Positions 1-41,757 of a stretch of 41,757 nucleotides of DNA are shown here, piece by piece. Source of the DNA: Lachnospiraceae bacterium (GTDB taxonomy: Bacteria; Bacillota; Clostridia; Lachnospirales; Lachnospiraceae); assembly GCA_014804615.1 (NCBI GenBank), contig JAAUZL010000010.1, positions 22,884 through 64,640 on the forward strand, written 5' to 3'. How positions within the stretch are numbered: position 1 is the first letter of the stretch; each line of letters starts with the position of its first letter. A program made the translations under genes and the position numbers. The notes beneath the pieces were generated by a model that was not told the DNA's origin, ran no database searches, and saw only the letters and a list, made by a program, of their open reading frames with translations.

Positions 1-611
1 TGATCAATATGCCGGCGATCATCAATCTGGACTTTGCGGATGTACAGACAGTCATGAAGGACAAGGGTATCGCCCATATCGGTATAGGTACCGGTAAGGG
101 GGATGACAAGGCGACTGAGGCGGCAAAGATGGCAGTGGAGAGTCCGCTGCTCGAGACGACGATCACAGGAGCTACGCATGTGATCATCAATGTTTCCGGA
201 GATATCTCGTTAGCGGATGCTTCCGATGCTTCCGATTATGTGAGGGCGCTCACGGGAGATGAGGTGAACATCATCTTTGGTGCGATGTATGACTCCAGTA
301 TGACCGATACCTGTAATGTGACTATCATTGCTACGGGAATTGAGGAGAAGGCGGCAAGGCAGGGCGGCCTTGGCTTTAAGAGCGGATACATAACTCCTAC
401 CTCTCTGCAGGGGAAACCGGTGGGAACAGGCGTTGGCCTTGGCGGTTTCACAACGCAGGGCGTAGGTCTGAAGCAGCCCATGGTTGGTCAGCAGGGTGGA
501 CAGCCTAAGGGGCAGCCCGGTTTAAAGGCGATCGGCATCCAGAAGACGAACGATATCAAGAGCTCGGTGGAGGAGAAATCCTTGGATATCCCCAGCTTCC
601 TTAGAAAATAA
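1..611 (+). CDS. ftsZ: Cell division protein FtsZ, C-terminal part (5' truncated)
   Basis: The reading frame is open from the first base of the window (first full codon at base 3), so this is the C-terminal half of a longer gene. The segment NLDFADVQTVMKDKGIAHIG, followed by a GxGxGxDKATEAA-like stretch and VNIIFGAMYDSSM, is the conserved FtsZ C-terminal (tubulin-like) domain. A glycine- and glutamine-rich linker of about 50 residues follows. The tail ends in LDIPSFLRK, which matches the usual conserved C-terminal peptide that binds FtsA, SepF or ZapD. FtsZ is the GTPase that polymerises into the cytokinetic ring at midcell. A strong terminator follows, and spoIIGA lies downstream as in Bacillus and many Clostridia. 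The GTP-binding N-terminal half lies outside the window. Confidence 0.97.
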   Translation, partial: INMPAIINLDFADVQTVMKDKGIAHIGIGTGKGDDKATEAAKMAVESPLLETTITGATHVIINVSGDISLADASDASDYVRALTGDEVNIIFGAMYDSSMTDTCNVTIIATGIEEKAARQGGLGFKSGYITPTSLQGKPVGTGVGLGGFTTQGVGLKQPMVGQQGGQPKGQPGLKAIGIQKTNDIKSSVEEKSLDIPSFLRK

Positions 612-636
612 AAAAAGATTTCCCGAGAGGGAGAAG

Positions 637-667
637 AAAACCACAGGATAATATCCTGTGGTTTTTT
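637..667 (+). terminator. Rho-independent terminator after ftsZ
   Basis: A perfect 13-bp stem (637-649 with 653-665) encloses a 3-nt loop and runs into a T tract. It lies 26 bases after the ftsZ stop and separates ftsZ transcription from spoIIGA. Confidence 0.9.
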
Positions 668-707
668 GTTGGTATCTGTCTGGAAAAATATGGGAAATGC
701 TCCCTGA

Positions 708-742
708 TTGTGACAGAATATGCATCTTGTTTTTTTTATAAT
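708..742 (+). promoter_or_regulatory. Candidate spoIIGA-sigE promoter with stretched spacer
   Basis: A consensus TATAAT lies at 737-742, just upstream of the GTG start of spoIIGA. No -35 hexamer is visible at the usual 17 bp. A TTGTGACA sequence at 708-715 lies about 21-22 bp upstream of the -10. The B. subtilis spoIIG promoter is known for such an over-long spacer and is activated by Spo0A. I see no perfect Spo0A box (TGTCGAA); TGACAGAA at 711-718 is only a loose resemblance. Confidence 0.4.
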
Positions 743-766
743 GGAGGTGAAATACGGAGGTGTAAT

Positions 767-1579
767 GTGTATTACAAATTATATATTGACAGTGTTTTTA
801 TCCTGCAGATGATAACGGATCTGTATCTGTTGTCTCTGGCCGGACAGCTTTTACGGCGTACTGCCACGCGCCGGAAAAAATGGCTGGGGGCTGTAGTGGG
901 GGCCGGGATGAGCTGTCTGTTTCTTATGTTGCCGGTATTTACGGTGGGAGGCAGACTTTTACTCGGCGCGTTGCCTGTCAGTATGTGCATGATGTGTCTC
1001 ACCTATCGGATATATGGTGTGCGCAGTCTTTTCCGGGCATCCCTGGCGATGGCGGCTGCAGGCTTTTTTTTCGGCAGCGCCATGATATGGATTCTGAACC
1101 GCCTGAGATTCATTATGAAGGGGAGGGGCAGTCTCTTTTTGAGCTTGACAGCGGCTACCCTGGCCTATGGGATCCTCAGGCTCCTGACAGGCAGGCTTAT
1201 GAGAAGGAGGACGGACACCCTGCGGACGGTGTGTCTCTATGTGCCGTCGCCGGGACAGGAGATCCGGGTGCAGGCGCTTGTGGATACAGGGAATCATCTG
1301 ACAGATCCTATAAGCGGGGCGCCGGTGAGTCTGATCAGCAGGCGGATCGCCGGGTGTTTAGCGCCCTGTCTGGTGGAGGAAAAATACCATGCGATTCCCT
1401 ATCACAGTGTGGGGCGGCAAAACGGTATCCTTTCCGCTTATGAGCTTCCCGGGATGCGAATCGAGGAAGCCGGAGAAGTGCTTGTGAGAGAACATATCAT
1501 AGTTGCGATTTGTGATGCGGGCATATCGGAGGATAGCGCCTATCAGATGATATTACACCCTGGGTTATTAGAAAACTAG
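767..1579 (+). CDS. spoIIGA: Sporulation sigma-E factor processing peptidase SpoIIGA
   Basis: SpoIIGA is the membrane aspartic protease that removes the pro-sequence of sigma-E in the mother cell after asymmetric division. The N-terminal half carries several hydrophobic segments (from [20 protein letters not shown] onward) consistent with five or so transmembrane helices. The C-terminal cytosolic half carries the catalytic motif VDTGN, with the Asp at about residue 173. I chose the GTG at 767 (protein begins [11 protein letters not shown]) because a GGAGG lies 6 bases upstream, the family starts here, and an upstream ATG at 710 would precede the candidate -10. The protein is 270 residues, slightly shorter than the usual 300. 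It is followed 11 bp later by its substrate gene sigE, the standard operon. Confidence 0.93.
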
Positions 1580-1590
1580 GAGGAAGAGAA

Positions 1591-2331
1591 ATGGTTTTAA
1601 AAGTGGCAATTCCCGGTAAGATTCAATTTAAGATGGTACACAGGGAGCCGAAATTCCTGATGGCCAGACAGGGAGATATTCATTACATAGGAGGGGCCGA
1701 GGTGCTGCCGCCACCCCTCGAGAGCGACAGGGAAACGGAGATCATCGGTGACCTGGGAACAGAGTATGAGGATGAGGCAAAATCGATTCTGATAGAGCAT
1801 AACCTAAGATTGGTAGTGTACATAGCCAAAAAGTTTGACAACACGGGAGTGGGAGTGGAGGATCTGATCTCCATAGGGACCATCGGGCTGATCAAGTCCA
1901 TCAACACCTTTAACCCGGAGAAGAACATTAAGCTGGCGACTTATGCCTCCCGCTGTATTGAGAATGAAATCTTAATGTACCTCAGAAGAAATAACAAGCA
2001 CCGGATGGAGGTCTCCATCGACGAGCCGCTGAATGTGGATTGGGATGGCAATGAGCTGCTGCTCTCGGATATTCTGGGGACGGAGGAGGATGTGATCTAC
2101 AAGGATCTGGAGAATGAGGTGGAAAAAAAGCTTCTGATCCGGGCGATCGCAAAGTTGTCCGAACGAGAACAGACGATCATCCGGCTGCGGTTCGGCATCG
2201 GCAACGCAGATGGGAAGGAGCTTACCCAGAAGGAAGTGGCGGAATTGTTAGGAATTTCTCAATCTTACATTTCCCGGCTTGAGAAAAAGATCATGCGGAG
2301 ACTGAAGAAGGAAATGAGCAAGGATACCTAA
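1591..2331 (+). CDS. sigE: RNA polymerase sporulation sigma factor SigE (pro-sigma-E)
   Basis: This is the early mother-cell sigma factor of sporulation, made as an inactive precursor. The first about 31 residues form the pro-sequence. The [12 protein letters not shown] motif that follows matches the region just after the known processing site, so cleavage is expected near residue 31 or 32. Region 2 is visible as [20 protein letters not shown] and [16 protein letters not shown], and region 4 as the helix-turn-helix [20 protein letters not shown]. The length of 246 residues is normal. GGAGG at 1579-1583 overlaps the spoIIGA stop, so the pair is translationally linked. No terminator follows directly, but a new promoter-like sequence appears downstream. 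Confidence 0.97.
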
Positions 2332-2343
2332 ACCTATATTTGT

Positions 2344-2372
2344 TTGCTTTTTATATCGGTTAAGCGTATAAT
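2344..2372 (+). promoter_or_regulatory. Candidate sigma-A promoter for the REC/HD-GYP/GGDEF gene
   Basis: TTGCTT (2344-2349), a 17-bp spacer and a consensus TATAAT (2367-2372) precede the gene at 2413. The -35 matches only 3 of 6 positions. Confidence 0.5.
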
Positions 2373-2412
2373 GGAAAAAAGTACCGCTTTCAGGGATTGA
2401 TTTGGGGGACAA

Positions 2413-4407
2413 ATGAAAAAAATTATTTTGATCGTCGATGATGACAGATTGACATTGGCTACGGCCCAGAAGCTTTTGGAGAGCGAATACAAGGTAGTGG
2501 CGGTAAATTCAGGCAGTCAGGCATACAAATATCTGGAGAGGCACACGCCGGACCTGATCCTTTTAGACATCAATATGCCGGAGATCGGCGGTTTTGAGGT
2601 AATGGAGACACTGCAGAAGGATCCTCGCTGGAAAAAAATACCGGTGATCTTTCTGACGGCAGACCGCAGTGCGGAGACGGAGATCGAATGCTTCCGTGTA
2701 GGAGCAAACGACTATATCTCCAAGCCCTTTGAGCCCAATATCCTGTTAAGCCGCACCAAAAGCACGATAGAGCTGGACGGTTATCGGAAAGATCTACAGC
2801 GCAGACTGGATGAGAAGACGAAGGAGATGGAGCGTGTCACGATCCAGGCGATCATGACGGTTGCCAATACGGTGGATGCCAAGGACGACTACACCAAGGG
2901 ACATTCCATGCGTGTGGCGGCATACGCAGAGCTTCTGGCGCAGCGTCTCGGCTGGCCGGAGGAGGAAATTCAGAATATTTATTATGTGGCGATGATGCAT
3001 GATGTGGGAAAGATCGGAGTCCCGGACGCTGTGCTCAATAAACCCTTCAGGCTGACCGATCTGGAGTTTCGACTGATCAAGGGGCATACCATGGTAGGAG
3101 CGGAGATATTAAGCGATTTTAAGACTTTTCCCAATATCAGTGTGGGCGCCAAATATCACCACGAAAGATACGATGGCAAAGGATATCCGGAGGGGCTGAA
3201 AGGAGAATCGATTCCTCTGGTGGCACGGGTGATCGGGTTGGTGGATTCTTACGATGCCATGACCAGCAATCGTGTTTACCGCAGAAGGCTGAACGACGAA
3301 GTCGTCATGGAGGAGCTGGAAAAAGGGAAAGGAACCCAGTGGGATCCCGAGCTTGTAGATATTTTTATAGAGTTGATCAAGGAAGGGGCCCTGGAGAAGG
3401 TGTGGATGCCGGAGGAGGATATGGCCACACCGATCTTTGACAGTGGTAAGATCGTGGGCATCACGATGGGAGACGAGGAAATCCGGGAATCGCCGATCGA
3501 TTATCTGACAGGTCTTTTGAGTAAAAGAAAGGGAGAGTATGATATCTCCGTGGGCCTGCGGGCAGAAGGAGGAACCCTGATGCTCATAGATCTGAACCAT
3601 TTCAGTCAGATCAATGATATGCACGGGCATCTGATGGGAGATTATGCTTTGAAAATGGTTGCCGATGTTCTGCGGGAGGTATGCGGAAATGATCTGGTCT
3701 GCAGAACCGGCGGAGACGAGTTTTTATATTATCTGGCAGGCATAACTGACGAGGAGATCGTCAGGGAAAAAGTAGAACAGCTTCTTGCCGCTTATGCAGA
3801 AAAACAGAAGGAAGTGGAGCTGCTTAAGGAAGCTGAACTTTCCGTGGGTATCAGTATATCGGGCAGAGGCTGCAGGGAGTTTGAAGAGCTCTACAGACGG
3901 GCTGACAAGGCGCTTTATCTGGTAAAACAGAATCCCGGACAGCGATATGGTTTCTATCAGAAAACCGGAGTTTTACGGACGCCTGAACAGTCTCAGGGCG
4001 ATCTGGATAAGATCATGGATGCCATCAAGAATCAGGAGACTTATCAGGGTGCCTTCCAGGTGGACTATAGCGACTTTAACCATGTTTACGATTTTGTGAC
4101 ACACATGTCAGAACGAAATAAAAAAGAGACACAGCTCCTGCTTTTCACGTTGTTTTCTTCAAATGGCGGGGATGTGCAGCTGGAGCGTATGGAGATGGCC
4201 ATGCAGTGTATGGAACAGGCGATCTGCAAGTCTCTGCGCGGCGTGGATGTGGGCGCCAGATACAGCAGTTCCCAGTTTCTGGTAGTGCTTTTGGGAACGG
4301 AGAGAGAAAACGTGCGCGTGGTGACGGACCGTATCATACAAAATTATTTTAAGCTTTATGGCGAAAAGGATATCACGATCACATTTGATATCGCGAAATT
4401 TAACTGA
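2413..4407 (+). CDS. Response regulator with HD-GYP and tandem GGDEF domains (c-di-GMP metabolism)
   Basis: This 664-residue cytosolic protein has four modules. Residues 1-125 are a receiver domain with phospho-acceptor D52 (LLDINMP) and K104. Residues about 140-325 are an HD-GYP phosphodiesterase with HD at 196-197 (MMHDVGKIG), the HH pair at 249-250 and DGKGYPEG at 254-261. Residues about 365-520 are a GGDEF diguanylate cyclase domain with an intact GGDEF at 433-437 and the IDLNHFSQIND nucleotide-binding stretch. Residues about 525-664 look like a second, degenerate GGDEF fold in which SSSQF replaces GGDEF. HD-GYP enzymes hydrolyse c-di-GMP and GGDEF enzymes make it, so the protein could be bifunctional or one half could be regulatory. 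No kinase gene is adjacent. It sits between sigE and the inverted sigG. Confidence 0.92.
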   Translation: MKKIILIVDDDRLTLATAQKLLESEYKVVAVNSGSQAYKYLERHTPDLILLDINMPEIGGFEVMETLQKDPRWKKIPVIFLTADRSAETEIECFRVGANDYISKPFEPNILLSRTKSTIELDGYRKDLQRRLDEKTKEMERVTIQAIMTVANTVDAKDDYTKGHSMRVAAYAELLAQRLGWPEEEIQNIYYVAMMHDVGKIGVPDAVLNKPFRLTDLEFRLIKGHTMVGAEILSDFKTFPNISVGAKYHHERYDGKGYPEGLKGESIPLVARVIGLVDSYDAMTSNRVYRRRLNDEVVMEELEKGKGTQWDPELVDIFIELIKEGALEKVWMPEEDMATPIFDSGKIVGITMGDEEIRESPIDYLTGLLSKRKGEYDISVGLRAEGGTLMLIDLNHFSQINDMHGHLMGDYALKMVADVLREVCGNDLVCRTGGDEFLYYLAGITDEEIVREKVEQLLAAYAEKQKEVELLKEAELSVGISISGRGCREFEELYRRADKALYLVKQNPGQRYGFYQKTGVLRTPEQSQGDLDKIMDAIKNQETYQGAFQVDYSDFNHVYDFVTHMSERNKKETQLLLFTLFSSNGGDVQLERMEMAMQCMEQAICKSLRGVDVGARYSSSQFLVVLLGTERENVRVVTDRIIQNYFKLYGEKDITITFDIAKFN

Positions 4408-4413
4408 TGTGAC

Positions 4414-4445
4414 AAGGAGCCGGGAAATGTTTCCCGACTCCTTTT
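4414..4445. terminator. Terminator hairpin between convergent genes
   Basis: AAGGAG (4414-4419) pairs with CTCCTT (4438-4443) around an inner CGGGAAA-type stem, followed by T residues. The reverse strand also reads into a short tract, so it may serve both the regulator gene (+) and sigG (-), which converge here. Confidence 0.75.
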
Positions 4446-4458
4446 GACTGCTTATGGA

Positions 4459-5238
4459 TCATGCGGTCAGGTAGAGCCGCATGGTCTTTAAGGCGTTTTT
4501 TTCCAGCCGGGAGACCTGAGCCTGGGAGATTCCGATTTTCTCGGCAACCTCCATCTGGGTCTTCCCCTCGAAAAAACGCAGGGAGATGATCTCGTGCTCC
4601 CGCTTGGTCAGTTTTTTCATGGCTTCGCTCAAGGAGATATGTTCCACCCAGACCTCCTCACCACTCTTCTTGTCGCTGATCTGGTCCATGACGTAGAGTG
4701 TGTCGCCGCCGTCCGTGTAGACCGGTTCATAGAGACTTAGGGGACTTTGGATGGCATCCAGCGCATAGACAATATCCTCCTTGGGGACGCCGATCTCGCT
4801 GGCGATCTCTGTGACGGTGGGCTCTCTGGAATTGGTGCGGGTCAGATGCTCCTTGGCATAGATGGCCTTGTAGGCGGTGTCCTTTAAAGAGCGGGAAACC
4901 CGAATGGAATTAGCATCTCTGAGATAACGACGGATCTCCCCGACGATCATGGGAACCGCATAGGTACTGAATTTCACGTTCAGCGTGCTGTCAAAATTGT
5001 CGATCGCTTTGATCAGCCCCACACAGCCGATCTGAAAGAGATCATCCACATTTTCGCTGCTGGAGTGAAAGCGTTTGATCACGCTTAAGACCAGGCGAAG
5101 GTTGCCTTTGATATAGGTCATGCGGGCATCCTGGTCTCCTTCTTCAATCTTTCTAAACAGTTCCTCTTTTTCCGTGCTTTTTAAGAGCGGCAGTTTGGCA
5201 GTGTTCACGCCGCAGATTTCTACTTTGCCCTGTATCAT
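4459..5238 (-). CDS. sigG: RNA polymerase sporulation sigma factor SigG
   Basis: SigG is the late forespore sigma factor. The start of the protein, KVEICGVNTAKLPLLK, is the diagnostic SigG N-terminus. It is followed by region 2 (GNLRLVLSVIKRF, DLFQIGCVGLIKAIDNFD, KFSTYAVPMIVGEIRRYLRD), region 3 and the region 4 helix-turn-helix EVAEKIGISQAQVSRLEKNA. I chose ATG 5238 (MIQGKVEICG, 259 residues) over an upstream in-frame ATG at 5304. The shorter form matches the family length, and the candidate SigG-type promoter at 5303-5332 would start transcription downstream of 5304. The gene is inverted relative to spoIIGA-sigE and separated from them by a c-di-GMP gene, whereas in B. subtilis it follows sigE directly on the same strand. 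Confidence 0.96.
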   Translation of the reverse strand: MIQGKVEICGVNTAKLPLLKSTEKEELFRKIEEGDQDARMTYIKGNLRLVLSVIKRFHSSSENVDDLFQIGCVGLIKAIDNFDSTLNVKFSTYAVPMIVGEIRRYLRDANSIRVSRSLKDTAYKAIYAKEHLTRTNSREPTVTEIASEIGVPKEDIVYALDAIQSPLSLYEPVYTDGGDTLYVMDQISDKKSGEEVWVEHISLSEAMKKLTKREHEIISLRFFEGKTQMEVAEKIGISQAQVSRLEKNALKTMRLYLTA

Positions 5239-5302
5239 AACTGTACCAGCCTTTCGTATGGATTTTGCCCGCGGGCAGGCGCTTTGTGATTCGTTTGGTA
5301 AC

Positions 5303-5332
5303 AAGGATGCGCGATTGACAAGAATTTATTCA
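5303..5332 (-). promoter_or_regulatory. Candidate SigG-type promoter of sigG
   Basis: On the reverse strand TGAATA (5327-5332), a 17-bp spacer and CATCCTT (5303-5309) fit the forespore consensus TGAATA-N17/18-CATACTA at all six -35 positions and five of seven -10 positions. This suggests autoregulation of sigG, which is known in Bacillus. The match is by eye. Confidence 0.5.
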
Positions 5333-5364
5333 TAAAATTTTAAGGAAAAAAGTCTGGATAGGAT

Positions 5365-5393
5365 TTTACAAAAGGGAAGTTTTTTGGTACATT
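5365..5393 (+). promoter_or_regulatory. Candidate sigma-A promoter for the zinc-ribbon/SH3 gene
   Basis: TTTACA (5365-5370), a 17-bp spacer and TACATT (5388-5393) lie 47 bp upstream of the start at 5440. Confidence 0.45.
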
Positions 5394-5439
5394 ATTGTAA
5401 GAACAGAACGAATGAAAAAATGATTGAGGAGAGATAAGT

Positions 5440-6165
5440 ATGGTATGTCCAGAATGTGGCGCGCACCTGGAGAGTTCGGATCAGTTTTGTCCGGGATGCG
5501 GTGTCAGGATCATAAGAAAAAAACGCTGTCCTGAATGCGGAGAGATGCTGCGGGAGGGGACCCGGTTCTGCCCCAGCTGCGGCGAGGAGATCCCGGAGGA
5601 TTATTTTACGAGAAAAAAATCCTCAGCCGGGGCTGCACCTAAAAAGAATGCGGCACCGCCGCCGAAAAAGCGGCCGGTCAGAGAACAGGAGGAAGAAGAC
5701 TGGGACGATGAGGAGGATGAGGAGAGCGTAGATGTGCTCACCATCATGACGGTTGCCGTCGGCTGTATCCTTTTGGTGATCATAGCAGTGCTGGGCTTCA
5801 ATCTGTTTCAGCGGTATATGCCGAAAAACTATGACAGGGCAGCCAGGGAGCAGGAAGAGCAGGAGGAAGACGTCGAAGGAGAAGAAGAGTACGGAGAAGA
5901 CGGTCAGCAGCTGGCGGAAGACAACAATGAAGAGCCGGGCGCGGAAGTGAGTGAAGGCGGCGGTACTCTTGTCATTGCCTCCAATGTGAATGTCAGAGAC
6001 AATCCGGATACGCAGGGTACTACGGTGATCAAGGTAGCGCAGGCGGGAGAGAGCTATGAGTACACAGAGGTCGTGGGCGGCGGTATGTGGTATAAGGTCC
6101 TTTTGCCGGATGAGGACGACTATGAATTCGGTTACGTCTATGCGGACTACATAGAGCTGCAATAA
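5440..6165 (+). CDS. Zinc-ribbon, single-pass membrane protein with extracellular SH3 domain
   Basis: The first 50 residues hold two zinc ribbons with CPECG, CPGCG, CPECG and CPSCG knuckles. A lysine/proline-rich and then very acidic linker follows. One transmembrane segment (about residues 104-127, MTVAVGCILLVIIAVLGFNL) places the N-terminus in the cytosol. The outside part is again acidic and ends in an SH3_3-type domain (about 178-241) with the typical NVNVRDNPDTQGTTV start and YVYADYIEL end. Bacterial SH3 domains of this type often bind peptidoglycan or cell wall peptides. The 241-residue architecture is common in Lachnospiraceae but I know of no assigned function. An AGGAG-like RBS precedes the ATG. 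Confidence 0.8.
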   Translation: MVCPECGAHLESSDQFCPGCGVRIIRKKRCPECGEMLREGTRFCPSCGEEIPEDYFTRKKSSAGAAPKKNAAPPPKKRPVREQEEEDWDDEEDEESVDVLTIMTVAVGCILLVIIAVLGFNLFQRYMPKNYDRAAREQEEQEEDVEGEEEYGEDGQQLAEDNNEEPGAEVSEGGGTLVIASNVNVRDNPDTQGTTVIKVAQAGESYEYTEVVGGGMWYKVLLPDEDDYEFGYVYADYIELQ

Positions 6166-6167
6166 CC

Positions 6168-6221
6168 CCCGCGACAGTCGCCAAATGACTGCAAGCAGTC
6201 GCTTGGCTCGTTGTCCGCGGG
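6168..6221. repeat. Palindromic REP-like element
   Basis: A long imperfect hairpin: CCCGCG (6168-6173) with CGCGGG (6216-6221) outside, and GCCAAATGACTGC (6180-6192) with GCAGTCGCTTGGC (6195-6207) inside, 2-nt loop. There is no T tract, so it is a poor terminator. A 14-base motif at 6198-6211 recurs with one change in another palindrome at 24811-24824, suggesting a repeat family. Confidence 0.6.
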
Positions 6222-6282
6222 AATAAACAGGAACCTTTTTCGGGCGGAAACATAAGATAATAAAAAGCCCGGGGAGGTTCCT

Positions 6283-6516
6283 ATGTTATTTTCGGAATTA
6301 AAGAAAAAGGAAGTCATCAACCTGAAAAACTGCGAGCGGCTTGGCAAGGTGGCTGATCTTGAATTCGATGAATGTACGGGACAGATTTGTAAACTGATCA
6401 TTCCGGGGGAGAATAAATGGTGCGGATTTTTCGGGAATGAACCAGACTATGTGATCCGGTACAAGGACATCAAAAAGATCGGACCGGATATTATCGTGGT
6501 AGATATCTGTCTCTAG
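6283..6516 (+). CDS. YlmC/YmxH family PRC-barrel protein
   Basis: This 77-residue protein is a single PRC-barrel fold (FSELKKKEVINLKNCERLGK, then a VADLEFDECTGQI strand pair and YKDIKKIGPDIIVVDI). It belongs by sequence to the small YlmC/YmxH family, which is found in endospore formers near spo or ylm loci. The exact function is not established. A GGGGAGG RBS lies just upstream of ATG 6283. Its position next to sigG agrees with the sporulation neighbourhood seen in other Firmicutes. It ends 19 bp before the consensus promoter of nrdR. Confidence 0.85.
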   Translation: MLFSELKKKEVINLKNCERLGKVADLEFDECTGQICKLIIPGENKWCGFFGNEPDYVIRYKDIKKIGPDIIVVDICL

Positions 6517-6535
6517 GGTGGTTACCATAAAGTAG

Positions 6536-6564
6536 TTGACATAATGATTATTTTCCTCTATAAT
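6536..6564 (+). promoter_or_regulatory. Consensus sigma-A promoter of nrdR
   Basis: TTGACA (6536-6541), a 17-bp spacer and TATAAT (6559-6564): both hexamers are perfect and the spacing is optimal. It drives nrdR, whose start is 48 bp downstream of the -10. No NrdR-box pair is visible nearby. Confidence 0.9.
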
Positions 6565-6611
6565 AAACCTATTGAGAGGTACCAGAACGGTGGATAAGGA
6601 GGATATTCGGG

Positions 6612-7061
6612 ATGAAATGCCCATTTTGCGGCCATGAGAATACCAGAGTGATCGACAGCAGACCGGCGGAGGACAACAGTTCTATCAGAAGGCGTCGCGT
6701 CTGTGACGAGTGTGATAAGCGTTTTACCACTTACGAGAAGGTAGAGACGATTCCGCTGATCGTCATTAAGAAAGACAATAACAGGGAGACCTATGACAGG
6801 TCAAAGATCGAGGCCGGTGTTCTGCGCGCCTGCCATAAAAGACCGATCAGTGCAAATCAGATCAATCAGCTGGTGGACGAGGTGGAGACAGAGGTCTTTA
6901 ACCGGGAGGAGAAGGAGATACCCAGTCAGGTGATCGGTGAACTTGTCATGAACAAGTTAAAGGATCTGGAGGCGGTAGCTTATGTCAGATTTGCCTCAGT
7001 CTACAGAGAGTTTAAAGATATCAACACCTTTATGGAGGAGTTAAAGAAAGTGCTGGAATAA
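6612..7061 (+). CDS. nrdR: Transcriptional repressor NrdR
   Basis: NrdR is the zinc-ribbon/ATP-cone repressor of ribonucleotide reductase genes; it senses ATP and dATP. Zinc ligands are Cys3, Cys6, Cys31 and Cys34 (MKCPFCGHENT and RRVCDEC). The following ATP-cone (about residues 49-139) starts with PLIVIKKDNNRETYDRSKIE and includes VRFASVYREFKDI. The 149-residue length is normal for the family. The gene is monocistronic here: a consensus promoter upstream and a strong terminator 40 bp after the stop. The reductase genes it would control are not in the window. Confidence 0.97.
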   Translation: MKCPFCGHENTRVIDSRPAEDNSSIRRRRVCDECDKRFTTYEKVETIPLIVIKKDNNRETYDRSKIEAGVLRACHKRPISANQINQLVDEVETEVFNREEKEIPSQVIGELVMNKLKDLEAVAYVRFASVYREFKDINTFMEELKKVLE

Positions 7062-7100
7062 GACGCTTCTTTTGGAACAGCACGGTAAACGGGTCATATA

Positions 7101-7135
7101 AAAACACCTTGCACAACTGCAGGGTGTTTTGTTAT
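7101..7135 (+). terminator. Terminator after nrdR
   Basis: A 13-bp stem with one G-T pair (7101-7113 with 7118-7130), a CAAC loop and a following T-rich tail. An ATG at 7109 in the next reading frame lies inside this hairpin and is therefore not a start. Confidence 0.85.
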
Positions 7136-7159
7136 GATATTGGGGCGGAGGAAAAACCA

Positions 7160-7687
7160 ATGCTTGAATGTTTTTACCCGGATGTATATCTGGATTCTGC
7201 ATATGAGATTGACTATGAGACGCTGTACCAAAAGGGTATGCGGGGCGTGATCTTTGATATAGACAACACACTGGTGCCCCACGGTGCGCCGGCGGATGAG
7301 AGAAGTATCGCTCTTTTTGAGAGGCTGCGAAAGATTGGATTTGAGAGCGTTCTCTTGTCCAACAACAAAGAGCCACGGGTGAAGAGCTTTAATGACCGGG
7401 TGCATTCCCGCTATCTCTATAAGGCGGGAAAACCGGGGAAAAAGGGGTATCTGAAGGCTATGGAGCTTATGGGCACCGGCCCGGATACCACGCTTTTTGT
7501 GGGGGATCAGCTTTTTACGGATGTCTGGGGTGCGAAACGGGCCGGGATATTGACTTATTTGGTCAAACCAATTCATCCCAAGGAGGAGATACAGATCGTA
7601 ATAAAAAGGCGGCTGGAATGGATCGTGTTGTTTTTTTATGCAAGATCGCTCAGACGGCAGGGAGGAAAGCATGAAGATAGACGGTAA
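7160..7687 (+). CDS. yqeG: YqeG family HAD-IIIA phosphatase
   Basis: This is a haloacid dehalogenase-superfamily hydrolase of the YqeG group. The catalytic motif I is GVIFDIDNTLV (nucleophile and acid/base Asp), motif II is VLLSNN, and motif III/IV is TLFVGDQLFTDVWGAKRAG. ATG 7160 is chosen because a GGAGG lies 8 bases upstream and the protein then starts MLECFYPDVY as in homologs; the longer frame begins within the preceding terminator. The protein is 175 residues. The C-terminus overlaps the aroE start by 17 bp, so the two are co-translated. The substrate of YqeG is not established; the gene is often found with aroE, yqeH or rsfS in Firmicutes. Confidence 0.9.
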   Translation: MLECFYPDVYLDSAYEIDYETLYQKGMRGVIFDIDNTLVPHGAPADERSIALFERLRKIGFESVLLSNNKEPRVKSFNDRVHSRYLYKAGKPGKKGYLKAMELMGTGPDTTLFVGDQLFTDVWGAKRAGILTYLVKPIHPKEEIQIVIKRRLEWIVLFFYARSLRRQGGKHEDRR

Positions 7688-8534
7688 GACGAGAACCTGT
7701 GGATTGATCGGCAATCCGGTGGAGCACACTTTATCTCCGATCATACATAACACGCTGGCGGAAAGGTTCGGGCATAATCTGGTTTATGTGCCTTTTCCGG
7801 TGGAGACGGGACGGCTCGGGGCGGCTGTGGAAGGCGCTGCGGCACTGCAGCTTTTGGGGATGAATGTGACGGTGCCTTATAAAAGTGAGGTGATTCCCTT
7901 TCTGCAGGAGGTCGATCCTCTGGCAGCGGCCATCGGCGCGGTCAATACGCTTGTGTCGGTAAACGGCGGCTATAAGGGTTATAATACAGATATGGAGGGT
8001 CTCTACCGTGCTATGGAGACCGAGGGCATCCGGATCGACGGGGAAGAGATCCTGTTACTCGGTGCCGGCGGCGCATCCAGAGCGGTGGCTTATCTGTGTG
8101 CGGTAAAGGGAGCCGAACGGGTGTATCTTTTGAACCGGACGTTAGATAAGGCGGAGCGGGTCGCAAAGGAGGTAAACGATGCGGCAGGGCGGCAGGTGAT
8201 CGTACCCGTGGCGCTCTCGGCCTACAACACTCTGCCCGACCGGCAGTTTCTGGCGATTCAGGGGACTTCCGTGGGGCTGTATCCGAATGTGGCGGACGTG
8301 GTGATCAGTGAGGACGCTTTTTACAACAAGATCCACACCGGATTTGACCTGATCTATAGCCCCTGGGAGACTACCTTTATGAAAAAGGTAAAAGAGCATG
8401 GCGGACACGCCTGCAATGGCCTTAAGATGCTTTTGTATCAAGGTGTCATTGCCTATGAATTGTGGAATGGAGTAAAGGTGTCCGAGGAGGATGCGGGAGC
8501 GGTTTATGAGAAGTTGAAAGAGCATTTTATTTAG
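7671..8534 (+). CDS. aroE: Shikimate dehydrogenase (NADP+)
   Basis: AroE reduces 3-dehydroshikimate to shikimate in aromatic amino acid synthesis. The shikimate-binding motif SLSP-type is LSPIIHN (21-27), the catalytic Lys is K71 in NVTVPYK, and N92 and D107 (NTDMEG) complete the site. The NADP-binding loop is GAGGASRAVAY, followed by NRTLDKAERV, whose Arg suggests NADP preference. The C-terminal helix has NGLKMLLYQG. ATG 7671 has GGAGG 5 bases upstream and gives 287 residues, the normal length; an upstream in-frame start at 7638 would add 11 residues lying in yqeG. First of three consecutive shikimate genes. Confidence 0.97.
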   Translation: MKIDGKTRTCGLIGNPVEHTLSPIIHNTLAERFGHNLVYVPFPVETGRLGAAVEGAAALQLLGMNVTVPYKSEVIPFLQEVDPLAAAIGAVNTLVSVNGGYKGYNTDMEGLYRAMETEGIRIDGEEILLLGAGGASRAVAYLCAVKGAERVYLLNRTLDKAERVAKEVNDAAGRQVIVPVALSAYNTLPDRQFLAIQGTSVGLYPNVADVVISEDAFYNKIHTGFDLIYSPWETTFMKKVKEHGGHACNGLKMLLYQGVIAYELWNGVKVSEEDAGAVYEKLKEHFI

Positions 8535-8573
8535 GCTTATGGCATACGGCAGACAGAAGGGCAGTGAGGGAAC

Positions 8574-9110
8574 ATGGGAAATGTCATATTGATCGGGTTT
8601 ATGGGAAGCGGCAAGACAACGGTAGGGCTTCGGCTGTCTTATCGCCTGCGGCGGCCGGTTATCGATACAGATAAGGAAATTGAGAGAGAAGAACAAAGAA
8701 CCATATCGGATATTTTTGCCACAGACGGCGAGGCGTATTTTCGCGACAGGGAGACGGCCTGCCTGCGAAAGCTGATAGGGAGTGCCAATCAGCAGATCAT
8801 ATCGGTGGGCGGCGGCCTGCCTGTGCGGGAGGAAAACAGAGCGCTTTTGCATGAGCTGGGACAGGTATTTTATCTGCGGGCGAAGGGAGAGACGATTTAC
8901 GAAAGAGTGAAAGATGACACGACAAGGCCGCTTTTGCAGGGGGGAGATCCACTTTCGAAAATACGGGCTCTTTTAGATGAGAGAGATCCCTATTATCGGG
9001 CGGCGGCGGATGTGGTGATCTCTGTGGACGGCAAGAGTTTTGACCAGATTTTAAATGAGATTGAAGAACATGTGAATGAGAGGGAAAGAAACATTTCGAC
9101 GGAGGGATGA
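8574..9110 (+). CDS. aroK: Shikimate kinase
   Basis: AroK phosphorylates shikimate at the 3-hydroxyl with ATP. The P-loop is GFMGSGKTT (8-16), the shikimate-binding DTDKEIE follows at about 32-38, the Walker-B-like GGGLPVREENR is present, and the LID region reads DDTTRPLLQGGD. At 178 residues it has the normal size. It lies 39 bp after aroE and 3 bp before aroQ, so the three genes form one operon with efp downstream. Confidence 0.96.
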   Translation: MGNVILIGFMGSGKTTVGLRLSYRLRRPVIDTDKEIEREEQRTISDIFATDGEAYFRDRETACLRKLIGSANQQIISVGGGLPVREENRALLHELGQVFYLRAKGETIYERVKDDTTRPLLQGGDPLSKIRALLDERDPYYRAAADVVISVDGKSFDQILNEIEEHVNERERNISTEG

Positions 9111-9113
9111 GAG

Positions 9114-9563
9114 ATGAAAATACTGGTAATCAACGGACCGAATCTTAACTTTCTGGGAATTCGGGAAAAGAGTGTGTACGGTGCACAGGATTATGACTAT
9201 CTGCTGCAGATGATCGCCAAAAAGGGGCAGGAGACGGACAGCACGATCGAGGTGTTCCAGAGCAACCATGAGGGAGCGATCATCGATCGGATTCAGGATG
9301 CCTATTTTGACGGCACAGAGGGAATCGTGATCAATCCGGGCGCTTTTACGCATTACAGTTATGCGATCCGTGACGCGCTGGCGAGCATTACGGTGCCCAA
9401 GGTGGAGATTCATATTTCGGACATCACAAAACGGGAAGAATTTCGGAAAGTTTCGGTGACGGCGCCGGTCTGCGACAAGCAGATTTACGGTCAGGGGCTT
9501 GACGGTTATCTGCAGGCGATCGACTTTGTCCTAGATTTTTTTGCCAAAGAGGTTGAAAAATAG
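9114..9563 (+). CDS. aroQ: Type II 3-dehydroquinate dehydratase
   Basis: AroQ (type II) dehydrates 3-dehydroquinate to 3-dehydroshikimate by an anti elimination. Key residues are in place: N10 and R17 in NGPNLNFLGIRE, catalytic Tyr22 (VYG), NHEGAIID, INPGAFTHYS, His100 in EIHISD and R111. The usual Asn after HIS is Asp here, a conservative change. The protein has 149 residues, typical for the dodecameric enzyme. It closes the aro block; RBS GGAGGG lies a few bases upstream, inside the end of aroK. Confidence 0.96.
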   Translation: MKILVINGPNLNFLGIREKSVYGAQDYDYLLQMIAKKGQETDSTIEVFQSNHEGAIIDRIQDAYFDGTEGIVINPGAFTHYSYAIRDALASITVPKVEIHISDITKREEFRKVSVTAPVCDKQIYGQGLDGYLQAIDFVLDFFAKEVEK

Positions 9564-9624
9564 AACTTTTTAGTATAAACTAGAAAAGAATTATATTTGT
9601 GAAAACGTAGGAGGAGATAGCGGT

Positions 9625-10182
9625 ATGGTATCAGCGGGTGATTTCAGAAATGGCATTACCGTCGAGATGGAAGGTAATGTTTATCAGATAATTGAGTTTC
9701 AGCATGTAAAACCGGGCAAGGGTGCAGCTTTTGTCAGGACCAAGCTGAAGAACATCATTAACGGCGGCGTGGTGGAGAAAAGCTTCCGGCCGACGGAGAA
9801 ATTCCCTCAGGCACGTATTGACAGAAAGGATATGCAGTATTTATATTCAGACGGTGACCTGTTCAACTTCATGGATACGGAGACCTACGATCAGATCGCT
9901 TTAAATGCGGATGCTGTAGGCGATGCACTGAAGTTCGTGAAAGAGAACGAGATGGTTAAGATCTGTTCCTATAACGGTAATGTGTTCGCGATCGAGCCGC
10001 CTCTGTTTGTGGAGCTGGAGATCACGGAGACAGAGCCTGGCTTTAAGGGTGATACGGCGACGGGTGCAACGAAGCCTGCCATCGTGGAGACCGGTGCCAA
10101 GGTTATGGTACCTCTGTTTGTGGAGAATGGTGAAGTGATCAAGATTGATACCAGAACAGGAGAGTATCTGTCCAGAGTATAA
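9625..10182 (+). CDS. efp: Elongation factor P
   Basis: EF-P binds the ribosome between the P and E sites and relieves stalling at polyproline stretches. The N-terminal KOW-like domain carries the modification loop [11 protein letters not shown] with Lys32 at the tip, the site that is modified in other bacteria. The two OB-type domains follow with the C-terminal signature TGEYLSRV. Length 185 is standard. An AGGAGG-type RBS lies at about 9611-9616. It follows aroQ by 61 bp and ends in a clear terminator. Confidence 0.98.
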
Positions 10183-10210
10183 AACAGAGCATATATGTGA
10201 AAAGCCCATG

Positions 10211-10248
10211 AGACAATATAGATTAAAGTCTATATTGTCTTTCTTTTT
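10211..10248 (+). terminator. Terminator after efp
   Basis: A 12-bp stem AGACAATATAGA (10211-10222) pairs with TCTATATTGTCT (10229-10240), then TTCTTTTT. Confidence 0.85.
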
Positions 10249-10276
10249 GCCCGGAGAGAGTGGGAAAGAGGAGAAT

Positions 10277-11164
10277 ATGGATTTTCAGACATTTGTAGAT
10301 CATATCGTGGACTTATTACAGGACAGGATGGGAGATGCCTATGAGATCAGGGTGGTCAGGGTGACGAAGAATAATGATGTGGAGTTGACCGGCGTTGCCC
10401 TGACAAGACAGTGCGACAGCATTTTCCCAACTATTTATCTGGAGGGACTTTACGAGGAATACCGGGAAGGAGAGACTTTTGATATTCTGGTAGACAGGAT
10501 CATGAATTGTCATGAGGAGCAGGCCATGGCGCTGGATCTGGACATGACGTTTTTTCAGGATTATGACAGCGTAAAGAGCCGGATCTATTATAAGCTGGTC
10601 AGTTTCAAGGAAAACAGAAAATTTCTGGCGGATGCCCCCAGCATCCGATGGCATGATCTTGCCGTTGTTTTTTACTATGCCTTGGAGGAGGATGTGGCAA
10701 AACGAGCCTACATTACGATCAACAGACAACATATGTTGATGTGGAAGCAGAGTGCGGAATCTCTTTATCGGATCGCCGGACGGAATACCAGACGGGATAT
10801 GCCGGAGCTTCTGGTATCCATGGGTGAACTGGTGCAGGAAATGACGGGAATGCATCTGAGGGATGCGGAGGAATTGCCGATGTATGTGCTTACGAATCGG
10901 GAAAAGCGTTATGGTGCCGCCGCACTGCTGTATTCCGGACAGATCAGTGCGCTCGCCGATCAGGTTGCATGTGACCTTTTGATCCTGCCAAGTTCTGTGC
11001 ACGAGGTGCTGTTGCTTCCGGATGATCACAGGCAGGAATATGCATTTTACAGACAGATGGTGAGAGAGGTGAACACAACCCATGTGGAGCCGGAAGAGGT
11101 ACTTTCCTACAGTTTATACCGCTATAATCGCAAGAATTCGGAAATTGAGGAAATTATTTCTTAG
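10277..11164 (+). CDS. DUF5688-like protein of unknown function
   Basis: The 295-residue protein begins MDFQTFVDHIVDLLQDRMGD and resembles the DUF5688 proteins that occur in multiple copies in Lachnospiraceae genomes, usually about 300 residues and cytosolic. No signal peptide, membrane segment or catalytic motif is evident. The ATG at 10277 is preceded by AAGAGGAGAAT, a good RBS, whereas the longer frame runs back through the efp terminator. It is transcribed between the efp terminator and the tRNA promoter. I recognise the family but know no function. Confidence 0.75.
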   Translation: MDFQTFVDHIVDLLQDRMGDAYEIRVVRVTKNNDVELTGVALTRQCDSIFPTIYLEGLYEEYREGETFDILVDRIMNCHEEQAMALDLDMTFFQDYDSVKSRIYYKLVSFKENRKFLADAPSIRWHDLAVVFYYALEEDVAKRAYITINRQHMLMWKQSAESLYRIAGRNTRRDMPELLVSMGELVQEMTGMHLRDAEELPMYVLTNREKRYGAAALLYSGQISALADQVACDLLILPSSVHEVLLLPDDHRQEYAFYRQMVREVNTTHVEPEEVLSYSLYRYNRKNSEIEEIIS

Positions 11165-11174
11165 ACTGAAACAC

Positions 11175-11203
11175 TAGACAAGTGTGCCCGTATGTGGTAT
11201 GAT
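11175..11203 (+). promoter_or_regulatory. Promoter of the tRNA-Arg gene
   Basis: TAGACA (11175-11180), a 17-bp spacer and TATGAT (11198-11203) with an extended -10 TGG just upstream. It lies 45 bp before the tRNA. Confidence 0.75.
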
Positions 11204-11248
11204 ACCTAAGATGTAACAAATTTGTAACAATTTTGTTCATCGAAGCGG

Positions 11249-11320
11249 GCACCCGTAGTCTAATGGATAAAACGTAGGCCTCCGACGCCTTTGATGCAGG
11301 TTCGAGTCCTGTCGGGTGCA
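11249..11320 (+). tRNA. tRNA-Arg (anticodon CCG)
   Basis: A 72-nt cloverleaf: acceptor GCACCCG with CGGGTGC, D-arm GTCT...AAAC, anticodon loop CTCCGAC giving CCG (reads CGG), T-arm GCAGG TTCGAGT CCTGT, discriminator A, no encoded CCA. Two positions do not pair: the third pair of the D-stem is C-A, and the outermost anticodon-stem pair is T-T. It is probably functional, but the mismatches are noted. No terminator separates it from the SH3 protein gene downstream. Confidence 0.85.
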
Positions 11321-11462
11321 TAGAGCAGTGAATATTTCCCGGACAGCAGATCATACTGTCCGGGAGATGAGGCTGCTTGGGGAGTGGCTTTTAAAATGCC
11401 AGTACCGTTCCAGGTCGATGAGGGGGGACTGTGGTTCCGGGTCGGCGAATGGAGGAAGTTTC

Positions 11463-12722
11463 ATGGAAACATCAAATAATATGAAAGCGAAATTAGAGTC
11501 GCTGAAAAATTGGTTTATACGATATTCCAAGATTTTTCTGCCGATTATTCTGGTACTCTGCGTGGCGCTTACAATTGTGATCGCGATTCAGGCGAATAAG
11601 CGCAAGGTGGAGCAGGAGGAGTCGGCGGTTGCCTCAGAAGGGGACAATACAGAAGTTGGAGTGTTAGAGGAGGTGCCTCAGGTACCGATGGAGGAGGCAT
11701 CACCGGAGATCACAGAACTGTTTAATACGTACTATACTGCGATGGTGGAGGGTGATACCGAGACCATGACGCAGATGGTGTATTACCTGGATACTACGGA
11801 AATTTTAAGAGCAGCGGAGACCAGTAAGTATATTGAGTCCTACCCGCCTCTGGAGATTTATACCAAAGCGGGACCGAGAGAAGGGACTTACATTGTCTAT
11901 GTTTATGCGGACTTAAAGTTTTACGATTATGATCAGCCGGTTCCGGGTATGCGTACCTATTATGTCTGCACGGATGAGGATGGCCAGCTGTACATTAACG
12001 AGGACGGTGAGGAGAGCGAGAGCGAGCTTCATTATATGCGGGAGATCCAGCTGCAGGAAGATGTGGTTGACCTCAATAACAAGGCAGCTGCAGCCTACAA
12101 TGATATGATCGCTGAGGATAAGACTCTGGCGGACTTTTTGGTAAATCTGGCAGATGAGATCGAGAAAAATGTGGGTGAGACTCTGGCTCGCGCGGAAGAA
12201 AGAGAAGAGACAGAAGACGAGAACGAGGAGTCTGATGCAGCGGAATCTGAGGAAGCCAATGCAGAGGAAGTGGTAGTGACCAAGGTTAAGACGACTGATG
12301 TGGTCAATATCAGAACCTCTGACAGCGAGACGGCGGATAAGCTGGGCAAGGCAGCTGTGGGAGACGAGTTCAAGCTGCTTGAGACGAAGGGTAACGGCTG
12401 GAGTAAGATAGAATATAACGGTAAAGAGGCCTATATCAAGAGCGATTTTCTGGAGCCTTCCGAGACAGAGAACGCAAGCGCGGATGATGAGGAGGATACC
12501 TCTACGCAGCAGGCGGATAATGAGCAGACGACGACCACCACAGGGACTGTGACCGTCAAGGAGAATGTCAGAGTTCGTGCCGGTGCCAGTGAGACGTCCG
12601 AAAAGATCGCAACAGCCTATGCCGGCGAAAAGCTGGAAGTCATCATGAAACAGGCTGACGGCTGGACCAAGATCAAGTATAACGGCAAGACAGCTTATGT
12701 AAAGTCTGATTATGTAGAATAA
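11463..12722 (+). CDS. Membrane-anchored protein with two C-terminal SH3 domains
   Basis: This 419-residue protein has a short cytosolic head, one transmembrane helix (about residues 22-45, IFLPIILVLCVALTIVIAIQ) and a large extracellular part. A middle region (about 75-205) with LFNTYYTAMVEGDTETMTQM resembles an NTF2-like or lipoprotein-type fold. An acidic linker follows, then two SH3_3 domains (about 270-335 and 360-419), each with a VNIRTSDSETADKLG or VRVRAGASETSEKIA start and a YIKSDF or YVKSDY end. Such tails commonly bind the cell wall. Start 11463 has GGAGG 8 bases upstream; the frame is open further upstream only into the tRNA. No enzymatic domain is seen. Confidence 0.8.
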   Translation: METSNNMKAKLESLKNWFIRYSKIFLPIILVLCVALTIVIAIQANKRKVEQEESAVASEGDNTEVGVLEEVPQVPMEEASPEITELFNTYYTAMVEGDTETMTQMVYYLDTTEILRAAETSKYIESYPPLEIYTKAGPREGTYIVYVYADLKFYDYDQPVPGMRTYYVCTDEDGQLYINEDGEESESELHYMREIQLQEDVVDLNNKAAAAYNDMIAEDKTLADFLVNLADEIEKNVGETLARAEEREETEDENEESDAAESEEANAEEVVVTKVKTTDVVNIRTSDSETADKLGKAAVGDEFKLLETKGNGWSKIEYNGKEAYIKSDFLEPSETENASADDEEDTSTQQADNEQTTTTTGTVTVKENVRVRAGASETSEKIATAYAGEKLEVIMKQADGWTKIKYNGKTAYVKSDYVE

Positions 12723-12787
12723 CAGTTCAGCCAGACCAAATTTGTTTGACATTGCATTTGTTTAAAACACAATAAAAGGGAAAGACT

Positions 12788-12823
12788 AAACAGATGAGAG
12801 TAGAATGCTCTCATCTGTTTTTT
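12788..12823 (+). terminator. Terminator after the SH3 protein gene
   Basis: AAACAGATGAGAG pairs with CTCTCATCTGTTT, then six Ts in all. Confidence 0.9.
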
Positions 12824-12862
12824 GCGCGCATAAGCAGCGTCAGGTAGAAAGGAGTGATCTTC

Positions 12863-13294
12863 ATGAAACATGATGACGAGATGATCTTAAAAGAGATACA
12901 AAAAAATACCCAGATGGGCATGACTGCGATTGACACGATTCTCGACAAGATCGGAAACGATGAGTTTTCCGTGACGCTGTCCAGACAGTCTCTCCATTAT
13001 GCAGATATTCATAACAGGGCGCTGGATAAGATCCTGCAGCAGGACGGGGAAGGGTATCGTGCCAGTCAGATCGGAGATATGATGCTGAAGGGAAGCATTC
13101 ATGCGAACACGGCCTTCAATATCAGCACGGAGCATCTGGCAGAAATGATGATCCAGGAGAGCAACCGGGGGATCACCAGCATGTGGAAGAGCCTGAAACA
13201 TAACGGGATGGCAGCGAACGATACCGTAGAGCTGGCAAAGGAGCTTATGGATTTTGAGGAGAAGAGCATTGCGCGGTTGAAGGAGTATTTGTAA
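12863..13294 (+). CDS. Small helical protein of unknown function
   Basis: This is a 143-residue cytosolic protein that looks all-helical. It carries MTAIDTILDKIGNDEFSVTL, a central HYADIHNRALDKILQQ helix and a later HANTAFNISTEHLAEMMIQE helix. Scattered His and Glu residues on helices recall ferritin-like or DUF-type four-helix bundles, but no clear metal-binding pattern is conserved to my eye. ATG 12863 has AAAGGAG 8 bases upstream; an ATA/ATG-extended start three codons earlier would overlap this RBS. It is a single gene between two terminators. I do not recognise a function. Confidence 0.7.
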   Translation: MKHDDEMILKEIQKNTQMGMTAIDTILDKIGNDEFSVTLSRQSLHYADIHNRALDKILQQDGEGYRASQIGDMMLKGSIHANTAFNISTEHLAEMMIQESNRGITSMWKSLKHNGMAANDTVELAKELMDFEEKSIARLKEYL

Positions 13295-13331
13295 GCGGCA
13301 TTCAAAATAGCAGTAGAGTAAAACATTTAGG

Positions 13332-13351
13332 AAAAAAGCGGAGCTTTTTTT
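13332..13351 (+). terminator. Short terminator
   Basis: AAAAAAGC GGA GCTTTTTT: an A-T rich stem with two G-C pairs at the loop and a T run, 37 bp after the preceding stop. Confidence 0.65.
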
Positions 13352-13374
13352 GACGATGTATGACAGCACTTCGC

Positions 13375-14878
<1,504 letters not shown>

Positions 14879-14900
14879 GGTAAAATTGCACAAAAACATT

Positions 14901-14945
14901 AGCGCTGTAGTAGGATAAAAGCCCTAATTACAGCGCTTTGTTTAT
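14901..14945 (+). terminator. Terminator after gdhA
   Basis: AGCGCTGTA (14901-14909) pairs with TACAGCGCT (14929-14937) with a short inner TAGG/CCTA stem, followed by TTGTTTAT, a weak T tract. Confidence 0.65.
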
Positions 14946-15003
14946 GCATAATTACTAATAGTTGGAAGAAAAAATTGACACTTGAAATTTATAATAGACG
15001 CGC

Positions 15004-15072
15004 AATAGACTTATAATAGACATGAAATTTTACAGGTAGTATAGATGCTGAATCCTTAAGATAATGCTAGAA
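15004..15072 (+). repeat. Noncoding direct repeat, copy 1
   Basis: The first 18 bases (AATAGACTTATAATAGAC) are identical to 15887-15904, and the next about 50 bases, including CTGAATCC, align without gaps at roughly three quarters identity. The two copies bracket the toxin-antitoxin locus. The block sits in an AT-rich stretch (14946-15117) with no gene. Confidence 0.75.
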
Positions 15073-15117
15073 GGTGTGAAAGATCGTGTGAGAAAGTAAC
15101 ATATACCAATAAAAAGA

Positions 15118-15146
15118 TTGACTAAGATATGGGAATTGCGTATACT
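15118..15146 (+). promoter_or_regulatory. Promoter of the type III antitoxin-toxin locus
   Basis: TTGACT (15118-15123), 17-bp spacer, TATACT (15141-15146); each hexamer matches consensus at five of six positions. Transcription should start near 15152, just before the repeat array. Confidence 0.75.
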
Positions 15147-15187
15147 ATAAGTGAGCAAAGCGATTTGTTCGGCGCGAATAACGCCCA

Positions 15188-15314
15188 GAATATTATTCAC
15201 TTGTATGTATGGTCTCCGTGAATGACGGGACTTGAATGTAGAATATCATTCATTAGTATGTTTAGTCTCCGTGGGTGACGGGACTTGAATGTAGAATATC
15301 ATCCATTAGTATGT
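15188..15314 (+). repeat. Tandem array of 53-nt antitoxin repeats
   Basis: Unit 1 is 15188-15240, unit 2 is 15241-15293, and a 21-nt third piece is 15294-15314. Units 1 and 2 differ at seven of 53 positions. Two of these (GAATG versus GGGTG) fall in the loop of the predicted hairpin while its stem is unchanged. The third piece runs into the terminator. Confidence 0.85.
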
Positions 15315-15316
15315 GC

Positions 15317-15347
15317 ATGAGCCGCCGATGAGGCGGCTTATGTTTTT
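15317..15347 (+). terminator. Terminator between antitoxin repeats and toxin gene
   Basis: AGCCGCC (15320-15326) pairs with GGCGGCT (15332-15338), extended by three weaker pairs, followed by a T run. In type III loci this partial terminator sets a high antitoxin RNA to toxin mRNA ratio. Confidence 0.9.
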
Positions 15348-15361
15348 AGGAGATACAAAAG

Positions 15362-15817
15362 ATGCAGATAGTGTCAGTTGACAAAGATTTTTTTGCTAAA
15401 TGTAAAAAGTACGGAACAGACAGGGAATTACTTTATGACAAACAGGGAAGACCGTGTGTTTTGATTGTCGATCTGGTATATAAAGGACAGAAGCACACGT
15501 TTGTAGTGCCTTTGCGTTCTAATATAGCTAAAAATGTACCCAAAAGTCAGTATTTTCCTTTACCTCCAAATGTGTCTACGCAGCCGGGAAAAAGGCACGG
15601 AGTGCATTATATTAAATTATTTCCGATGGATAAAAAATATGTGCATCCATATAAAATATCGCAAAGTGCATATCTGGTAATGGTAAAAAGTATTTTGGAT
15701 AAGAATGAGAGCAAGATTATAAATGATTGTCAGATCTATCTGAATGAATACGAAAAAGGACATGGCAGTTCCATGACGCCGGACATAGATGGAATATTGT
15801 CTTGGTTATATGGTTAA
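15362..15817 (+). CDS. Type III toxin of the ToxN/AbiQ family (CptN/TenpN-like endoribonuclease)
   Basis: This 151-residue protein has the length of ToxN-family toxins. Its strands CVLIVDLVYKGQKHTFVVPL, then a basic loop and YFPLPP, followed by RHGVHYIKLFPMDKKYV and a C-terminal helical part with ILDKNESKIINDCQIYLNEY, fit the ToxN/AbiQ compact beta-barrel with surrounding helices as I remember it. The strongest evidence is the layout upstream: promoter, tandem RNA repeats, terminator and an AGGAG RBS. ToxN enzymes cut mRNA and are held inactive by the repeat RNA; several give phage resistance by abortive infection. I infer the same role here. It is more AT-rich than the flanking housekeeping genes, suggesting transfer. 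The alternative is an unrelated small protein downstream of a structured RNA. Confidence 0.78.
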   Translation: MQIVSVDKDFFAKCKKYGTDRELLYDKQGRPCVLIVDLVYKGQKHTFVVPLRSNIAKNVPKSQYFPLPPNVSTQPGKRHGVHYIKLFPMDKKYVHPYKISQSAYLVMVKSILDKNESKIINDCQIYLNEYEKGHGSSMTPDIDGILSWLYG

Positions 15818-15886
15818 GAACCATTATAGAAAGGTGGCTTATAAAAGAGTGTAAATGGATGTAAGCAGGTGAAAGAAGGAGATAGT

Positions 15887-15955
15887 AATAGACTTATAAT
15901 AGACAAAAAATCTTGAAAGTAGCATAAATACTGAATCCATAAGACAAGGCTATGA
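15887..15955 (+). repeat. Noncoding direct repeat, copy 2
   Basis: This is the partner of 15004-15072, starting 70 bp after the toxin stop. The first 18 bases are identical and CTGAATCC is kept. Unlike copy 1 it is not followed by a TTGACT/TATACT promoter. The stretch 15818-16138 otherwise holds only a terminator and the next gene's promoter. Confidence 0.75.
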
Positions 15956-16009
15956 AGGCGCAGGGGGATCGTATAATCGCAAATTTCTAAGATAATATAT
16001 GATGTGAAT

Positions 16010-16046
16010 AAGTCCTGTAAACGTTAAGTTTATGGGACTTTTTTTA
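16010..16046 (+). terminator. Terminator downstream of the toxin region
   Basis: AAGTCC (16010-16015) pairs with GGACTT (16035-16040), with an inner TAAAC/GTTTA stem and a run of seven Ts. It closes transcription from the toxin gene or from the copy-2 repeat. Confidence 0.85.
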
Positions 16047-16053
16047 TCCGGCA

Positions 16054-16082
16054 TTGACATAAAGTATAAATTTGTGTAATAA
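16054..16082 (+). promoter_or_regulatory. Promoter of the XRE-family regulator gene
   Basis: TTGACA (16054-16059), 17-bp spacer, TAATAA (16077-16082), starting 14 bp after the terminator stem. Confidence 0.6.
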
Positions 16083-16138
16083 TAAATATAGATTGGTTTT
16101 GTTGCCGGGAAATATTTGATAATCTGAGGACGATGGAT

Positions 16139-17095
16139 ATGAGAAAATTTATTAAAACATGCAGAATAAATGCCGGACTGACACAGGAGCAACTGGCAGA
16201 AAAGATGGGGGTTTCCGTTGTATCGGTTCAAAACTGGGAGAGTGGAAAGACAAATATTGAAATACGCAGATTCAGGGATTTGGCGGCTGTATTTAATGTT
16301 CCGGTAGAGAAACTGATTAAGGAGATGATCATTGAAGAGGATAAAAAATGTCCAGATCGATGGCCGGGGTTTTTGTTTGATGATGATACGAATGCCATTA
16401 TTGATATCTTGCATCTGAATCTGGCACAGCAGGATCTGTTCGGACTATTGTATATTTACGATGCGGAATATTTGAAGAAGACGATGATTGACTATAATAC
16501 GTTATATGATGACCTGCAAAAGATTCCGTATGGATTTATTGAAAAGGTGGGAAGTATCCAGTTTATGAACCAAGTGGACGGTCTTCATAAGGTGATAAAG
16601 TATATCAAGACCGAATTTCTGATGAAAGTGCTGAAACAGAATCCGGAGTCTGAGTTTAATGTGAAGAAGCTGCCGAAAGAACAGATTTGTGAGTTTATCG
16701 ATGAGGGAGTCAAACCGGTAGATGATATAGCAGGGTGGTGGGATGATTCTGAGAGATATGAAGCCGATGACGGTCTTTTTATGCGGATATCCATGAAAAA
16801 GGCAAAGATGATCCTTCCTATTCTGGAGAAAGGGGAAATCCATTTTAGTGATGGACATTGGGAGAATCCTCCCAGAAAAGATGCACCGGAAGAAGAGATT
16901 TTGATGCGTGGGTTTAAATCGGATTTATGGCGCGCGGGCTGTTATAACAAATTGTTGAATCCTATCACTATTCGAGACGGACTGGAGAATGTGTCAAATT
17001 ATCGGATGTTATCCGGACAGAGGGCAGTCGATAAGTGGATTTTAGAGATAAATGATAGAGGACGTCAACTGCTGGAATGGTTTCGGGAAAAGTAA
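16139..17095 (+). CDS. XRE-family HTH protein with large uncharacterised C-terminal region
   Basis: Residues 1-60 are a Cro/C1-type helix-turn-helix: MRKFIKTCRINAGLTQEQLA then GVSVVSVQNWESGKTN, with a Trp-Glu-Ser-Gly recognition helix. The remaining about 255 residues carry no motif I recognise. They are rich in Asp, Lys and aromatic residues and include a KSDLWRAGCYNKLLNPITIR stretch near the C-terminus. ATG 16139 is chosen because GAGGA lies about 8 bases upstream; an ATG two codons earlier leaves only a 2-base gap. The gene follows the type III toxin locus and precedes a NYN nuclease gene by 49 bp, probably in one operon. A DNA-binding regulator with an added sensory or effector domain is likely. 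Confidence 0.75.
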   Translation: MRKFIKTCRINAGLTQEQLAEKMGVSVVSVQNWESGKTNIEIRRFRDLAAVFNVPVEKLIKEMIIEEDKKCPDRWPGFLFDDDTNAIIDILHLNLAQQDLFGLLYIYDAEYLKKTMIDYNTLYDDLQKIPYGFIEKVGSIQFMNQVDGLHKVIKYIKTEFLMKVLKQNPESEFNVKKLPKEQICEFIDEGVKPVDDIAGWWDDSERYEADDGLFMRISMKKAKMILPILEKGEIHFSDGHWENPPRKDAPEEEILMRGFKSDLWRAGCYNKLLNPITIRDGLENVSNYRMLSGQRAVDKWILEINDRGRQLLEWFREK

Positions 17096-17144
17096 TACAT
17101 TTTCACGCAGTTTGCAAGATCGATTGAAATGGAGGAAGAGGAAT

Positions 17145-17570
17145 ATGAGTCAAAAAAGGGAAAACACAGCTCTGTTCATAGATGGGGAAAATATCAGTTG
17201 TAAAAAAGTAAATGCTATTATGGATGCTGTAAAACAACAGGGCGTTCTCTTTTCCGGAAGGGTGTATGGGATCCAAAAAGATAAGAGAACCAGAAGGTGG
17301 TCAGATAAAGCAAGAGAATACGGCATAGCAGATATCCGCTTATGCGGCGGGCCTGAAAAAAATAAAGTAGACAAAAAAATCCAAAAAGATATGAAACGAG
17401 AAATTACCCAACATAAGAATGTTGATATAGTTTGTCTGGTAACATCCGATAAAGACTATGTTGTTACAATTTGTGAACTTCGTTCATGTGGAAAAAGAGT
17501 TGTTGTGATTGGAGAAGACAGGGCACCGGATCAATTAAGAAATGCCTGCAGTGTGTTTATAGAGATATAG
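17145..17570 (+). CDS. NYN-domain (LabA-like PIN fold) protein, probably frameshifted near its end
   Basis: The 141-residue product is a NYN domain: ALFIDGENIS at 9-18 gives the first acidic active-site residue, KNKVDKKIQKDM the second Asp cluster, and VCLVTSDKDYV the third. NYN/LabA proteins are metal-dependent ribonucleases. The start has GGAGG 9 bases upstream. The frame stops just after VFIEI at 17570. In the +2 frame, coding resumes as DDYQLFREHNLQLIRVENSY and runs to 17689. The junction is GAGATATAGATGATTAC; removing one AT unit joins the frames as EIDDYQLF. So about 38 C-terminal residues seem to have been lost by a dinucleotide slippage, in this sequence at least. Confidence 0.75.
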   Translation: MSQKRENTALFIDGENISCKKVNAIMDAVKQQGVLFSGRVYGIQKDKRTRRWSDKAREYGIADIRLCGGPEKNKVDKKIQKDMKREITQHKNVDIVCLVTSDKDYVVTICELRSCGKRVVVIGEDRAPDQLRNACSVFIEI

Positions 17571-17689
17571 ATGATTACCAACTGTTTCGAGAACATAATC
17601 TGCAGTTGATTCGTGTAGAAAATTCATATGCCAGAAGGTATAATCATATAAAGGAAATTTTGATTAATTATTTCTCGATTTCTCACTGA

Positions 17690-17890
17690 TGCTTACATGT
17701 TTTGACTGGCGTGATGAATGATTTAAATAATTGAAAAATATGCAAAGCTTTAGTATGATAACAAATAATAGCTTGATTTATATTAATAAAGTGTGAGGGA
17801 TGAGGAACTGCTGGAAATGAGCAAGGAAATGTTAAAAGGTATGATTGAGTTGGCATCAGATGAAGGCGTAGGGTATTGTGTATGATTAGA
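17690..17890. other. AT-rich spacer without a recognisable gene
   Basis: A frame of about 30 codons (17788-17885) ends at TGA and includes MSKEMLKGMIELASDEGV, but it has no clear RBS and no recognisable homolog, so I do not call it a gene. No promoter or hairpin is convincing here. Confidence 0.4.
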
Positions 17891-17951
17891 GGCTTGATGT
17901 AGAATATCGTCTATCAGTATGTACATGAGCCGCCGATAAGGCGGCTTATGC
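17891..17951 (+). pseudogene. Decayed copy of the type III antitoxin repeat and terminator
   Basis: GGCTTGATGTAGAATATC and CAGTATGT.CATGAGCCGCC repeat, with few changes, bases about 15281-15326 of the intact locus. The terminator hairpin (17927-17945) is preserved with the same stem and a GATAA loop. The similarity continues through GATACAAAAGAT.CAGAT, the toxin RBS-to-start region. The toxin start codon has become ATA, the AGGAG is gone, and no toxin frame follows. Only one partial repeat remains and no promoter is visible. Confidence 0.75.
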
Positions 17952-18011
17952 TATTTAATAGATACAAAAGATACAGATTTTATTATACTTTGTTAAGTAG
18001 GGGCAGAATTT

Positions 18012-18962
18012 ATGAATAAAACGGAGAAGATTATGAGAGTTATCATTATTATTATTGTTATTTTGGTTGTACTTTTTTTATTGATATACATAAATCATAG
18101 GGTCCATTTGGAAAAAGAGTCCGCACTGCGTTCACCTATCGGGCAGATTGTAGAGGTGAATGGACATAATATGAGCGTTTACATTGAGGGAAAAGGAGAA
18201 ACAACACTTGTATTTATGTCAGGCGGAGGAACCAGCTGTCCGATATTAGATTTTAAGTCTCTTTATTCCCTTTTGTGTGATGATTATAAAGTTGTAGTAG
18301 TAGAAAAGTTTGGATATGGGTTCAGTGATGTGATTGATACAGATAGAGATATTGACTCCATACTGGAAGATACGAGAGCGGCATTGGAAGCGGCAGGATT
18401 AAGCGCGCCTTATGTTTTATGCCCACATTCTATGTCAGGGCTTGAAGCCTTATACTGGGCACAAAAATATCCTAATGAAGTGTCTGCTATTATTGGGCTG
18501 GATATGGCTGTGCCGCAGTATTATGACACCATGAACATTAACATATCAACCATGCGGATTGCAAGCTGGGCAGCAGGTATGGGAGTTACCCGCTTAATAC
18601 CCGGAATCGCAGAAAGTGATGCGATACAGCATGGCACGTTATCTGATAGGGAAAAGGAGATTTACAGAGCTGTTTTTTATAGCCGCACGGCAACTGTTAC
18701 GATGATCAATGAGTGTGCATCAGTGAAAGAAAACGCAAAAAAAGTGGAAAGTGCAGGCGTTCCGCAAGTGCCAATGCTGTTATTCATTTCAGATGGTTCT
18801 GGCGGAACTGGTTTTGATAAAGAAACATGGCGCAGGATACCGATAGAGTATATTTCTCAGGTGCATAACGGAAAGTACATAGAATTGGATTGTCCGCACT
18901 ATGTTCATAATTATGAGTATGATACGATCAGTGAAACTATCATGGAATTTTTAGCGGATTGA
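18012..18962 (+). CDS. Membrane-anchored alpha/beta hydrolase
   Basis: The 316-residue protein starts with a strongly hydrophobic segment (residues 9-28, an isoleucine-valine run) that should anchor it in the membrane with the catalytic part outside. The hydrolase fold is recognisable from TTLVFMSGGG (oxyanion loop, like HGGG), KFGYGFSD, the nucleophile elbow PHSMSGLEALYWA (Ser in SMSG), an Asp in LLFISDGS and the catalytic His in LDCPHYVHNY. The substrate cannot be inferred. It sits at the right side of the AT-rich island; AGGGG precedes the ATG. It may be co-transcribed with the following two-component system, 157 bp away. Confidence 0.85.
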   Translation: MNKTEKIMRVIIIIIVILVVLFLLIYINHRVHLEKESALRSPIGQIVEVNGHNMSVYIEGKGETTLVFMSGGGTSCPILDFKSLYSLLCDDYKVVVVEKFGYGFSDVIDTDRDIDSILEDTRAALEAAGLSAPYVLCPHSMSGLEALYWAQKYPNEVSAIIGLDMAVPQYYDTMNINISTMRIASWAAGMGVTRLIPGIAESDAIQHGTLSDREKEIYRAVFYSRTATVTMINECASVKENAKKVESAGVPQVPMLLFISDGSGGTGFDKETWRRIPIEYISQVHNGKYIELDCPHYVHNYEYDTISETIMEFLAD

Positions 18963-19077
18963 GAAGTGCTGCGAAACACTTCCAGCTCTTTTGAGAGACG
19001 GATATTCTTTCAAACCAAAATTCGAACGCGATTGGTATGCTCAATGGCAGGAAGCGGTTCAACGTATCATGGTATGA
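18955..19077 (+). pseudogene. Possible gene remnant
   Basis: The frame ending at 19077 contains LLRDGYSFKPKFERDWYAQ followed by an amphipathic WQEAVQRIM. This reads like the C-terminus of a real protein, but there is no start codon or RBS and it overlaps the hydrolase end. I cannot name the parent gene. It may be chance. Confidence 0.25.
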
Positions 19078-19119
19078 AATGATAGTGAAAATGTATGAAG
19101 AATTGCGAGGAAAGACAGA

Positions 19120-19809
19120 ATGAAGATCTTATTGGTTGAAGATGATACCGAGATCAGTGATATGCTCAAAAATTTTCTCCTGACAGAAAACTTTGAAGTA
19201 GTACAGGCTTTTGACGGGGAGAGTGCCTGTCGGGAATTTTTTGCAGAGGAGTACAGTCTGGTTTTGCTTGACCTTATGATACCGAAAAAAAGCGGGATGG
19301 AGGTTATGAAGGAAATCCGGGAGAAAAGTACGGTGCCTATCATCATCCTTTCTGCGAAGGATACCGATTCCGATAAGACTCTGGGTCTGGGGTTAGGGGC
19401 GGACGATTATATTACGAAGCCCTTTTCCGTCACGGAGGTACTTGCGAGGATCAAGGCCAATATCAGAAGAAATACGCAGTATGCAGTGCAAGCCGTTAAA
19501 GAGGAGGTTCTTACCTGCGGCGGTCTTACTTTGAATGTCAATGACTATTCCGTGACAAAAAACGGGACGAGGATCGAATTGACAGCAAAGGAATTTGAGA
19601 TTTTAAAGCTGCTTTTGCAAAATCCGAAAAAGGTTTATACCAAGGAGCAGATCTATTCTCATGTCTGGAATGATGCCTATTTAGGAGATGAAAATGCCGT
19701 CAATGTCCATATCAGCAGACTGCGGAACAAAATAGAGGAGGATCCCCGCAATCCGCAGATCATAGTTACGGTTTGGGGAATCGGATATAAGCTGGGGGAT
19801 ATGGCATGA
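19120..19809 (+). CDS. OmpR-family response regulator
   Basis: The 229-residue protein has a receiver domain (1-120) with acidic pocket E7/D8/D9, phospho-acceptor D51 (LLDLMIP), Ser/Thr in IILSAKD and K100 (YITKPF). A winged-helix DNA-binding domain (about 130-228) follows, with LTAKEFEILKLLLQNP and VHISRLRNKIEEDP. It overlaps the kinase gene by ATGA and precedes a two-gene ABC transporter. This arrangement is typical of systems that sense and export antimicrobial peptides. GAGGAAAGA serves as RBS. Confidence 0.95.
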   Translation: MKILLVEDDTEISDMLKNFLLTENFEVVQAFDGESACREFFAEEYSLVLLDLMIPKKSGMEVMKEIREKSTVPIIILSAKDTDSDKTLGLGLGADDYITKPFSVTEVLARIKANIRRNTQYAVQAVKEEVLTCGGLTLNVNDYSVTKNGTRIELTAKEFEILKLLLQNPKKVYTKEQIYSHVWNDAYLGDENAVNVHISRLRNKIEEDPRNPQIIVTVWGIGYKLGDMA

Positions 19810-20744
19810 GCGAGGGCTTGATTATTTTTTTCCTGACAGGCGTTGTCATGATATTGCTGTTTATCGTGATATACCAGCATTTTATCTATACAAGAGGCAT
19901 AGAGGCAAAATTGAAGAAGATCAGCAGAGAGTTGTCTGCGCTTTTGGAAAATGACAGTGATGAAATGATCATGGTGTTTACGGACAACGGGACGCTGATG
20001 GAGCTGTGCGGGCAGATCAACCGTCTGCTTTTAGACCGTCAGGAAATAAAAGGTGACTTTAAAAAGCAGGAGATTGCTTCTAAAAAAATGCTCTCCAACA
20101 TATCTCACGATATCAAGACGCCCCTGACGGTCATTTTGGGGTATCTGGAAATGATGCGTTTGGACCGCCCGGAGGATGAAACATTACAGAAGGTGGAAGC
20201 AAAGGCTTTGCAGGTGATGGAGCTGATCAACCAGTTTTTTACACTGGCGAAGCTGGAAGCAGGAGATACGGATCTGGAGATTAGTAAAGTAAATGTAAGC
20301 GAGCTGTGCAGGGAAAATATATTGAATTTTTATGATATTTTGCAGGGGAAAGATTTTGACGTGGAGATATCTGTTCCCGAACAGGATATTTTTGTGCGGG
20401 GGGAAGAGAGAGCGATCAACAGGATCTTGTCAAATCTGATATCCAATGCCGTGCGCTATGGAAGTGACGGAAAATACATGGGTCTTACTCTGCGGGAGAG
20501 TGAAACGCATGCGTATATTGATATCGTGGATAAAGGAAAAGGTATCGAGAAAGCGTTTGCCACGAATGTATTTGAGAGGTTATATACGATGGAGGATTCC
20601 CGCAATCGCAGAATACAGGGGAATGGTCTGGGGTTAACGATCGCCAAAAATCTTGCCGTTCAGCTCGGCGGAGACATTTCTCTGGACAGTGAACCGAATG
20701 TGAAAACAACATTTACGGTGGAATTAAAGAAGTTCATTTATTAA
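19806..20744 (+). CDS. Sensor histidine kinase with a single short membrane anchor
   Basis: The 312-residue kinase has only one N-terminal transmembrane helix (residues 5-25) and almost no extracellular part, so it is an intracellular or intramembrane sensor. A short linker leads to the HisKA phospho-acceptor H101 in SNISHDIKTPLTVILGYLEM. The HATPase_c domain has the N box NLISNAVRYGSDG, the G1 box DKGKGIEKA and the G2 box GNGLGLTIAKN. It overlaps the regulator gene by 4 bp. Kinases with no sensing loop next to ABC genes often take their signal from the transporter; that is an inference here. Confidence 0.93.
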   Translation: MSEGLIIFFLTGVVMILLFIVIYQHFIYTRGIEAKLKKISRELSALLENDSDEMIMVFTDNGTLMELCGQINRLLLDRQEIKGDFKKQEIASKKMLSNISHDIKTPLTVILGYLEMMRLDRPEDETLQKVEAKALQVMELINQFFTLAKLEAGDTDLEISKVNVSELCRENILNFYDILQGKDFDVEISVPEQDIFVRGEERAINRILSNLISNAVRYGSDGKYMGLTLRESETHAYIDIVDKGKGIEKAFATNVFERLYTMEDSRNRRIQGNGLGLTIAKNLAVQLGGDISLDSEPNVKTTFTVELKKFIY

Positions 20745-20810
20745 ATTTATCATGAAAGAAATTTGTAAGAATTGGGCAAGAGTTTTGAAAACCTTAGCCG
20801 TTACAATAGA

Positions 20811-20837
20811 TTTCAAGAGCGGAACAAACTCTTGAAA
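20811..20837 (+). promoter_or_regulatory. Inverted repeat in front of the ABC transporter RBS
   Basis: TTTCAAGAG (20811-20819) is perfectly complementary to CTCTTGAAA (20829-20837); the RBS GGAG starts at the next base. As RNA this 9-bp stem abuts the Shine-Dalgarno site. As DNA it could be a regulator site. There is no T tract. Confidence 0.45.
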
Positions 20838-20850
20838 GGAGACAGATAAG

Positions 20851-21774
20851 ATGCCATATATTTTGCAGACAGACCATCTTACAAAAGTCATTGACGGAAA
20901 GGAATTGGTAAAGGATGTAAATATCCATGTAAAAAAGGGAGAAATCTACGGCTTTCTGGGGCCCAACGGAGCGGGCAAGACTACGGTCATGAAAATGATC
21001 ACAAACCTTTGGAAACCGACGGAAGGGACGATCGAGCTTTTTGGGAAAAAACTCACACCGGTGTCCTATGAATTTCTGAGAAGAACGGGGAGTATCATTG
21101 AATTTCCTGTCTTTTATGAGCATTTAAGCGGAAAAGAAAATCTGCGGCTCCACCGTGACTACATGGGATACTATCATCCGGGAAGTGTGGAGAATGTTCT
21201 TGCCATGCTGGAGTTGAGCGAGGCGGCAGATCAGCCTGTTAAAAAATATTCCTTGGGCATGAAACAGCGCTTAGGCATTGCCAGAGCGATTTTATGCAGA
21301 CCGGAGCTGTTGGTGCTGGACGAGCCTACGAACGGGCTGGATCCTGCCGGCATGAAGAAGCTGCGGGATCTGTTCAGAATGCTCTGCACAGAGTATGGGA
21401 TCACCATTATCCTATCCAGTCATATTCTTTCCGAGGTGGAAAGCATCGCTGACACGATCGGTATTATCGATCATGGAAGCATGAAGAAAGAAATATCCAT
21501 GCAGGAAATAGCTGAGATGAATACGGCTTATATTGAAGTTGCGACGCCCGATACAAAGAAGGCGGCCTATGTGCTGGCGGATAAGCTGGCGCTGGACAAT
21601 TTCAAGATACTGGATGAGCATAACATTCGTATCTATGACAGCCGGATCACAACAGAGGACATTGCAAGAGCGTTGACACTGCATGAGGTGGAGATCAGCG
21701 CTATCGGTAAGAAAGCGGAGAGCCTGGAAGATTATTTCTTAAAACTGACAGAGGAGGGAAGTAGATCATGTTAA
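20851..21774 (+). CDS. ABC transporter ATP-binding protein (BcrA/lantibiotic-immunity type)
   Basis: A single nucleotide-binding domain of 307 residues: Walker A GPNGAGKTT (about 38-46), Q loop near SYEFLRRTGSIIEF, signature YSLGMKQRLGIARA, Walker B LLVLDEPTNGLDPAG and the H loop SSHILSEVE. The C-terminal 90 residues match the DUF4162-like tail of BcrA/LanF ATPases. It powers export of, or resistance to, a hydrophobic substrate with the permease encoded next. The two genes overlap by 7 bp. Regulation by the upstream two-component system is likely. RBS AAAGGAGA. Confidence 0.94.
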   Translation: MPYILQTDHLTKVIDGKELVKDVNIHVKKGEIYGFLGPNGAGKTTVMKMITNLWKPTEGTIELFGKKLTPVSYEFLRRTGSIIEFPVFYEHLSGKENLRLHRDYMGYYHPGSVENVLAMLELSEAADQPVKKYSLGMKQRLGIARAILCRPELLVLDEPTNGLDPAGMKKLRDLFRMLCTEYGITIILSSHILSEVESIADTIGIIDHGSMKKEISMQEIAEMNTAYIEVATPDTKKAAYVLADKLALDNFKILDEHNIRIYDSRITTEDIARALTLHEVEISAIGKKAESLEDYFLKLTEEGSRSC

Positions 21775-22457
21775 AGCTTATCAGACTGGAATGGAAGAAG
21801 AATAATATTATGAAATATATGCGAAATGCTTGTATCATGGTAAGCGTCCTTTTGCTGCTCCTCATAGCGATAGCAGGGGAATTGGAAGCGGACGAGACAA
21901 GGCTGGCGTACGGGGTCAGTATGTTAAGGTCGGGAGTTGAATTGTTCACTAATATGTCATTTATCGTTTTTACAAGTGCAATGTTGGCATCTTTTATCGT
22001 AGGTGCCTATAAAAATAAAACAATGCATGTAATGTTTTCCTATCCTATCAGCCGGAAGAAGATTTTGTTATCCCAGATGCTGTCCGTGTGGATTTTCAAT
22101 TTTACAGGACTGGTCTTATCCAAGATCCTGATTTACTGTGCGCTTGCTGCGGTTAAAAAATTTACCTATATCACAGCGGAGGGGATTGATCTGGGAAACC
22201 GTATGTTTTATATGGAAATACTGGTAGATTCTGCAGTGATGATCAGTATCAGTTTTATTGCTTTGTTGATCGGGCTATGGATGAAATCATCCAAGGCGGC
22301 CATCATTACCGGCGTTATTATTGTGTGCTTCACGCAGGGGAATATCGGCACATATTCGCTGGTCGGTAATATTCCCTTTTATATCACATTGTTAGTGATA
22401 TCCGGTGTGTCCGTCTTTCTCGCACTTTATAAAATAGAGACAAGAGACGTCTTATAA
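21768..22457 (+). CDS. ABC-2 type permease subunit
   Basis: This 229-residue protein has about six hydrophobic segments. The first is SVLLLLLIAIAGE, and the others include TSAMLASFIVGAYKN, followed by the MFSYPISRKKILLSQ coupling-helix region, and IIVCFTQGNI. It begins MLKLIRLEWKKNN, usual for LanE/BcrB-type permeases. With the preceding ATPase it would form a homodimeric exporter or lantibiotic-immunity transporter. The gene ends only 5 bp before the convergent YczE-like gene, so no terminator fits between them. Confidence 0.88.
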   Translation: MLKLIRLEWKKNNIMKYMRNACIMVSVLLLLLIAIAGELEADETRLAYGVSMLRSGVELFTNMSFIVFTSAMLASFIVGAYKNKTMHVMFSYPISRKKILLSQMLSVWIFNFTGLVLSKILIYCALAAVKKFTYITAEGIDLGNRMFYMEILVDSAVMISISFIALLIGLWMKSSKAAIITGVIIVCFTQGNIGTYSLVGNIPFYITLLVISGVSVFLALYKIETRDVL

Positions 22458-22462
22458 GAAAA

Positions 22463-23119
22463 CTATTCGGTCTTGTTGTCAGATTCCGAAAAGAGGAACG
22501 CGGGCAGAAAATGAAGCAGACGGGACAGCGTGCGGGCCGTGTAGCCCACCAGAATAGAAGCGATCAAAGTGCCCTCGCGGATGCCCTCCAGCCGATGTGC
22601 AAAAATAAGGGAAAGCAGGCCGGCAGTGACAGACATGGACACATCACATGCGATTTTGGTAAGGCCAAAATCCGTTGCCCAGGTGGAGCTAATTGCACGG
22701 ACTAAAGATTCCCCGGGCAGCATGGCCACGTCTGCCAGCATCTCCAGATAAACGCCGGAACCGAGAATGACACAGCCGATCAACAGATAGATTACGGCTG
22801 AGAAGTAGTGTGTCGGTGCAACGAAAGAGAGCAGGAGCATGGTCAGATCGATAAAATATCCAAATATGATGGAAATGGGTATCTGCAGAATATGCTCCAG
22901 CTTAAAATTTTTTCGCAGGACCAGCAGCTGCAGCAGGATCAGAAAAAGACTGAAAAGGATCGTAAACTGCCCTAGCGTCATCAAAAAATTCAGGCTTAAT
23001 ACATAGGGGATAGAAGAAATGGGAGAAGTGCCGAGACTGGCTTTTGTGATAAAGCTTACCCCCAGTGAACTGATAAATAATCCAATCAAAAAAACAAGAT
23101 AACGTTTTACTTTTTCCAT
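22463..23119 (-). CDS. YczE/YitT-like membrane protein
   Basis: The 218-residue protein has about five hydrophobic segments and begins with a signature of the YczE family: KRYLVFLIGLFISSLGVSFI then KASLGTSPISSIPYVLS. The family has no firm biochemical role; in Bacillus yczE lies beside the surfactin/sfp locus. In Lachnospiraceae such genes are usually solitary. The start ATG at 23119 has AAGGAGCC upstream. It lies 31 bp downstream of the polymerase/YolD pair on the same strand and could be read from that SOS promoter. Confidence 0.85.
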   Translation of the reverse strand: MEKVKRYLVFLIGLFISSLGVSFITKASLGTSPISSIPYVLSLNFLMTLGQFTILFSLFLILLQLLVLRKNFKLEHILQIPISIIFGYFIDLTMLLLSFVAPTHYFSAVIYLLIGCVILGSGVYLEMLADVAMLPGESLVRAISSTWATDFGLTKIACDVSMSVTAGLLSLIFAHRLEGIREGTLIASILVGYTARTLSRLLHFLPAFLFSESDNKTE

Positions 23120-23150
23120 GCTGTAACTGGCTCCTTCCTTGGTACATAAG

Positions 23151-23495
23151 TCAATATGTCGTGCTGTCTATCTCTATCTGCAAAATATCTTCAAACCGAA
23201 TCTTGGTATTTACGATCTGTAATAACCGGCTGGTCTCGTCGATGCGGGCAACCAGACCGGTTATCTTGATATATTCCCCCTTCTGAAAATAGATGACCGT
23301 CACCATTTTCCCTTTGGTGATCAAGTGCATCCGACGGTCTAATTCTTCTTCCATCTCCGGAGAGAGTTCGACCTTGGGAACAAGGATTTTTTCCTTGGCG
23401 GCCAGAGCGTCTGGCAGACCGCGCAGCGCCGCAAAGGGCATGAACTGTTTTGCCCGCTCCTCGATGGGCATTTTGGTTTTTGGTTTACTCGCCAC
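23151..23495 (-). CDS. YolD-like protein
   Basis: The 114-residue protein has the YolD-like signature: EERAKQFMPFAALRGLPDAL near the start, then ELDRRMHLITKGKMVTVIYF and LQIVNTKIRFEDILQIE. YolD-like proteins are coupled to Y-family polymerases (YqjW/UvrX) in Firmicutes and are thought to act as partner or regulator, like UmuD. The start overlaps the end of the polymerase gene by 11 bp, so translation is coupled. The same SOS promoter should control both. Confidence 0.9.
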   Translation of the reverse strand: MASKPKTKMPIEERAKQFMPFAALRGLPDALAAKEKILVPKVELSPEMEEELDRRMHLITKGKMVTVIYFQKGEYIKITGLVARIDETSRLLQIVNTKIRFEDILQIEIDSTTY

Positions 23496-24747
23496 TTTTA
23501 TGACCTCCGATTTGGTGATTCCGCTCTCTGGTGGTGGCGCCTTCCTCCAGATTCATACCCTTGAGAATGGCGTCCTTGCCGAATTTGTTCTTGATGCTGA
23601 TAACGGCCTTCTGTACTTTCCTGTTTTTTTCCAGTTCCTCGGCATCCACGAAAAAGCTGTATTGATGATACTCTTCCGGCATCACATGATTACAGGTGAT
23701 GTTGACGCGGTGAATCTGCCAGTCCGGGTTGACGATCTTGTCATACAGAGCCGTCACTGCAGGCAGGATAATGCGGTCCGAGTTGGTGTCCGTGTCCAGA
23801 TTCGCGGTGCCGTGGGCGGAGGGAGCGTTCAGCCGGTTGGAATAGCCTACGTGGAGGGTGATGGAGCGGGTGACCAGATTCTTTTCTACCAGATCAAGAC
23901 ACAGCAGATCCATCATTTCCTTGACGATGAGACGCCCTTTGTCGAAAGGGTAGTCGCAGCCCAGCACCTGTCCGCTGGTGAGACAGTTGGTGCGAGGGCG
24001 GTAAGTCTTGATATCGGAAATGGTGACTGGTTCCCGGCCCCAGGCGTGGTCGATCAAAAGCTCCGCGTCTATTCCGAACAGGTGATACAGGAGGTTTTCA
24101 TCAGCGGCGGCGATATCGCCCATGGTGCGGATACCGAAGGTGTCGAGTCGTCTGGCAGTGCCGGCGCCGACGCGCCAGAAATCTGTCAGGGGCTTGTGCG
24201 TCCAGAGAGTTTTCCGGTAGCTTTCCTCGGTGAGTTCTCCGATAAAGTCATTGGCGTGTTTGGCGGTAATATCCAGAGCCACCTTCGCCAGATACAGATT
24301 AGAGCCTACGCCGCAGGAGGAGCGGATGCCGGTCTGCTCGTAGATATCCTGCATGATGCGAAAGCCCAGCGCTCTGGCAGAGAGACGATAGAGGGAGAGA
24401 TAATCCGTCACATCCATAAAGACCTCGTCGATGGAATAGACATGGATATCTTCCCTGGAAATATATTTCAGATAGATCGCATAGATATCTGCGGAAATGT
24501 CCACATATTTCTGCATGCGGGGCGGTGCCACAATGTAATCCACCGATTTTGAGATCTCAAAGATGCGGCAGCGGTTTTTAATGCCCAGCGCTTTCATAGC
24601 CGGGGTGATCGCCAGGCAGATGGTCTTTTCTGTCCGGGTGGGATCCGCCACCACCAGATTGGTCGTCATGGGATCCAGGCCTCTGGCCACGCACTCTACC
24701 GAGGCATAAAAAGATTTTAAATCAATGCACAGATAGGTGTGGCTCAT
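23485..24747 (-). CDS. Y-family DNA polymerase (UmuC/UvrX-like)
   Basis: This is a lesion-bypass polymerase of 420 residues. Active-site residues are visible: LCIDLKSFYASVECVARGLD (first metal-binding Asp and the steric-gate region) and VYSIDEVFMDVTDYL (SIDE motif, catalytic Asp-Glu). A helix-hairpin-helix segment RRLDTFGIRTMGDIA and the little-finger domain complete it. It resembles the UmuC/YqjW/UvrX group rather than DinB because of the coupled yolD gene and the longer C-terminus. GAAAGGAG precedes the start. A 419-codon frame on the opposite strand is an antisense shadow. The upstream LexA box implies induction by DNA damage. Confidence 0.93.
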   Translation of the reverse strand: MSHTYLCIDLKSFYASVECVARGLDPMTTNLVVADPTRTEKTICLAITPAMKALGIKNRCRIFEISKSVDYIVAPPRMQKYVDISADIYAIYLKYISREDIHVYSIDEVFMDVTDYLSLYRLSARALGFRIMQDIYEQTGIRSSCGVGSNLYLAKVALDITAKHANDFIGELTEESYRKTLWTHKPLTDFWRVGAGTARRLDTFGIRTMGDIAAADENLLYHLFGIDAELLIDHAWGREPVTISDIKTYRPRTNCLTSGQVLGCDYPFDKGRLIVKEMMDLLCLDLVEKNLVTRSITLHVGYSNRLNAPSAHGTANLDTDTNSDRIILPAVTALYDKIVNPDWQIHRVNITCNHVMPEEYHQYSFFVDAEELEKNRKVQKAVISIKNKFGKDAILKGMNLEEGATTRERNHQIGGHKSGE

Positions 24748-24775
24748 GGGGAACTCCTTTCTTTTTGCAGGTTAC

Positions 24776-24850
24776 AGGGCAGAGCCCCGAAAAACCTACG
24801 GTTTTCCGGGGTCGCTTTGCTCGTCAAATGAACGAAGATATCTCTGCCCT
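24776..24850. repeat. Structured palindromic element in the polymerase leader
   Basis: A perfect 9-bp stem (AGGGCAGAG at 24776-24784 with CTCTGCCCT at 24842-24850) closes an inner hairpin CCCCGAAAAACC/GGTTTTCCGGGG (24785-24811) and a second arm. Bases 24811-24824 share a 14-base motif (13 of 14) with the palindrome at 6168-6221. It lies between the SOS promoter and the polymerase start, so it would be in the 5' leader. Confidence 0.65.
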
Positions 24851-24858
24851 TTGCGCAC

Positions 24859-24887
24859 ATTATACCATAGGAACGTATGTTTGGGAA
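24859..24887 (-). promoter_or_regulatory. SOS promoter with LexA box for the polymerase-yolD operon
   Basis: On the reverse strand TTCCCA (24882-24887), 17-bp spacer and consensus TATAAT (24859-24864) with an extended TGG. The spacer holds GAACGTATGTTT (24871-24882 on the + strand), which fits the Firmicute LexA operator GAACRNRYGTTY at all defined positions. Confidence 0.75.
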
Positions 24888-24943
24888 CGGTATATTTTGT
24901 ATTTTGTATAGACGCGACAGGTCATATTGTAGGAGAGTGTGTC

Positions 24944-24993
24944 TTGACATATGTATAACGTTGTGTTATATTAAATGCATAACAAGTCGTTAT
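24944..24993 (+). promoter_or_regulatory. BlaI-type promoter with twin operators
   Basis: Promoter TTGACA (24944-24949), 17-bp spacer, TATATT (24967-24972). Two 15-bp dyads ATAAC-N5-GTTAT lie at 24955-24969 (in the spacer and -10) and 24979-24993 (at the start of transcription), centre to centre 24 bp. A longer mirror pair, CATATGTATAACG and CGTTATACATATG, spans both. This suits autorepression by the BlaI-like protein. Confidence 0.8.
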
Positions 24994-25011
24994 ACATATG
25001 GAGGAAATAGG

Positions 25012-25392
25012 ATGATACAGAAATTATCGGATGCGGAACTGGAGATTATGAAGATTGTGTGGGGAAACCATGACAAAGAGACGCTGTTTTCCTATATTAT
25101 GGATAGTCTGACCGAGCAGGGCAGACCCTGCCAGAAAAATACGCTGATCGTCCTTTTGTCGAGACTTGTCAGTAAGGGCTTTTTGGGAGCCAGAAAAATC
25201 GGACGTAAGAATGAATACACGGCGCTCATTTCAGAGACAGAATACCAGACGGCGCAGACGCAGAATTTTCTTGATAAGATATATGAGGGTAGCATAAAGG
25301 GGCTGGTTTCCAATCTGATTTCGGGGGATCTGCTGACGGATGAGGAATATGATGAACTAAAAAAACTGTTGGAGGGGGGAAAGAAGAGATGA
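25012..25392 (+). CDS. BlaI/MecI-family repressor
   Basis: The 126-residue protein starts MIQKLSDAELEIMKIVWGN, the standard BlaI/MecI winged-helix N-terminus, with KNTLIVLLSRLVSKGFLGAR as the recognition part. A C-terminal dimerisation helix (DKIYEGSIKGLVSNLISGD) follows. In known systems a membrane metallopeptidase relays a cell-wall signal and the repressor is cleaved. The peptidase-like gene follows with a 4-bp overlap. ATG 25012 has GGAGG at 25001-25005; the longer frame runs back through its own operators. The regulated target other than itself is not in the window. Confidence 0.94.
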   Translation: MIQKLSDAELEIMKIVWGNHDKETLFSYIMDSLTEQGRPCQKNTLIVLLSRLVSKGFLGARKIGRKNEYTALISETEYQTAQTQNFLDKIYEGSIKGLVSNLISGDLLTDEEYDELKKLLEGGKKR

Positions 25393-27464
25393 CGAATATG
25401 ATTTTTAGAACTGTTCTGGCCATGTCTGTTTCCGGTTCTCTTCTTATTTTGGCTCTGCTTGGAGGGAAACAGTTGTTTAAAAATATATGCAGCCGGCAAT
25501 GGCAGTATTATATTTGGCTCATTGTTATTTTGCGTCTGCTGCTCCCGTTTGGCCCGGAGATAAGTCTGATGAGAAATTTTTATCAGGCCTTCGGTCAGGC
25601 GATGGTGCAGAACGTCCCGGCTGCATCGCAAGAAAATCAGCCGCTGGATGTGGAGGGTTTTGCGGCATCCTCTGAGAACTCTGGACAGGAAATACCGGAG
25701 ATAAAGTGGGCAGACAAGGCGTCGGACGACAAACAGGTGCAGGAACGGTTGTCCGACGGAAAAGGGAAGTGGGAAAGTACTATATCGGTTTTCCTGAGCG
25801 GTGTGGGATGGTTTTGGCTGATTATCGCATTGGGAATACTGATACGAAAAATAACGGCGTATCAGAGCTTTCTGCGGTATGTAATGGCCGGAGCAGAACC
25901 AGTTTCTGATATTGCGCTTTTGGATGAGCTTGCGGCGGTCGAGAAGCAAATGGGTATGAAAAGAAAAATGGAGCTCTGTGTGAATCCGCTGCTCTCATCG
26001 CCCACACTGACAGGTATATTACGCCCCTGCATCGTTCTGCCAAGCGGGGATATATCCCTAAAGGATTTTCGTTATATTGTACTTCATGAACTGGTGCACT
26101 GTAAGCGGTGGGATATTCTCTATAAGTGGCTGGTGCAGACTGTCGTCTGCCTGCACTGGTTTAACCCGCTGGTGCATGTGATGAGTCGGGAGATTACTAA
26201 TGCCTGTGAATTTTCCTGTGACGAGGCGGTTGTCGCCAAAATGGGGTATGAAAAAGCGCGGGATTATGGAAAAACATTACTGGATGCTATGGCGGCGGTA
26301 GGAAAATACAGGGAAGCTTCTACTGTAGTCACTTTAAGCGCAAACAAACGGTTATTGAGAGAAAGGTTAGGTGCCATTATGAGTTGTGGAGAAAAATCTG
26401 TGAAAGTCCGTATTTCAACGGCTGTGTTGACAATCTGTATTATTTTGGGAACTGTTTTCATCGGTATCTGTCCAACCCGGGCGGATGTGGCGAAGGCTTC
26501 TGAAACGGAGGCACCGATGGTGGATACGAAGGAAATCTCTCCTGTGAAGGTTTCGGAGGAAAAGGGAGACCGGGAAAGAGAGGAGGCCGCCGAACAGATA
26601 GAGGAATTTTATGGGGCGGACAGTATGCCCATGTTTCAGCTCGCTTTTGGCAGGCTTGATGAGGAAGACCAGAGCGTATGGTTGGACAGAATCTATCGGG
26701 ATGGAGAGATTGCCTTTTTCGCAGTCAGTTTAGACCAGTTAAATGCGGACAGCCCATTGATAGGGCACTTTGCACGAAAGGCTTACGCGGATGGTTCCGC
26801 TTCCTTTTTCTCGGTTCTGGCGGATCATATGGACGAGGAGACGCTCGAAGAGTGGCTTGACCTGGCGATGGCAGATCAGGAGAGTGCTTTCATGTCGATT
26901 CTGTTTGACAAGTTGGATATGACAGAGGAGAAGGATGAGTGGGAAAAGGAAATGGAAAAAACGTTGGCAGAGGAATACCGGACGGCAGGCGTGACAAAGG
27001 AGGGAAAAGAATATTATTATCAGGGACAGCTTGTCAATATTTTTTTGGATATCAGACCTAATAATGCTTTCTACACATTGAGCATCAACCCGGCGGGAAC
27101 GGTCAATGTAAAGATACTCCGCGGGGAAAACGGTCAGATTACGGGCGCGGCCTATTTGAGTGAGGAGGAGTTTGCAGAGCTGTTTGGAGATGATTTTGGA
27201 GAAGATGAGGAAAAGGAAGAAGCCAAAACATATCCCCGGACAATGTATGTGAACTGCCTTGTATGCAAAGTGAGGGAAGGCGCAGGAGAGGAGTTTAAAG
27301 TCGTCGGCCTGATGGCGGAGGAGGAAGAGGTCACCGTTCTGGATCTGGTTGAGGGGAGCGGCGGCCGGAGCTGGTACAGAATTGATAAGGAATCTTTGCC
27401 GGAAGATATGGATATATCCGCAGAAGAATGCTATATCCGTTCGGATCTGCTGCGGGAAAAGTGA
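25389..27464 (+). CDS. BlaR1/MecR1-like M56 peptidase with repeat region and SH3 tail
   Basis: The 691-residue membrane protein has hydrophobic segments near residues 10-28, 40-55, 132-152 and 355-377, as in BlaR1. The M56 zinc site is HELVH at 233-237 with a third ligand Glu at about 274 (ACEFSCDEAV). The extracellular part lacks the penicillin-binding SxxK sensor of BlaR1. Instead residues about 410-520 hold roughly four units of about 29 residues around a FF.VL.D.LD....WLD...DGE.A pattern. The end (about 610-691) is an SH3-type fold with NCLVCKVREGAGEEFKVVG. It likely senses a wall-derived or other extracellular signal and inactivates the BlaI-like repressor. Confidence 0.88.
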   Translation: MTNMIFRTVLAMSVSGSLLILALLGGKQLFKNICSRQWQYYIWLIVILRLLLPFGPEISLMRNFYQAFGQAMVQNVPAASQENQPLDVEGFAASSENSGQEIPEIKWADKASDDKQVQERLSDGKGKWESTISVFLSGVGWFWLIIALGILIRKITAYQSFLRYVMAGAEPVSDIALLDELAAVEKQMGMKRKMELCVNPLLSSPTLTGILRPCIVLPSGDISLKDFRYIVLHELVHCKRWDILYKWLVQTVVCLHWFNPLVHVMSREITNACEFSCDEAVVAKMGYEKARDYGKTLLDAMAAVGKYREASTVVTLSANKRLLRERLGAIMSCGEKSVKVRISTAVLTICIILGTVFIGICPTRADVAKASETEAPMVDTKEISPVKVSEEKGDREREEAAEQIEEFYGADSMPMFQLAFGRLDEEDQSVWLDRIYRDGEIAFFAVSLDQLNADSPLIGHFARKAYADGSASFFSVLADHMDEETLEEWLDLAMADQESAFMSILFDKLDMTEEKDEWEKEMEKTLAEEYRTAGVTKEGKEYYYQGQLVNIFLDIRPNNAFYTLSINPAGTVNVKILRGENGQITGAAYLSEEEFAELFGDDFGEDEEKEEAKTYPRTMYVNCLVCKVREGAGEEFKVVGLMAEEEEVTVLDLVEGSGGRSWYRIDKESLPEDMDISAEECYIRSDLLREK

Positions 27465-27542
27465 GATAAAATAAAAGAAAGTGAGGACAAAATGTCCAAA
27501 TAATGTTAAAATACCCTTATACAATGGAAAGGGTATGTAAAA

Positions 27543-28814
27543 ATGAGCGTTATCAGCAGCAAGGATGTCAACGAAATCATCAGAAAGACGCTTGGCATCA
27601 TCAACAATAAAATCATGAATCACGGGGAGATCACAGGGTATATCTTATATAAGATGATGGAATATGAGAATACCTATACGGAGCAGCATTACACCGAGCA
27701 GGAGCTGGTGGATTACACTATGCTCGGTATTTTGCATGATATCGGTCTCTACAAGGAGGATAATGTTAAAAACGTGTCTGACTTTGAGACGAAGAACCTA
27801 TGGCCGCATTCGATCTATGGCTTCCTTTTTCTGAAATATCTCTCACCTATGGGGGATAAGGCGGAGATCGTGCTTTACCATCATCTGGACTATAATAGGC
27901 ACAGCATGGTGCAGAGCCGCTATATGCATGTCATTGAACTGTTAAATCTGGCGGACAAGATGGATACGGTTCTGCATTTGAAGGATGAGAAGCTGGAGCC
28001 GGATTATTTTGCCAAGTATCGTGATATCAAATATTCCGGTGCGGCGCTGGATCTGTTTCAGAAGGCTGAGAAATGCTATGGAATTACGGAGAACCTAGTG
28101 AACGGAAAGTATCGTGAGGAACTGGATGTGCTTCTGGCGAAGCGGGCTTTCTCCGAGCAGTATAAGCGCGGCTTTCTGGAAATGCTGGTCTACACCATTG
28201 ATTTCCGTAGCGAGCATACGGTGATCCATACGCTGGCTACCGTAAATTTTGCAGAGCAGCTTGGCAGACTTGCCAGAATTTCCGGTAAAGATATGAGAGA
28301 TCTGCACTATGGCGCGCTGCTCCATGATCTGGGGAAGATTGCGATTCCCTTACATATTCTGGAATCCACGGGGCGTCTGAGCGATGATGAGATGAAGATC
28401 ATGAAAGCGCATGTGCGGATTACGGAAATGATTCTGGAGGGTGTAGTGGACGATGATGTGCTTCAGATCGCAGTGCGTCATCATGAGAAGCTGGACGGTA
28501 CCGGATATCACAAGGGGTTATCAGCGGCGGATTTGACTTTGCCCCAGCAAATCATTGCGGTGGCGGATATCCTGAGTGCCCTTTACGGCAAGCGCAGCTA
28601 CAAAGAAGCGTTCAGCAAAGAAAAGATTTTAGATATCATGAATTCCGATGCAGATAAGGGGAAGATCAACCGCAATGTGGTGACAAGTTTGGAAAATAAT
28701 TATGACAAAATTATTGCGGAGTTTGAGAAGGAAAAAGAAAGCACCATCGGGCTGTATCTGAAGATCAAGGAGCAGTATGCGATCATGATCGAACGGTTTG
28801 AGCGCTTTGACTAG
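27543..28814 (+). CDS. Protein with two HD domains, the second of HD-GYP type
   Basis: The 423-residue cytosolic protein has an N-terminal HD-like half (about 1-190; MLGILHDIGLY, PHSIYGFLFLKYLS, LYHHLDYN, LADKMD) and a C-terminal HD-GYP domain (about 225-390; LLHDLGKIAIP, KAHVRITEMIL, VRHHEKLDGTGYHKGL, VADILSALYG). The DGTGY is an acceptable form of the GYP loop. The C-terminal domain is expected to hydrolyse c-di-GMP or a related dinucleotide; the N-terminal half may be a second hydrolase or a regulatory copy. GAAAGGGT lies about 9 bases before the ATG. Together with the protein at 2413 it gives two dinucleotide phosphodiesterases in the window. Confidence 0.88.
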   Translation: MSVISSKDVNEIIRKTLGIINNKIMNHGEITGYILYKMMEYENTYTEQHYTEQELVDYTMLGILHDIGLYKEDNVKNVSDFETKNLWPHSIYGFLFLKYLSPMGDKAEIVLYHHLDYNRHSMVQSRYMHVIELLNLADKMDTVLHLKDEKLEPDYFAKYRDIKYSGAALDLFQKAEKCYGITENLVNGKYREELDVLLAKRAFSEQYKRGFLEMLVYTIDFRSEHTVIHTLATVNFAEQLGRLARISGKDMRDLHYGALLHDLGKIAIPLHILESTGRLSDDEMKIMKAHVRITEMILEGVVDDDVLQIAVRHHEKLDGTGYHKGLSAADLTLPQQIIAVADILSALYGKRSYKEAFSKEKILDIMNSDADKGKINRNVVTSLENNYDKIIAEFEKEKESTIGLYLKIKEQYAIMIERFERFD

Positions 28815-28855
28815 CTTACAGCATATATATATCATAACGAGGAGGCAAATAGGAC

Positions 28856-29974
28856 ATGGAACAGGCAAAGGTTTATTTTACATCATTTAAGGCGACGGAG
28901 CATGAAAATCTGCTGCAAAAGTTACATCGTCTGATGAAGACAGCAGGATTTGAGAATATCGACTTTACGGATAAGTATGCGGCCATTAAGATACACTTTG
29001 GAGAATACGGCAATCTGGCGTTCTTGCGTCCGAATTACGCAAGGGTAGTGGCAGACTATGTGAAGGAGCTGGGCGGCAAGCCCTATCTGACAGACTGTAA
29101 CACTCTCTATGTGGGAAGCCGCAAGAATGCCCTTGACCATTTAGAGACCGCCTATGTGAACGGCTTTTCTCCTTATCAGACGGGATGCCATGTGATCATC
29201 GGTGACGGCCTGAAGGGGACGGACGAGACGCTTGTGCCTATCAATGGAGAATATGTGAAGGAAGCGAAGATTGGTCATGCCATTATGGACGCGGACGTGT
29301 TTATTTCCCTGACCCACTTCAAGGGACATGAGATGGCGGGATTTGGCGGCACACTCAAAAATATCGGCATGGGCTGCGGTTCCAGAGCGGGTAAGATGGA
29401 GCAGCACTGTGACGGAAAGCCGGAAGTGGATCAGTCGCTTTGCGTGGGCTGTGGCGCCTGCGACAGGATCTGTGCCCACGGTGCGCCCATCATTGAGGGC
29501 GGCAAGGCCCATATCGACCATGATAAATGTGTGGGGTGCGGTCGTTGTCTGGCAGTGTGCCCGAAGGATGCGATCGCGGCGAGCTTTGAGGATTCCATCG
29601 CCATGTTAAATTATAAGATGGCGGAGTATGCGTGGGCTGTCTGCAAGGATAAACCCTGCTTCCATGTGTCATTGATCTGCGATGTGTCGCCCAACTGCGA
29701 CTGCCATGCGGAGAATGATATCCCGATCATTCCTAATGTGGGTATGCTGGCTTCCTTTGATCCGGTTGCACTGGATCAGGCCTGTGCGGATCTTTGCAAT
29801 AAGATGGCGCCGGTAGAGGAGAGCGTGCTGGGAGAGAACCTGCACGAGCTTGGCAATGAGGCGGGACACGACCACTTTTTCATGACCCATCCGGATACGG
29901 AGTGGGAGTCCTGTATCGCCCATGCGGTGAAGATCGGGCTGGGCACCGATCAGTATGAATTGGTGACGATTTAA
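28856..29974 (+). CDS. DUF362 family protein with two 4Fe-4S clusters
   Basis: The 372-residue protein has an N-terminal DUF362 domain (YAAIKIHFGEYGNLAFLRPN, YLTDCNTLYVGSRKNA, SLTHFKGHEMAGFGGTLKNI) and a ferredoxin segment at about 195-245 with CVGCGACDRIC and CVGCGRCLAVC motifs for two [4Fe-4S] clusters. A second DUF362 part ends with PHPDTEWESCIAHAVK-like sequence. These cytosolic iron-sulphur proteins are common in anaerobes, but their electron partners are unknown. AGGAGG precedes the ATG. A strong terminator closes the gene; it lies 41 bp after the HD-GYP gene, likely one operon. Confidence 0.92.
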   Translation: MEQAKVYFTSFKATEHENLLQKLHRLMKTAGFENIDFTDKYAAIKIHFGEYGNLAFLRPNYARVVADYVKELGGKPYLTDCNTLYVGSRKNALDHLETAYVNGFSPYQTGCHVIIGDGLKGTDETLVPINGEYVKEAKIGHAIMDADVFISLTHFKGHEMAGFGGTLKNIGMGCGSRAGKMEQHCDGKPEVDQSLCVGCGACDRICAHGAPIIEGGKAHIDHDKCVGCGRCLAVCPKDAIAASFEDSIAMLNYKMAEYAWAVCKDKPCFHVSLICDVSPNCDCHAENDIPIIPNVGMLASFDPVALDQACADLCNKMAPVEESVLGENLHELGNEAGHDHFFMTHPDTEWESCIAHAVKIGLGTDQYELVTI

Positions 29975-29996
29975 GATTGGTTTGACAGATAAAAGG

Positions 29997-30028
29997 AAGG
30001 CGGAGAGTTTTCGGACTCTCCGCCTTTT
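29997..30028 (+). terminator. Terminator after the DUF362 gene
   Basis: AAGGCGGAGAGT pairs with ACTCTCCGCCTT around TTTCGG, followed by Ts. It lies between the convergent DUF362 gene and the PIN toxin gene and could also help end the latter. Confidence 0.92.
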
Positions 30029-30055
30029 TAGAACAATGCATCATAATAAATAGTA

Positions 30056-30475
30056 CTAGTTGTCCTTCATTAAGACAATAAAATCATCCGGAGAAATTGC
30101 TTTAACCAGTCCCTGTTGGTAGTCCTTCATATTTCTCGTGATAATAAAATCCATATCTGCTTTTACAGATACCCGTTCAACTACAGCATCTTCATAGTCG
30201 CTGACGGACGACGCAAGTGCATCTATACATTCGGCGCCCGACACTGTGAGTATTCCAATAAGAGAATACAGTTTTTCCATGACCCGTTTAGCTTGATCTG
30301 CACTGTGAAGATATTTCCTCACCAGATAATAAATATCTGTAGCAGAACTCGCCGTAATATACATATCCATCATATGATTGGCGGCCATAATAAAGATTGT
30401 TTCGGCACTTTCATTCCATGGTTCTCTGGATGTCAGTGCATCTATGATCACGTTTGTATCGATCAGCACTTTCAT
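30056..30475 (-). CDS. PIN-domain toxin (VapC-like ribonuclease)
   Basis: The 139-residue protein has the PIN fold: VLIDTNVIIDAL (first acidic residue), DIYYLVRKYL, then SDYEDAVVERVS and MDFIITRNMKDY, giving the acidic metal site. PIN toxins cut tRNA or rRNA. The start is ATG 30475, which lies one base after the antitoxin stop, rather than a TTG five codons upstream. The length and pairing with a Phd/YefM-like antitoxin make a type II module. No RBS is strong, fitting coupled translation from the antitoxin gene. Confidence 0.9.
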   Translation of the reverse strand: MKVLIDTNVIIDALTSREPWNESAETIFIMAANHMMDMYITASSATDIYYLVRKYLHSADQAKRVMEKLYSLIGILTVSGAECIDALASSVSDYEDAVVERVSVKADMDFIITRNMKDYQQGLVKAISPDDFIVLMKDN

Positions 30476-30476
30476 T

Positions 30477-30692
30477 TTATTTTGCACCAAGCCTCTCTTT
30501 TTTAGATCCCTCTATATCAGCATCTTTGGGTAGGATGCCAAATAAGGATTTTGCTGTCTCCACTCTGTCCTGATAGGGATTGGTAAGTTTGGCTACTACT
30601 TTTCCGTTTTTTGTGATAAAGACATCCTCTGTAGCAGATATGATCAGATATTTTCCAAGATTATTTTTAAGCTCTGTTGCTGTGATAGACAT
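30477..30692 (-). CDS. Phd/YefM-like antitoxin
   Basis: The 71-residue protein starts MSITATELKNNLGKYLIIS and contains VFITKNGKVVAKLTNP, the compact DNA-binding fold of the Phd/YefM family. The C-terminal tail, about 25 residues ending in a basic stretch, would wrap the toxin. AAAGGAG precedes the ATG. It binds its promoter region in known systems; an inverted repeat in the promoter spacer fits that. Confidence 0.92.
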   Translation of the reverse strand: MSITATELKNNLGKYLIISATEDVFITKNGKVVAKLTNPYQDRVETAKSLFGILPKDADIEGSKKERLGAK

Positions 30693-30718
30693 GTGACCAC
30701 TCCTTTCTTTGTACTACT

Positions 30719-30747
30719 ATTATATCCAAATCGTCCGATTCTCGCAA
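30719..30747 (-). promoter_or_regulatory. Promoter of the Phd/PIN toxin-antitoxin operon
   Basis: On the reverse strand TTGCGA (30742-30747), 17-bp spacer and TATAAT (30719-30724). The spacer holds AATCGTCCGATT (30729-30740), a palindrome with a 2-bp centre and a good autorepression site. Confidence 0.65.
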
Positions 30748-30791
30748 CTATATTAGCTAAAATGTTTTCTCCAAAGATTCTTACATATTTT

Positions 30792-32318
30792 TTAAAGAGT
30801 GAACCTTCCTGTCGCCACCTGCTCCCGAAACCGCACATCGTGCTCCACAAACAAGATCGTTGGCTGGTAGGCAAGCAGCAGCTTTTCAATCTGCATTCTG
30901 GAGAACACATCGATATAGTTTAGCGGCTCATCCCAGATGTAGAGATGGGCGGGCGTCAGCAGGCTTGCCGCAAGCAAGACCTTTTTCTTCTGTCCCTCCG
31001 AATACTGTTCCATATTTTTCACAAACTGCACCCGCTCAAAATCAAGCTGTCTCAGGATAGAGAAGAAAAGACTCGTGTTCAGCTTGTGGGCTTCGCAAAA
31101 ATCCGTAAGAGAACCCTGTAGGTGGGAGGTGTCCTGACTGCAATAGGAGATCACAAGCCCTGCCGTCGTTTCACAGAGGCCTTTCTCTACCACCCACATA
31201 TTGGAGTCAGCAGTGCCTGCCTTTTGTAAAAGCAGCTTGAGCAGGGTGGTTTTTCCACAGCCGTTTTCTCCCTCCAGGGCAATACGGTCTCCCTGATGCA
31301 GGGTGAAAGAAACATCGGTAAAAACAGGATGTGCCGCATCGGCGTACTGTACACTGTAATCTTTTAGTCGGATCAGGACATCTTTGTGATGAGAGAGTTG
31401 TACCAGTTTTAAGTCCACTGGCGTCTCCAGATCCTGTAAAAGCCCCTCTTTTTCCGAAATCTCCCGATCAATTCTTTGGCTCATCTGTTTGACCCGGCTT
31501 TGCATCTTTTTCGTTTTTGCACCGATATAAGCCCTGGAACTGATACTTCTGTCATGCTCCTTCGTGGGATCAAAGCCGATCTTAGTGCGTTCGTTTTGGT
31601 CTGCCCAGGAGGAGGCACGCTGGGCTGCCTCTTTTAGTTTTCGGATTTCCCGCAGATGCTTCTCATTTTCTGACTGGGCGAACTGATCTTTTCGCTGTTT
31701 ATTCTCCCACCAGCTTGAAAAATTCCCGCTCTGCACCTCGATGGTCTGCCGGTTCAGCACTAAGACATGGTCGGTGCAGGCGTCTAACAAATCCCGGTCA
31801 TGGGACACCAGAATAAAGCCTTTCTTGGAAGATAAATAGCTTTTCACCGACTCTCTGGCGTTATGATCCAGATGATTGGTGGGCTCGTCGATCAGAAGAA
31901 AATCATTTTCACCGGAAAACAAAACCGCCAGTAAAATCTTAGTCTGTTCCCCGAAGCTTAATGTATCATAGGGACGGTAGAGAAGTTCCGCGCTTTCTCC
32001 TAACTGCGTCAGTTCGCAGATTACGCGCCATGTCTCACAGCCGACTTTCAGATCTTCGATAAAGTCAGCCGCGGGAAGTTTTCTCTGGCTTTCCGTGACG
32101 GGATAGGGGAAATAGTCAAATACCGCCGCGGTATCGATAGAGCCCTGATAGGAATACATTCCAGTCAGCAGATGCAGAAAGGTAGTCTTGCCCTTTCCGT
32201 TGCGGCCGATAAAGCCCAGCTTCCAGTCGGTATCGATGGAAAAAGAAACATTTTCAAAGACAGGATCGAAGCTGCCTTCATAACAAAACGTAAGATTATT
32301 TACACTGATCTGTGCCAT
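30792..32318 (-). CDS. ABC-F ribosomal protection protein of the Lsa type
   Basis: This is a soluble tandem ATPase of 508 residues with no membrane segment. Domain 1 has Walker A IGRNGKGKTT, signature LSFGEQTKILLA and Walker B LLIDEPTNHLD. The linker (the tip that reaches the peptidyl transferase centre) is rich in Lys, Arg and Glu. Domain 2 has Walker A LEGENGCGKTT, signature YSEGQKKKVLLA and Walker B LYIWDEPLNYIDVF. That last sequence and WKLGFIGRNG are close to Lsa-family proteins, which displace lincosamide, streptogramin A and pleuromutilin antibiotics. Start 32318 (MAQISVNN) follows GGGAG by 8 bases. The long structured leader upstream indicates antibiotic-induced expression. The exact drug range cannot be read from the sequence. 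Confidence 0.93.
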   Translation of the reverse strand: MAQISVNNLTFCYEGSFDPVFENVSFSIDTDWKLGFIGRNGKGKTTFLHLLTGMYSYQGSIDTAAVFDYFPYPVTESQRKLPAADFIEDLKVGCETWRVICELTQLGESAELLYRPYDTLSFGEQTKILLAVLFSGENDFLLIDEPTNHLDHNARESVKSYLSSKKGFILVSHDRDLLDACTDHVLVLNRQTIEVQSGNFSSWWENKQRKDQFAQSENEKHLREIRKLKEAAQRASSWADQNERTKIGFDPTKEHDRSISSRAYIGAKTKKMQSRVKQMSQRIDREISEKEGLLQDLETPVDLKLVQLSHHKDVLIRLKDYSVQYADAAHPVFTDVSFTLHQGDRIALEGENGCGKTTLLKLLLQKAGTADSNMWVVEKGLCETTAGLVISYCSQDTSHLQGSLTDFCEAHKLNTSLFFSILRQLDFERVQFVKNMEQYSEGQKKKVLLAASLLTPAHLYIWDEPLNYIDVFSRMQIEKLLLAYQPTILFVEHDVRFREQVATGRFTL

Positions 32319-32345
32319 ACACATCGCTCCCTTCATAGGTTCCAT

Positions 32346-32376
32346 AAAAAAAGAACCGTTTGCCGCCAAACAGTTC
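32346..32376 (-). terminator. Attenuator terminator upstream of the ABC-F gene
   Basis: On the reverse strand GAACTGTTTG pairs with CAAACGGTTC (32353-32376, one G-T pair, GCGG-type loop), followed by seven Ts. It ends 27 bp before the ABC-F start codon, so transcripts must read through it. Confidence 0.9.
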
Positions 32377-32578
32377 CATTACATACTCTAACCTCACAGG
32401 GATTGATAAATTGCAGATATCACCAACAAAATATGCACACAAAAAGAGAGGTTATGAGAACATAATCCACTTTTGGCGACATGAAAAACAAGATAGGGAT
32501 AGTCGTCCCTACTGTCAAAACCTTCATGTGATCAAAAGTAGATTATCTCTTCATCCTTTCACCTCTCTCTGTAAAGAT
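32377..32578 (-). promoter_or_regulatory. Structured attenuation leader of the ABC-F gene
   Basis: After the uORF a long hairpin can form: 32533-32545 with 32463-32475 (13 bp, one G-T), inside it 32523-32529 with 32479-32485, inside that 32506-32511 with 32494-32499. Bases 32445-32454 can pair either with 32561-32568 (overlapping the uORF Shine-Dalgarno) or with 32389-32395 near the terminator. These mutually exclusive pairings suggest that ribosome position controls the terminator. A 35-codon frame at 32420-32527 lacks an RBS. Confidence 0.75.
32543..32554 (-). CDS. Three-codon upstream ORF (Met-Lys-Arg)
   Basis: ATG AAG AGA TAA on the reverse strand, with GAGAGAGG about 7 bases upstream as Shine-Dalgarno. 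It starts about 24 nt after the predicted transcript start and its stop codon overlaps the foot of the leader hairpin. Very short uORFs upstream of ABC-F resistance genes are known from Firmicutes; a drug-stalled ribosome here would open the leader. Confidence 0.65.
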   Translation of the reverse strand: MKR

Positions 32579-32584
32579 GAAGTT

Positions 32585-32613
32585 ATTTTAGCACTGGATT
32601 TCTTTTTTGTCAA
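32585..32613 (-). promoter_or_regulatory. Promoter of the ABC-F gene
   Basis: On the reverse strand TTGACA (32608-32613), 17-bp spacer, TAAAAT (32585-32590). It overlaps the last codons of the upstream ferredoxin gene. The leader would be about 260 nt. Confidence 0.8.
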
Positions 32614-33383
32614 ACGTCTTTTTCCAGATACTTTTCAATATAGCACTGTTCATAAACTCTTTTGCCTAATAGAGTGATCGCTTGTGTCGGACACAGACTG
32701 ATACAGCGATAGCACATGGTGCATCTTTTGTTTGGTACAGCCTGTTTTTCCTTTAAAGTTATATTTTTCATAGGGCAGACGGACACACATTTTCCGCAGC
32801 CAATACACTTGTCCTTGTCAATTCTTAATCGGCTGGAATAGTTTCTGGTTTTATTATAGAAATATAATCTCTGTCCGAATAACCCGGCCAAATGATGATA
32901 CCAGCGCAATCCGTTTTGTGGCGGTTGCCCATTTTTCAACTCTTGCACAGCCTGCGTGATTTTCTGTTCCGCTTTGCACACCAGCGCCCGGTTTTGGGAC
33001 AGCGTTTTCTTCAATGCTTTTTCATCGCCAATACTATCGGGCATCTGTAAGTGAAGACCGCCTGTTATCATGGCGCCGTAGCCGGTCAGTAAACGGGCAA
33101 GGATTCCGGCCCCGTCTCCGCTAAACAATCCCATCGTTGCAATGATAAATATTTTTTTGCCATTCCACAAACTTGCATTATCTGTAATGAAATCCTTTAC
33201 AAATTTAGGAATGTTACTGAACTGCACCGGATATCCCAGGATGATCTCGTTGTGCTCGCTTATTTTTAGCACGGCATTTTCTGCTTCCATAGGAAATGTT
33301 TCTGCAGCAGAATCGTATTCCTGCATAAATTTTTCAACACAGTATCTTGTGTTTCCTGTTCCACTAAAATATATTCCGATCAA
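32610..33383 (-). CDS. EFR1-type flavodoxin-ferredoxin protein
   Basis: The 257-residue protein joins a flavodoxin-like domain (about 1-150, IGIYFSGTGNTRYCVEKF with an FMN phosphate loop, then EIILGYPVQFSNIPKFVKDF) to a ferredoxin segment at about 190-240 with CIGCGKCVSVC and CTMCYRCISLC motifs. The EFR1 family is widespread in Clostridia, and a role in low-potential electron transfer is expected. The start is TTG 33383, as the flavodoxin strand begins right there and AAGGAGAGG lies upstream. No ATG is available before the core of the domain. Confidence 0.9.
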   Translation of the reverse strand: MIGIYFSGTGNTRYCVEKFMQEYDSAAETFPMEAENAVLKISEHNEIILGYPVQFSNIPKFVKDFITDNASLWNGKKIFIIATMGLFSGDGAGILARLLTGYGAMITGGLHLQMPDSIGDEKALKKTLSQNRALVCKAEQKITQAVQELKNGQPPQNGLRWYHHLAGLFGQRLYFYNKTRNYSSRLRIDKDKCIGCGKCVSVCPMKNITLKEKQAVPNKRCTMCYRCISLCPTQAITLLGKRVYEQCYIEKYLEKDV

Positions 33384-33421
33384 ATTAGGAACCTCTCCTT
33401 GTCAATTTATTTGCAGAATGT

Positions 33422-33450
33422 ATTTTATCATGTGTATTTTTTTCAGGCAA
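33422..33450 (-). promoter_or_regulatory. Candidate promoter of the EFR1-type gene
   Basis: On the reverse strand TTGCCT (33445-33450), 17-bp spacer, TAAAAT (33422-33427), about 40 bp upstream of the TTG start. Confidence 0.5.
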
Positions 33451-33559
33451 CACTTTCGTCGTAAGGTGGAGGACTTTTTTCGTTGAGTAAATTATTCTAT
33501 AAATTATTTATCACCTGTGCTAATGTTAAGCTGTACGGAGCCATTGGAGGAAATGTTAA

Positions 33560-34147
33560 ATGACAAGGAAAGAGCAAAAGGAAGTCAGAAGATTACAGAT
33601 CATACAGACGACACTGGATCTGTTTGTGGAGCGTGGATATTATGGAACGAAAACCAGTCAGATATCCAGGCGGGCAGGCATCAGCGAGGGACTGCTGTTC
33701 CATTACTTTCCTACAAAGGAAGCGCTGTTGGAAGAATTGATCAATATCGGACTGGAAGGCATGCGTATGCCGATGCAGATCCATGCAGAAAGTGGTCTGG
33801 ATTTTTTCTATCAATTTACAGAAATGCTGTTTGCCAACGTGAAGAAAAATCGATTTATTGCGCAAATGTTTGTGTTTATGGGACATGTGGTGTGGGCCGA
33901 GGACATCCCTGAGAGACTTCGAAAATTGGCGGCTTCTGTGGATACGATCGCACATAGTCAAAGATGGGTGGAAGCGGGGCAGCAGGACGGGAGCATTCGG
34001 CAGGGGGATGTGATGGCGTTGTCCAATATGTACTGGTGCGCGATTCATGGAATCATGGAGCAGTACGCTTCACGCCCCGAGATTATACTGCCCGAGCCGA
34101 ATTGGGTGGTAGATATGCTGCGGAGTGATAAAAAGAGCAATAAGTGA
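33560..34147 (+). CDS. TetR-family transcriptional regulator
   Basis: The 195-residue protein has a TetR N-terminal helix-turn-helix: IIQTTLDLFVERGYYGTKTS then ISRRAGISEGLLFHYFPTKE, and an alpha-helical ligand domain. It lies 31 bp upstream of a flavin oxidoreductase gene on the same strand and probably regulates that gene and itself. GGAGG lies 10 bases before the ATG. A divergent EFR1-type gene lies on the other side. The ligand is unknown. Confidence 0.93.
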   Translation: MTRKEQKEVRRLQIIQTTLDLFVERGYYGTKTSQISRRAGISEGLLFHYFPTKEALLEELINIGLEGMRMPMQIHAESGLDFFYQFTEMLFANVKKNRFIAQMFVFMGHVVWAEDIPERLRKLAASVDTIAHSQRWVEAGQQDGSIRQGDVMALSNMYWCAIHGIMEQYASRPEIILPEPNWVVDMLRSDKKSNK

Positions 34148-34178
34148 TAGGGAGCAGATAATCTGTAGGAGGAGAGAT

Positions 34179-35669
34179 ATGAGAGAAGAGAAAAAGAAGA
34201 TTGTGATCGTAGGAGGTGGGATCGCGGGACTGGCAGCAGGCATTTATGGAAGACTGGCGGGTTATGAGCTGGATATTTATGAAAAGAATCCCATAGCCGG
34301 CGGGCAGTGTACGGGATGGAACCGGAAGAACTGTCATATCGATAACTGTATTCATTGGCTTACCGGAACGAAAAAGGGAACAGCGCTTCGCGAAGTGTGG
34401 GAAACAGTAGGCGCCTTAGAAAAAGATACAGAATTTGTTGACAGCGACAGTTTTTATACAAGCATCACAGGAGGAAAACGGGTGACCTTGTGGAAGGATC
34501 TGGAGAGAACGGAGGAAGAGCTTCTTAGATTGTCGCCGGAGGATGAGACGGAAATCAAGAAATTTATAGAGCATGTGAGATATGCAACAGCATGTGAAAT
34601 GCCGGTTGAAAAGCCTATGGATGCGATGGGGATTCGTGATTATATTCATATGGGTATTTCCATGGCGGATATGCCGAAAGTGATGAAAGAATATGGCTCC
34701 ATGGATCTGCAGGAGATGGCGGGCCGTTTCAGACATCCGGCATTGCAGGCGCTGTTTACTGATTATTTACCGAAAGAATACGTGGCAAGTTCCTTTCTGG
34801 TTTCTTACGCCACGATTGTATCCGGTAACGGCGAAATTCCCAAAGGCGGTTCCATGGCAATGGCAAACCGTATGGTGAAACGCTTTCGGCAGCTGGGCGG
34901 AAACTTATATTGCGGCACGTCTGTAGTAAGGATTCTGATAGAAAACAGAAAGGCGGTGGGCATTGAAACAGAGGAGAAAAAGGTGTCGGCGGACTATGTG
35001 ATCTCGGCAGTGGACACGATGGAAATGTTCGACCATTTGATCGGGAAAGACAATATGGATGCAAGATGGCGGAACTGTTATGCAGATACCGAAAAATATC
35101 CTCTTTTCAGTGCGGTTCAGGCGGCTTTTGTGGCGGATCGCAGTGCATATGAGGAACAGGGAACCATTTTCTTTGACTGCATTCCTTTTACAGTCGGAGG
35201 AAAGGAGGTAGATCGGATTTCGATAAAAAGTTATGAATATGAGCCGGAATTTGCCCCTGCGGAAAAGATGGTTTTGCAGATCAATATCCCGCAATTTGAC
35301 AGGGAATACTTATATTGGAAAGGATTGCCACGAGAAGAGTACGAAAGACAGAAAAAAGAGGCGGTAAGGGCGATAGAAGAGAGGCTGTATCTTCAGTTTC
35401 CCGGTCTCCGGGGACATGTGGAATTGCTGGACTGTTGGACGCCGGTTACCTACGAACGGTATTGTAACGCATATCACGGAGCCTATATGAGCTTTATTAC
35501 GAGGAAAGGAGTAAAGTCTTTCCGCGTGAAAGGAATGATAAAGGGAGTCAAAAATTTGTATATTGCCAGTCAGTGGATCATGGCGCCGGGGGGACTTCCG
35601 GTAGCCGTGACAGCGGGGAAATTTGCTGTCTGGCGGATCGCCCGAAAAGATAAACGTGTCCTCCCATGA
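34179..35669 (+). CDS. CrtI/phytoene dehydrogenase-like FAD oxidoreductase
   Basis: The 496-residue enzyme starts with a dinucleotide-binding fold KKIVIVGGGIAGLAAGIYGR, followed by the flavin-amine oxidase motif YEKNPIAGGQCTGWNR. The C-terminus holds NLYIASQWIMAPGGLPVAVT, like the CrtI/retinol-saturase group FAD-binding end. In Clostridia such enzymes are annotated only as NAD(P)/FAD-dependent oxidoreductases. The substrate could be a lipid or isoprenoid, but no carotenoid genes are nearby. ATG 34179 has AGGAGGAGA upstream; the longer frame overlaps the TetR gene. Control by the TetR regulator is likely. Confidence 0.88.
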   Translation: MREEKKKIVIVGGGIAGLAAGIYGRLAGYELDIYEKNPIAGGQCTGWNRKNCHIDNCIHWLTGTKKGTALREVWETVGALEKDTEFVDSDSFYTSITGGKRVTLWKDLERTEEELLRLSPEDETEIKKFIEHVRYATACEMPVEKPMDAMGIRDYIHMGISMADMPKVMKEYGSMDLQEMAGRFRHPALQALFTDYLPKEYVASSFLVSYATIVSGNGEIPKGGSMAMANRMVKRFRQLGGNLYCGTSVVRILIENRKAVGIETEEKKVSADYVISAVDTMEMFDHLIGKDNMDARWRNCYADTEKYPLFSAVQAAFVADRSAYEEQGTIFFDCIPFTVGGKEVDRISIKSYEYEPEFAPAEKMVLQINIPQFDREYLYWKGLPREEYERQKKEAVRAIEERLYLQFPGLRGHVELLDCWTPVTYERYCNAYHGAYMSFITRKGVKSFRVKGMIKGVKNLYIASQWIMAPGGLPVAVTAGKFAVWRIARKDKRVLP

Positions 35670-35797
35670 CAAAAATCTGCCCATTGACAACAAAGCATCT
35701 TTAGAAATTCCCGGGCTTCTCCGAAATAAAGAATAACCGAAGCAAAAGCAGGTAGAAATCGGTTGACGGTCAGATGAGAAGAAAGGTGGTTATCTTT

Positions 35798-36394
35798 ATG
35801 AATATATCCTGGGAACAGACCAGCGGGATCTTACGGCGAATGAACTCTGCGGGGATGTTAAAGAGCACGCAGGACAGACTGGAACGGCAGGAAGAGACCA
35901 GCAAGCAGGTCGAATTTTTTGAGAAGCAGAAAGAGAATCTGAAAAATGTCACTGCCGGGAGTGTGGAAGAGATCGCGGAAAAGTTAAAGATGTTCCAGTC
36001 CTATGAGGACCAGATCGCGTCCATCAAAGCGGCTTACAATCATGAGCAGATGTTTCATATTCTGGATGAGTCCACAGAGCGCGGTGAGAAGATTGCCGAG
36101 GCAGTCGATAAGATGGCGCCCAAGACGCCGGAAGAACGGCTGGAAGAGATGGTCGAGGAAGCGCTGGGCATCGAGGAAGGCGGCGAACTCGAGGAGATCA
36201 TGGAAGAGATCGAGGAGCTTGCAGAAGAGCTGACCGAGGAAGTGACAGAAGAGATCACCGAGGAACTGGAGGAGGCGCTGCCTGAGAGTGCGGAGCTTTC
36301 CGCAGAGGAGGTCGCAGAAGCTGCGGCTGCGGCAGAGGCGGCCCAGAAGGAAGCGCTGCCGGAAGGGTATCTGCCTTTTGATGTGAGACTATAA
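35798..36394 (+). CDS. Acidic coiled-coil protein of unknown function
   Basis: The 198-residue protein begins MNISWEQTSGILRRMNSAGM. A coiled-coil region (about 20-100) follows. Then comes a very acidic low-complexity part (about 115-165), a repeated EEL..E pattern, and an Ala/Glu-rich tail ending EGYLPFDVRL. ATG 35798 is chosen because AAAGGTGG lies 8 bases upstream; another ATG 24 bases earlier has no RBS. No signal peptide or membrane segment is seen. I do not recognise the family with certainty. It is a lone gene between the oxidoreductase and a strong terminator. Confidence 0.7.
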   Translation: MNISWEQTSGILRRMNSAGMLKSTQDRLERQEETSKQVEFFEKQKENLKNVTAGSVEEIAEKLKMFQSYEDQIASIKAAYNHEQMFHILDESTERGEKIAEAVDKMAPKTPEERLEEMVEEALGIEEGGELEEIMEEIEELAEELTEEVTEEITEELEEALPESAELSAEEVAEAAAAAEAAQKEALPEGYLPFDVRL

Positions 36395-36434
36395 AGAGTA
36401 GTCGTTCTGCGGCGGTGATTAAGAGGAGAATGAT

Positions 36435-36465
36435 AAAGGAGACCGTTTGAAGCGGTCTCCTTTTT
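36435..36465. terminator. Terminator between convergent genes
   Basis: AAAGGAGACCG (36435-36445) pairs with CGGTCTCCTTT (36453-36463), then Ts. It ends the acidic-protein gene and may act on the opposite strand as well. Confidence 0.9.
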
Positions 36466-36488
36466 GAGTGCGCTTTATGCCGCACGCT

Positions 36489-37511
36489 TTATGCTTGATG
36501 CCATTGGTTTTGATCCGGCAGTTTTGCTATGGCAAATCCCATAAATACCAGAGTGATGACAATCCTGATATAGTAGGGCACTGCGAAGGTCCCGACAGGA
36601 ATGATACTCAGAACTGTCGCCACCGTGAACATCAGCACTTTAGCATATACTGCCGCTCTGTACAGCGCTTCTGCCGGCAGCTGCTTTTTCATAATGCCGG
36701 CAATGGCCAGCCCGAATAGCAGATAGATTGCCGCACACAGGAAATACCAGAGAATTCTTCCTATAAAGAAGATGATATATCCCACTATGATAAAGAAAAA
36801 TATCATAGGCACTAATGTTTCAACGATCATGTCTCTGCTGATATCCGTAGTGGCATTGCTGAAATCAAACTGTTGGTACTCTCCGTTTTGCATGAACGAA
36901 AGTCCATCCCGGCCTACCAGTATGATTTCCTTATAGCCCTCGCCCATGAGCATAGAGGCATCGTCATAAGAAAAATCACTGATATCTTCTGTCACATATA
37001 CGAATATTTCGCCTTCATCATACAGGAACTCTTCCTCGAGATACAGCCGGCCATTCTTTACCTCAAAATCCGGCAGCTCGTTTATCCAGCCTTTTATATC
37101 GAGAGACGCAAATATGATCGTAAAATGAACAAATGAGATAATGGTTGCGATCAGAGCCAAAAGCGTCACAAACCCGATCATGCTTCCGGTCTTGACCTTC
37201 GTCAGCCTATTGTACTGGGGCGGTATGAAGGAAAGAACAAACTGCTGAAAGATGTTGGGGGCTTTCTGTTGTTCTTCGGGATTGCCGCCGTAATTTCCAT
37301 AACCGTTATTCATGTAAGGACCTGACTGTTGATAAGGATTTTGCTGATAAGGATTGCCCTGTTGGTAAGGGTTTCCTTGCTGCTGGTAGGGATTTCCCTG
37401 TTGGTAAGGGTTCCCTTGCTGTTGGTAGGGATTGCCCTGCTGCTGGTAGAAATTGCCCTGCTGATAAGGGTTTCCCTGCTGCTGATTGTAATTGTTGTAG
37501 TTGTTGTCCAT
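36489..37511 (-). CDS. DUF1189-like membrane protein with prion-like GNPYQQ repeat head
   Basis: The 340-residue protein has two parts. Residues 1-80 are a low-complexity head made almost only of Asn, Gln, Pro, Tyr and Gly: the six- to seven-residue unit GNPYQQ(Q) is repeated about eight times. Residues about 90-340 form a membrane domain with hydrophobic segments near 110-133, 232-255, 262-280 and later; the loop between the first two is acidic and extracellular. That domain resembles DUF1189/YIP1-like proteins of Firmicutes. The head should lie in the cytosol and is the type that can form condensates. ATG 37511 has GGGAGGAAAAA upstream. The biological role is unknown. Confidence 0.75.
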   Translation of the reverse strand: MDNNYNNYNQQQGNPYQQGNFYQQQGNPYQQQGNPYQQGNPYQQQGNPYQQGNPYQQNPYQQSGPYMNNGYGNYGGNPEEQQKAPNIFQQFVLSFIPPQYNRLTKVKTGSMIGFVTLLALIATIISFVHFTIIFASLDIKGWINELPDFEVKNGRLYLEEEFLYDEGEIFVYVTEDISDFSYDDASMLMGEGYKEIILVGRDGLSFMQNGEYQQFDFSNATTDISRDMIVETLVPMIFFFIIVGYIIFFIGRILWYFLCAAIYLLFGLAIAGIMKKQLPAEALYRAAVYAKVLMFTVATVLSIIPVGTFAVPYYIRIVITLVFMGFAIAKLPDQNQWHQA

Positions 37512-37559
37512 TTTTCCTCCCTCATTTATTGCTTTTTTCTATTGAGCGAAGCTCAATTT

Positions 37560-39623
37560 CTAAATGGTGAATTGTTTCAACAATGCAGATAATTCCTCTG
37601 CTTTGGCATGTAAATTGTCTGCTGCGTCTTCCAGAGTCGTAATAGCTTCCTGCTGTGCCGTTGCGGTGCGGTATACATTGGAGGAACCGGCCGCCGTCTG
37701 TGCGGAGACAGAGGAGATACTTTCCACAGCGTTCAGAGTGGCATTTCTTGCTTCTTCCATGTTGCCTACATTCTGTGTAATATTTGACAGGGATGTCATT
37801 AAAGCCTTGATCTGTGTGTCCATATCGTGGAAAGAGCTGGCTGTGTGCTGCATTGCTTTTTCCTGGGAAGAAACAGTCGCAGAAGTTTCACGAGCGATCT
37901 GAACAACCTCTTCCGTATTATAGATAATATCGTCGATAATATGCTGGATCTGCCCCGTGGAATCACTGGACTGCTCTGCCAGTTTGCGAATCTGTTCCGC
38001 AACGACTGCGAAGCCTCGTCCACCCTCGCCGGCTCTTGCGGCCTCAATAGAAGCATTTAAGGAAAGCAGATTGGTTTCTTCGGCAATATTGTCAATGCTT
38101 TCTATGATCTGTCCGATCGAACGTGATTTCTCAGACAGGACTTCAATCGCCGAAATAACGTTCATAGTCATTTCAGATGTCTTCTTGGCGCTTTCCGTTA
38201 AGTTCTGCATAGAAGTAATGCCTTCTTCTATGGAAGCGCCCGTAGAGTCGGTTAAAGCGCTGATCTCTTCGGTGCCGGTGGTAACATCCTGTATTTTACT
38301 GGACAAGGTATCCATCTGTGACATACAGTCTGCGGAATTGGTATCCAGATGGGATGCGCCGGATTCAATATCGGAAATGGCATTCTGGATGTCCTTGGAG
38401 GTTTCCACAAAAGTTTCTGCGGAAGAGGATACCTGTTGTGCGGAATGGGTCAGCGCGTTGCTTGCCGCAGTGATGTTCGTGATCAGATCCTTCATACTGA
38501 GGATCATGCCATTCACGCCTTCCGCCAGCAGTTTGAATTCATCCTTTGCTTTCACATTGAGCTGGTCGGTCAGATCACCATCGGAAATTTTTTGCAGCTG
38601 ATGAAAGATCAGGTAAATATTCTTGTTGATATGCCTGGACATAAAGCTGCCAAGCAGGGAGGCGATCAAAATAGCAATGATCACGATAAGGATAGTAAGC
38701 GTCTGGATGCCGGATACCTGTGTGATGATCGTGGATCTTGGGATCAATGTGCATATCATGGCATTGTTGAACGGCAGGAGAGAGTAGAGGAACAAATAAG
38801 TTTCTCCCTGCCATTCCACATATTTTTCACCGGTTTCTTCTTCTGAAGCGAGCGCCGCCTGATAAAACTCTGTCTCGGTAAAAATCGTGTCGGAAACGGA
38901 CGAGGTGCCGTCCGGATATAATTCCGTGCCATCGGAGGTAATAAAAGCGGTATAACCGCCCTCTCCGGTGTCAATGGAAGATAAAGTGTCGACAACAGCG
39001 TTCTTGCTGATATCAATGATCATCAATCCCGTACCTTTATTAAAGCCGCGGACCAGACGGAGTGCATAGCGGGAAGAATCCGTACCCAGCGCCTCATTTA
39101 CAGAGGACTGGTTTCCCAGAAGATAGTAATTGTATTTATCACCTTTTGCGAGTGCCCCTTCCGGTGTGTCCGTGAAAAGCGAATAGAGCATTTCCGTCTG
39201 CGTGGAAGTGGTAGTAATGGATGGCACACTATCGGAGATCAGATAGATATTGGAAACCAGATCATCTGTATTGACACTGGAATTTAATTCTTTGGCGTAT
39301 GTTTTGTTTGTATTTGTGCGAAGAGCAGTGTCGGTATCATAAATACCCTGAAAATATTTTGTGACTTCATCTTCGTTTAAATAGGATTTATAGGTAGAGC
39401 GAACCGTATTGATCGCAAGAGTCAGATATTGATTCGTCATATTCATTGTCTGGGACGCAGACGTCTCATAACTTGCAATGATGGCATTGGAAGCTTTTTG
39501 ATAGGAAACAACACCAAGAGCAATAATGCAGAGCGCCGGAATCAGGAAGAAAACAATCAACTTGAAACGTAATCGCTGATAGATCGGAATATCTGAATGA
39601 GAACGTTTTGATTCTTGGCTCAT
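37560..39623 (-). CDS. Methyl-accepting chemotaxis protein
   Basis: The 687-residue chemoreceptor has one N-terminal transmembrane helix (residues 21-43), a periplasm-facing double-Cache-type sensory domain of about 250 residues (44-300), a second transmembrane helix (about 302-325) and a HAMP region. A long coiled-coil signalling domain follows, with the hairpin tip [18 protein letters not shown] and [15 protein letters not shown]. Methylation sites are Gln/Glu-rich stretches flanking it. It would signal through CheW/CheA, none of which is in the window. AGGAGG precedes the ATG by 8 bases. A GAGC/GCTC hairpin follows the stop, without a T tract. Confidence 0.95.
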
Positions 39624-39806
39624 ATGTAAATCCTCCTAAATGACAGATCACTGCTACGTTTTTATAGTAACACAAAACAAGACGAAATTGTAGTGATTCA
39701 GTAAAAATGGGGAAAATATTTCAGTCTTGCGTTTCAAAGGGCAGGGGAGTATAGTAAAATTTGGATTATCATATGATGAGGAAAATGTTTGGGAACGGAG
39801 GACATT

Positions 39807-40136
39807 ATGATTTTACATTTTGACACGATCGAGGAACAGATCATCCCTAATTTTAAGGGAGGAGAAAAACAGTTTAAGACCCATATGTACACGGATGAGG
39901 GATGTAAGATCATGCGGGCGTCTTTGGAGCCGGGCGCGACCATCGGCGTACATACCCATGACACGAACAGTGAGATCATTTTTATGCTGAAGGGAACCGG
40001 TGTGGTCCTCTATGATGACGGGCAGGAGATCCTGCCTGCGGGAAGCTGTCATTATTGCCCCAAAGGGCATACCCACAGCCTGCGCAATGAGAGCGATGAG
40101 GTGATTGAGTTTTACGCAGTGGTGCCGGAACAGTAA
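39807..40136 (+). CDS. Cupin-domain protein
   Basis: The 109-residue protein is a single small cupin barrel. Motif 1 is HTHDTNSEIIFMLKGTG (His-X-His, Glu, Gly) and motif 2 is PAGSCHYCPKGHTHSLRNES (Pro, Gly, His). The metal site would thus be three His and a Glu. Such solo cupins act as isomerases, dioxygenases or sensors and cannot be assigned by sequence alone. ATG 39807 has GGAGG about 6 bases upstream; a TTG start six codons before would overlap that site. A MATE exporter gene follows by 21 bp. Confidence 0.9.
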   Translation: MILHFDTIEEQIIPNFKGGEKQFKTHMYTDEGCKIMRASLEPGATIGVHTHDTNSEIIFMLKGTGVVLYDDGQEILPAGSCHYCPKGHTHSLRNESDEVIEFYAVVPEQ

Positions 40137-40157
40137 GGCGGAGGAGAATGAAGGCAT

Positions 40158-41534
40158 ATGGAATCCATGACACAGAAGAAAAAATTTGACGTAGATCTGC
40201 TGAACGGGCCGATCCTGAGAGCCATGCTTATTTTTGCTGTTCCGATTTTCTTTTCAGGGGTGTTTCAGCAGCTCTATAATACCATGGATACGGTGATCAT
40301 CGGGCATACGTTGGGAGATGAGGCGCTGGCGGCTATGGGTGCGGCTGCCGCGATCTATGATCTGCTTGTCGGATTTGCGCTGGGAATCGGCAACGGGCTT
40401 GCCATCGTGACGGCCAGAAGTTTCGGCAATGGCGATCTGGATCATCTGAAACGATCTGTGGCGACAGCCCTTGTGATCGGACTTGGCACCACAGTGGTCA
40501 TGACGGTGGCGGCGCGTTTTGTTGTATATCCCCTGCTGGAGATCCTGAATACACCTGCCGAAATCATAGACCAGTCCTATGCCTATATTTCCACGATCAC
40601 TCTGTTTATCGGAGTCATGTTTGCCTATAATCTGTGCGCCGGGCTTTTGCGCGCCATAGGCAACAGTGTGATGCCTCTTGTTTTTTTGATTCTGTCATCG
40701 GTGTTGAATATTGTACTGGATCTGTTTTTTATCAAACAGGTGGGTATGGGCGTGCAGGGGGCGGCGGTGGCTACCGTGATCGCCCAGGGCGTGTCAGTGA
40801 TCGCCTGTTTGGTTTATATTGTGAAAAAGGCGGACATCCTGATTCCGAAGAAAAAGAACTTTGTATGGGATAAGGCGCTGTACCGGGAGATGCTGGCGCA
40901 GGGTCTTTCCATGGCCTTTATGAGCGCCATTGTCTATGCGGGATCAGCCATCTTGCAGTCCGGGATCAACAGTCTGGGGTATCTGGTGATCGCGGGGCAT
41001 GTGGCAGCCAGAAAGCTTTTTAGCTTTTTGATGATGCCCTATATGGCGATCAGTCAGACGGTCAGTACCTTTGTGGCACAAAACTTCGGGGCCGGACAGA
41101 TGGGGCGAATCCGCAGGGCCGTAAAATATGCCTATCTGTGCGGAGCGGTTTTGACGGCGGTGATCACGCTGTTTACCATTCCTCTTGCGCCTTTGATGGT
41201 ACGGCTGCTGTCCGGCTCCTCGGAGTCGGTGGTGATAGAGAACGGTGCATTGTATCTGCGGGTGGTAGCGCCCTGCCTGATGATCCTGGCGCTGTTAAAC
41301 CCCTCCCGGTTTGGACTGCAGAGCATTGGGAACAAGATACTGCCCACCATTTCCAGTGTGATCGAGTTGATCGGGAAATATCTGTTTGTGGTGCTTTTGA
41401 TACCGCGATTTCAATATATGGCGGTGATCTTCTGTGAGCCGGTGATCTGGTTCTTTATGGATATCGAACTTTTGTGGGCGTTTTGGAGAAATCCGCTGGT
41501 GGCTGCGGGGAAAGAGGAGGAAAAAACGATATGA
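40158..41534 (+). CDS. MATE family efflux transporter
   Basis: The 458-residue membrane protein has 12 predicted helices in two halves. The N-terminal motif NGPILRAMLIFAVPIFFSG followed by QLYNTMDTVIIGHTLGDEAL is typical of the MATE family, as is FALGIGNGLAIVTARSFG. MATE proteins export cationic compounds in exchange for H+ or Na+. The start codon could be 40158 or an ATG three codons later. It overlaps the aminopeptidase gene by ATGA, so the two are coupled. The preceding cupin may be part of the same transcript. Confidence 0.94.
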   Translation: MESMTQKKKFDVDLLNGPILRAMLIFAVPIFFSGVFQQLYNTMDTVIIGHTLGDEALAAMGAAAAIYDLLVGFALGIGNGLAIVTARSFGNGDLDHLKRSVATALVIGLGTTVVMTVAARFVVYPLLEILNTPAEIIDQSYAYISTITLFIGVMFAYNLCAGLLRAIGNSVMPLVFLILSSVLNIVLDLFFIKQVGMGVQGAAVATVIAQGVSVIACLVYIVKKADILIPKKKNFVWDKALYREMLAQGLSMAFMSAIVYAGSAILQSGINSLGYLVIAGHVAARKLFSFLMMPYMAISQTVSTFVAQNFGAGQMGRIRRAVKYAYLCGAVLTAVITLFTIPLAPLMVRLLSGSSESVVIENGALYLRVVAPCLMILALLNPSRFGLQSIGNKILPTISSVIELIGKYLFVVLLIPRFQYMAVIFCEPVIWFFMDIELLWAFWRNPLVAAGKEEEKTI

Positions 41535-41757
41535 ATACGGCGGAAAAGCTGACGGCGCTTCGGGCGGAGATGAGAAAGCGCAGACTGGCGGCATATATCG
41601 TCCCTACGGATGATTTTCACAGCTCTGAGTATGTGGGGGATCATTTTAAGGCGAGGGAATACCTGTCCGGGTTTACGGGTTCGGCGGGGACGCTGCTTGT
41701 CATGCCGGAGAAGGCGCTGCTCTGGACGGATGGCAGATACTTTTTACAGGCGGAGAG
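41531..41757 (+). CDS. Xaa-Pro aminopeptidase, N-terminal part (3' truncated)
   Basis: The frame begins with ATG 41531, overlapping the MATE stop by 4 bp, and is open to the window edge (75 residues). The sequence AAYIVPTDDFHSSEYVGDHF, then REYLSGFTGSAGTLLVM and LLWTDGRYFLQAE are the N-terminal creatinase-like domain of the M24B aminopeptidase P family found in bacteria and eukaryotes. These enzymes remove the N-terminal residue ahead of a proline. The metal-binding catalytic domain lies beyond the window. Confidence 0.9.
   Translation, partial: MNTAEKLTALRAEMRKRRLAAYIVPTDDFHSSEYVGDHFKAREYLSGFTGSAGTLLVMPEKALLWTDGRYFLQAE

Follow-up and report, generated by a model that had tools for sequence, protein, structure and literature searches.

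A probable TenpN-related type III toxin-antitoxin module from Lachnospiraceae with a predicted, covarying pseudoknot antitoxin and toxin-less single units in phages

A 151-codon gene and the repeat RNA in front of it, found in a Lachnospiraceae bacterium (source genome of 3.63 Mb in 29 contigs), constitute in all likelihood a toxin-antitoxin module of type III that is encoded on the chromosome, belongs to a branch related to TenpN and acts by the mechanism proposed below. The assignment to the type III systems had already been made in a preliminary description of this 41,757-nt stretch of DNA (hereinafter, the window), the observations of which are confirmed, with coordinates correct to within a base or two. 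It is supported by the order of the parts, the predicted fold of the toxin, the profile kinship of the latter with TenpN, the conserved antitoxin with its covarying pseudoknot, and the wide conservation of the branch. What is new is the prediction, drawn from sequence comparison, that each antitoxin unit is an H-type pseudoknot of which the second helix covaries.

All parts of the module lie on the plus strand, behind a gene (13532-14878) that we take to encode glutamate dehydrogenase and the 3' end of which may be the insertion site for the module; they follow each other in the order promoter-like site, repeat RNA, terminator, ribosome-binding site and toxin gene. The sigma-70-like promoter of the antitoxin-toxin transcript, TTGACT-17-TATACT (15118..15146), is present as reported before and matches the consensus in 10 of 12 positions; the same scan returned 12 promoter-like sites, where shuffles gave 5.8 (sd 2.6), so that the assignment is plausible and falls short of proof. 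A comparable site is found ahead of the first unit in close relatives (L011 and L015 among the loci printed). TRF detects a repeat of period 53 (15187-15314; 2.4 copies, 89% matches), in agreement with the 2.4 tandem 53-nt repeats noted originally, to which a third, diverged unit has to be added upstream of the two full ones. This leader pseudoknot unit (15172..15198), recognized by its pattern, consists of S1 GCG/CGC, a one-nt L1, S2 GAATAA/TTATTC and L2 CCAGAATA. Core pseudoknot unit 1 (15211..15258; 61.5 bits with our model R1) combines P0 GTC/GAC, a bulged T, S1 CCG/CGG and S2 GAATGA/TCATTC with a 17-nt L2 and the 3' tail ATTAGTA, and core unit 2 (15264..15311; 60.5 bits) has the same fold with S2 GGGTGA/TCATCC. 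The intrinsic terminator between antitoxin and toxin (15315..15347), described as strong from the outset, is a 12-bp hairpin (15315-15343) followed by U's, with a folding energy of -22.5 kcal/mol (z -5.6) for this strand; it is absent from the output of a simple consensus scan. The ribosome-binding site AGGAG (15348..15352) and the toxin gene (15362..15817; identified by its ORF, profiles and predicted model) are located where they had been placed previously.

A degenerate remnant of a second copy is located further downstream on the same strand (17890..17990) and includes the end of an antitoxin unit, the terminator and the toxin leader, without a toxin gene (89% identity over about 46 nt; R1 score of 19.8 bits, E 0.011). 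By eye, it extends over 17861-17990, with an altered toxin start and, in front, a stretch resembling the 3' end of the dehydrogenase gene. Several further repeats were observed in the window. Direct repeats (82%) flank the module on both sides (15004-15069 and 15887-15952), a stretch similar to the dehydrogenase 3' end lies behind it (14850-14868 against 15947-15965, 74% over 19 nt), and short tandem repeats with periods of 21, 39 and 60 occur at 37342-37484. In our reading, the module also seems to come after a dehydrogenase-like gene in L012-L014.

The 151-aa protein is predicted to be a TenpN-related endoribonuclease of the ToxN/Kid fold; structure prediction, a check proposed together with the first reading, yielded a model of this fold. 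PF13958 (ToxN_toxin), the domain named on that occasion, turned out not to match the protein in a profile search at E 1. For the branch as a whole, profile matches were counted over the toxin alignment A2, which comprises 42 proteins, namely the window protein and, once near-copies were removed, 41 from a set of 46 that are intact and of full length (these 46 come from the 49 loci examined out of 73, excluding those with stops or cut ends). With an E threshold of 0.1, the TenpIN profile NF047358 matches 41 of the 42 members (best E 3.7e-13); the window protein scores 30.9 bits, below the curated cut-off of 90. The CptIN profile NF047359 does not match the window protein at E 1 and weakly matches 15 members at E 0.1 or better (best 5.7e-4); the AbiQ model matches seven members, and PF13958 weakly matches one (4.9e-4). 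In hhalign comparison of profiles, TenpN is the closest among ToxN, CptN and TenpN, with CptN (Eubacterium rectale, PDB 4RMO) the second, and the VPLRSNI core motif is common to the window branch and TenpN. A PDB sequence search with the window protein gave no significant match, and a search by profile retrieved CptN at E 0.28. Apart from this protein, genome G000 encodes a true ToxN (153.9 bits; C3:48108-48599, locus L120) and a ToxN fragment on C25.

The Pfam model nearest to the window protein is PemK/MazF (E 0.24), which could be taken to indicate a type II-like toxin of the MazF/Kid family behind an unrelated cis-regulatory leader RNA, such as an attenuator or a riboswitch. A terminator between the RNA and the gene would fit such a leader as well, and Rfam files as cis-regulatory the family RF02920 ('Fusobacteriales-1'; L139:3613-3730 and L192:916-1033), which lies before a CptN-like gene. 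On account of this very position in L139 and L192, RF02920 itself is probably the CptI antitoxin. We regard the leader explanation as highly improbable and retain that of a type III module.

The relationship to the published TenpIN family requires closer consideration. TenpIN systems (Photorhabdus, Fusobacterium) share with the window the succession of repeat RNA, terminator and toxin. Of six aligned TenpN loci, five have repeats of 50-57 nt and the sixth (L082) a degenerate one of 51; an H-type topology, as here, can be drawn in our reading for the TenpI units of L092 and L100. The 53-nt period, initially put forward as the possible mark of a new subtype, does not distinguish the module, because tenpIN repeats of 144/53 and 158/55 are tabulated (PMC6315513, Table 3) and the TenpN locus of Fusobacterium vincentii has a period of 53; the preliminary description was right on the kind of system and wrong on what makes it unusual. 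In a phylogenetic tree, TenpN and this branch group together against ToxN and CptN (support 90/94, with long branches). These similarities in architecture, repeat length, profile and tree would be expected if the module were an ordinary member of the TenpIN family with nothing setting it apart, an interpretation that we consider rather unlikely. Against it stand the score of only a third or so of the NF047358 cut-off, BLASTP comparison with true TenpN, which besides noise gives a match of just 9 residues, and the TenpI units of L092 and L100, which share the topology and no visible unit sequence; the placement of the six TenpN inside this branch is weakly supported in a tree with long branches. 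The tandem repeat, moreover, is found in only 11 of 76 loci of the branch. The module is best described as a TenpN-related variant that is distinguished by the covarying pseudoknot, mostly without repeats at the DNA level, and by the lone copies in phages. ToxIN and AbiQ are more distant, with units of 34-36 nt (PMC5086642), and the CptI unit is 45 nt long.

The structure of the antitoxin was derived from 76 loci (the window, 68 from genomes, five viral and two from plasmids), with up to 450 nt upstream of the toxin match analyzed for each (less than 450 nt in eight of them); L010 from Apilactobacillus was excluded, as were L001-L007 and L079, most of which repeat included loci. The patterns used to find units fix S1 and a GAATA anchor and leave the second helix, S2, free. 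A unit with paired S1 and at least five S2 pairs was detected in 74 of the 76 loci, and the pattern found nothing upstream of L055 (450 nt) or L058 (138 nt available); at L055, the toxin ORF of this branch (2184-2630) is intact. Among the 71 distinct core units, 65 have all six S2 pairs and 69 have at least five, the two failing units being Enterococcus middle units that were misparsed by the pattern and dropped from later counts. Overall, 414 of the 426 S2 cells in core units are paired, compared to 79.5% when the 3' strands are re-dealt. The short leader units show the same trend, with 6/6 S2 pairs in 40 of the 45 distinct pattern matches from relatives and 246 of 270 cells paired against 62% re-dealt; the remaining five resemble chance matches or misparsed longer leaders.

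The window itself offers an example of a double change in S2. The loop of the hairpin had been noticed to differ between the two full units, and it does (GAATGA to GGGTGA); the part that did not stand is its status as a loop, because the change is matched downstream (TCATTC to TCATCC) and the loop therefore appears to pair there, forming a pseudoknot. In the alignment A7 (38 of the 71 distinct core units, with L2 of 17-21 nt and near-copies dropped), the consensus consists of P0 of 3 bp, a bulged U, S1 of 3 bp, a one-nt L1, S2 of 6 bp and L2 of 17-21 nt. On these units, 99.6% of the cells of the full structure pair, double-change cells number 94 compared to 27 in shuffles, the covariation score was reached by none of 500 shuffles, and sliding the pairing partners leaves at most 49% paired. 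Alone among five measures of covariation, the number of pair types was not above shuffles (178 of 500 were as high on A7, and 500 of 500 for S2 on 20 units). The folding energy of single units is weak (z -2.65 and -0.16) in a program that does not score pseudoknots. The nested two-hairpin fold preferred by energy was rejected: it reaches 69% pairing with no double change, whereas S2, evaluated on these same 20 units, reaches 100% with 17. Covariation thus argues for an H-type pseudoknot as the fold of the antitoxin unit. Rfam release 15 returned no match to the antitoxin (15100-15400) up to E 1. In some relatives (L034, L043), L2 appears, in our reading, to hold an extra hairpin.

Most of the loci in this branch are not tandem arrays in the usual sense. 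The 11 loci mentioned above are those with a TRF repeat of period 40-130, and pattern counts over the 68 loci with 450 nt gave two good units in 36, one in 19, three in 12 and none in one. The published search criteria for type III systems demand a tandem array (PMC5086642), a requirement that the majority of the loci in this branch would probably fail. After the 3' strand of S2, internal units read ACnTGTATGTTT, and last units keep ACnTGTA and then diverge. Among the 64 internal tails, TGTATG is present in 42 and TGTA in 47; the corresponding numbers for the 74 last tails are 8 and 55. Processing would most likely take place in the inter-unit linker, after (U)GUA. If the cut fell after UGUA, the product would end in a 3' A like ToxI and CptI, for which a cyclic phosphate on this A is described (PMC8860590 and PMC4627078).

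The toxin is present in 7 of 299 genomes of the family, the source genome included, and the closest toxin loci are on Lachnospiraceae MAGs. The 68 loci from the scan of genome contigs belong, according to record titles, to Lachnospiraceae, other Clostridia, Collinsella, Slackia, Olsenella, Paenibacillus, Brevibacillus, Halanaerobium and others. Plasmid relatives are encoded by eight Enterococcus faecalis plasmids (typed conjugative) and 16 Apilactobacillus plasmids; L010, the one Apilactobacillus locus that was read, has no unit upstream of the toxin. Model R1 has matches in 11 of the 299 family genomes, namely six of the seven toxin genomes, L324, L327, L329 and two weak ones (L330, L331) that look like chance; in the seventh toxin genome, 155 nt separate the toxin from the end of its contig. 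L327 and L329 are lone antitoxin units in bacterial genomes, with no toxin profile match on a 3-kb stretch; L327 comprises a leader and a core unit with, by eye, a hairpin behind them.

Catalysis, processing, inhibition and a role against phages can be extrapolated to this module from the known type III systems. A single promoter would yield a short RNA of three pseudoknot units, and the terminator would let a minor share of transcripts reach the toxin gene, such that constant transcription supplies pseudoknots in excess. The toxin, a putative endoribonuclease of the ToxN/Kid fold, would cut the precursor between units, and the excised pseudoknots would hold it inactive. Once the supply of antitoxin is lost, as could happen upon phage-induced shut-off of host transcription, the freed toxin would cut cellular and phage RNA. 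For ToxIN, release of the toxin by phage shut-off of transcription is described in PMC10853763.

Searches of viral and phage sequences with the window protein alone found nothing, and the protein alignment retrieved five viral contigs with toxin relatives. A scan of viral contigs with the single core pattern TCCG-N6-ACGGG-N8-30-TAGAATAT, on which the count of lone units is based, produced 67 matches on 64 contigs. S2 has 6/6 pairs in 46 of these, five in one and four or fewer in 20 (toxin-linked units included), and P0, one base of which is fixed by the pattern, is fully paired in 42 of the 46 and in only 4 of the 20; this distribution of S2 and P0 pairing suggests that the matches split into real units and chance matches. 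Of the 43 viral loci with a perfect core unit, 14 encode a branch toxin on the fetched stretch, so phages or prophages may themselves make use of the module. Two have a CptN-like toxin plus its own RNA, and in the remaining 27 none of the four toxin profiles matches on the fetched stretch. A search of the whole records detected the branch toxin in none of these 27 and in five of five toxin-bearing records used as positive controls; some of the 27 are fragments of 5-15 kb, IMG/VR gives no completeness, and vipetofem (L158) is a complete genome. The 27 records represent 22 distinct unit sequences, which score 37.6 to 66.4 bits with R1, a model built solely from toxin-linked units. Toxin-less units with an intact fold are therefore found in viral records including the complete genome of vipetofem, and most likely they act as natural decoy antitoxins, cut from phage transcripts. 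The lone-unit locus L177 precedes an integrase-like ORF in our reading, so that viral contigs may include prophages. Querying with other lone units brought up no further named phages: one query retrieved vipetofem and a pair of 23-nt matches in Streptomyces phages, one was without a match, and one found only the known Enterococcus phages. Matches of 22-28 nt in Staphylococcus phages were regarded as coincidental.

Six closely related Enterococcus phages differ from each other by the unit. In vipetofem, VFW, vB_EfKM29 and vB_EfaS_140, the major head gene is followed by an intergenic stretch with a single unit (the annotation of vB_EfKM29 places a short hypothetical ORF across it), and VPE25 and nattely have a gap of 60-63 nt instead. 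Across the 1.2 kb around the unit, of which 95% aligns, the identity to vipetofem is 98.6% for VPE25 and 92.8% for nattely; Planchet, TJE4 and 9183 are more distant Enterococcus phages retrieved in this comparison. An alignment of five of the six contains this single gap, which is 63 or 60 columns wide, opens some 13 nt ahead of the unit and closes about two nt behind the tail. The vipetofem stretch matches eight E. faecalis plasmids, the same eight that bear the toxin, at E values from 1e-13 to 4e-13, the identity being either 91.2% (57 nt) or 94.3% (53 nt); the matching part includes 9-15 nt of the linker in front and ends about 4 nt short of the tail end, and E. faecalis is the recorded host of vipetofem. 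Judging from the sequences, this match is the trace to be expected if a phage had acquired one antitoxin unit, the plasmid being the presumed donor. Compared to vipetofem, the other three unit-bearing phages have a T to C change in S2 that turns a G-U pair into G-C. The 3' tail is ACTCTTA in the phage and ACTTGTA or ATTTGTA in the plasmids, an alteration that could weaken processing and counts against full mimicry.

The lone units have varied company. An Rfam scan of the 22 sources (E up to 0.5 in the first scan and 0.1 in others) identified another small RNA above the Rfam threshold in only three: skipping-rope 47 nt from the unit in L163 (66 bits), abiF at about 230 nt in L172 (38.5 bits) and drum at about 340 nt in L181 (54.7 bits). 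Below the threshold are skipping-rope in L149 (29.9 bits) and Fusobacteriales-1 in L168 (40 bits), which overlaps the lone unit itself. tRNA genes are present in 9 of the 22 sources. In L139:3490-4294 and L192:794-1596, a lone unit lies directly before a CptI-like RNA and CptN-like toxin, the antitoxin of one system fronting another.

Such surroundings of tRNA genes and, in three sources, small RNAs could also suit relics of lost toxin-antitoxin modules or RNA elements with an unrelated phage function. This possibility, to which we assign appreciable weight while favoring decoys, is also in keeping with the changed tail of the Enterococcus unit, with the prospect that some viral records are prophages or fragments, and with the bacterial locus L324, where a unit lies beside what looks by eye like a toxin remnant (no toxin profile match at E 0.01). 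Against it stand the intact S2 and P0 of the viral units; a terminator-like hairpin, by our own criterion, is found within 90 nt after 8 of the 22 distinct lone units compared to 2.8% of random positions, and the Enterococcus unit is present or absent as a cassette and matches toxin-bearing plasmids of the recorded host species. That phages can mimic a type III antitoxin is already known from PhiTE, which encodes a pseudo-ToxI stretch and escapes by RNA mimicry, with hijacking from a plasmid seen once; the wild-type phage has 1.5 repeats, not one full pseudoknot RNA, and had to expand them (PMC3475682). The decoy candidates described here, unlike PhiTE, each consist of one complete pseudoknot, and they come from 22 distinct viral sequences, natural isolates among them. 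In the open-access literature, as far as its text is available, neither this RNA nor any natural single-unit decoy of a phage was found to be described, although the tables of a survey of thousands of candidate human-microbiome RNAs (PMC8040213) may hold this RNA.

The presumed intergenic sites of the lone units lie behind the major head gene, in tRNA and small-RNA clusters, and before a CptIN module. The occurrence near abiF, skipping-rope and drum in a few phages suggests that such clusters may be antitoxin islands. We tentatively propose, as a scenario with slightly less than an even chance of being correct, that phages of several lineages carry complete single-unit decoys against this branch, which would have entered intergenic positions as cassettes of about 60 nt, and that the small-RNA clusters that accompany them may be antitoxin islands against RNA-controlled defenses, with skipping-rope and drum as possible further decoys.

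These findings add to the type III systems a widespread branch, represented in Clostridia, Bacilli and Coriobacteria (according to record titles), on plasmids and on viral contigs, with an antitoxin fold that is backed by strong covariation and has no match in Rfam. They further suggest that surveys requiring a tandem repeat miss most of this branch. The module matters mainly because lone units tie it to phages: with natural isolates that differ here by one unit, the existence of RNA decoys against type III systems in wild phages becomes a directly testable question.
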